The translations under genes and the position numbers were made by a program. Under the pieces are notes generated by a model. The model searched no databases, was not told where the DNA came from, and saw only the letters and a program-made list of their open reading frames with translations. DNA of 39,156 bases from Eubacteriales bacterium (GTDB taxonomy: Bacteria; Bacillota; Clostridia; Peptostreptococcales; Anaerovoracaceae): contig JAQWFH010000020.1 of NCBI GenBank assembly GCA_028704515.1, forward strand, positions 1 to 39,156. Reading direction: 5' to 3'. Shown in pieces: positions 1 to 39,156 of the stretch (its first letter is position 1; each line of letters opens with the position of its first letter).

Positions 1-56
1 TTTCCGCTCTTCTTTTCGTTTTGCTACACCGTCATATTCTCGGGCTTTTGATTTAG

Positions 57-1535
57 CTAGCTTTGGGATGCATATTCCGGCATCAGGTATGGTCTTTCAA
101 ATAGAACCTTGTATTGCTCGTGCTGTTTCTTTAGCGTCTCTATTCCCAGCTCTATTTTCGGTATGTTGAGCTGCATTTCTTGAAGCTCCGCTTTTGTAAT
201 CATGCCAAGGTCGTATTGAAGCCATAGAGCATTTACTGCGCGCTTCGTTTCAGTAAGATCAGTCTCAAGATTTGCTATATTTTCCTCTAAGGTAAGAAGC
301 GTATTGTATCTTGTTCTTATCGTCGTCTCTAAGCTATTTTCCATATCTTTAAGGCTCCTTTTGGCTTCTGTTAGATCAAGCTGTGTCATCAGATAGCTCT
401 GACCGCCCAAAATGTTGTATTCATATGTAAGGAGCTTGAATTCCTTAGAAGCTGCTGATTCCTTTGCAAGCCAGATATATGGATCTGAGCCCAAATTATC
501 CTTAACCTTCCTATCAAGGTCAACCGCCCCGACAGGAGAATAAGAAGTGCTGTATTCAAAATCAAGGATTTGCTCAGAAGGGGAACCCAGAGCATTGTTC
601 AGTTTGGCCCGCTCTCCTATAATTTCTTGGTTTAAGATATTAAGTGCAATCTTTTCTTTAGAAAATGATGCTTCAGCTTTATCTAATTGCACCTTGCTGA
701 TTAGCCCTGCACTGTACTTCAAGTTTTCAAGCCGCAATTTATATTCCAAGAATGTGATGTTCTCTTGCAAAAGGTCACGTTCTTTCAGTTTTAATGTAAG
801 AGAGTCCATCATATTTTTTATATTGTTGCCTGTAGCATCGGCAATGAGAGGAAGCTGCATCTCAGTCCATTTCTCTTGCAGATTTAAATCCTTCTTTGCT
901 TGCAGCATTGCAAAACTATAGCTACCTTGCGTATAAGGGAAGTCATCGTTTGCTTCCTTCGCCCTAACACCGCCAAGAACAGCGCTGTTGTATGCCGAAC
1001 TTTTTTGAATGCCTTTTTTCATCGCTTCATCATACGATAAAAATGTATCTTCATTCCCTTGCGCTTTATCTGAAACAGTGCCAGCGTTTGCGCCTTTATT
1101 TGCCTCTATGCTGACAGTTCTGCTTGAGCTGTCCCATTTTACCTTTGCGCCAAAAGCCTCGCTTACAAAGCGCACAGGCACCATTGTAGTGCCATCTTGG
1201 ATATATGGTGCAGCCAGCAGCGTTTTCATGCTGTTATTGACAAAGGCATTGACAGAGCCTATTTTAATAAGCATGGAGTCCCCATTTGCTTCCGCTTTGA
1301 TTTCTTTTCTTTCGGCCGACCATTCAACCTCTGCCCCCAGAGTTTCACAAATATCCCGCATCGGAACGAATACCGTTCCGTTTATATTCTCAGGTGCCGT
1401 ACCGTAGCTTTGAAGCTCCCCGTTAACCAGAAGTTTAATCGGGGCAGTCTCGAAAGAGCTGGCGTAACTGCCTACCGACAGACAAGCAACCAGCAGTGCA
1501 GTCATTACCCCTCTTTTTATATATTTCTTTATCAT
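57..1535 (-). CDS. Secreted CuAO-N domain protein fused to a TolC-like coiled-coil region
   Basis: A 492-residue exported protein. Residues 1-26 form a signal peptide. Residues about 33-146 form a copper-amine-oxidase-N type domain, recognisable by the paired motifs FVPMRDICETLGAEVEW and MVPVRFVSEAFGAKVKW; despite the name this is a surface-protein module, not an oxidase. After a short linker, residues about 165-490 resemble the outer-membrane efflux protein (TolC/OEP) fold. This part opens with FLSYDEAMKKGIQKS and has two related helical-hairpin motifs, YSAGLISKVQLDKAE and YDLGMITKAELQEMQ. The start is the ATG preceded by AGGGG. It lies 24 bases downstream of the next CuAO-N gene, so the two are probably cotranscribed. 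No transmembrane beta-barrel or second membrane is expected in this organism, so the TolC-like part may be a coiled-coil stalk. The domain assignments are by eye; the exact role is unknown. Confidence 0.85.
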   Translation of the reverse strand: MIKKYIKRGVMTALLVACLSVGSYASSFETAPIKLLVNGELQSYGTAPENINGTVFVPMRDICETLGAEVEWSAERKEIKAEANGDSMLIKIGSVNAFVNNSMKTLLAAPYIQDGTTMVPVRFVSEAFGAKVKWDSSSRTVSIEANKGANAGTVSDKAQGNEDTFLSYDEAMKKGIQKSSAYNSAVLGGVRAKEANDDFPYTQGSYSFAMLQAKKDLNLQEKWTEMQLPLIADATGNNIKNMMDSLTLKLKERDLLQENITFLEYKLRLENLKYSAGLISKVQLDKAEASFSKEKIALNILNQEIIGERAKLNNALGSPSEQILDFEYSTSYSPVGAVDLDRKVKDNLGSDPYIWLAKESAASKEFKLLTYEYNILGGQSYLMTQLDLTEAKRSLKDMENSLETTIRTRYNTLLTLEENIANLETDLTETKRAVNALWLQYDLGMITKAELQEMQLNIPKIELGIETLKKQHEQYKVLFERPYLMPEYASQS

Positions 1536-1559
1536 TTTCCCCTGCTTTCTTTGTCCTTG

Positions 1560-2246
1560 TTAGAGTGCGATATCAAAGCTTACCGTCTCACTCTTGTCTG
1601 TTCCTTGTGTAATAAAGGTAAGCTCAATTTGCATCTTTTCAGGATCTTTTATAGCTGTCGGCAGCAGAATGAAGCCTTGTACTTCGTTGTCTTTCCTGAG
1701 GTCGTTGTACCACCTTTTGTCAAAGTCTATTGCTCGCTTTGAATCCATGCTGTATTCCTTGCCGTCCGCTGTAATCTTTGTTGCCATCTGGTTAAGCTGG
1801 ATAGGTGCATCCGTCTTATTCTTTACGGTAAACCAAATGCGGTCACCTTTGCTGTCTTCACCGTACATATCCGCTGTAACCTTTAAGTCTGAGTTCTCCT
1901 TGAAAAGAGGCAATGCTTTGTATATTGTCTTATCTACATCCTCTGGTTTCTGTGGGATTTCTTGCTTTGCGGAAGTGAGTGCAATGATTTTAGTCTCATC
2001 ATTCCAATCAACGGTGGCACCTAGATTTTCCGCAATAAATCTTACGGGAACATAGGATCTGTCTTTATATACAAGAACTTCGTATTCACTTGGAAGCTCT
2101 TTCTTTTCTCCGTCAAATGTAAAGGTCATATCACTGTTTGTATATGCTTCTATCTTTGCAATAGCGGCAGATGCAAGCATCGGACCGCCTGACATTGCGA
2201 GCATACCAATTATGATGCCTATTACCAAGCTTCTATTTCTTTTCAC
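1560..2246 (-). CDS. Secreted protein with CuAO-N domain and C-terminal beta-sandwich-like region
   Basis: About 228 residues. I chose the GTG at 2246 because the sequence AAAGGGGGAG lies 6 bases upstream, and the resulting N-terminus (MKRNRSLVIGIIIGMLAMSG) is a clean signal peptide. A longer reading frame to 2312 would put 22 non-signal-like residues in front. Residues about 40-92 carry a CuAO-N motif (YKDRSYVPVRFIAENLGATV). Residues about 115-228 are beta-rich with WFTVKNKTDAPIQL and a conserved-looking Asp/Lys pattern, suggesting an Ig- or DUF4352-like sandwich; that is a guess. It is followed closely by the TolC-like protein gene and preceded by a terminator, so it may head a two-gene unit. 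I see no convincing promoter in the roughly 90 bases upstream. Confidence 0.8.
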   Translation of the reverse strand: MKRNRSLVIGIIIGMLAMSGGPMLASAAIAKIEAYTNSDMTFTFDGEKKELPSEYEVLVYKDRSYVPVRFIAENLGATVDWNDETKIIALTSAKQEIPQKPEDVDKTIYKALPLFKENSDLKVTADMYGEDSKGDRIWFTVKNKTDAPIQLNQMATKITADGKEYSMDSKRAIDFDKRWYNDLRKDNEVQGFILLPTAIKDPEKMQIELTFITQGTDKSETVSFDIAL

Positions 2247-2336
2247 TTTTTTCTCCCCCTTTATTTTGATGCCAAATACATAATTTTGCAATCTGGCGTA
2301 TATTGAGCACAAGCTGCTTTCTTAATATATTTTTCA

Positions 2337-2367
2337 AAAAACGGGCTCCGATAGGAAGCCCGTTTTC
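2337..2367 (-). terminator. Intrinsic terminator after the 772-residue surface protein
   Basis: The core stem ACGGGCT / AGCCCGT (2341-2347 with 2357-2363) has a 9-base loop and is extended by flanking A/T pairs. On the minus strand it is followed by a run of five to six T. It lies 26 bases beyond the stop of the 772-residue gene and would separate it from the downstream CuAO-N pair. Confidence 0.85.
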
Positions 2368-2392
2368 ATTACAACATGTTATTGCTGCATTA

Positions 2393-4711
2393 CTATTTTA
2401 CAGTATAAATTGAAACTGTCTTTGTAGCAGCATCCCAATCAACGTTTGCACCAAGTGCTGTGGAAACGTATCTTGCAGGAACATAAATTCTTCCGTTAAG
2501 ATTTACGGCAACAGTGTCCATAGCGATTGCGGTTCCGCCAGCGATAATCTTAGCATCGCCAACAGTGATTGAAACTACCTGCTTACCAACAATTGTTGCA
2601 GTTGCGGAAGCCTGGTTCCAGATGATCTGGCTTTCGTTGATGCCAAGAGCGTCAGCAACGAATCTGATTGGAACCATTGTTCTGCCAGCAGTATCAATGT
2701 ACGCTTCTGCATCCATAGTCTTGGTTACGCTGTTTACAACATAATCCTTGCTGCCGATGACGAACTTAGCGTTTACTGCCTGATCTGCAGCTGTAACGAT
2801 TGTTATATAATCTGCTTTTACAGAATGTGCTGTGAAGTCACCGTTATTGTATCCATTCGCAGCAGCAGATGGCTTAGTACCTGAAGGAACAGTACCATTG
2901 TTATCAACTAAAGCAGTTCCGCCTACTCTTACTGCATACTTTCCTTCAGGAAGAGTTCTGTCAAGAGTAATTTCGATATCGGATATTGTGATTTCAGCGG
3001 CAGTCTTTATAGAGGATTTATCCACTGTAATATTTATGATACCTGCATTAGTAACATCGACTTTCTTTATTTCAAGATCGCCTGCGGTTACTTTTGCTTT
3101 TGCATCTTTAAAGCCCATTGTACTGAAATTAAGTCCTAAATCTTCAATACTTACTGAAATTATATTTTTACTAGCTTCGTCTCTGATAGCACCCGCTTCT
3201 GTTTCTTTAATGACAATTTCTCCGCCAGCCTGCTTCTGCACGCCTGTCTTTAAATCTGTCAATTTAGCTTCTGCAGTAACTGGGTTCACTACTTTTGCAA
3301 CTACTAAAGTAGTATCGTCAAGACCTGCTTTTGCTCCTGTTACTTTAACTTCAAGATCACCAGAGTGTCCTGCTTCTACTGTTACAGGGATAATAAATTC
3401 AAACTTGTCTTTTGTTCCAACATTAAGCCCGGTTACTGCCCACTCAAAGCTTGAAGTGTCATCGCCTTTGTATCCTACAATACCTGTAGGAGCTGCAGGT
3501 GCGCTATTTATTTTTACGTCAACACTACCAGGAGTAGTATTGACATCTGTGAGCTGTACCCATTCAGGGAATTCAAAGTCAATAAATTTTCCAGCAATCA
3601 AAGAACCGTCTGTAGTCTCTTCTACGATTACTTTAACTTCATAGTCTTTGCTTCCATCTTGTTCGTAACCTGCGTAAATTGTAGGAATATCTTTTTCTTT
3701 AACTGTTGTAACTGTTACGCCTTCTTCGACATATTCAGCTATAACGAGACCGGATGCATTTTCGATGTCACCGTCAGCTCTGATTTGAACGCTGATTTCA
3801 CCAAGCCTTGCATCTTTGCCGATGTCAATAATCGGTTTTACAATCAATACTTGTCTTAAATTCGAATTAGCCGCAGGAGTTAAAGTAAAGGTTAAATCTC
3901 TTGAGCCGGCAGCCGAGATTGCAGAAACTGCGCCCAAGTTACCACTAAATTCAGTGGCTGTCATTGTTCCCCAAGTAACTCCTTTAGGCAGAGTAAGTTT
4001 GATATCTGAAGTTGCAGGGGTCCCATCAACTGTGTTTACTGCCGTTTCTCTGATTTCAATATTAGCAGTTGCTACTGCAGCAGCTCTTGAAGTTTTTACT
4101 ACTTTATCCTGTACAGTCGCAACTGTTTTACCACCGGCAACCACGCCAACAGTATATGTTCCGCTTGTAAACTGTGAGTCGATGCTTTCTACTTTAACTT
4201 TTACATCGCCTGCATCCGAACCAGACTTAATTCCCAAATTAAAAGAGATATATGAGCCTTTTGCAAACGCTGTGGCTACATACAGTTCAACTTCAATCCA
4301 GTTATCACCTATAGCAATAACTTTGGAGTTAGTAGCCGTAGCTCCAACCGCTCCTAAAGTACCAGCGCCAGCTCCTGCGGGTATTGCATAGATTACAGGC
4401 TCAGTATTGACACCGGTAGGTGCCGTACCTACGACTGGACCGGCAATATCTAGTGGAGTTGTAGTTAAATCACTTGCTGTTCTTGCCCACTCACCATTCT
4501 CAACAGTGAATTTTACAACTTGGCTGCCTACCGGAAGGCCGGCCGCATCATCAATAACTGTGGTTAAATTAACCCACGGCATATTTGCATCTTCCGCAAC
4601 CGCAGGAACTTTAGCAACTGAATTATCTGTCGCTGCAAAAGCACTTGCAGGCACAAGTGTCAGTATCATGATCAATGCTAACACAAATGCAAAACCTTTT
4701 CTTGTTCTCAT
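2393..4711 (-). CDS. Large secreted surface (S-layer-like) protein with C-terminal CuAO-N domain
   Basis: A 772-residue exported protein. Residues 1-26 are a signal peptide (basic start, hydrophobic core, ASAFA cleavage region). The middle, about 30-630, is rich in Thr, Val, Ala and Gly and almost free of Cys, as in repetitive beta-sandwich surface proteins. The C-terminus, about 640-772, is a CuAO-N domain with TMVPIRFVADALGIN and RIYVPARYVSTALGANVDW. The ATG has AGGAGG nine bases upstream. A near-consensus promoter and a structured leader of about 130 bases lie upstream and a terminator follows, so it is probably a monocistronic, highly expressed gene. It could be a major surface-layer or adhesin protein. 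No SLH domain is present, so wall anchoring might depend on the CuAO-N module; that is inference. Confidence 0.85.
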   Translation of the reverse strand: MRTRKGFAFVLALIMILTLVPASAFAATDNSVAKVPAVAEDANMPWVNLTTVIDDAAGLPVGSQVVKFTVENGEWARTASDLTTTPLDIAGPVVGTAPTGVNTEPVIYAIPAGAGAGTLGAVGATATNSKVIAIGDNWIEVELYVATAFAKGSYISFNLGIKSGSDAGDVKVKVESIDSQFTSGTYTVGVVAGGKTVATVQDKVVKTSRAAAVATANIEIRETAVNTVDGTPATSDIKLTLPKGVTWGTMTATEFSGNLGAVSAISAAGSRDLTFTLTPAANSNLRQVLIVKPIIDIGKDARLGEISVQIRADGDIENASGLVIAEYVEEGVTVTTVKEKDIPTIYAGYEQDGSKDYEVKVIVEETTDGSLIAGKFIDFEFPEWVQLTDVNTTPGSVDVKINSAPAAPTGIVGYKGDDTSSFEWAVTGLNVGTKDKFEFIIPVTVEAGHSGDLEVKVTGAKAGLDDTTLVVAKVVNPVTAEAKLTDLKTGVQKQAGGEIVIKETEAGAIRDEASKNIISVSIEDLGLNFSTMGFKDAKAKVTAGDLEIKKVDVTNAGIINITVDKSSIKTAAEITISDIEITLDRTLPEGKYAVRVGGTALVDNNGTVPSGTKPSAAANGYNNGDFTAHSVKADYITIVTAADQAVNAKFVIGSKDYVVNSVTKTMDAEAYIDTAGRTMVPIRFVADALGINESQIIWNQASATATIVGKQVVSITVGDAKIIAGGTAIAMDTVAVNLNGRIYVPARYVSTALGANVDWDAATKTVSIYTVK

Positions 4712-4734
4712 TTTTTATATCCTCCTATATTTTT

Positions 4735-4786
4735 CTTCTGAAGGGGCTTCAATTTTTTAGGTGCAAATTACCTTCCCCTTCCGAAG
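4735..4786 (-). promoter_or_regulatory. Structured 5' leader hairpin of the 772-residue surface protein gene
   Basis: Between the predicted start of transcription and the Shine-Dalgarno are two complementary 12-base arms, CTTCTGAAGGGG (4735-4746) and CCCCTTCCGAAG (4775-4786), with one mismatch and a 28-base interior. The interior has a smaller GGT/ACC pairing. Stable leader stems of this kind often protect abundant surface-protein mRNAs; the function here is inferred. Confidence 0.55.
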
Positions 4787-4846
4787 ATAATTTGACATTA
4801 TGATAGGTTCGTACAAAAGGATATTGCACGGACATTATCACATTAG

Positions 4847-4876
4847 ATTATAACCTCGCAACGCGACGACAGTCAA
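4847..4876 (-). promoter_or_regulatory. Sigma-A promoter for the 772-residue surface protein gene
   Basis: On the minus strand TTGACT (4876-4871) is separated by 18 bases from a perfect TATAAT (4852-4847). Transcription would begin near 4840, giving a leader of about 130 bases. Confidence 0.75.
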
Positions 4877-5247
4877 TTCTTTGGGGCGATATGTAATATA
4901 ACTGTAACAGAATCGCAGCCCTTAGGGCGCCTGAAGCCTCGTTGTTCCTATGACCTTATTATAGAAAAAGCAAAGCAAAAAGTCCATTACAAGGATATTA
5001 CATGAGTGTTACCGTTTGGAGTAAGGGCTGATATGTCCCGTATATATATTATAAGGAAGATATATATAATAGAAGTTTATTTTTGTATAAGCTTTTTGTT
5101 GTTCTGCTTCGAAATATGCTTTTGCAGGGCCGGGCGTCGAGAGCGTATAAGCAAATAAAGTACATTCGAATAACAAGGTTGATTTATCGAAATAGTCGAT
5201 TTATTCCGTTTTTGTATTTTGTCCACAATAAAATATGGCAATGTTGG
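4877..5247. other. AT-rich divergent intergenic region with no gene seen
   Basis: About 370 bases between the surface-protein promoter and the permease control region. It holds a tight GC-rich inverted repeat near 4917-4929, AT-dinucleotide tracts near 5040-5074 and a small ATCGA/TCGAT repeat near 5190-5205. The one reading frame of any size (minus strand, 67 codons) has no Shine-Dalgarno and a non-protein-like composition. I see no convincing RNA gene. Confidence 0.5.
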
Positions 5248-5270
5248 TTTTTGTGATAAATTCACAAAAA
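5248..5270. promoter_or_regulatory. Perfect 23-bp palindrome, CRP/FNR- or Rex-like operator candidate
   Basis: The arms TTTTTGTGA and TCACAAAAA are perfect reverse complements around a 5-base centre TAAAT. The site sits about 36 bases upstream of the -35 box of the first permease, near position -83 from its predicted transcription start. The core TGTGA-N5-TCACA resembles CRP/FNR-family sites but has one base less than the E. coli CRP spacer. The cognate regulator is unknown. Confidence 0.5.
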
Positions 5271-5306
5271 GTTCAGACAATTCGGTCTATTTTTTGTATT
5301 TTTCCA

Positions 5307-5335
5307 TTGACAAATTTGCGGTTCAACTGTAAAAT
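5307..5335 (+). promoter_or_regulatory. Sigma-A promoter of the first permease gene
   Basis: TTGACA (5307-5312), a 17-base spacer and TAAAAT (5330-5335). The leader would be about 110 bases long. Confidence 0.8.
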
Positions 5336-5358
5336 GAAGTCAGTAAATTAACTTAAAC

Positions 5359-5385
5359 AAAGGAGTGATAAACAGTATTTGCATT
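5359..5385 (+). promoter_or_regulatory. Conserved leader element shared with the second permease
   Basis: AAAGGAGTGAT followed by TATTTGCATT is repeated in the leader of the second permease (7107-7139), although the surrounding leader sequence differs. The first part looks like a Shine-Dalgarno but no credible leader ORF with normal spacing follows. Confidence 0.4.
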
Positions 5386-5452
5386 ATTCTTTATAATTTT
5401 TTATTAAATTTCGATTGGCTTAAATGTCAATTTCGAAAGGAGAAATAATGTA

Positions 5453-6859
5453 ATGGCTAATTTAACAAGAAAAATTTCCGTAGAAGAAATTTTTAAACAG
5501 CAAGAAAACTCACAACTTAAGAGAGTACTTGGCACATTCGAGCTCATGATGCTCGGCGTTGGAGTTATCGTAGGTACTGGTATATTTGTAATCACCGGTA
5601 CAGCTGCCGCAGACTATGCAGGCCCCGCACTTATGCTTTCATTCGCTTTTTCCGGCACAGTTTGTCTTTTAGCAGCTCTTTGCTACGCTGAACTCGCAGC
5701 AGCAATCCCAACAGCAGGTTCCGCTTTCACATTTACTTATGTTGGTCTCGGAGAAATCTGGGCGTGGATAGTTGCTTGGTGTCTCGTTCTGGAGCTTACA
5801 GTTGCTGCGGCAGCTATCGCAACAGGATGGGGTGCATATGCAGTTAACTTACTCTCAATCGCAGGTATTAACTTGCCTAAGGCAATCATAACAGACCCAT
5901 TGAGCGGTGGTATCATCAACCTTCCTTCCGTTATTCTTATTGCAGCTGTTATCTGGCTTCTTAAGAGAGGAACTAAGGAATCCGCAAGAGTTAACAACAT
6001 CCTCGTAATCATAAAGGTTTCTGCAGTAATACTCTTCATCATATTGGGAGTAACTCACATTGATGCAGCTAACTACAATCCGTTCATGCCTTACGGCGTT
6101 GGCGGAATATTCGCAGGATCTGCTATCGTATTCTTCTGCTATGTAGGCTTTGACATCATCGCTAACTCTGCAGAAGAAGTTAAGAATCCTGCAAGAGACC
6201 TTCCAAGAGGTATCATCGGCTGCTTAGTAATAGTAACATTACTTTACATCATAGTAACCGCTGTACTCGTTGGTGTTCAGCCTTATGATGTATACCGTGG
6301 ACAAGCTGCTCCTGTAGCATTCGCGCTTGCTCAGATTGGTATCAACTGGGGTTCTGCTCTTATCTCTGTATCAGCTATCATCGGACTTATCGCAGGTGTA
6401 CTTACTACAATGTACTCCGCAACAAGACTTTGCTTCGCTCTTGCAAGAGACGGACTTCTTCCTCGTAGATTCTCAAATGTTAACGAGAAATCCGGAGTTC
6501 CTGATTTGGCAACAAACCTCGTATGGATATTCGTATCCATCCTGACAGGCTTCTTCCCAATAGGAATTATCGCTGAGCTCGTAAACATCGGTACATTGAT
6601 GGCATTCGTATTCGTATCTCTTTCCGTAATGGTTATGAGAAAGACTCATCCGGATATGGAAAGACCTTTCAGAATGCCGGGTGGATCATGGCTTCCATTA
6701 GTTTCCGCAGTTGCTTGTGCTTTCCTTATCACTCAGCTTCAGCCTCTCACTTGGCTCGTATTCGCTTTGTGGACTGTAATCGGTCTCTTCATATACTTCG
6801 GTTATGGAGTAAAGAACAGCTTGGCAGGCAAAGAAGAAACTGCCGCTGCAGGAAAATAA
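5453..6859 (+). CDS. APC superfamily (CAT/YfnA-type) amino acid permease, copy 1
   Basis: A 468-residue integral membrane transporter with about 12 hydrophobic segments. After an amphipathic cytoplasmic start (KISVEEIFKQQ) the first helix carries the CAT-family signature MMLGVGVIVGTGIFVITGTAA, with the G-x-G-T-G unwound region that binds the amino acid backbone. PTAGSAFTFTYVGLGE and GFDIIANSAEEVKNP are further family landmarks. Proton-coupled or exchange uptake of amino acids is expected; the substrate cannot be read from sequence. The start is fixed by AAAGGAG ten bases upstream. An ATGTAA start-stop pair lies between the Shine-Dalgarno and this ATG. Codon use is strongly biased (CTC, GTA, ATC), unlike most neighbours, which suggests high expression. 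It is about 85 percent identical to the next gene by eye. Confidence 0.95.
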   Translation: MANLTRKISVEEIFKQQENSQLKRVLGTFELMMLGVGVIVGTGIFVITGTAAADYAGPALMLSFAFSGTVCLLAALCYAELAAAIPTAGSAFTFTYVGLGEIWAWIVAWCLVLELTVAAAAIATGWGAYAVNLLSIAGINLPKAIITDPLSGGIINLPSVILIAAVIWLLKRGTKESARVNNILVIIKVSAVILFIILGVTHIDAANYNPFMPYGVGGIFAGSAIVFFCYVGFDIIANSAEEVKNPARDLPRGIIGCLVIVTLLYIIVTAVLVGVQPYDVYRGQAAPVAFALAQIGINWGSALISVSAIIGLIAGVLTTMYSATRLCFALARDGLLPRRFSNVNEKSGVPDLATNLVWIFVSILTGFFPIGIIAELVNIGTLMAFVFVSLSVMVMRKTHPDMERPFRMPGGSWLPLVSAVACAFLITQLQPLTWLVFALWTVIGLFIYFGYGVKNSLAGKEETAAAGK

Positions 6860-6885
6860 GAACAGGAATGCAATTTATTCAAATC

Positions 6886-6895
6886 GCAAATATTG
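6886..6895 (+). repeat. 3' UTR element GCAAATATTG of permease copy 1
   Basis: GCAAATATTG also occurs after permease copy 2 (8647-8656). It is complementary, with 9 of 10 bases matched, to the leader sequence at 5373-5382. Confidence 0.45.
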
Positions 6896-6926
6896 TTTAA
6901 TTAGTAAATTGGTTAAGTTAATTACG

Positions 6927-6954
6927 AAGGGCGTTTTTCGAAACGCCCTTTTTT
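6927..6954 (+). terminator. Intrinsic terminator after permease copy 1
   Basis: A perfect 10-bp stem AAGGGCGTTT / AAACGCCCTT closed by a TTCG tetraloop and continuing into a run of six T (6949-6954). Confidence 0.95.
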
Positions 6955-7045
6955 ACATTTTTTGGGTGAAAATGTTACAATTTTGTTTCCCATGATTTCA
7001 TCACTCGTCATTTAGTCGAAATATTAAGAAAATTCTATTTTTCAG

Positions 7046-7074
7046 TTGACAATTAATATATTAAATCATAAACT
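7046..7074 (+). promoter_or_regulatory. Sigma-A promoter of the second permease gene
   Basis: TTGACA (7046-7051), 17-base spacer, TAAACT (7069-7074). Together with the terminator upstream this makes the second permease an independent transcription unit with a leader of about 137 bases. Confidence 0.75.
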
Positions 7075-7106
7075 CATATACATAGGGTATATGTTAGATT
7101 TGAAAA

Positions 7107-7139
7107 AAAGGAGTGATTACACAAATCAATATTTGCATT
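7107..7139 (+). promoter_or_regulatory. Conserved leader element shared with the first permease
   Basis: Contains AAAGGAGTGAT (7106-7116 region) and TATTTGCATT (7130-7139), matching the copy 1 leader. Within it, CAATATTTGC (7127-7136) is the exact reverse complement of GCAAATATTG in the 3' UTR at 8647-8656. Confidence 0.4.
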
Positions 7140-7164
7140 CATTTTAACTGACGATTTTAAAACA

Positions 7165-7183
7165 GAACAGTCTAAGATTGTTC
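7165..7183. promoter_or_regulatory. 19-bp near-palindrome in the second permease leader
   Basis: GAACAGTCT-A-AGATTGTTC is symmetrical about 7174 with one mismatch, which would be a G.U pair in RNA. It is absent from the copy 1 leader. It could be an operator or a leader hairpin specific to copy 2. Confidence 0.4.
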
Positions 7184-7217
7184 CGCATTATAAAATTTCG
7201 AAAGGAGAAATAATGCA

Positions 7218-8618
7218 ATGGCAAACAATGGTATAACAAGAAAACTATCTTTAGAAGAAATGATGCGCCAGAAGGATGCTTCTCAACTAAAGAGAGTACT
7301 CGGTACATTTGAGCTCATGATGCTCGGTATTGGAGTTATCGTAGGTACAGGTATATTCGTAATTACCGGTACTGCTGCTGCTGACTATGCAGGACCCGCA
7401 CTTATGCTTTCATTCGCTTTCGCCGGTATAGTTTGTGGCTTGGCCGCTCTCTGCTATGCAGAACTCGCGGCTGCTATTCCAACAGCAGGTTCCGCCTTTA
7501 CTTTTACTTATATAGGCCTTGGCGAAATCTGGGCATGGATCGTAGCATGGTGCCTCATACTCGAGCTTACAGTTGCTGCTGCTGCCATCTCAACAGGTTG
7601 GGGTGCATACGTAGTTAACTTGCTCCAGGTTATGGGAGTTCATCTTCCACAATCAATTACAACCGACCCACTCAGTGGCGGTATCATCAACTTACCTTCC
7701 CTCATCGTAGTTGCCGCAGTTGTATGGCTACTTAAGAGAGGAACTAAAGAGTCCGCAAAAGTTAACAACATACTCGTAATCATAAAGGTTTCTGCAGTAT
7801 TACTTTTCATCGTACTCGGTATAACTCATATTGATGCTGCAAACTACAATCCATTCCTGCCTTACGGCATGAGCGGAGTATTCTCAGGCGCTGCGATCGT
7901 ATTCTTTGCCTATGTTGGCTTTGACATCATCGCTAACTCTGCAGAAGAAGTTAAGAACCCTGAAAAAGACCTCCCAAGAGGTATCATCGGTTGTTTAGCT
8001 ATCGTAACGATACTCTACATAGTAGTAACCGCAGTTCTCGTCGGCGTTCAGCCTTATGACGTATATCACGGTCAAGCTGCTCCTGTAGCGTTCGCTCTTG
8101 CTCAGATTGGTATCAACTGGGGTTCGGCTCTTATCTCTGTATCCGCGATCATCGGTCTCATCGCAGGTGTACTTACTTGTACATTCTCCGCATCAAGACT
8201 TTGCTTCGCTCTTGCAAGAGACGGCCTTCTTCCTAAGAGATTCTCCCACGTTAACGAGAAATCGGGCGTTCCTGATTTAGCTATAAACTTAGTATGGTTA
8301 GTAGCTTCTATACTTACAGGTTTCTTCCCGCTCGGCATTATCGCAGAGCTCGTAAACATGGGTACATTGATGGCATTCGTATTCGTATCACTCACTGTAG
8401 TGGTTATGAGAAGATCTCATCCTGATATGGATAGACCTTTCAGAATGCCGGGTGGATCATGGCTACCGTTCATATCCGCACTCGCTTGTGCTTTCCTTAT
8501 CTCACAGCTGGCGCCGCTCACTTGGCTCTTCTTCGGCATTTGGACTATAATCGGTTTAGCTATATACTTCGGATACGGGAAAACAAACAGTGTTATGAAT
8601 CAAGAACACACAGGCTGA
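7218..8618 (+). CDS. APC superfamily (CAT/YfnA-type) amino acid permease, copy 2
   Basis: A 466-residue paralogue of the preceding permease, with the same about 12 membrane segments, the same first-helix GIGVIVGTGIFVITGTAA motif and the same GFDIIANSAEEVKNP stretch. Differences cluster at the N-terminus (ANNGITRKLSLEEMMRQK), the loop after helix 4 (LLQVMGVHLPQSI) and the C-terminal tail. The start is supported by AAAGGAGAAATA upstream; the preceding ATG here reads ATGCAATGG, so the start-stop pair of copy 1 is lost. The gene has its own promoter and terminator. Long stretches of identical DNA between the copies suggest recent duplication or gene conversion. Substrate is unknown; amino acid uptake is expected from the family. 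Confidence 0.95.
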   Translation: MANNGITRKLSLEEMMRQKDASQLKRVLGTFELMMLGIGVIVGTGIFVITGTAAADYAGPALMLSFAFAGIVCGLAALCYAELAAAIPTAGSAFTFTYIGLGEIWAWIVAWCLILELTVAAAAISTGWGAYVVNLLQVMGVHLPQSITTDPLSGGIINLPSLIVVAAVVWLLKRGTKESAKVNNILVIIKVSAVLLFIVLGITHIDAANYNPFLPYGMSGVFSGAAIVFFAYVGFDIIANSAEEVKNPEKDLPRGIIGCLAIVTILYIVVTAVLVGVQPYDVYHGQAAPVAFALAQIGINWGSALISVSAIIGLIAGVLTCTFSASRLCFALARDGLLPKRFSHVNEKSGVPDLAINLVWLVASILTGFFPLGIIAELVNMGTLMAFVFVSLTVVVMRRSHPDMDRPFRMPGGSWLPFISALACAFLISQLAPLTWLFFGIWTIIGLAIYFGYGKTNSVMNQEHTG

Positions 8619-8646
8619 AAAGTCTAACACACAATTTACTTAAACC

Positions 8647-8656
8647 GCAAATATTG
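8647..8656 (+). repeat. 3' UTR element GCAAATATTG of permease copy 2
   Basis: Same 10-mer as after copy 1 in a similar context (AA-C-GCAAATATTG-TTAA), and perfectly complementary to leader positions 7127-7136. Confidence 0.45.
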
Positions 8657-8684
8657 ATTAACAACTCTATCAAAACTAACATAG

Positions 8685-8716
8685 AAAATCCGGGTGGCAA
8701 ATGCTACCCGGATTTT
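8685..8716. terminator. Bidirectional terminator between permease copy 2 and the SLH genes
   Basis: The stem AAAATCCGGGTGGC / GCTACCCGGATTTT has a single mismatch and a 4-base loop, with T runs on both strands. It sits between convergent genes and can serve both. Confidence 0.9.
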
Positions 8717-8752
8717 TGTTGTATTTATATTGTTGTTTTAATAGCAGAACTC

Positions 8753-10207
8753 TTATTTTACTACTATGATGTCTGCGGAAGTCTCTTTATCATCGCTTAT
8801 ATCATAGAGGCGAACCTGTGTGTCTTTTCTTATCTGTGATAATCTTCCCGTCTCATATTTGTTGCTGCCGTCAAGATTGTATATGGCTGTGTTTGATTTC
8901 AAGATTACCCAAGCCTCTGACAAATCGCTCTTTTTAATCTTGATCGTGTCTCCGTCTTTTTCAAGAACCGTAGCCCATGAAGTTCCGGAAAGCTCCGCAA
9001 ATTGTTTGCCCAGCTTTGCATCGGTCTTAGCTATATTTATTATAACGCCGTCCTTTGCTTTGAGCTCATAGACGTTTCCTTCACCTACTGCCGTTATCGC
9101 GCTCTTATCCAAGCCTTTTTGTCCGAGCCACTTTATATTCTTCATCGCTGTAAATGTGTCTATTACATCTACACTTTCACCCGCTGCATTTACAGCTCTT
9201 GCTGAGGTGGCATTTATTACACAGTATATATATCCTGTGAATCCCGCATCATTTGGCACTACTATCTCTGTAATCTTGCCGTTTTCGAGATTGTACCACG
9301 CCTGTGTCTTTGCAAGCTTATATTTATCAATCGTCGTTATACGATAGTCGGAAGCCTTTTGAGAAAATTTCATATCTCCGGCGTAATCCTTTTTAAATGC
9401 GTATGTGTAGACTATTGCATCCTTAGATATATCTTTGCCTGCGTATTTTGTCATATCGGAACTAAACGATGCGTTTGCGTATACCATAGATGCCGTGTCC
9501 GGAATGTCTTTTAATCTATCTTTATCCGTCCCCTGCGGCTGGTCTTCGGCAACGTCCTTTTTAATCTTATCCATTGCGTTGTATATAATCATGGCTGCAT
9601 TCGCCTTTGTCGCCTGCTGCTTCTGCATTTGCTCAGGCATTTGGGCAGGTGTCTTTGTCTCAGTTACAAAAGCCATATCTGCAGGCTCTGAGAAGAGCTT
9701 CATTTCCTCTGCTTTTTTAAGATAATTCTGTGGCCATGTGCCCCCGAGATCCGCATCGCTATATCCGCATGCTCTTACTGCAAACGTTACGAGCTCCGCA
9801 ACCGTCACATTGCCTGTAGGCTTGAATTTGCCGTCACCGTAGCCAAGCGCAATTCCATTATCTGCCGCATAGCTTATATAAGGCGCCGCCCAGGAAGAAC
9901 CCGCCATGTCACTGAAGCTTTCCTTAAGAGGTTGCGTCGGTGTACCGTTCAAGGCAATAGGCTCTGCCAGAGTCACTATCATTTTGCACACCTGGGCTCT
10001 TGTTAATGTCTGCTCAGGGTGGAAAAGCCCATCTGTATCCCCCGTTATAGCTCCGGCCTCAATTAGACCGGTCACAGCCTGCTGCAGGCCTTTGTCATTA
10101 CTCTTTTCTACATCGCTCGGCAATGTTACGGCGGCGAAAGCAAAGCTCGTTACCGATAATGTCATTATTAATGCGATTGAAAGAATTTTAGCAATTTGTT
10201 TTTTCAT
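8753..10207 (-). CDS. SLH-domain cell-surface protein (two SLH repeats plus unknown C-terminal domain)
   Basis: A 484-residue exported protein. Residues 1-25 are a signal peptide. Two SLH repeats follow: one with GLIEAGAITGDTDGLFHPEQTLTRAQVCKMI (split here: GLIEAGAITGDTDG and LTRAQVCKMI) at about 45-80, and one with ISYAADNGIALGYGDGKFKP at about 112-150. SLH domains bind pyruvylated secondary wall polymers and hold proteins on the peptidoglycan. The C-terminal 250 residues are beta-rich with no family I recognise. It is the last gene of the SLH block, 62 bases after the SLH-only gene. Residues GTWPQNYLKKA resemble GTWPNNYINYV in that neighbour, so the two are likely paralogues that diverged after duplication. 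Confidence 0.88.
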   Translation of the reverse strand: MKKQIAKILSIALIMTLSVTSFAFAAVTLPSDVEKSNDKGLQQAVTGLIEAGAITGDTDGLFHPEQTLTRAQVCKMIVTLAEPIALNGTPTQPLKESFSDMAGSSWAAPYISYAADNGIALGYGDGKFKPTGNVTVAELVTFAVRACGYSDADLGGTWPQNYLKKAEEMKLFSEPADMAFVTETKTPAQMPEQMQKQQATKANAAMIIYNAMDKIKKDVAEDQPQGTDKDRLKDIPDTASMVYANASFSSDMTKYAGKDISKDAIVYTYAFKKDYAGDMKFSQKASDYRITTIDKYKLAKTQAWYNLENGKITEIVVPNDAGFTGYIYCVINATSARAVNAAGESVDVIDTFTAMKNIKWLGQKGLDKSAITAVGEGNVYELKAKDGVIINIAKTDAKLGKQFAELSGTSWATVLEKDGDTIKIKKSDLSEAWVILKSNTAIYNLDGSNKYETGRLSQIRKDTQVRLYDISDDKETSADIIVVK

Positions 10208-10269
10208 CTTTAATCAAATCCCCTTTCATTTTCTTGGCGAGAAAGCCGTAAGGCTATCCCAATTTTTCC

Positions 10270-10881
10270 CTATATATTCCTGTCCAGGATAAGAGCGATA
10301 TCACCTCTTTGTGCAAAGGCATTCCAGTCAGAAACCTGAACGGTGCCTGTTCTGTTACCCGTTTTAACGTAATTGATGTAGTTATTTGGCCAAGTTCCCG
10401 GCAAATCGCTGTCCTTGACTTGATCTAAAAGTCTTACAATCATTGCCATAGCCTCTGCATATGTCACCTCTCCGCCCGGGTTGAATTTTCCATTTCCGAC
10501 GCCGTTGATGATGCCGAGAGCAGCCGCAGTATTGATGTACCCCTTCGCCCATGAATGTCCGCCAAGGTCACTGAAGGTGTTATTTTTTTCGTACAACGCC
10601 ATATTGCCTGTGTTGTTCGTTATAATCAGAAGGATTTTGGCCATTTCTGCTCTGCTGATACTTCTCTCAGGGTGGAACAGACCGTCTTCATATCCTTCGA
10701 TGGCTTTCTTATCCACCAGCATCTTCACCGCTGTATGATATTTTGTATTTACCGTATCCAAAGGGTAAGTGTGTTTTGAGTCCCAGTCGTTATAGCCGAT
10801 AGGGCTTGTGCCTGCAAAGGCGCATACCGATCCAGCCATGACGAGGAGCACAACAAGCGCCATGCTTATAATTTTTTTCAT
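10270..10881 (-). CDS. Small SLH-only secreted protein
   Basis: A 203-residue exported protein with a signal peptide (1-23) and little besides SLH repeats: AVKMLVDKKAIEGYEDGLFH with ISRAEMAKILL at about 52-95, and AAALGIINGVGNGKFNPGG with VTYAEAMAMIV at about 115-150. A degenerate third copy follows (GTVQVSDWNAFAQRGDIALIL), in which the R-G-D-I-A-L-I-L pattern recalls the end of an SLH motif. It has GGAGG ten bases before the ATG. A protein of SLH modules alone can occupy wall-polymer sites, act as an anchor for partners, or be a spacer in the surface lattice; none of these is shown by sequence. It lies between the giant secreted protein and the two-SLH protein. Confidence 0.87.
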   Translation of the reverse strand: MKKIISMALVVLLVMAGSVCAFAGTSPIGYNDWDSKHTYPLDTVNTKYHTAVKMLVDKKAIEGYEDGLFHPERSISRAEMAKILLIITNNTGNMALYEKNNTFSDLGGHSWAKGYINTAAALGIINGVGNGKFNPGGEVTYAEAMAMIVRLLDQVKDSDLPGTWPNNYINYVKTGNRTGTVQVSDWNAFAQRGDIALILDRNI

Positions 10882-10907
10882 AATATGCGTTCCTCCATTT
10901 TCCTTTA

Positions 10908-10935
10908 ATTATATCAAACTATGCCGCCATGTGCA
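10908..10935 (-). promoter_or_regulatory. Candidate extended -10 promoter for the SLH-only gene
   Basis: On the minus strand a TG-A-TATAAT extended -10 (TATAAT at 10913-10908) follows TGCACA (10935-10930) by 16 bases. The -35 box matches only four of six positions. Confidence 0.5.
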
Positions 10936-11021
10936 TTAAACATTTATTACATCTTCGTTACATCACCGGCTGATTTGAGAATTCGAACTCCTTTTGGACT
11001 CCTTTTTGACTTCTTACTCGA

Positions 11022-14000
11022 TTATCTAACTCGGTGAAGCTTAAAATCACCGCCGGTATTGTCCAAAATTACCGTAACATTGTGGCTTTCTTCTGTACCG
11101 TCCTCATATTGCGCTATGAATTCAAATGTGAGCGGAAGCCCCCTCGCATCCTTCCACAGACTTGCCATTTCTCTATCCCAAATCACGCCTCCGTATGCTT
11201 CCTTATCGGCTCCAAGTCCGGCTGTGCCCTTTCGTACAAGCGTTGTTCGGAATCGTTCAAATCCCTTTATGCGTGCCGTTACCTTTGTCGCTCCTCCCTC
11301 AACGATTGCGTTTAGAACGAAGCTCTCCCCCGCCCAAAAGTAATTTGCAGGGCGCGTGTTTTGTGGATATCTGCCGTTATGTGTCTGCCTTTTTCCTTCC
11401 CATTTATCGGTATGCGATACTTCGCCTTTGATATCGGCGACAATCTCTATTTGAAACCTATACTCCCCTATCCCTGCGCCGGTTAAGTCTCTGACTACGC
11501 AAACTACATCGTATGTTCCCTGCTCTGCCCCCTGAACTTTTAGTGCCGTCAACAAAGGATAATTTCCCGCCCAATCCGCATTGATGCCTGTGAGCATATT
11601 TTCGCATATCAGCTTGCCTTTTTTATAAAGGCTTGTCTCTAGCTGCAGCTCGTCCTTTTCAAGATCATCGACTGCAACTCTTATGTCAAAAGGTGCCCTC
11701 GCTTTTACCTTCGCGGGCATTGTATTGATATATTCTATCCATGGGGCGTTTCCAAGACCTTCGATATAAAACGTAACCTTCGCTACATTAGAAAGCTTAT
11801 CGTAATTGACCTTGCCCGTACTGTCCTCCTGCCAATGCTCTGCCGTATATTTGCCATCCACATAAAATTTCCTTATGGGCTCGGATAATATTTTGCCCGC
11901 ATCCGGATGAAGCCCGTCATTGAAAGGTGTATGAATGTAGCGCCAGTATTGCCGTTTAGATGGATCGTTTTCGTAGTCCGAATAAGTAATGCCATAGCTT
12001 ACGGCCTCACCTTTTTTATATACCATTGGAGGGTCTTCTTTTTCTATATCCTTTGTCGCATTTATAAAATAATCGTATATTGTTGCTTCGATGTCACCTG
12101 AGTGCCATTCACCGATAAGAAGTGCGGTTCCTGCTTTTTCAATGGCGGTCAGGCTTCTGCCGCCCATACCGCTTGCATTTGTCAGAAAAAGAGCTGCTTT
12201 CTTTTCGTTACTTCTCTCATCTTTCGATGTCATATTTGCAAATATCGTCCTGCCAATCATAGAATCTACGGTTTCAGGAAGAACAGAAACTTTTGCTCCC
12301 TGGCCGTTTACCGGCGTATCGTAGCGATATCCGGCGTGTCCCCATGAGTATGCACTTAAGCAGTAATCATCGCTTCTTTTTCCATATTCCGAGATTCTCC
12401 CGCCTATTTGTAAGTCGTCATAAGGGCCTCCTCCTTGGCCTCTGCTTGTCGTATTGCGTCCAAAATCAAACACAATTTGCGTAGCGATGCTCCAATTATA
12501 ATTGCTGTACTCGCTGCCATCACTTATGCTTGTGGCTCTGTCACCCGAGCACAGAACAACCTTATTCCCAAGAGTAATGGCGTATACTGTTCTATTTGCA
12601 TCCGTACCGTTGCCTGATGTAGCATACTTGCTGACCTGTCGGCGGTCGTAGAATTCCAAGGGGTTTGCTCCCGAAATCGGGTATGCTCTAGCTGTTATGT
12701 AGTATGAACGTGTCTTGCTTCCTTTGCTATAGGCATTATTTGCGGTAACGATATATTCGAATCGGCCGCTTCCGTCAAAAGAACAGACGGCATCCCTGCC
12801 TCTTTCGTTTTTATCCTCATATATGCCTTTTAAAAAATTCCCGTCTCCATCAAATACAAATATCATCTCCGCAAATTGGCCGTTTTGTTCAAGCGCAAGC
12901 TTTCCCTCGCTGTCAAATCCTATGACAGAGCAAGGTGCCATTAGTCTCATATCAGGTATAAGCTCCTGAGAAGTAATCTGCTCTGTTACAGGGTCTAAGG
13001 CAACTTTTTTAAGAGTCGAGCCTTTCTTCGTGACGAAGCATATTTTTTTGTTGCAAATCCTGCTGTATCCGGTTTTGTCGCAGTAGCCATTGCTTACACA
13101 AATCTCGGCCGAAAAGATTTTCTTTATTTGACCGTTTCTTATATTTATGCTGTATATTCCATCACTTCTCACGGTGTAGATTTTCTTATTTCTTAAATAA
13201 TTGTCATGCCCTACAGCGATGCCGAGGTTGCACAGAAGCTCTCCCGTAAGTTTATCGTATATTAGAGTTCTTGTTTTATTTGCCAAAAGCAGGAATTCCC
13301 CCATGTCATCCTGTGCTAATATACAGTCTGTGCTAAACCCGGATATATCTAAATCTCTAGTTCTAACCTGTTTTCTCCACAACTGACTGCCACTCCTTAA
13401 ATCATAAGCCGTGAGGTATGCAGGCTGCGCGGGCGAATCAAGATAGGGCGCTTGGGTCTTTGTTGTATTCCAACTCCCTTCTATCGTATAAAATCGTTGG
13501 CTATCAGCTATATACCAATCCTTTTCCAGCATTGTATCCTGCCCTTCCCAACCAAAGGTCGATGTTGTAAAGGTATTAATCTTTTTTGGCTCGGTTATTC
13601 CGGCTAATGCGGTTTTTATCGGGTTTAGTGATCTTACGGTTATGTCAGCATCGATGCCCTCCTCTATGAGCTGTATCTCTGAATTATTTGCAGCAGCCTT
13701 AAATACGGCTTCTTCTTGCGGTGTGCGCGCAATCATAAGTAGTTCCACCTTTTTAGATGAAAGTGGGTATAGAGAAACTTTCGGCGCAATGTTTATAACA
13801 TCGGTTTCGCCATATGTCTCAGCTGACAAATAATCTTCGGGCGAAATGTATTCTTCAAGCGTTTCCTCTGTCCATCTATCTTTTACAGAAAGCTTGTACA
13901 AAACCTTGCCGACACCTTCCTTCTTGTGCTCAAAGGTTTTCATTTTTCCAAAGGAAAGCTCTTCAAAGCCGTTCATATCTTGCGCTTTTTTCCATGTGTT

Positions 14001-15800
14001 GCCGGCGTCTACACTCACAAGCCATTGACGTTCCGGTTCATCGCCGTCAGTTGTTCCTGTATCGGACACTTCTATATTTGCAAAATTGCTGCCTTCTTCC
14101 CTTATGTGCTCATTAGCTAATGTAATGATGGGTTCGGGAGGTAAATCCGACTTTACCGTAAATTGGCTTGAAACCTCGGTATAATTCCCCTCGCTGTCTC
14201 TTGCATATATGTAGTAACTGTATTCTTTCTCTTCTTGATTTTTTGTCAGAAACGGCAAACTAATTTCTGTAAAATACGGAGAGGACGAGACGAGTTCAAT
14301 CGGCCTTGTCTTTATTTCGTCCGAATTTTGCTTTTCGTTGTTTTGCTCATTTCCTATAAGATGCTCCAGGCGCACCTTTTGGCTGCCGTTTTCTGTCTGA
14401 AGCTCTGCATAAAGGATAGTTAGCGGTCTTTCCGGATGGGTATGTATTCTTGCATTCAAAACCTGTTTTCTGTTTTGCTTTTGAGTGCCGCCAAGTGATG
14501 CTATTATGTCGGGAGTTTTTAATACTTCTATTTCTTTTGTATCTGTCAGCTTAGCTCCGCCTTTTAATGAAACCTCAAGGCGCACCGGGTATGTGCCTCT
14601 TTTCGGGAATGTAATGTCAGCTGATGTAGATGAAGTTTTCTTCATTGTCGCATTTGCGGCCGATGAAGGCACAAATTTATTACTTGCAAGCTTTTCTTCA
14701 TACGCTCGCGTTGCAGAATAAAAAACGCCGTCCACATCAAACATTGATATGTCTCTTGCCTCGACCGTATAGCCTTCGTATGTTGTTTCCGGAAGAAGAA
14801 GCGTCGCTTGCCCTTCCAAGTCTCGTTTATCTACAATGTTAATTGTCTTTATTTTCGTTGCTGATTGCCCGCTTGTTGTTTCGGCTGTGATTTCATAATC
14901 TATGGTGCATATATCGGGAAAGCTCTGGCTGATATTCTTGCCTGTGTTTTCCCCACTCTTTCCGGTACCCGGCCATGTAATCAAATCCTGCCATTCGCCT
15001 TTATCGACTCGATAACGAATATGTGCAGAAGCGATTGTAAGGCTGTCAGCGACAATACTTGCATCTGCCACAGTAAAAGATTCTTCTTGCTTTGCGGATG
15101 TAGGAAGATCGAGATCAGCTATCAATTCTCCATCCTCGACAGTTATATATTGTTTATATTCTATAACGGTTGGCATAAAAACAAGGTATAGCTTATTCCC
15201 TGCTGCTGTTCCGTTTCTGCCCGCTTCCAATGCTTTTTCGATTGCGTCCTTAACCCTTGGGTCTACGATGTTGTTCTTGCCGCCAAAAAGCTTATATATG
15301 TCGTTGTCATATCCGAGTGTTCCGTGTGACACAACCTCAAGTGGAACGGCTGTAGACAAAGAAGCGTTGTATGAAAAATTCACTTTATTGCCGCTGCCGC
15401 TAAATCCTGTGATACCCATACTATTTGTAGCGTATTCTTTGTAATATTCTTCGTATGCCGCAGCCCCGCTTCCTAAACTTCTAGGGATATTGTGTGTACC
15501 GGCATCAATATTGTACCCACTCCCGGCAAGAGGGTATAGATTTTGCACCTCGATGTCCTGACCAAATGACAGCGTGTAGCTTCCTGATAAGCTGTCTCTT
15601 CCGTACACTCGCTTACCCCAATCGCTGCCATCGTTATATGCGAGTTGAACGCCGAGATCAAGATGATAGTATACTTTATCCGACAATACAGCTTTTGCTG
15701 CATAGGAGTATTGCGGAGATGAAAAAAGCCCTATTATAATAAGGCTTAAAATAAACATTATCGAAATGCTGTTTCTTGTTGTTCTTTTTTTTGTAATCAT
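11022..15800 (-). CDS. Giant secreted multidomain protein (Ig-like regions plus PQQ/beta-propeller-like segment)
   Basis: A 1592-residue exported protein with a signal peptide (1-34, ending SYAA). Residues about 220-700 are successive beta-sandwich-like segments, with phrases typical of Ig or fibronectin-like surface domains (YYIYARDSEGNYTEV, WLVSVDAGNTWKKA). Residues about 790-1000 contain propeller-like blades: LTAYDLRSGSQLWRKQV, LIYDKLTGELLCNLG and IYSINIRNGQIKKIF read like PQQ/WD repeats. The C-terminus, after GEVSHTDKWEGKRQ, resembles C-terminal regions I associate with Athe_2463-like clostridial secreted proteins; this is a memory match only. There is no SLH domain, LPXTG or C-terminal anchor. 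The ATG has AAGGAGG upstream. It lies between SLH genes in the same orientation, so it may be displayed through an SLH partner. Confidence 0.85.
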   Translation of the reverse strand: MITKKRTTRNSISIMFILSLIIIGLFSSPQYSYAAKAVLSDKVYYHLDLGVQLAYNDGSDWGKRVYGRDSLSGSYTLSFGQDIEVQNLYPLAGSGYNIDAGTHNIPRSLGSGAAAYEEYYKEYATNSMGITGFSGSGNKVNFSYNASLSTAVPLEVVSHGTLGYDNDIYKLFGGKNNIVDPRVKDAIEKALEAGRNGTAAGNKLYLVFMPTVIEYKQYITVEDGELIADLDLPTSAKQEESFTVADASIVADSLTIASAHIRYRVDKGEWQDLITWPGTGKSGENTGKNISQSFPDICTIDYEITAETTSGQSATKIKTINIVDKRDLEGQATLLLPETTYEGYTVEARDISMFDVDGVFYSATRAYEEKLASNKFVPSSAANATMKKTSSTSADITFPKRGTYPVRLEVSLKGGAKLTDTKEIEVLKTPDIIASLGGTQKQNRKQVLNARIHTHPERPLTILYAELQTENGSQKVRLEHLIGNEQNNEKQNSDEIKTRPIELVSSSPYFTEISLPFLTKNQEEKEYSYYIYARDSEGNYTEVSSQFTVKSDLPPEPIITLANEHIREEGSNFANIEVSDTGTTDGDEPERQWLVSVDAGNTWKKAQDMNGFEELSFGKMKTFEHKKEGVGKVLYKLSVKDRWTEETLEEYISPEDYLSAETYGETDVINIAPKVSLYPLSSKKVELLMIARTPQEEAVFKAAANNSEIQLIEEGIDADITVRSLNPIKTALAGITEPKKINTFTTSTFGWEGQDTMLEKDWYIADSQRFYTIEGSWNTTKTQAPYLDSPAQPAYLTAYDLRSGSQLWRKQVRTRDLDISGFSTDCILAQDDMGEFLLLANKTRTLIYDKLTGELLCNLGIAVGHDNYLRNKKIYTVRSDGIYSINIRNGQIKKIFSAEICVSNGYCDKTGYSRICNKKICFVTKKGSTLKKVALDPVTEQITSQELIPDMRLMAPCSVIGFDSEGKLALEQNGQFAEMIFVFDGDGNFLKGIYEDKNERGRDAVCSFDGSGRFEYIVTANNAYSKGSKTRSYYITARAYPISGANPLEFYDRRQVSKYATSGNGTDANRTVYAITLGNKVVLCSGDRATSISDGSEYSNYNWSIATQIVFDFGRNTTSRGQGGGPYDDLQIGGRISEYGKRSDDYCLSAYSWGHAGYRYDTPVNGQGAKVSVLPETVDSMIGRTIFANMTSKDERSNEKKAALFLTNASGMGGRSLTAIEKAGTALLIGEWHSGDIEATIYDYFINATKDIEKEDPPMVYKKGEAVSYGITYSDYENDPSKRQYWRYIHTPFNDGLHPDAGKILSEPIRKFYVDGKYTAEHWQEDSTGKVNYDKLSNVAKVTFYIEGLGNAPWIEYINTMPAKVKARAPFDIRVAVDDLEKDELQLETSLYKKGKLICENMLTGINADWAGNYPLLTALKVQGAEQGTYDVVCVVRDLTGAGIGEYRFQIEIVADIKGEVSHTDKWEGKRQTHNGRYPQNTRPANYFWAGESFVLNAIVEGGATKVTARIKGFERFRTTLVRKGTAGLGADKEAYGGVIWDREMASLWKDARGLPLTFEFIAQYEDGTEESHNVTVILDNTGGDFKLHRVR

Positions 15801-15874
15801 TAAGTATAAGACCTCCTTATGGGTTTAATTGTTGCTCTTGTGCACTTTGCATGCTTTATATCTTTTCTTAAATA

Positions 15875-16933
15875 CTATCTTTTGAATGGATTTACTACTA
15901 CTTGCACAAGTTTATCTTTTGAAGCACTTGCTGTTGGTACGCTTATAATATAGTCTGCCTTTGTAATGTCAGAGTGGAAAATTGATCCCTGAAAATATAG
16001 ATAATTGCCATCTTCATCATATCTTGGCAATGTTTGACAATGGTCTATAATCACACCGTCTTTGACAAGATATATAAGCCCTCTAAGCTCATGATTGAAA
16101 GCCCCGATTTCACCATCAAATTGGTAGTGCATCTTTACATTCAATTCCGATGCGTCTGTGTAAAATTTGTATTCCTCTGTGAATTTTGCTACATCAGATA
16201 CAACCCGATCAGGCGTTAATTTACTCATATCAAGAAGATCGCTTGTATTATATGTTTTGGCTTGTATTTCTTCTTCATTTCCTTCCGTTGGCTGTCTTTT
16301 GCTCTCATCAATTAGTCTTTCAATTACAACTGCACTTTCGGCTCTTGTTAGAGTATTCTCAGGCTTAAATGTACCATCAGGATATCCTGTGATAATTCCG
16401 AGTGCATATGCTTTTGTTATATCGTACTCATATATTGTTTTGAAGTCTACATCCGTTATGCCCGACTGAATCTCGTCATAGTTGTTGATTTTTACATCGC
16501 CCAAGATAGCACTGATTATGAGTGCCATATCACGGCGGGTAATGTCATGATTGAGCTGCGAACTTGTTATTTGACTTATCCTAAAATATTTAAGATTCAG
16601 CGCTTTGTTATAATAATTAGCTGCCCAATTTAAGGCATTTCCCGAATTATCTTTGCTCGCCGCATTTCCAACGTCTTCTCCGGCGTGTATGATCGTTGCC
16701 ATTTTGATGAATTCTCCGTAGGTTAATTTGGCATCGGGCTTGAATGTACCATCGGGATATCCTTTTATAATTCCTTTATCTGTAATTGTCTCAATTGAAC
16801 TGTGTGCCCAATTTGTCTTTAGAACATCTATGAATGGCTTTGATTGGCCGGTCTCGCCTACGCCCGCAAATGCTGTAGCCGCTGTGGCTGCTGTAAGCGC
16901 TATTGTCAAAGTGGCTATGATCCATTTTCTCAT
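15875..16933 (-). CDS. Three-SLH surface protein with C-terminal domain of unknown function
   Basis: A 352-residue exported protein. After a signal peptide (1-23) come three SLH repeats: first ITDKGIIKGYPDGTFKPDAK with LTYGEFIKMA (about 50-85); a diverged second (about 95-145, ITRRDMALIISAI); and a canonical third, AYALGIITGYPDGTFKPENT with LTRAESAVVIERL (about 175-212). Three repeats are the usual complete wall-anchoring unit. Residues 225-352 are a mixed alpha/beta domain that I do not recognise; it begins DLLDMSKLTPDRVVSDVAKF and ends in a beta-rich part. It is the first gene after a perfect-consensus promoter and probably leads the SLH transcription unit. Confidence 0.88.
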   Translation of the reverse strand: MRKWIIATLTIALTAATAATAFAGVGETGQSKPFIDVLKTNWAHSSIETITDKGIIKGYPDGTFKPDAKLTYGEFIKMATIIHAGEDVGNAASKDNSGNALNWAANYYNKALNLKYFRISQITSSQLNHDITRRDMALIISAILGDVKINNYDEIQSGITDVDFKTIYEYDITKAYALGIITGYPDGTFKPENTLTRAESAVVIERLIDESKRQPTEGNEEEIQAKTYNTSDLLDMSKLTPDRVVSDVAKFTEEYKFYTDASELNVKMHYQFDGEIGAFNHELRGLIYLVKDGVIIDHCQTLPRYDEDGNYLYFQGSIFHSDITKADYIISVPTASASKDKLVQVVVNPFKR

Positions 16934-17062
16934 TCTTTTTTCCCTTTCCCTTTCCTTTTTGTTTTTTTCTACCCTTCATTTTTTAATTTTCTTCCTACTT
17001 TATGCACCGGGACAGCGGATGCCGAGCACGTCATTTACATATTTTTACTGTAATTATTTACC

Positions 17063-17091
17063 ATTATAACCCGCTTATTACTTCGTGTCAA
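17063..17091 (-). promoter_or_regulatory. Perfect-consensus sigma-A promoter for the SLH block
   Basis: On the minus strand TTGACA (17091-17086), exactly 17 bases, then TATAAT (17068-17063). Transcription would begin near 17056 and give a leader of about 120 bases before the three-SLH gene. Such a fully consensus promoter suggests abundant surface protein production. Confidence 0.88.
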
Positions 17092-17101
17092 TATCAAAAA
17101 A

Positions 17102-17131
17102 CCAAAAAAGGACAGGTCTCCCTGTCCTTTT
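17102..17131 (-). terminator. Intrinsic terminator of the pgcA-to-DUF1846 operon
   Basis: The 11-bp stem AAAAGGACAGG / CCTGTCCTTTT (17106-17116 with 17121-17131) has a 4-base loop. On the minus strand it runs into six T. It lies 14 bases after the stop of the DUF1846 gene and just upstream of the SLH promoter. Confidence 0.92.
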
Positions 17132-17144
17132 ATAAAACTATTAT

Positions 17145-18662
17145 TTATGCAAAATAGAGGTTTGTCGTGACATATTCCGGATCGCTGGTAACGTCTATGC
17201 CCAGAGATTGTAATGTCTGCTCATCTCTGTCGGAGAGTATTGCTGTGCAGTGCGCCTTGCAACCCCTGAGTTCCGGTATTCTCTTAGCTGCCAGTTCAGC
17301 TGCCGGATTTGTGGCCGCCGAAATTGTAAGTGCTGAAAGTATCTCTTCCGCCGTCAAGCTTGTCCTTTCCTGCATTAGAACCTCTGTCTTGAGCTTTTGA
17401 ATACTCCCCAAAACATTCGGGGAAATGAGATGTATTTCATCATTAATCCTTGAAAGTCTCTTGATTGCGTTGAGAATCATAGAAGATGCAGCCACCATCC
17501 TTCGAGAGCTTCTGCCTGTAATAATACTTCCGTCAGGCAGTTCTATAGCCATGACGACAACATTCTCATAGCGTTTGTCATCCAGGCTTCTCTTATACTC
17601 AGCGTATTCACGCGCCGGAGAAACAACGATACGGTCTTCTTCCTTCAGATTAAGATCGTCCATGAGCAGCTTTGCTCTTTCGAGTGCAGCCTCGTCAATT
17701 CTTCCCTTTTTATAATTGACCTTGGCGATAATATATCTGCGTATGATTTCCTGCTTAGACGCATCCCTGCAAATTTCATCATCGATAATCCCAAAGGCTG
17801 CCCTGTTCACACCCATATCCGTAGGTGATTTGTACTCTGCTTCATGTTTTGTGATTTTTTCTATGATACGCTTTACTACGGGGAATACTTCCAAATCGCG
17901 GTTATAATTTATAGCCGTCTGCCCGTAAGCCTCCAAGTGGAACCAGTCTATCATATTTACATCTTCCAAATCGACAGTCGCCGCCTCATATGCGATGTTT
18001 ACCGGGTGTTTAAGCGGCAGATTCCAAATAGGGAAAGTCTCGAATTTTGCGTAACGCACCTTGATTCCCCTCGCGTTTTCGTGATACAGCTGAGAAAGGC
18101 ATGTGGCAAGTTTGCCTGAGCCTCCTCCCGGCCCTGTTACAGCGACGAGTGGTCTTGTCACCTCAATGAAGGGGTTTGCGCCGTAGCCCTCTTCACTTAC
18201 AATAGTTTCCACATCTGTGGGATATCCCTTTGTGAAATAATGCTTATATACCCGGATGCCTCTTCTTTCAAGCCTGTTTATAAACATATTTACCGATGGC
18301 TGGTCCTGATATCTCGTCACTATTACAGAATTGATTTCAAGATTATATTTTCTGAACATATCTATCAGACGCAGAACCTCAAGGTCGTAGGTTATACCAA
18401 AATCCTGCCTCGTCTTGTTTGTAGTAATCGCTCCTGAATATATACAGATAATTATTTCTGTCTTATCATTAAGCTTCTGAAGTAGCTTAATTTTGGCATT
18501 TTCATCAAATCCCGGCAATACCCGCATTGCATGCTTGTCCTGCACGAGCTTTCCGCCCAGCTCCAAATACAATCTTTTGCCGTCGCCCTCGTTAATTCTC
18601 TCAAGTATGTATTTTGATTGCTCCTCAATATACTTGTCTGCGTCAAATCCTATCCTTTTCAT
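17145..18662 (-). CDS. DUF1846 domain-containing protein
   Basis: A 505-residue cytoplasmic protein of the DUF1846 family, common in Firmicutes and usually about 500 residues. The start [19 protein letters not shown] is the characteristic family opening. A glycine-rich loop at about 176-190 ([18 protein letters not shown]) resembles a nucleotide-binding P-loop. The C-terminal third holds [19 protein letters not shown]. The family has no agreed reaction that I know of; structures suggest a nucleotide-linked enzyme. It is the last gene of a six-gene operon, starting 17 bases after the ctp stop and followed by a strong terminator. It is not obviously linked to envelope chemistry except by position. 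Confidence 0.9.
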
Positions 18663-18679
18663 TGAAATTTACCTCTTGT

Positions 18680-20098
18680 CTATTTGTTATTTATGAGTTC
18701 TAACGCTTTTTTTACCTGTATATCTTCACCTGCTATACCGCGCGAATATACGTACGCCGCATCATCAAGTGTTGCCATAGTAGTGTAATCAGCAATGCCA
18801 TACGGATAAAGGCTGTTGCTGCTTTGGAATTTTTTGAGGGCTTCGTACGTCCCTGCATCGAGCGTGCCTGTAATGCCTACATTGTATCCCAACATTTCAA
18901 GCCTTTGCTGTATGCCGTAAACATTAAGTCCTACACTTCCGAGCCCCGGCTTGACCCTTTCAGCCATAGGTGCAAATAGGTCATACTTCTGGCTCATTCC
19001 TTCGCCGGCGGCACTCGAAACTACGTAATCCGGAGTAATGCCCACCTTATTAATCACATTCTTGTTCGGGGTCAGAAAATTGAATACTGACATTTTAAAG
19101 GCCGAGCCATCAGTGAGACTATACAGGCTCTGCGCTTTTCCCTTGCCATATGTCGTAGTTCCTACGAGCGTTGCCGCTTTATTGTCCTTGAGCGCGGCCG
19201 CCAATACCTCTGATGCGCTCGCTGTGTTGCCGTTTACAAGAACAACCATTTCCAAGGGTAGACTTTCTTTGTCGTCCGCACTATGTGTTGTGTAAATGCT
19301 GCCTTTCTTCTCAAAGTGACTGATTTCGCCGCTTGCCAGTATTTGATCGGCTATTTCTATAGCAGGGTTCAAATACCCCCCGGGATTGTCTCTTAGGTCA
19401 AGTATGACTGCCTTGGCTCCATCCTTTAAAAGCTTGCTTTTCGCATTTGCAAATTCTTTATTTACATCACTGTCAAATTCCGTTATTTTTACATATGCGA
19501 TTTTGTCATCGAGCATCGTGTACTCTACGGCTTCAATCGTGATATTTTTTCTTATCATTGTAATGCCGACAGTCTTGCCATCTCTTTCTGCGATAACGCT
19601 CACAGAAGTATCGGCTTCACCCATAAGCAGCTTCTGAATGTTTGCGCTTGCAAAGCCTGCTATTGATTTACCGTCCACATGAGTTATAATATCATCCACG
19701 TGAAGCCCCGCAATTGCGGCAGGGCCTCCGCCCCTTACACTCATTATGACAGCACCCTTTGGCACGACCTTAAATTCGATGCCTACCCCCGTATACCTGC
19801 CATCCACGACAGTAACGAAGGCTGCTGCCTCTTCTTCAGTGGGATAGTAGACGCTATAGGGATCAAGAGCATCACTTACTCCCTGGAAAGCCGCATTTGT
19901 CAGATCCTCGTAGGTCACATCATCCACATATTTGCCTTTTATGAAGTCTATGTACTCCTCTAGCGAATCCATTCTTTCCTCCAGATAATTTTGATCGCTT
20001 GTGGGCTTTTCTGCACCAAATGCTACAAAGCTGAAGGACGTAACTACCATTGTTATTATTATAGTAATAGCGACCGCCTTTACGTATTTCTGATTCAT
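18680..20098 (-). CDS. ctp: S41-family carboxyl-terminal processing protease with PDZ and peptidoglycan-binding domains
   Basis: A 472-residue exported serine protease. Residues 1-29 are a signal peptide or anchor. A helical N-terminal region (about 38-80) precedes a PDZ domain at about 85-170 (GVGIEFKVVPKGAVIMSV, PAAIAGLHVDDIITHVDG). The S41 catalytic domain spans about 190-360, with the nucleophile in GNTASASEVLAAAL and the general base lysine in TTYGKGKAQ. Residues about 390-450 form a peptidoglycan-binding (PG_binding_1) domain: VYGIQQRLEMLGYNVGITGT. The family cleaves C-terminal tails of envelope or signalling proteins; CtpB-type members act in sporulation, but this one has no specific mark of that. 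The start is 12 bases after the DUF1934 stop, consistent with an operon. Confidence 0.93.
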   Translation of the reverse strand: MNQKYVKAVAITIIITMVVTSFSFVAFGAEKPTSDQNYLEERMDSLEEYIDFIKGKYVDDVTYEDLTNAAFQGVSDALDPYSVYYPTEEEAAAFVTVVDGRYTGVGIEFKVVPKGAVIMSVRGGGPAAIAGLHVDDIITHVDGKSIAGFASANIQKLLMGEADTSVSVIAERDGKTVGITMIRKNITIEAVEYTMLDDKIAYVKITEFDSDVNKEFANAKSKLLKDGAKAVILDLRDNPGGYLNPAIEIADQILASGEISHFEKKGSIYTTHSADDKESLPLEMVVLVNGNTASASEVLAAALKDNKAATLVGTTTYGKGKAQSLYSLTDGSAFKMSVFNFLTPNKNVINKVGITPDYVVSSAAGEGMSQKYDLFAPMAERVKPGLGSVGLNVYGIQQRLEMLGYNVGITGTLDAGTYEALKKFQSSNSLYPYGIADYTTMATLDDAAYVYSRGIAGEDIQVKKALELINNK

Positions 20099-20110
20099 CG
20101 TCTTCCCCCT

Positions 20111-20536
20111 TTATGATATTTCTATGTTCAAAATGTTTCGGTTGTCTGTAACTCCTCCGAGACTTATGTGATAGTCTATATCTATGGTACCCTTTCCGTC
20201 ATCCTTTATGTTGCTCTTTACGCTATTTGTAAGCACTTCAAGATCGACAGCACCATACGGGGTTTCGTAATACCCCATATACTTCTGTCCTTTTTTAAAT
20301 TCTATTCCCTCATCCGGTTTAGTGCCTCGTGTAAAACGCCTCATAATGAGCGTATCATCCTTCAATTTCAGGCTGGTTTTGTATCCCGGCTCACCGGAAA
20401 CCTCGCTCTCCTCGTAAATAAGGAAGATAGCCCCATTTCGTTTGTAAAGCTTTCCTTCCGTAACAAACTGAACCTGATCTTCCTCGAAAAGGTCATCAAT
20501 TTGCTTTCCTGTTATTCTTAGAATAATATCTTTCAT
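20111..20536 (-). CDS. DUF1934 (YwiB-like) calycin-type beta-barrel protein
   Basis: About 141 residues from the ATG at 20536 (MKDIILRITGKQID). The same frame is open to 20698, but that extension would lie wholly inside ddl and its translation does not look like protein, so I use the internal ATG. The Shine-Dalgarno AAAGGA lies about 15 bases upstream, which is loose; translation may instead be coupled to ddl, whose last 41 bases overlap it. Features are FVTEGKLYKRNGAIFLIYEE, YKTSLKLKDDTLIMRR and the end DYHISLGG-x-x-x-D-x-NIL, matching the DUF1934 pattern. The family forms a lipocalin-like barrel; ligand and role are unknown. It lies between ddl and ctp in an envelope-oriented operon. Confidence 0.85.
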   Translation of the reverse strand: MKDIILRITGKQIDDLFEEDQVQFVTEGKLYKRNGAIFLIYEESEVSGEPGYKTSLKLKDDTLIMRRFTRGTKPDEGIEFKKGQKYMGYYETPYGAVDLEVLTNSVKSNIKDDGKGTIDIDYHISLGGVTDNRNILNIEIS

Positions 20537-21527
20537 ATCCGAATTCCACAATCCTTTCAATAAGTGTTCCGTAAGGCACTCCTGCCTCTTGGAAAAGTAT
20601 TGGAAACATGCTGAACTTTGTAAGTCCCGGAATCGTATTAATTTCGTTGATATACACATCCTCAGTTTCCTTATCCAGCAGGAAGTCGCATCTGGCAAAG
20701 CCCGCGCAGTCCAATGCGCGATACGATGCTGCTGCTAATTCCAGGGCTTTTTCTCTTGTTTCGGGCTTAATTTGTGCGGGCACTATCATTCGAGATTTGC
20801 CTCCGTCAAAATATTTCGCCGTATAGTCATAATACTCGGCGGAAGGAACTATTTCTCCTACCTCTGACAGAATGAGCTTGTGATTGCCGATGACTCCGAC
20901 TTCCAGCTCTCTTGCATTGATACCCTTTTCTATAATCACTCGGCTGTCATACTTAAATGCCTCCAAAATAGCTTCTTCAAGTTCTTCTTTTCTTGCAACC
21001 TTGACTATACCTATGGAAGAACCCATATTGGCCGGCTTGACAAATACCGGGAAGCTCAGCGCCGCGCAAATACGGTCTACATCCTCATTCTTAAAGGATT
21101 CCTCTGTTGTTGATATGTAATCGCTACCCAAAATCCCCGCCTTATCAAACAGGTTCTTAGCGACTATTTTATCCATTGCACAAGCTGACGCCAATACGCC
21201 ACAGCCGGAATAAGGAATGTCTAGCATTTCGAACAAGCCTTGTATCGTACCGTCTTCCCCGTACGTTCCGTGAAGGATTGGAAACGCAAAATCTATCAAA
21301 CCCTTAAGATCGCTTATTTTGATTTCCTCCGACAGGCTTTCCCACTTGCCGTTCTCCACATCATCTGGTTCACCTTCAAACAGCTTCCATCTGCCATCCT
21401 TTGTAATCCCAATCATCACTATATCAAATTTGCTCTTGTCTATCGCTTTTATTGCCGAGGTTGAAGACATAAGCGATACCTCGTGCTCACCAGATCTTCC
21501 TCCGAAAATTATTCCAAGCCTTATCAT
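20496..21527 (-). CDS. ddl: D-alanine--D-alanine ligase
   Basis: A 343-residue cytoplasmic ATP-grasp enzyme that joins two D-alanines for peptidoglycan. The N-terminus has GIIFGGRSGEHEVSLMS. The ATP-grasp region includes FVKPANMGSSIGIVKV. The omega-loop YYDYTAKYFDG keeps the Tyr-containing pattern of true D-Ala-D-Ala ligases rather than the D-lactate (Van) type. The metal-binding end is EINTIPGLTKFSMFPILF. Length and motifs are complete. It starts 15 bases after hslO and its 3' end overlaps DUF1934. Its substrate would come from the alanine racemase encoded about 12 kb away in this window. Confidence 0.97.
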   Translation of the reverse strand: MIRLGIIFGGRSGEHEVSLMSSTSAIKAIDKSKFDIVMIGITKDGRWKLFEGEPDDVENGKWESLSEEIKISDLKGLIDFAFPILHGTYGEDGTIQGLFEMLDIPYSGCGVLASACAMDKIVAKNLFDKAGILGSDYISTTEESFKNEDVDRICAALSFPVFVKPANMGSSIGIVKVARKEELEEAILEAFKYDSRVIIEKGINARELEVGVIGNHKLILSEVGEIVPSAEYYDYTAKYFDGGKSRMIVPAQIKPETREKALELAAASYRALDCAGFARCDFLLDKETEDVYINEINTIPGLTKFSMFPILFQEAGVPYGTLIERIVEFGYERYYSKNNRKAN

Positions 21528-21542
21528 AATCGTTACCTCCGA

Positions 21543-22457
21543 TTATTTTGCCTGCTCCAAAAGTTTGCAAAGCTCATCCTTGCAAAAATGATACTCTGCC
21601 AAGCAGAATTGGCAGGTTAATTCCGCTTCACCATCCTCTTCAATTATTTCCTCCAGGTCGTGTCTTCCTATCGCTATCAAAGCGCCTTCTACTCTTTCTG
21701 TCGAGCAGTCACACTTCCACTTGATGTTTCTCTCTTCCAACTTTGTTACAGCGTATTGTTCGGGAAGCCCGCAAAAGGTCGTTTTCATTACCTCCTCCAC
21801 AAAGGCCTCCTCACTCATGCCCAAAGAACGCAGCAGGACTTCTTCTATGATGGAGGTCATCGGTGGGAGTTCACTCAAAAGGCTCTCAAGCGCCTCTATC
21901 GCTCCTTCCTCCGCATCGGGAAGCATCTGAATTATCATTCCCCCCGAAGAACGCACCGATCTGTCTCTGCCAATCTTAACTCCTAGGGCTACCGATGAAT
22001 TTTGTTGCTCCGATATATATAGATATGCTGCAAGGTCATCTGCTATTTCTCCGCTTACCAGCTCTATATTTCCCACATAAGGCTCCTTCAAGCCAAGGTC
22101 TTTGACGACAGTGAGCTTGCCTATGCCCAAAGAGCCACCTACGTCAAGCTTTCCGTCTGCTTTATTCGGAAGCTCCACAGCGGGATTTGCAATATATCCC
22201 TTTACTTCTCCCGCAGCGTTGGCGGTCGCTAGTATCTGCTTTGCCGGACCTTCTCCCTTAAATATTAATGTCAATTTATCTCTTTTGCCCTTGAGCATAA
22301 GCCCCATGAGCCCCGCACCTGTAAGCGTGCGCCCGAGCCCCGCGGTTGCCAGTGGCGTTGTACCGTGTATATCCGCAGACTCCTGTGCCATTTGCGTTGT
22401 AACCGCTAAATAGACGCGGAAAGAGCCGCTTTTATCTATTGCAATGAGTGAATTCAT
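21543..22457 (-). CDS. hslO: Hsp33 redox-regulated holdase chaperone
   Basis: A 304-residue cytoplasmic chaperone. The N-terminal domain covers about 1-180 and a linker about 180-235. The C-terminal zinc-binding redox switch has its four cysteines as C-D-C at about 238-240 and C-Q-F-C at about 271-274, with the usual spacing of about 30 residues. Oxidation releases zinc, unfolds the switch and activates holdase function. RSSGGMIIQMLPDAEE is a family landmark. Two further cysteines near the C-terminus (FCKDELCKLLEQ) lie outside the switch. The start codon lies one base after the pgcA stop, so the genes are almost certainly cotranscribed. For an anaerobe this is a likely defence against oxygen or hypochlorite exposure. 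Confidence 0.97.
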   Translation of the reverse strand: MNSLIAIDKSGSFRVYLAVTTQMAQESADIHGTTPLATAGLGRTLTGAGLMGLMLKGKRDKLTLIFKGEGPAKQILATANAAGEVKGYIANPAVELPNKADGKLDVGGSLGIGKLTVVKDLGLKEPYVGNIELVSGEIADDLAAYLYISEQQNSSVALGVKIGRDRSVRSSGGMIIQMLPDAEEGAIEALESLLSELPPMTSIIEEVLLRSLGMSEEAFVEEVMKTTFCGLPEQYAVTKLEERNIKWKCDCSTERVEGALIAIGRHDLEEIIEEDGEAELTCQFCLAEYHFCKDELCKLLEQAK

Positions 22458-22458
22458 T

Positions 22459-24183
22459 TTATTTTTTCTCCTGTATATTCAATGCTTTTTTCAAGATCTC
22501 CGCTGTTGCATCGGTCTCTTGCTTCGTGCTGCTCCCCGTGTGTATGTAAATCTTTAGCTTTGGTTCAGTTCCCGACGGGCGCACCAAAAATCCGCATTCG
22601 CCTTCCAGTATATATTCTATAACGTTTGATTTTGGCAGGCCGGTGTCATCATTTTTATAGTCGATAATGCGATTGACCTTCTTACCGGCAATTTCCGCAG
22701 GTCTTGAGGTTCTGAAGAATTCCATTATTGCGTCCATCTCCCTCATTCCACTGATACCTTCGAATGTGAAATTCATCAGATCATTCCTGCTGTATCCGTA
22801 CTTTTGGTAAATCCTTTCGAGCTCGCAGTCAAGGGTCGTTCCCTTTGCTTTCGCCTCTGCAGCAAGACAGAAGACAAGCAGGGAAGCATTTACTCCGTCT
22901 TTATCTCTCACATAGGTTCCCGTCAGATAGCCGTAGCTTTCTTCGTATCCGAAAATGTAGCTGCTTTCTTTGCCCATTCTTTCGAGCTGCTCTATAGCTT
23001 CACCTATATATTTGAAGCCTGTAAGCGTGATTTTCAAATCAATGTTGTTTGCAGCCGCAATTTTATCTATAAGTCTGCTGCTTACGATGGTTCTGACGGC
23101 GATGGGGTCGTTTGGCATCTTATTGTTCTTTATGCGATTTCTGATTATGTAATCAAACATCAGAAGCCCTGTCTCGTTGCCCGTAAGCAAGCGACATTCA
23201 CCGGACTTTGTACGCACTGCAATTCCCATCCTGTCGCAATCGGGGTCTGTACCCACCAATATATCTGCTCCCGTCTCTTCGAAGAGCTTTATTGCAAGCA
23301 ACAAGGCGTCCTTATTTTCGGGATTTGGATAAGGGCATGTCGGAAATGCTCCGTCCGGTTCCTCTTGCTCTTTGACTACGTTTATCTCACCAATTGCAAG
23401 CCTCTTCATTACTTCCTTGACGGGCTGTGCTCCTGTGCCGTTAAGCGGAGTATATGTAACCTTGAGATTGCCCATTGCTTCGGCAATTTCTTTATCTGAC
23501 TCGGTCCAAAATATTGCCTCTTGCATCACCCGGTCTATATAGAGTTGCTTTATTTCGTCTCCTATAAATGAAAATAATGGGGATTTTTGAGCTTCATCAA
23601 AAGATACGCGCAATGCCCCCTCAAATATATCTACCTGCTGCATTTTTTCAAGTATTTTTTTGGATGCTTCGTCCGTAGCCTGGTATCCTCCCGCCCCATA
23701 TACCTTGTAACCGTTATATTTCGCAGGATTGTGGCTTGCCGTTATCATTATACCCATCTCACAGCCGTAATGCCTGAGTGCATATACCAAGCCCGGGGCC
23801 GGGTATAGTGTATCGTACATATATGTTCTGATACCGTTTGCAACGAGCACGCATGATGCCTCCTCTGCAAATAAGCGAGAATTTACCCTGCTGTCGTATC
23901 CTACTGCCACGGCCGGATTGTTTGCTTTGAGCTCTTTTTTTATGTAATCGGCAACTCCCTGAGTTGCTTTTCTTATCGTATATATGTTCAGTCTGTTGCT
24001 GCCCGCTCCCAGAACGCCGCGAAGGCCTCCGGTGCCAAATTCTAAGTCCTTGAAAAAGCTTTCTTCAAGGTCGTCGGCATTTGCAGCCGGATCTAGCAAA
24101 AGTCTTTCGAGTTCTTCCTTAAGTAATACATCCAAATCGGGATACGCAATCCATTTATTTAATTCTTTTTTCCAATCGCTCAT
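22459..24183 (-). CDS. pgcA: Phosphoglucomutase/phosphomannomutase (PgcA-type phospho-sugar mutase)
   Basis: A 574-residue alpha-D-phosphohexomutase, complete by length. Catalytic phosphoserine loop: ITASHNPAKYNGYKVYG (about 143-159). Metal-binding loop: GTDPDCDRMGIAV. Sugar-specificity loop: GYEESYGYL. C-terminal phosphate-binding loop: RPSGTEPKLKIYIHTG. It interconverts glucose-6-phosphate and glucose-1-phosphate, the precursor of UDP-glucose and wall glycans; other hexoses are possible. It leads a six-gene operon with hslO, ddl, DUF1934, ctp and DUF1846. The upstream region has a weak sigma-A-like promoter overlapped by an inverted repeat. Confidence 0.96.
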   Translation of the reverse strand: MSDWKKELNKWIAYPDLDVLLKEELERLLLDPAANADDLEESFFKDLEFGTGGLRGVLGAGSNRLNIYTIRKATQGVADYIKKELKANNPAVAVGYDSRVNSRLFAEEASCVLVANGIRTYMYDTLYPAPGLVYALRHYGCEMGIMITASHNPAKYNGYKVYGAGGYQATDEASKKILEKMQQVDIFEGALRVSFDEAQKSPLFSFIGDEIKQLYIDRVMQEAIFWTESDKEIAEAMGNLKVTYTPLNGTGAQPVKEVMKRLAIGEINVVKEQEEPDGAFPTCPYPNPENKDALLLAIKLFEETGADILVGTDPDCDRMGIAVRTKSGECRLLTGNETGLLMFDYIIRNRIKNNKMPNDPIAVRTIVSSRLIDKIAAANNIDLKITLTGFKYIGEAIEQLERMGKESSYIFGYEESYGYLTGTYVRDKDGVNASLLVFCLAAEAKAKGTTLDCELERIYQKYGYSRNDLMNFTFEGISGMREMDAIMEFFRTSRPAEIAGKKVNRIIDYKNDDTGLPKSNVIEYILEGECGFLVRPSGTEPKLKIYIHTGSSTKQETDATAEILKKALNIQEKK

Positions 24184-24222
24184 TTTTTTCCCCTCTCCGG
24201 TTTCCTACCTCTCACTATTACT

Positions 24223-24248
24223 AACATATTATTTTATCATAATATGTT
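24223..24248. promoter_or_regulatory. 9-bp perfect inverted repeat upstream of pgcA
   Basis: AACATATTA (24223-24231) and TAATATGTT (24240-24248) are perfect reverse complements around 8 bases. The repeat overlaps the predicted -10 box of pgcA, as an operator would. Confidence 0.45.
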
Positions 24249-24265
24249 CATATATAAAACAACAA
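24236..24265 (-). promoter_or_regulatory. Candidate promoter for the pgcA operon
   Basis: On the minus strand TTGTTG (24265-24260), 18 bases, TATGAT (24241-24236). The -10 matches five of six positions, the -35 only three. Confidence 0.4.
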
Positions 24266-24300
24266 AAAATGTTAAATCTCTTCAACAAAGCAAAAAATAC

Positions 24301-24350
24301 GGTAAATTGCCCTATTTGAAGGGCAGCTATTATTTTTTGGTAAAGTGCCC
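24301..24350. repeat. Pair of 12-bp direct repeats GGTAAA(T/G)TGCCC
   Basis: GGTAAATTGCCC (24301-24312) and GGTAAAGTGCCC (24339-24350) start 38 bases apart, with a small hairpin TGCCCT/AGGGCA overlapping the first. They lie in the 290-base gap between htrA and pgcA. Confidence 0.45.
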
Positions 24351-24404
24351 ATATAGCGGTATTACACCGGCTTTGTCGATGGATTCGACGATTAACAAAA
24401 AGAT

Positions 24405-24440
24405 CGGACATGCTAATTTATGCTAACATGCCCGTTCTTT
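24405..24440. terminator. Terminator between htrA and pgcA
   Basis: CGGACATG (24405-24412) pairs with CATGCCCG (24427-24434). On the minus strand the single mismatch is a G.U pair and the stem is followed by ATCTTTTTG. On the plus strand a weaker stem is followed by TTCTTTTATTT. Most likely it ends htrA transcription. Confidence 0.65.
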
Positions 24441-24474
24441 TATTTGGAGAAATTTTGTAATTTATTCAAACGAA

Positions 24475-25674
24475 TTAACTCATCCTCTCACTTATAGTCA
24501 GAGTTAATGTTTGTACACTGTTGTTTCTAACGATTTTGACCTTTACTTTATCGCCTACCTTATATTTGGAAAAGGCTTCAGAAACATCTGAGGCGGATTC
24601 TATTTTTTTATCCTCCACTGAATATATCATATCCCCTTCTTTGAACCCCGCAGCTTTGGCGTTGTCGGAATCTATTGTTTGCACATAAATCCCTGTGCTT
24701 GGCACCCCGTATATCAAGGCATTTCTTACGGATGTCAAATCCACAAAGGTTATACCTGCGGAGGGTCTGCCCTTGACATAGCCGTTATCGATGATCTGCT
24801 CGATAACAGGCATGGCTGTATTTGTCGGAATCGCAAATCCAAGGCCCTCCACGTCGGAGCCTGTGGACTTCGCAACTACTATTCCTATAAGTTCTCCGTT
24901 TTGGTTAAAGAGCCCTCCACCCGAATTTCCAGGATTGATAGCTGCATCGGTTTGGAGCAGCGTCATCTCGCTTCCTTCTATATTTAACTCCCTGTCAAGC
25001 GCACTTATTATTCCTGCGGTTGCGGTCCCACCAAGGCGCCCGAGAGGATTTCCTATCGCTACAGCCAAGTCTCCGACTTGAAGTTTTTTACTGCTTCCAT
25101 ATACTGCCGCCTTCAAATTTCCTGCATCTATTTTTATAACCGCTAAATCGGTATCCTTATCTTGCCCAATTAATTTGGCTGTGTATTCCTTACCGCTTTT
25201 AAGAACAACGGATATTTTCTTGGCACCGTTTATGACGTGGCTGTTGGTTGCTATATAGCCGTCGCTGTCAACTATCACCCCCGACCCCGCGCCCTGCTTT
25301 ACATATTGGCGCATCCAAGGGTCTGTACTTACGGCTTCAGTCCGAATTTCAACTACCGCATCTGCATTGAGCGCGATTATTTCATTTATCGTAAGATCGC
25401 TGCCCGTGGCTCTTGCAAGGTCAAGTGTCGACATTTGCGAGGCTGTCAATCCCGAGCTCGTGTTACCACCGCTCTTATTCATCGCGATGGATGCCCCGCC
25501 ATATCCGGCAAATCCGGCTATAATTATGCATAAGGAAGTGAGAAGCGCAATTCCTTTTTTTGTTATAACATACCTTTTACTTTGCTTACGATGTGTGTCG
25601 TTCTCATCATACTGTTTACTCTGCTCGTTATAATCTGCAGAAGGTTTGATAACTCCGTTTTCAAAAATCCACAT
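24475..25674 (-). CDS. htrA: HtrA/DegP-family membrane-anchored serine protease
   Basis: A 399-residue protein with a cytoplasmic N-terminus (1-36), one membrane helix (about 38-63), a trypsin-like protease domain (about 95-290) and one C-terminal PDZ domain (about 300-395). The catalytic triad is visible: His146 in IATNSHVINGA, Asp176 in QDKDTDLAVIKID and Ser251 in INPGNSGGGLF. Family members degrade or chaperone misfolded exported proteins at the membrane outer face, which fits a chromosome region full of secreted proteins. It begins 80 bases after spoIIR and ends at a terminator. A vegetative-like TATAAT lies upstream, with a poor -35. Its Shine-Dalgarno is a strong GGGGGG stretch. Confidence 0.96.
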   Translation of the reverse strand: MWIFENGVIKPSADYNEQSKQYDENDTHRKQSKRYVITKKGIALLTSLCIIIAGFAGYGGASIAMNKSGGNTSSGLTASQMSTLDLARATGSDLTINEIIALNADAVVEIRTEAVSTDPWMRQYVKQGAGSGVIVDSDGYIATNSHVINGAKKISVVLKSGKEYTAKLIGQDKDTDLAVIKIDAGNLKAAVYGSSKKLQVGDLAVAIGNPLGRLGGTATAGIISALDRELNIEGSEMTLLQTDAAINPGNSGGGLFNQNGELIGIVVAKSTGSDVEGLGFAIPTNTAMPVIEQIIDNGYVKGRPSAGITFVDLTSVRNALIYGVPSTGIYVQTIDSDNAKAAGFKEGDMIYSVEDKKIESASDVSEAFSKYKVGDKVKVKIVRNNSVQTLTLTISERMS

Positions 25675-25754
25675 TTTTATCCCCCCTTATGATTATAAAT
25701 ATACCCATTTTTTGTGGAGATATTGTGAAAATATTATGTTGTTTGCTGTAAATT

Positions 25755-26363
25755 TTATTTTTTATTCTCAAACAGTTCTTTTGTCTTGAATTCAAGAGTT
25801 ATAGATGATTTGTTGCCATCCTGCGGAGTGAATTCGGCGCTTTGAAGCGTCTGCCCCTCCGGATCTATAATGCATAGAGGCGGAAATAAAACGCACCACC
25901 AATTTTGTCCCGCGCCCTTGCCGATTGTAATGCTTAGCGCTTCATAATTTCCTGCAGGGAATGTGACTTCACCATATGTTTTCTTAGGAATGAAGCACGT
26001 ACCGAGCTTTGCTTCAACATCATACGCATAGCCTTCGCGGCGAACAATCTCGAGCGCTTTTTCCTTTATTCTTCCTATGTTGTTGTTTATATAATTGCGC
26101 GATAGCTCAGCATCGCCTTCAGCTATGCTTTCATAGCCCCCATCGGCGGCGAACACCTCCATTGTAAGCTCATCGTTAATTTTTGCGAGAAGTTCATCTC
26201 TCACCTTTAATTTAAGTACTTGATCGTCAGGCTCGTCGGAATTTGCTATCACATGGAATCTGATTATTCCCTCGTATTCCTCTGCAGCTTTGTTTTCATC
26301 CGCAAATACGCAGATGCCTATCAGCAATACCGTGCATACTATAGGGATTATAAATTTACGCAT
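25755..26363 (-). CDS. spoIIR: Stage II sporulation protein R
   Basis: About 202 residues from the ATG at 26363, chosen because AAAGGAGGG sits 6-7 bases upstream; a TTG at 26381 would place the Shine-Dalgarno inside the gene. The protein has a signal peptide (about 1-20). The family core is RFHVIANSDEPDDQVLKLKVRDELL (quoted in parts: RFHVIANSD and LKLKVRDELL). A C-terminal domain carries YGEVTFPAGNYEALSITIG and NWWCVLFPPLC. In Bacillus, SpoIIR is made in the forespore under sigma-F and secreted towards the mother cell, where it triggers SpoIIGA to process pro-sigma-E. A consensus sigma-F-type promoter lies immediately upstream, inside an unusual hairpin. The gene follows sipL by 50 bases. Confidence 0.95.
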   Translation of the reverse strand: MRKFIIPIVCTVLLIGICVFADENKAAEEYEGIIRFHVIANSDEPDDQVLKLKVRDELLAKINDELTMEVFAADGGYESIAEGDAELSRNYINNNIGRIKEKALEIVRREGYAYDVEAKLGTCFIPKKTYGEVTFPAGNYEALSITIGKGAGQNWWCVLFPPLCIIDPEGQTLQSAEFTPQDGNKSSITLEFKTKELFENKK

Positions 26364-26364
26364 A

Positions 26365-26409
26365 AAAAACCCTCCTTTCAAGCAATTTTTACCTTTCGGG
26401 AGGATTTTT
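26365..26409 (-). promoter_or_regulatory. Hairpin that would sequester the spoIIR Shine-Dalgarno or terminate sipL transcripts
   Basis: On the minus strand AAAAATCCTCC (26409-26399) pairs with GGAGGGTTTTT (26375-26365): 11 pairs including one G.U and a 23-base loop. The right arm contains the core of the spoIIR Shine-Dalgarno and ends in six T. The left arm lies upstream of the predicted sigma-F transcription start, so only transcripts coming through from sipL could form it. Confidence 0.55.
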
Positions 26410-26413
26410 ATAC
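26384..26413 (-). promoter_or_regulatory. Sigma-F-type promoter of spoIIR
   Basis: On the minus strand GTATA (26413-26409), exactly 15 bases, then GGTAAAAATT (26393-26384). This fits the sigma-F consensus GYATA-N15-GGNNANAHT at every defined position. The predicted start of transcription is near 26377, giving a very short leader. Confidence 0.75.
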
Positions 26414-28456
26414 TTATTTTACTATGAGAATTTTGCTTCCCGATTTTACCGGACGATTTTTCTCAATTTGATTAATTTCCGCGATATCATACATGGATGT
26501 TCTGAATTTCTTTGCAATGCTCCATAGCGTATCATTCGGTCCGCTTACGTATACGATCATCGACGGTCCTGCCTTATTCGCATCATCCTGTTTGACGATG
26601 CAAGGATTGCTTATTAGGTTGCAGGTGCTGCTCTTCCAAAGAAGGGCCGAAACGAAAAGGTTTGCGTTCAGCTCCGCCTGTCTGCTCGATAGCTTCTCGA
26701 ACCATATGTCTCTAAAATCGATTCTGTATTCGGAGAGCATGTCACTTTTTGCTCCCGGCACATCTATCGAGCCTCTAAAAGGGATTTCTCTTTTCAATGA
26801 AAAAACACTGCCTTTTTCACCGCTTGCAAGGCAAAGAAGCTCCGCTTCTAGGCTTCCGTTTACAGTTACCTTGTTTTGATCCGCCGAAATCTCGGCGCCC
26901 TTAATTCTCACATCCGAGAACAGAACTTTTTCTATGTCCTCCTGCCTGTCAGGGACATTAAATATCTCTCTTACCGATAAGTCAGCTGCGCCGCTTCCGG
27001 TGAAGCTTTTTATCTCCAAAGGCGAGCTTTCGCATTTCAATTCCTTGTGAGCGTGATAGAAATCCGTAACTATTTCCTTATCGCTATTTCTATATATCTC
27101 AAGCGTAGTTTCAACATTTCCGGATAGTTTCAGTGCGCTTTCGTTTTCAAAGCCCTCGACCCCCTCCTGAATATCAATATTCAGGTTGCGAATATCAAAG
27201 CTCAGTTTACTTCCCGATCGATGTTCCCCGGTATCAAGTGGTATAAACTGTGTAAATTCCGTCTTGGATTGAAAGAATACGGGAACCTTCGAATTTTCTT
27301 CTCCTTCTTGCAGTTCCTCCGTGCTTATGTCTTCGGCAAGGTATAACACGTTGCAATAGACAGATGCGTTTATTACGGCTTTTTCAGGTGATATCTGCTT
27401 GTGGTTAGGAGCAATACTTATACTGCTTCTCAATATTTTTCGAGGTCTCGGCATGCCCTCTTTTATCGGCATTACCTCGCTTATCTCGATCCCCTCTGTC
27501 TTTTTATAAAGAATTTCTGTTACGGTCACATTCTCCTTGAGAAGCTCTACCTCATCTCCCTTGATTCCGCTGAAGCATTCAACTTTAACATCGTTGTATT
27601 CGTTTATATTCAAAAGCAATGTTATTTTGGCTTTGAATTTTCTCTCGTTGATAACTTTATGCTCTATAGATTCAATTTCAGGGTTTACAGTCAAGGTAGA
27701 CATAGGGGAAATGTTCTCACCCAAATCCGTGCGGAATGGAACGCGCGCAACTACTGCACAGATAGGCTCACTCTTTCCATCGATTGGTGTATAAAGTGCG
27801 TTAATCGTTACTTCGCCGCTGACCTTTATAAGATCCTCTCGCTTCAGAGCAACTGTGCCGTTCATAGAGATTATCGACAATAAATCGGGCTTAACGTCGG
27901 GAACCAGTATGTCTTCCTCTATATAAACGCGAACAGGGGCCCTCTCTGATATATCAGCAAATTTTAAAGTTTCGGATAGTGCCGCGGCACCTATAGGGAC
28001 TGCCTCGCCCTCGTCCCTTTTGGCGGCTGGCTTGGAAACGCCCTTGCCGGGCTTACTTACAGGCTGCTCGTACATAGGAATTTCAACAGGAATAAATTCC
28101 TCCTCCACTTCTTTGCTCCGGGCTTCCTTATCCTCTAAGATATCTTCCATTTCCACAACTTCTTTTGTTTCTTCTATTTCTGCAACTTCTTCCATTTCTA
28201 CAGCTTCTACAACTTGCGGAACTTCTTGAGCTTCTTCAATCTTTTCAACTTCTCGGGTTTCTTCCAACAATTCCACCGGCGCAATTGTTTCCGGTTCTTT
28301 AATAATCTCTTGCTTTTTCTGCTCGGGTGCTACGCTGGCTTCTTTTGGCTCAGGTGCTGTCCGGGCTTCTTCCGGCGGCATGACGGCAGGTATATGTATT
28401 CCCGCAAGAATTCTGTCGTACGGCGTCGGGTCGAAGCCGTCATCTTCATATTTCAT
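26414..28456 (-). CDS. sipL: SipL-like spore coat morphogenesis protein (SPOCS/DUF3794 repeats and LysM)
   Basis: A 680-residue protein without signal peptide. Residues about 20-125 are a Glu/Pro/Val-rich, low-complexity acidic region. Three SPOCS (DUF3794) regions follow: about 178-260 (VYIEEDILVPDVKPDLLSII), about 340-420 (IAPNHKQISPEKAVINASVY) and about 510-600 (VREIFNVPDRQEDIEKVLFS). A C-terminal LysM domain occupies about 635-680 (VSGPNDTLWSIAKKFRTSMY). This is the architecture of Clostridioides difficile SipL, which binds SpoIVA and is needed to attach the coat. The C. difficile protein is shorter (about 520 residues), the difference being mainly the acidic N-terminus. It lies between ispE and spoIIR, and a sigma-E-type promoter is visible just upstream. 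AAGGGGG precedes the ATG. Confidence 0.9.
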   Translation of the reverse strand: MKYEDDGFDPTPYDRILAGIHIPAVMPPEEARTAPEPKEASVAPEQKKQEIIKEPETIAPVELLEETREVEKIEEAQEVPQVVEAVEMEEVAEIEETKEVVEMEDILEDKEARSKEVEEEFIPVEIPMYEQPVSKPGKGVSKPAAKRDEGEAVPIGAAALSETLKFADISERAPVRVYIEEDILVPDVKPDLLSIISMNGTVALKREDLIKVSGEVTINALYTPIDGKSEPICAVVARVPFRTDLGENISPMSTLTVNPEIESIEHKVINERKFKAKITLLLNINEYNDVKVECFSGIKGDEVELLKENVTVTEILYKKTEGIEISEVMPIKEGMPRPRKILRSSISIAPNHKQISPEKAVINASVYCNVLYLAEDISTEELQEGEENSKVPVFFQSKTEFTQFIPLDTGEHRSGSKLSFDIRNLNIDIQEGVEGFENESALKLSGNVETTLEIYRNSDKEIVTDFYHAHKELKCESSPLEIKSFTGSGAADLSVREIFNVPDRQEDIEKVLFSDVRIKGAEISADQNKVTVNGSLEAELLCLASGEKGSVFSLKREIPFRGSIDVPGAKSDMLSEYRIDFRDIWFEKLSSRQAELNANLFVSALLWKSSTCNLISNPCIVKQDDANKAGPSMIVYVSGPNDTLWSIAKKFRTSMYDIAEINQIEKNRPVKSGSKILIVK

Positions 28457-28488
28457 GGTTTATCCCCCTTTTCTGCTTATTCGTAAAT

Positions 28489-28517
28489 AATGTATGATAT
28501 AGAGGAGATAAATATGC
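28489..28517 (-). promoter_or_regulatory. Sigma-E-type (mother cell) promoter of sipL
   Basis: On the minus strand GCATATT (28517-28511), 14 bases, CATACATT (28496-28489). This matches the Bacillus sigma-E consensus KMATATT-N14/15-CATACAHT at every position. Transcription would begin near 28482, about 26 bases before the start codon. Confidence 0.8.
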
Positions 28518-28523
28518 TAAAAA

Positions 28524-29480
28524 CTAGCTTAGTGTATGCGTAAGACAGGTTTCCTTATTCATTGAGGAGAGCTCCTTATAAGCTGCTTCGGCGGCAGCCT
28601 TATCCTTGTATATGGAAAACATGGTGGGCCCCGTGCCGCTCATAAGAACCTTTTGCACCTCCGGTTGCCTGAGCATCATTTCTTTTGTTTGCTTTACAGC
28701 GTCAAATTCTTGAACAGTATAAAGCTCGAATAGGTTTATCATATTTTTATATACTTCTTCTTCGCGCCCATTTTCAAGGCAGCGTAACAATTCCCTTGTA
28801 TCGGGATGCGTGATCGTTTCTTTGGAGGCTGCAATTATTTCATCAATTTTTTCATATGCCTTTTGAGTCGAAATGCTGAGCGCGGGCTTTGAGAGCAGAA
28901 GTAGAGCTTCCATTCCTTTGACCGGCGTAAGCTCTGTTCCGCTTCCCTCTGCAAGAGCGCAGGTGCACGCCATAGGGTCGTTATTTATTTTTTCTCCAAG
29001 ACAGCCGTTCATCTTTGCCTGCCCCATTATGCAGAACGGAATATCCGATCCGAGCTCGGCTCCAATATCGCACATTTTCTTTAGGTCGAGATTTAGCCCC
29101 CACAGCTTGTTCAGCCCCAAAATCACAGCAGCGGCATTGCTGCTGCCGCCCGCAAGCCCTGCTGATACGAATATTTGCTTCTTAATGTCAATCCTGATAT
29201 CAATGCCTTCTTTTGTTTTATTCCTGTTATAGCGCTCGTTCATTACAGCGGCCGCCTTATATGCAACGTTATTGATATCTGTCGGCAAATATGACTTGTT
29301 CGAAGACAAAGTAATTCTGCTTTCCCCAACATGGTTTTTCCTGCTGCGAACAAGAACCTTGTCGTGCAAATATATTTGCTGCATAACCATTTCAACTGTA
29401 TGAAAGCCATCTCTTCTTTTACCTATCACATCCAAAGAAAGGTTTACTTTTGCATACGCATTTAAACTTACTCCGCTCAT
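28524..29480 (-). CDS. ispE: 4-diphosphocytidyl-2-C-methyl-D-erythritol kinase
   Basis: About 318 residues from the ATG at 29480, which has AGGAGG seven bases upstream; the frame runs on to 29525 but those residues overlap a hairpin and lack a ribosome site. It is a GHMP kinase of the MEP isoprenoid pathway and phosphorylates CDP-methylerythritol. Motifs are NAYAKVNLSLDVIGKRRDGF at the N-terminus, SAGLAGGSSNAAAVILGLNK for ATP binding, LGSDIPFCIMGQA, and VLMSGTGPTMFSIY near the C-terminus. Isoprenoids feed undecaprenyl phosphate, the lipid carrier for peptidoglycan. The order ispE-sipL-spoIIR in this strand resembles the arrangement I remember from other Clostridia. Confidence 0.96.
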   Translation of the reverse strand: MSGVSLNAYAKVNLSLDVIGKRRDGFHTVEMVMQQIYLHDKVLVRSRKNHVGESRITLSSNKSYLPTDINNVAYKAAAVMNERYNRNKTKEGIDIRIDIKKQIFVSAGLAGGSSNAAAVILGLNKLWGLNLDLKKMCDIGAELGSDIPFCIMGQAKMNGCLGEKINNDPMACTCALAEGSGTELTPVKGMEALLLLSKPALSISTQKAYEKIDEIIAASKETITHPDTRELLRCLENGREEEVYKNMINLFELYTVQEFDAVKQTKEMMLRQPEVQKVLMSGTGPTMFSIYKDKAAAEAAYKELSSMNKETCLTHTLS

Positions 29481-29519
29481 ATTCTTCCTCCTGTAACTGA
29501 AAAGGTGCATAAAGCAAGA

Positions 29520-29550
29520 CGGCAACTGCGGTTCCCTTCCGCAGCTGCCG
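29520..29550 (-). terminator. Strong hairpin between the Ig-like membrane protein gene and ispE
   Basis: CGGCAACTGCGG (29520-29531) and CCGCAGCTGCCG (29539-29550) form a 12-bp stem, with one G.U on the minus strand, around 7 bases. The following TCTTGCTTTAT is only moderately T-rich, so it may be a weak terminator or a processing/stability element. Confidence 0.6.
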
Positions 29551-29562
29551 ATTGAATGTTAA

Positions 29563-30405
29563 TTATTTTTTCTTGCTTTTCCTTTTGCTCTTCTGCGCTT
29601 CTTTCCTTTGTCTTGCTTCCGCAGCCTTCTGTACGGCAAGAGCCTTACGTCCTGTAATATATGTGCTTCCGCCAGCCGATATCGGTCTTGGCATTTTTAC
29701 GCGTTTATTATCGTTATCTTGTTGGCCGTCTTCACTGTCGAACTCTCTCCAGGCCTGCTTTTCAGCTTTTTTCTTCTTGGCCTTCTGATCAGCCGCAACG
29801 ACTTCTTCTACGGATTTTCCCGTTTCCTTTGCAACCTTATATGGATTGACCTTGTCATCCTGCATTTTCTTCTTCATTTCTTTTCTCATACTTCTTGAGC
29901 TTGCGAAGAATATGCCCCCGAACATAGCGCCCATAAGTATCATACTTATCATGGTCGAACGGGTTTGATTCATAGTTTTAAACGTTACCTTTTCAGCTTT
30001 TTTAAGCTTCTCACCGCTTGCACTTTCAAGGTTCTTGGAGACATTTACGGTATACTCGGTGTCCTGCTCTATCTTAGCTTGCGCTCCATTTCCTTTATCA
30101 ATGTTTTGATTCGCAAGCACGAGCACCATGTTTTTTTCCTTAGGAGAATAAACTACGAGAGTAGGTACGATCTTGCCGTTTTCATCCTTCATTACTATTT
30201 TATTTTCATTTGCAACCATGTCACTTTTGTCGCTGTATATATCCTTGTTAAAGTAAAGTTTGACGCCAAAGTTCTCTATAGCTGCGTTTTCACTGCCCTC
30301 TTCGGGATAGCTTCCTACGAGTTTTAGTGTTTCCGCAAAGCAAAAGCTGTATGCCAGCATTACCATTAGCAAGGCTATTGCGGTCACACGACCGAATCTT
30401 TTCAT
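29563..30405 (-). CDS. Ig-like (SbsA/Big-type) membrane protein with basic cytoplasmic tail
   Basis: A 280-residue protein with four recognisable parts. The first is a signal sequence (1-24). The second is an extracellular beta-sandwich (about 26-147) with VGSYPEEGSENAAIENFGVK, KDIYSDKSDMVANENKIVMK and TEYTVNVSKNL, typical of the bacterial Ig-like domain of SbsA proteins. The third is one membrane helix (about 149-170). The last is a 110-residue tail rich in Lys and Arg ending KSKRKSKKK. Topology would put the tail in the cytoplasm; there it could bind nucleic acid, acidic proteins or phospholipid. Its first four bases overlap the end of tadA (ATGA), so translation is coupled to tadA. I know no named family with this architecture; function is unknown. 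Confidence 0.85.
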   Translation of the reverse strand: MKRFGRVTAIALLMVMLAYSFCFAETLKLVGSYPEEGSENAAIENFGVKLYFNKDIYSDKSDMVANENKIVMKDENGKIVPTLVVYSPKEKNMVLVLANQNIDKGNGAQAKIEQDTEYTVNVSKNLESASGEKLKKAEKVTFKTMNQTRSTMISMILMGAMFGGIFFASSRSMRKEMKKKMQDDKVNPYKVAKETGKSVEEVVAADQKAKKKKAEKQAWREFDSEDGQQDNDNKRVKMPRPISAGGSTYITGRKALAVQKAAEARQRKEAQKSKRKSKKK

Positions 30406-30869
30406 AAATGTAACTCCTCCGATTTCTTTTCCCTGAGTTCTTTAAAGAATTTCTTTAGCAAGGCTTCGCATTCTTTTTGCATTAGTCCTGTTTCTATTTC
30501 AACTCTATGGTTTAATTTTTCTGAATCTACAATGTTGAATACGGAGCCGCATGCCCCGCTTTTCGGATCGGGAGTTCCTATGTAAACTCTTTTTATTCTT
30601 GCCCAAACCATGGCTCCCGCGCACATACTGCAAGGTTCGCAGGTGACATACATATCGCAATCCAAAAGCCGCCAACCGCCTAACTTTTGAGCAGCAGCCT
30701 TTATCGCAAGAATCTCGGCATGGGCCGTTGGGTCCTTGCTTGCTTCCGTCATGTTATGTCCGCGTCCTATTATCTCGCAATCCTTCACTACAACGGCGCC
30801 GATTGGAATCTCTCCCATCGCTGCCGCTTGCTCCGCTTCGGCGAGCGCATCCAACATAAAATTCTTCAT
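30402..30869 (-). CDS. tadA: tRNA-specific adenosine deaminase
   Basis: About 155 residues from the ATG at 30869 (MKNFMLDALAEAEQAA), which has GGGG close upstream; a GTG three codons earlier at 30878 is an alternative. It is a zinc-dependent deaminase that makes inosine at the wobble base of tRNA-Arg(ACG). Active-site motifs are HAEILAIKAAA (His and Glu) and PCSMCAGAMVWARI (the two zinc cysteines). Other landmarks are EIPIGAVVVKD and DPKSGACGSVFN. Length is normal. It is translationally coupled to the Ig-like membrane protein and follows tetR by 39 bases. Confidence 0.95.
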   Translation of the reverse strand: MKNFMLDALAEAEQAAAMGEIPIGAVVVKDCEIIGRGHNMTEASKDPTAHAEILAIKAAAQKLGGWRLLDCDMYVTCEPCSMCAGAMVWARIKRVYIGTPDPKSGACGSVFNIVDSEKLNHRVEIETGLMQKECEALLKKFFKELREKKSEELHL

Positions 30870-30908
30870 ATACCCCACTATGCTACCATAAAATCAAGAG
30901 AATTTCAA

Positions 30909-31556
30909 TTACTTTATAACGAGATTATATATTTTGTCAACGCGAATCCCATCCAGCAGCAGCCCAATATGCATCGAGGCTTCCTGCTTAAAATCAAAGT
31001 CAGGATATCGTATACACCATTCATAGGTAAGCCCACGTATAGCCATGACAAAATGACGCGCCAAAACTTCGGGCGACAATTTGGTAATGAATTCCTGCCG
31101 CTGTACGCCCCGTTCCAGTATCTCTTGAAAAATTTTATACATTTTCCTGCCGTATCCCTTGACTACCTCCATCTTGACCGTGCTGGAAAGCTGCATCCGA
31201 TAAACCGCCCTCATATTTTGGCAACCCAACTGATCCGTCATGAGCTCAATAATTTTATCCACAACTGTGAGTATCACATCGGCAGAAGCCATTTCATCAG
31301 GCAACCCCTCGAAAAAGGAGTTATACTGCATGTCCATCCGCTTAACATAAGCCATCATCAGCTCCAGTAACAGAGCGTCCTTGGATTCAAAATGCACATA
31401 GAATGTGCCTTTTGTGACTCCCGCCATGTTTGTAATGGCTTCAACGCTGACATTTTGGTAATCATCTGCACGGAACAGTTTTTCTGCGCAAGCATATATC
31501 TGTTTTTTTGTCTCCGCGCCCTGTTCTTTTGTCCGGTTATTTTTTCGTTTCTCCAT
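30909..31556 (-). CDS. TetR/AcrR-family transcriptional regulator
   Basis: About 215 residues from the ATG at 31556, preceded by AAGGAG at about 11 bases; a GTG at 31568 lies on the Shine-Dalgarno itself. The N-terminal helix-turn-helix is clear at about 30-65: NVSVEAITNMAGVTKGTFYV followed by HFESKDALLLELM. The C-terminal ligand and dimer domain (about 70-215) is all-helical and unspecific. TetR proteins usually repress a neighbouring transporter or enzyme gene. Here the divergent side carries only a 12-codon fragment and a terminator, so its target is not evident. A palindrome in its own promoter suggests autorepression. Confidence 0.9.
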   Translation of the reverse strand: MEKRKNNRTKEQGAETKKQIYACAEKLFRADDYQNVSVEAITNMAGVTKGTFYVHFESKDALLLELMMAYVKRMDMQYNSFFEGLPDEMASADVILTVVDKIIELMTDQLGCQNMRAVYRMQLSSTVKMEVVKGYGRKMYKIFQEILERGVQRQEFITKLSPEVLARHFVMAIRGLTYEWCIRYPDFDFKQEASMHIGLLLDGIRVDKIYNLVIK

Positions 31557-31596
31557 GTTGAACTTCACTCCTTATTATTGCATTCACAGCTAAAGC

Positions 31597-31626
31597 AGTA
31601 TATAATAAATTAGTCTACTAACTTAA
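31597..31626 (-). promoter_or_regulatory. tetR promoter with embedded palindromic operator
   Basis: On the minus strand TTAAGT (31626-31621), 18 bases, TATACT (31602-31597). TTAGTCTACTAA (31610-31621), with perfect arms TTAGT/ACTAA, lies in the spacer, where bound repressor would block polymerase. Confidence 0.5.
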
Positions 31627-31702
31627 TTTATTAGAATTGATACATTTTTATTATAACGCTTGTGCATATAAAACTCAAACCAAACGTTAGGGGGGCAAGA
31701 AA

Positions 31703-31738
31703 ATGACGCAGGTGCTATATTATCTACTGTCCGTTTAA
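31703..31738 (+). pseudogene. 12-codon divergent ORF fragment, possible relic of the TetR target gene
   Basis: A plus-strand ATG preceded by AGGGGGG at 7 bases opens MTQVLYYLLSV and stops at TAA (31736-31738). The peptide is hydrophobic like the first helix of a membrane protein. Its position, divergent from tetR with the operator between, is where a regulated gene normally lies. It may be a gene remnant, a genuine micro-protein, or chance. Confidence 0.3.
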
Positions 31739-31775
31739 TAAACAAGCATATCCAAAATATTATTGTTCACAAACA

Positions 31776-31820
31776 AAAGGGCAGCCCCCTGAAATCCAAG
31801 ATTTCAGGGGGCTGCCCTTT
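31776..31820 (-). terminator. Very strong terminator of the purB-purA-alr-msrAB operon
   Basis: A perfect 21-bp stem (31776-31796 with 31800-31820) around the loop CAA. On the minus strand it continues into TTTTGTTTG. It lies 85 bases after the msrAB stop. The arms include AGGGGGCTGCCC, so the stem is GC-rich in its centre. Confidence 0.88.
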
Positions 31821-31904
31821 CTGATACGATTAGAAAAATTTAGAGCATAGGCCGCTAAAAGCCTGCAAATATTCTATAAACCCTACGTATGATTACGAAT
31901 TCCC

Positions 31905-32861
31905 CTACTTAGCCGTTATATACGGAAGAAGATATCCGTACCCTTCTTTTGACATTTCTTCTTCCGGTATAAATCTAAGAGAGGCGCTGTTAATGCAGTA
32001 GCGAAGACCACCTTTTTCGTCAGGCCCGTCTTCAAAAACATGACCCAAATGCGCATCTCCGCTTCGGCTCCTAACCTCAGTTCTTATCATTCCCACGGAT
32101 GCGTCCTGATTTTCTTTTATAACATTGGGGTCGATGGGTTTCGTAAAGCTCGGCCACCCGCAACCGGAGTCAAACTTATCGCTTGAAATAAAAAGCGGCT
32201 CTCCCGTTGTAATATCTACATAAATTCCCGGATCTTTCTTATCCCAAAATTCATTTTGAAAAGGGGGCTCTGTCGCATTCCGGCGAGTAACCTGATATTG
32301 GCGACTTGTGAGCTTTAGCTGCAATTCCTCTTCCTCAGGTGCCGGATAATCAAGGGGATTGACGACCGCTTCCCGAGCCTTTTGAACCTTTGCTCTCGAT
32401 ATATGACAATATCCGTTCGGATTTTTATCCAAATACTTTTGATGATACTCCTCCGCAACAGTGTAATTTCGAAGTGCCTCAACCTCTATGGCAATCGGCT
32501 CCTTATAATTCCTCTGCAGCTTCTCTATGGATCTAACGATAGTCGCGCGTTCGTCTTCATTTATATAATATATACCTGTACGATACTGCTTTCCGACATC
32601 GCCGCCCTGCCTATTCATTGAAACAGGGTTGACCGATTCATAGTATAACTCCAATAAAAATTCGAGAGGAAGCACAGAAGCATCAAATACAACTTTAACG
32701 ACTTCTGCGTGACCTGTGTTTCTATAGCAAACGTCCTCGTATGTCGGATTTTCGGTGTTTCCGTTTGCATATCCAACTTGCGTCTCTTGAACGCCTTTTA
32801 TTGCTGCAATATATTTCTCTGTTCCCCAAAAGCAGCCGCCTGCAAGATAAATCTCTGCCAT
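31905..32861 (-). CDS. msrAB: Bifunctional peptide methionine sulfoxide reductase MsrA/MsrB
   Basis: A 318-residue fusion that repairs both S and R epimers of methionine sulfoxide. The MsrA part (about 1-155) has the catalytic cysteine in [18 protein letters not shown]. The MsrB part (about 185-310) has [13 protein letters not shown], the [17 protein letters not shown] loop and the catalytic cysteine in [13 protein letters not shown]. The zinc-binding CxxC pairs of many MsrB proteins are not present, as in other fused forms. No signal peptide is visible, so it should act in the cytoplasm. It is the last gene of the purB operon, 62 bases after alr, followed by a strong terminator. With hslO it is the second oxidative-damage gene in the window. 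Confidence 0.97.
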
Positions 32862-32923
32862 AATACCTCTTCCCCTTTTCTTGAATTTTATCGAATTTAT
32901 CTATCCTTTAATATTTCTTCTTG

Positions 32924-34075
32924 CTATTTTATATAAACCGATTTAAGGCGCATTGCAAACGCTGTGACAATTTCATAATTTATCGTGTCCGACGCCCTTG
33001 CTATTTCTTCCGCGCTTACTCGCAAATTGCCGTCACTGCCCATTATGATCACTTCATCTCCGACCGCCACATCAGGGATGTCAGTCACGTCTATCATAAA
33101 TTGGTCCATACAGATGCTACCTCTGACCAATGCATAATGCCCGTTCACAATTACTCTTGCTTTTGGAGAAAAAATTCTTGGATATCCGTCCGCATATCCC
33201 ACAGGAACAGTTGCGATGATTCTTTCCTCCCCCGCTATATACTTGCGCCCATATCCAATGCTGCTGCCTGGAGGCACTGCTTTGATGTGTACAATCCTTG
33301 CCTTTACGGTCATCGCCGGGCGGAGGTTTAATATCGACTTGTCCACTTCTTCCGATGGATAAAGCCCATACATTACAATCCCGCATCGAGCAATGTCGTA
33401 ATGTGCTTCTTCCAAACCCATTATTGCGGCGCTATTTGAAAAAGTCCTAGCCGGCACATTAATTGCTGCCTCTTCAAGAGCCTTGCAGAATTCAGCAAAA
33501 CGGTCGTTTTGCAAAACCGCGTAGGTTTTATCGGTTTGATCCGCATTAGCAAAATGAGAAAGAACTCCTTTTATTTCAAGGAACGGCAGCTTTGCCACTT
33601 CCTTTATTTCACGGATAGCTTCTTGAATAAGAGCTTCGGTGTACGTGATATAACCAATTCTCCCCATCCCGGTATCAATAGCAATATATACTCCCGCGGG
33701 TCTTCCGGTCTTCTTTGCCGCTTCAGAAAGAACTTTTGCATATTCGTAGCTGCATACCACAGTATCGATCCCGTTTTCAACGGCAATGTCTTCGACCCCA
33801 GGCAATACAATGCCTAGAACCAATATTGGGGCATCTTTATATGCCGCTCTCAGCTCCAACGCCTCTGGTAATGTTGCGACGCCAAATGAATTTATCCCAT
33901 TATTCCGCAAAACCTCGCTTACGGCCAAGGCCCCATGCCCATATGCGTCTGCCTTAATTATTCCCATAATTGCCGTTTTGCTTCCAAGTCTTTTTTTAAT
34001 TTCTTTTATATTATGGTCGACACACCTCAAGTCAATTTCGACCCATGCAGGACGGATAGTTTTTGCTTCATTCAT
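32924..34075 (-). CDS. alr: Alanine racemase
   Basis: About 383 residues from the ATG at 34075, with GAGAGGAG upstream; the frame continues to 34141 but would overlap purA. It is a PLP enzyme that interconverts L- and D-alanine for the wall. The PLP lysine is in MGIIKADAYGHGALAV. The catalytic tyrosine is in SIGYGRKYIAGEERIIATVP, followed by VGYADGYPR. SICMDQFMIDVTDIP is also a family landmark. Complete by length. It follows purA by 34 bases and precedes msrAB. Its product is the substrate of the Ddl ligase encoded in this window. Confidence 0.97.
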   Translation of the reverse strand: MNEAKTIRPAWVEIDLRCVDHNIKEIKKRLGSKTAIMGIIKADAYGHGALAVSEVLRNNGINSFGVATLPEALELRAAYKDAPILVLGIVLPGVEDIAVENGIDTVVCSYEYAKVLSEAAKKTGRPAGVYIAIDTGMGRIGYITYTEALIQEAIREIKEVAKLPFLEIKGVLSHFANADQTDKTYAVLQNDRFAEFCKALEEAAINVPARTFSNSAAIMGLEEAHYDIARCGIVMYGLYPSEEVDKSILNLRPAMTVKARIVHIKAVPPGSSIGYGRKYIAGEERIIATVPVGYADGYPRIFSPKARVIVNGHYALVRGSICMDQFMIDVTDIPDVAVGDEVIIMGSDGNLRVSAEEIARASDTINYEIVTAFAMRLKSVYIK

Positions 34076-34109
34076 GACAAGCTCCTCTCCCAAGCATATT
34101 CCTCTTATT

Positions 34110-35396
34110 TTATAATTTCGCGGTGCGATAAATAATGTCATTTCGGCTTGGTCCGTTTGACAGTATCGTTATTGGGAATCCGATTAACCTTTCTATTTCA
34201 TCTACATATTCTCTAGTCTCTTCCGGCAATTCGTCAAAACAATGAATACCTCGTATATCGCAGTTCCAGCCTTTCATCTTTTTGAATACAGGGTTGGCTT
34301 TATAACAGTCCGAAGTGTTTGGAAAATCCTCGGTAATCTCGCCGGCGATTTCATAGCCTACGCATATCGGGATTTCGGTCAAATATCCAAGTGGATCCAG
34401 AACGGTAAGTGCAACTTCAGTCGCTCCCTGTATCCTACATCCGTATCTCGTTGCGACAGCATCAAACCAGCCTACTCTCCTCGGCCTGCCAGTGGTCGCG
34501 CCGTATTCTCCTCCGTCGCCGCCCCTGCGTCTCAGCTCCTCGGCTTCATCGCCGAATATCTCTGAAACAAAAGGCCCCGAACCGACTGCACTCGAATACG
34601 CCTTTACTACTGTAACTATTTCCTTTATCTCATAAGGCGGAATACCCGCTCCGACAGCTGCGAATGCGGCAAGTGTGGAAGAGCTTGTCACCATGGGATA
34701 TATACCGTGGTCCGTATCCTTAAGCGCCCCCAGCTGACCTTCAAGCAAAATCTTCTTTTTCAGCTTCACGGCGTCGTACATGTATGTCGAAAGATTGCAG
34801 ATATAAGGCTTTATTTTTTCCCTGTAATCACAGCAGGCCCTGTAAAGCTCCTCTTCGTCCAGCAAAGGCTTCTTGTACAAATGCTCCAGCAGTATATTCT
34901 TTTGTTCGCATACTTGCTTCAGCTTTTCCCTTAAATAATCATCATCAAACAGCTCGCATACTTGGAAACCTATTTTTAAATATTTATCGGAGTATGCCGG
35001 TGCAATTCCGGACTTCGTTGAACCGAACAATTTGCCAGCGAGCCTTTCTTCTTCATAAATATCAAATAATATATGATAAGGCATAACGACGTGAGCTCTA
35101 TCCGAAACAAGGAGCCTCGGCATCGGAACACCTCTTTCCAAAAGAAAATCAATCTCTTCGATAAGCTTGGGAATATTTAATACAACTCCGTTTCCTATTA
35201 CATTAACGATATTTTCGGAAAAAACTCCCGACGGGAGCATGTGCAAAGCAAATTTACCGTAATTATTGACAATAGTATGTCCGGCATTGCTCCCTCCTTG
35301 AAATCTTACTACGATATCGGCTTTTGTCGCCAGGACATCTGTAATCTTCCCTTTTCCTTCATCTCCCCAGTTGGCTCCGACAATGGCTTTGATCAT
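34110..35396 (-). CDS. purA: Adenylosuccinate synthetase
   Basis: A 428-residue enzyme that makes adenylosuccinate from IMP, aspartate and GTP. The P-loop/catalytic start is ANWGDEGKGKITDVLA, followed by FQGGSNAGHTIV. Further landmarks are KSGIAPAYSDKYLKIG, LLEGQLGALKDTDHGIYPMV (variant of the usual GAQG motif), TGRPRRVGWFDAV and the terminal LSNGPSRNDII. The usual catalytic phrase LFEGAQG-T-x-LD reads LLEGQLGALKDTDHG here, a recognised variation in some Firmicutes-type PurA to the best of my memory. It starts 11 bases after purB, so the last two steps of AMP synthesis are encoded together. Confidence 0.96.
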   Translation of the reverse strand: MIKAIVGANWGDEGKGKITDVLATKADIVVRFQGGSNAGHTIVNNYGKFALHMLPSGVFSENIVNVIGNGVVLNIPKLIEEIDFLLERGVPMPRLLVSDRAHVVMPYHILFDIYEEERLAGKLFGSTKSGIAPAYSDKYLKIGFQVCELFDDDYLREKLKQVCEQKNILLEHLYKKPLLDEEELYRACCDYREKIKPYICNLSTYMYDAVKLKKKILLEGQLGALKDTDHGIYPMVTSSSTLAAFAAVGAGIPPYEIKEIVTVVKAYSSAVGSGPFVSEIFGDEAEELRRRGGDGGEYGATTGRPRRVGWFDAVATRYGCRIQGATEVALTVLDPLGYLTEIPICVGYEIAGEITEDFPNTSDCYKANPVFKKMKGWNCDIRGIHCFDELPEETREYVDEIERLIGFPITILSNGPSRNDIIYRTAKL

Positions 35397-35407
35397 ATAA
35401 ATCCCTC

Positions 35408-36853
35408 CTAAACTGTGATATCGGCAACGATACGCTCGGTATCAGCATTTGCCGAAAGTATAGGCTTTATGACCCCGTTTAGAAACTCTGTTGTTTGCTC
35501 AATAGAGCGCCCAACGTATTTTTCCGGCCTCATAACCTTCTGTAAAGCCTCTTCTTTTATATTAAAGGCAGGATCCGCCGCGATTCTTGCAAGAAGATCG
35601 TTAGGCTTTCCCTCCTCCTTTACGATTTTTCCGGCAGCCAAAGAATGCCTACGAATCAGCTCATGTAGCTCTTGCCTGTCGCCGCCGGCCTTAACTGCAT
35701 CCATCATAATATTTTCAGTCGCCATGAACGGAAGTTCCTCCATGAGATGCTTCTCAATCACCTTCGGATATACGACAAGCCCTGATGAAACGTTGAGATA
35801 AAGCTCAAGTATTCCATCAGTTGCAAGGAAAGCTTCGCTGACGCTCAGCCTTTTGTTGGCGGAGTCATCGAGCGTGCGTTCAAACCACTGCGTGCTTGCT
35901 GTAATTGCTGGGTTCATAGCGTCGCTTATAACGTAATTCGCAAGTGCCGCCATTCGCTCGGAACGCATAGGGTTGCGCTTATATGCCATCGCTGAGCTTC
36001 CAATTTGGTTTTTTTCAAACGGCTCCTCAATTTCCTTCATATGCTGAAGCAACCGAATGTCATTTGAAAATTTATGTGCACTTTGCGCGATTCCGGCAAG
36101 TACGTTGAGCACTCTGCTGTCAATCTTTCTCGAGTAAGTTTGTCCCGACACGGGATAGCAGCCTTCAAAGCCCATTTTTTGAGCTATGCGAGAGTCGAGA
36201 TCCTTGCATTTCTCATGGTCACCGTCAAAAAGCTCCAGAAAGCTTGCTTGAGTTCCCGTCGTGCCCTTTGATCCAAGCAACATAAGGGAATCCAATACAT
36301 AATCCAAATCCGACAAATCAATTACGAGTTCCTGCATCCATAATGTTGCGCGTTTGCCTACAGTCGTAGGCTGTGCCGGCTGATAATGCGTATATGCCAA
36401 TGTAGGTAAAGCTTTATATTTATCCGCAAATTCCGCAAGCGACGAAATAATCCCTATGAGCTTTTTTCTTATGAGCTTCAGGCCCTCTGCCATTATTATT
36501 ATATCCGTGTTGTCTCCGACATAACAGCTTGTCGCTCCAAGATGAATGATTCCTTTTGCCTTTGGGCATTGCAAGCCGTAAGCATATACATGTGACATCA
36601 CATCATGCCGTACTATTTTCTCGCGTTCCTTTGCATCCTCAAAATTTATATCGTCCTTGGATTTTCTGAGCTCTTCTAACTGCTCGTCCGAAATATCCAG
36701 CCCAAGCTCCTTCTCGGTTTCTGCCAATGCAATCCAAAGGCGCCTCCATGTACGAAATTTCTTTTCAGGCGAAAAAAGGTATTTCATTTCCTTGCTCGGA
36801 TACCTTTCTGAAAGAGGGCTTGTGTACTCCTTGAAATCCGGGTTCATTGACAT
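35408..36853 (-). CDS. purB: Adenylosuccinate lyase
   Basis: A 481-residue member of the fumarase/aspartase superfamily. It cleaves adenylosuccinate to AMP and SAICAR to AICAR, each with release of fumarate. The superfamily signature is GSSAMAYKRNPMRSERMAAL (about 282-301). Catalytic histidine regions are seen as IHLGATSCYVGDNTD and LAYTHYQPAQPTTVGKRA. The longer form of about 480 residues, beginning with TSPLSERYPSKEMKYLFSPE, resembles the clostridial and eukaryote-like PurB subgroup. It leads the purB-purA-alr-msrAB operon, with a sigma-A promoter about 110 bases upstream. Confidence 0.97.
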   Translation of the reverse strand: MSMNPDFKEYTSPLSERYPSKEMKYLFSPEKKFRTWRRLWIALAETEKELGLDISDEQLEELRKSKDDINFEDAKEREKIVRHDVMSHVYAYGLQCPKAKGIIHLGATSCYVGDNTDIIIMAEGLKLIRKKLIGIISSLAEFADKYKALPTLAYTHYQPAQPTTVGKRATLWMQELVIDLSDLDYVLDSLMLLGSKGTTGTQASFLELFDGDHEKCKDLDSRIAQKMGFEGCYPVSGQTYSRKIDSRVLNVLAGIAQSAHKFSNDIRLLQHMKEIEEPFEKNQIGSSAMAYKRNPMRSERMAALANYVISDAMNPAITASTQWFERTLDDSANKRLSVSEAFLATDGILELYLNVSSGLVVYPKVIEKHLMEELPFMATENIMMDAVKAGGDRQELHELIRRHSLAAGKIVKEEGKPNDLLARIAADPAFNIKEEALQKVMRPEKYVGRSIEQTTEFLNGVIKPILSANADTERIVADITV

Positions 36854-36965
36854 TCTCCTTTTAATTTTATCTGCATTTTGTGTTGTTTTTTATTTATCAG
36901 CGTCTTTATTATTTGCACGCCACGTTCTTGTATGCGCATTTTAACCTACGCCAAAAATATCTTAT

Positions 36966-36994
36966 ATTATATCATGCTTTAAAAGTCTCTACAA
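36966..36994 (-). promoter_or_regulatory. Sigma-A promoter of the purB operon
   Basis: On the minus strand TTGTAG (36994-36989), exactly 17 bases, then TATAAT (36971-36966). It leaves a leader of about 100 bases. I see no purine riboswitch-like fold there. Confidence 0.7.
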
Positions 36995-37093
36995 GCGATA
37001 TGAAGTCAGTTGCATAGGTAAAAATATTTAATATAAATTTAGAAATCTGTAAGTTTATTAAAGTTACACTGCATGGGATTCTCCTAAGTAAGG

Positions 37094-38044
37094 TTAGCTT
37101 TTTTGTGACGTTTCATCAGTCGAAGGCGAAAATCTATATACCAGGATCGCCGCAAGCATTACCAGCCCGGCACCGACGGCCGAATTCCATGTGATCACAT
37201 CTCCGAGTAATACAGACCCGAGAATTATGGCAAATATAATACTCGTATAGTTATATACGCTTATCTCCCCAGCCGGAGCCATTCTGTATGAATATGTAAG
37301 CGCAATCTGCCCTGCCGCCCCGGTTATTCCAATCAATAAGAGCATCGAAAAATCGAACAGTCCCGGGATTACGAAGCCAAACAACGATGCTGCAAAAGAA
37401 CCTTCCGATGCACCAAAAGGAAATATAAGTTCTGGTTGAATCGCCATAAACGGAATGGTTGCAGCAATGCAGAAGGTTGAAAAATGCATAATTACGGTCA
37501 TACCATCGACTTTATTCTTAAAATACGCCAATAACGTGTACGCTCCGCTTGAAAAAATAGCGCACAAAAATGCCGCAAAAAGAGGTTTTAGATTTGAGTT
37601 AAAAGCAGGATTTGCAATAAAAGCAGCACCCGAAAACGCAAGAATAAGTGCGGGTATCTGTACTTTTGGGATTTTTTCCTTCAAAAATATTGCTGCAAAA
37701 ATGGTGATTAGGAATGGCGAGAGCTTTGTAATCGTAGCCACGTCCGCCTGAACGGCATGAGCAACGGAGTAAAACATAGTAACCAAACCTAAAAAGCCGA
37801 AAATTGAGCGCGCTGCAAGAAGGGATCTATACTTTTTTTCACCGAAATAGGATCCCTTGTTTTTTCTTATAAAAAATATGCTGACCGCCATAGTAGTGAT
37901 ATTTCTTGCAAATATCTGCTCCATAAGCGGGATATTATCCGCCGTAAGGTTTACAGAAATTTGCATGGCCGTAAAGAAAAACGCAGACGCTATCATTAGC
38001 GCTGCGCCCTTTTTTCTGTTTATGTTTGTACCTTCCGGTTTCAT
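37094..38044 (-). CDS. EamA/DMT-family transporter
   Basis: A 316-residue membrane protein with ten predicted helices arranged as two EamA repeats (about 12-145 and 160-305). The repeats show the family feel of ALMIASAFFFTAMQISVNLT at the start, TMFYSVAHAVQADVATITKL in the first repeat, and YNYTSIIFAIILGSVLLGDV in the second. DMT carriers move amino acids, purines or other small metabolites, usually outward or by exchange; the substrate cannot be assigned. Its ATG follows directly on the TAG of the upstream NrdD-like gene, so the two are translationally coupled. No clear terminator follows in the 100 bases before the purB promoter. Confidence 0.92.
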   Translation of the reverse strand: MKPEGTNINRKKGAALMIASAFFFTAMQISVNLTADNIPLMEQIFARNITTMAVSIFFIRKNKGSYFGEKKYRSLLAARSIFGFLGLVTMFYSVAHAVQADVATITKLSPFLITIFAAIFLKEKIPKVQIPALILAFSGAAFIANPAFNSNLKPLFAAFLCAIFSSGAYTLLAYFKNKVDGMTVIMHFSTFCIAATIPFMAIQPELIFPFGASEGSFAASLFGFVIPGLFDFSMLLLIGITGAAGQIALTYSYRMAPAGEISVYNYTSIIFAIILGSVLLGDVITWNSAVGAGLVMLAAILVYRFSPSTDETSQKS

Positions 38045-38326
38045 CTAAATTCTTTCCAGCTTAACTTGGGTAGTAGCATGCTTTACCCTGTCAGCTTCCT
38101 CAGCTTTCTTCGCATCGTTCCATTGATCCATCGTTCCGACGAGATAACCCGTAATCCTTCTTATTCTCTCAAAGCCGATGGGCTCAAATTTGTAATGAAG
38201 GTCTACATATTCACCGTCAATATCAATATCCAAGGCAGCGAGTTTCCTGTTGTGTTTTTTCTGTAAATATTCTATGTAAGCTCTTTTTTCATTGTCGCTT
38301 ACTTCACCTTTAATTGCAATTCCCAT
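38045..38326 (-). CDS. Small NrdD C-terminal-like (glycyl-radical-type) protein
   Basis: About 93 residues from the ATG at 38326, which has AGGAGGAGG upstream; the open frame to 38356 would start before that ribosome site. Residues about 52-83 (FERIRRITGYLVG, then WNDAKKAEEADRVKH) resemble the C-terminus of anaerobic ribonucleotide reductase NrdD. There the radical glycine sits in a R-x-C-G-Y-L context; Gly60 here is in R-I-T-G-Y-L, lacking the cysteine. Short proteins of this type are annotated in Clostridia as anaerobic ribonucleoside-triphosphate reductase, as far as I recall. It is far too short for a reductase (about 700 residues), so it may be a partner or spare domain. It has its own promoter and is coupled to the DMT transporter. 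Confidence 0.8.
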   Translation of the reverse strand: MGIAIKGEVSDNEKRAYIEYLQKKHNRKLAALDIDIDGEYVDLHYKFEPIGFERIRRITGYLVGTMDQWNDAKKAEEADRVKHATTQVKLERI

Positions 38327-38390
38327 TTTGCGTCCTCCTCCTATTTTAGTGCGCAAGTTGTGTTTATACTTGTCGCAATGAACTACATAT

Positions 38391-38419
38391 AGTATATTCC
38401 CCTAAAATAGTTTGTTCAA
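38391..38419 (-). promoter_or_regulatory. Sigma-A promoter of the NrdD-like/DMT transporter pair
   Basis: On the minus strand TTGAAC (38419-38414), 17 bases, TATACT (38396-38391). The -35 box starts just after the yhbY stop codon. Confidence 0.7.
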
Positions 38420-38426
38420 GCATTTT

Positions 38427-38723
38427 TTATTTTTTCGGTAATTCTATTGTTGCTTTATCTTTTGAACGTCTGTAAAGCACAAATTTACGACCTATCGCTT
38501 GTACGAATTCGGCATTTAATGTTTCGGCAATATTATTTGCAATGTCCTTTGGATTTTCTTCACAGCCCTCTTGCAGCTTTACCTTGATAAGCTCCCTGCC
38601 TTCCAGGCATATATCCATCTCTTTGATTATATTTTCCGTAACACCGCCTTTTCCAATAAATACGATTGGATCAAGCGAATGTGCAAGTCCCTTTAAATAG
38701 GACCTTTGTTTGCTCGTTATCAT
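38427..38723 (-). CDS. yhbY: YhbY-family (CRM domain) RNA-binding protein
   Basis: About 98 residues from the ATG at 38723, with GGGAG six bases upstream; an ATG four codons earlier at 38735 has no ribosome site. The whole protein is one CRM domain. The family opening LTSKQRSYLKGLAHSLDPIV is seen here as MITSKQRSYLKGLAHSLDPI, followed by the FIGKGGVTENIIKEM glycine loop and ELIKVKLQEG, and ending AIGRKFVLYRRSKDK. YhbY proteins associate with the large ribosomal subunit precursor and assist assembly. It has its own sigma-A promoter and no operon partner is needed. Confidence 0.95.
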   Translation of the reverse strand: MITSKQRSYLKGLAHSLDPIVFIGKGGVTENIIKEMDICLEGRELIKVKLQEGCEENPKDIANNIAETLNAEFVQAIGRKFVLYRRSKDKATIELPKK

Positions 38724-38818
38724 TTTTTCTCCCATAATTGAATTTTCTTTGTTCCTATAATACTAACCTTAGCGTTGCCAAAATCGTCTTTTATAGTAAA
38801 TACATTTTGCATTAAGAA

Positions 38819-38847
38819 AGTATATCATATGATGTGAGATTTGTCAT
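38819..38847 (-). promoter_or_regulatory. Sigma-A promoter of yhbY
   Basis: On the minus strand ATGACA (38847-38842), 17 bases, TATACT (38824-38819). It is divergent from, and close to, the tRNA promoter. Confidence 0.65.
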
Positions 38848-38853
38848 TTTTTA

Positions 38854-38882
38854 TTGCTTTGAATATTGCTATATGTTATAAT
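38854..38882 (+). promoter_or_regulatory. Sigma-A promoter of tRNA-Ala
   Basis: TTGCTT (38854-38859), 17 bases, TATAAT (38877-38882), leaving a 5' precursor of about 68 bases. Confidence 0.7.
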
Positions 38883-38956
38883 AAACACGCTAATGAGCTA
38901 GATAAAACAGATTTTCTTTAAGATGCCTTTGTTATACCGGTAGGAAAATTATATAT

Positions 38957-39032
38957 GGGGCCATGGCGCAGCTGGGAGCGCGCCTGACTGGCAGTCAGGA
39001 GGTCAGGGGTTCGATCCCCCTTGGCTCCACCA
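38957..39032 (+). tRNA. tRNA-Ala (anticodon GGC)
   Basis: A complete 76-base cloverleaf with encoded CCA. The acceptor stem GGGGCCA/TGGCTCC contains the G3-U70 pair that identifies alanine tRNAs. The anticodon stem CCTGA/TCAGG closes the loop CTGGCAG, giving anticodon GGC (reads GCC and GCU). The T arm is AGGGG-TTCGATC-CCCCT. It is the only gene on the plus strand in the right half of the window. Confidence 0.97.
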
Positions 39033-39038
39033 TAAAGT

Positions 39039-39086
39039 ATGGTCACTATAGATGCCATGCGGTGAAAGCCGCATGGCATCGACCAT
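39039..39086 (+). terminator. Strong hairpin just downstream of tRNA-Ala
   Basis: GATGCCATGCGG (39051-39062) pairs perfectly with CCGCATGGCATC (39069-39080). An outer ATGGTC/GACCAT stem (39039-39044 with 39081-39086) is separated by a 6-base bulge. A run of five T follows at a distance of 8 bases, so it may terminate or protect the tRNA transcript. Confidence 0.55.
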
Positions 39087-39156
39087 TTGAGGGGTTTTTG
39101 ACGCCCAAATTTGACGATAACAAAAAATACTGCTTTTGCTCTTTCAGGAGCAACTG

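Follow-up and report, generated by a model that had tools for sequence, protein, structure and literature searches.

A sigma-F promoter embedded in a Shine-Dalgarno-masking hairpin: a candidate mute on read-through expression of spoIIR in Clostridia

SpoIIR, the trigger of sigma-E activation, couples the forespore to the mother cell, and its production in the wrong cell or at too early a stage would uncouple sigma-E activation from septation. In B. subtilis, forced pre-divisional expression of spoIIR leads to pro-sigma-E processing without sigma-F (as cited in PMC3789822), and hence there is something to guard. The window, which is the whole stretch of 39,156 nucleotides analysed here, raises the question of how such a gene can be packed directly behind another one without giving false signals. 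It comes from a genome of 1.93 Mb, and on its minus strand a GHMP kinase gene (ispE-like), sipL, spoIIR, and a trypsin/PDZ protease gene follow one another. The features of the locus are as follows.

25755..26363, minus strand: spoIIR, start codon ATG at 26363-26361 (PF09551 4e-43, TIGR02837 4e-42)
26365..26375, minus strand: right arm of the hairpin, GGAGGGTTTTT, which is the spoIIR Shine-Dalgarno (SD) sequence with a U-run (sequence, fold)
26376..26379, minus strand: sigma-F transcript start, predicted from the distance to the -10 box (leader of about 14-16 nt)
26385..26393, minus strand: sigma-F -10 box GGTAAAAAT, which also contributes to the hairpin loop and to a small inner stem (sequence, fold)
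26399..26409, minus strand: left arm of the hairpin, AAAAATCCTCC, in the promoter spacer and upstream of the predicted start point (sequence, fold, covariation)
26409..26413, minus strand: -35 box GTATA of the predicted sigma-F promoter (sequence)
26414..28456, minus strand: sipL (SPOCS domain and LysM), stop codon at 26416-26414 (PF12673, PF01476)
28489..28517, minus strand: predicted sigma-E promoter of sipL, GCATATT-14-CATACATT (sequence)

The sigma-F promoter consensus consists of GYATA and GGNNANANT, about 15 nt apart. It is matched by GTATA-15-GGTAAAAAT within the 50-nt gap between sipL and spoIIR, and the layout is kept in the relatives, most of whose spoIIR loci carry such a promoter with a spacing of 14-16 nt. 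An 11-bp inverted repeat encloses this promoter, and the right arm of the repeat is the spoIIR SD. The original prediction had described the two arms as pairing over 11 positions, and the sequence is exactly so, one of the 11 pairs being U-G. The promoter of sipL is a near-perfect match of the sigma-E type, in agreement with the sigma-E promoter of C. difficile sipL (PMC3789822). The sipL stop codon directly adjoins the GTATA box of spoIIR. A ribosome terminating on sipL might for a moment occupy the left arm and so release the SD, a possible coupling of the two genes.

An RNA reading through from sipL is predicted to form a stable hairpin over the SD and start codon of spoIIR. The RNA from 26420 to 26345 folds at -20.3 kcal/mol, against -9.4 +/- 2.6 for dinucleotide shuffles (z -4.2; 0 of 200 as good), and its stem spans both the SD and the start codon, with a small inner stem in the loop. 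When the promoter boxes and the SD were held fixed and the bases of the spacer and those following the -10 box were shuffled, 15 of 5000 sequences reached the real energy. For all tested RNA starts from 26600 to 26414, the unpaired probability of the SD (GGAGGG) was 0.00, whereas it was 0.35 for RNAs beginning at the predicted start, 26379-26376, where the fold is weak at -5.8 kcal/mol. A sigma-F RNA from this predicted start would lack the left arm and leave the SD free apart from weak pairing. The claim that read-through RNA buries the ribosome site is borne out at the level of predicted folds, and the claim that the sigma-F transcript frees it is compatible with them, given the predicted start. 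Across relatives, the mean SD accessibility rises from 0.28 in the read-through RNA to 0.55 in the predicted sigma-F RNA. The arms of the window rank 11th of 121, which is unexceptional among SDs. A search of Rfam gave nothing above the gathering score, only two chance-level matches.

If the pairing matters, it should be retained where the letters change, and this aspect could be addressed with spoIIR loci drawn from the family, order, and class and from named genomes, 121 of which remained after deduplication. For the relatives, a script assigned start codons and promoters. Judged by its sequence neighbours, the window looks like a member of the Anaerovoracaceae, and Clostridium aminobutyricum and Anaerovorax odorimutans seem to belong to this family too; a genome of the same genus (G001) is also present, and the SpoIIR of L072 (Firmicutes bacterium UBA1440) shows 79% identity over the part present. 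Aligning the mixed family set (A3) with MAFFT yielded no consensus structure, as the arm registers differ between loci, and a swap test was used instead, in which the pairing of each promoter with its own SD region is compared with its pairing to the SD regions of other species. Over the 121 loci the duplex of own arms averaged -12.65 kcal/mol against -8.67 +/- 0.24 kcal/mol when permuted (z about -17; best permutation -9.73), and over a set of 95 loci it averaged -13.10 against -8.88 +/- 0.28, with 0 of 20000 permutations reaching the own value; in these permutations kinship is handled by deduplication only, the tree being otherwise ignored. Stricter deduplication to 65, 40, and 24 loci, the last being divergent ones, gave z values of -11.0, -7.6, and -7.3. 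With fixed windows, the z value was -16.8 for spoIIR and -1.6 for a control set of 130 genes that have good SDs and lie in the same loci.

The spacers of the relatives pair with the SD using different letters, as in the following examples.

G001 (same genus): arms AAAAACCCTCCTTTC / GAAAGGAGGGTTTTT
L024: arms AAAAACGCTC / GAGCGTTTTT
L038: arms ACTCTTTCATGG / CCATGAAAGAGG
L143: arms AAAAGCTCCTTTTTG / CAAAAGGAGCTTTTTT
L104 (Anaerophilus): 20+ pairs

Family f11 has a 22-pair consensus with compensatory pairs, single columns using A-U and C-G. When the helices over the SD were compared without gaps, A-U, U-A, C-G, and G-C all occurred at the first two columns past the core. Arms that differ in sequence and still pair amount, as judged from sequence comparison, to covariation across genera and families. 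The swap test, the control genes, and the compensatory pairs together argue that the pairing is maintained by selection, and matched arms with changed letters in many spore-forming Clostridia suggest that the lock is real. The original prediction would have been undermined by arms that failed to covary in relatives, and the reverse was found, far above the level of the control genes.

A hairpin was called where E-null was below -4, a threshold passed by 45% of loci and by 9% of mismatched pairs (about 9% false positives). By family, hairpins were found in 34/46 loci of f1, 8/10 of f3, 4/4 of f6, 8/8 of f11, 3/3 of f31, and 2/6 of f47, as well as in several families with a single genome; f4 had 3/20, and many other families had none. 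In the Lachnospiraceae-like loci L093, L095, L107, L111, L117, L134, and L135, the left arm often lies at the -10/start region (CTCCATAT ... ATATGGAGG) and not in the spacer; the geometry differs and the effect is possibly the same. Two genomes carry two copies of spoIIR each, namely G071 (C1:158278 and 166376) and G168 (C2 and C21), with the loci L054, L057, L053, and L056, of which L053, L056, and L057 all have the hairpin layout. An apparent TTG start of spoIIR, a possible further brake on translation, was seen in L053, L056, L063, L067, and L069.

With upstream genes assigned to families by Pfam, the hairpin was most frequent at a short distance behind sipL, in 21 of 33 loci, and behind ispE, in 10 of 13; it was found behind gerAC, GntR, and other genes in 28%, 33%, and 28%, respectively; it also occurs behind a MobA-like gene. 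The figures for the sipL group are partly phylogenetic, since this group is mostly one family. The original prediction saw the hairpin as a guard against a sigma-E neighbour, and the sigma-E-type promoter of sipL agrees with this, but the hairpin is equally common behind ispE. Since ispE is a housekeeping gene, the threat to spoIIR may be something other than read-through by sigma-E, and vegetative read-through would be worse. The hairpin does not depend on a sigma-E neighbour and hence has the look of a mute against read-through in general.

Among loci with a co-directional upstream gene, a terminator before the -35 box was present in none of the 47 with a hairpin and in 15 of the 53 without (p 3e-5). 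When only upstream genes defined by homology were counted, the direction held but the contrast weakened, to 0/42 and 6/38 (p 0.009; p 0.054 when gap-matched). Such mutual exclusion would be expected if both devices do the same job, that of stopping SpoIIR from being made by read-through. Neither a called hairpin nor a terminator was present in 32 of 80 co-directional loci. Where the upstream ORF lies on the opposite strand, 7 of 19 loci still score, some of these ORF calls being antisense artefacts.

The reading favoured here, with a probability of roughly three in four, is that the hairpin serves as a mute on read-through that is embedded in the promoter. RNA from the upstream gene, here sipL with its predicted sigma-E transcription, or possibly from further upstream, would carry both arms; these would fold and bury the SD and start codon, and SpoIIR would not be translated from such RNA. 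Where a U-run follows the hairpin, as in the window, the RNA may also end there. Sigma-F polymerase would start inside the hairpin, past the left arm, and make a short leader with a free ribosome site. SpoIIR would then be made only from the forespore promoter despite the packing of its gene behind another. Overall, the interpretation given in the original prediction is supported.

The same hairpin could be read as an intrinsic terminator belonging to sipL that, with so little room, runs into the start of spoIIR and masks the SD as a by-product, with the same effect on spoIIR. The A-tract, G+C stem, and U-run of the window would suit a terminator, as would the absence of conventional terminators from loci with the hairpin and the TTTT that follows the SD in 19 of 54 hairpin loci against 5 of 67 others. 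However, the remaining 35 hairpin loci, e.g., L038 and L014, lack the U-run though the SD pairing is kept, the hairpin loops, at 15-50 nt, are longer than is usual in terminators, and a simple terminator scan did not pick up the hairpin of the window. The U-run is enriched and not general, so that what the loci have in common is masking of the SD and not termination, and the terminator account is unlikely. Of the two outcomes originally proposed for read-through RNA, burial agrees with the predicted fold, and ending at the T run could apply to a minority of the hairpin loci. Masking of the SD in read-through RNA is most likely what occurs, possibly with termination where a U-run follows. Alternatively, the hairpin might form in the transcript from spoIIR's own promoter and there damp translation or act as a sensor, like the small ribosome-site hairpin of B. 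subtilis sigG, and in a few loci (L053, L041, and L258) the predicted sigma-F RNA does have a paired SD. For the window and most of its relatives, however, the predicted start falls downstream of the left arm, and the sigma-F RNA cannot form the hairpin; this and the rise in mean SD accessibility make a damper very unlikely.

A purine-rich SD and a pyrimidine-rich spacer may pair by chance, without any function, as a by-product of base composition, and mismatched arms do reach -8.7 kcal/mol, with nearly a tenth of them passing the threshold. This account is highly improbable given the excess of own-arm pairing, which no permutation matched and which was repeated on the deduplicated sets, the lack of such an excess in control genes with good SDs, and the covariation of the flank columns beyond the SD core. 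The dyad might instead be a DNA operator or promoter element, a regulator site for spoIIR, as it overlaps the promoter spacer exactly. An operator would conserve its letters, though, and those of the arms vary freely among relatives with complementarity kept, which renders this explanation extremely improbable.

Taking the hairpin as a mute on read-through, a broader proposal, for which the odds are about even, is that Clostridia repeatedly shield spoIIR from stray transcription by setting its cell-type promoter within a hairpin that masks the SD. Such a hairpin would replace a terminator in little space, and its arms would have re-evolved in many families and before different neighbours (sipL, ispE, and gerAC). 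If true, the arrangement would amount to a recurrent design principle for silencing a cell-type-specific gene within an operon. With a conserved RNA lock, spoIIR could lie directly behind sipL, which is expressed elsewhere, or ispE, which is always on, without false signals. Under such a lock, spoIIR transcript levels in RNA-seq need not mean that SpoIIR protein is made.

Clostridioides illustrates the other arrangement. The RpoB of G246 is nearly identical to PDB 7l7b, which we take to be the C. difficile polymerase, and this places Clostridioides in f4. A SleB-like sequence lies downstream of spoIIR in G246, matching the spoIIR-sleB operon of C. difficile (PMC3789822). The Clostridioides loci (L194, L300-L304) have no SD hairpin, and L194 has a strong ordinary terminator between a GntR gene and spoIIR. 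The missing hairpin was considered as a cause of the leaky expression of spoIIR in sigF mutants of C. difficile (PMC3789822), an idea that was dropped given this terminator; for the residual transcription, a later paper suggested sigma-G (PMC7438776).

No such hairpin was found for spoIIR in the open-access papers searched, and to that extent the original view of the switch as undescribed for this gene holds, although the principle has precedents (PMC5942855, PMC2988022). In B. subtilis, sigG (spoIIIG) lies behind spoIIGA-sigE, and a long hairpin was proposed to block its read-through translation (Masuda 1988, as described in PMC5942855). As far as that description goes, sigG resembles spoIIR in that it acts in sporulation, lies behind another gene, and has a forespore promoter of its own; transcripts begun at that promoter cannot fold into the long hairpin, as is predicted for spoIIR. 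The gene and the clade are different and the sequence is unrelated; the sigG hairpin, of 20+ bp in that account, concerns a sigma factor, whereas spoIIR encodes a signalling protein and has its arm in the promoter spacer. A second, 5-bp hairpin of sigG also masks the SD of a forespore gene, but unlike the one proposed for spoIIR it is present in RNA from the gene's own promoter, where it constantly reduces translation (PMC5942855). Within the family of the window, the swap test on sigG (n=11) gave no overall signal; some pairing of promoter region and SD was seen in the sigG loci L206, L209, and L232.

Similarly, hairpins at late promoters are known from I-TevI, I-TevII, I-TevIII, and segB of phage T4 and mobE of Aeh1 (PMC2988022). 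The promoter of I-TevI is placed such that its transcripts carry too little sequence for a ribosome-site hairpin formed in longer, earlier transcripts, and the other four have similar arrangements (PMC2988022). The phage hairpins exert temporal control, in contrast to the cell-type control proposed for spoIIR, and share no common ancestry with it. In IS10, transcripts entering from external promoters fold so as to cover the ribosome site of the transposase gene and RNA from its own promoter does not, as is predicted for spoIIR; IS10 differs in being a transposon, and the purpose there is to limit transposition. The principle has already been proposed for sigG and described for I-TevI, and what was not found in the open-access papers searched is its application to spoIIR, again and again in many families. 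It is this recurrence, together with the position on the signalling gene itself, that makes the spoIIR case unusual.
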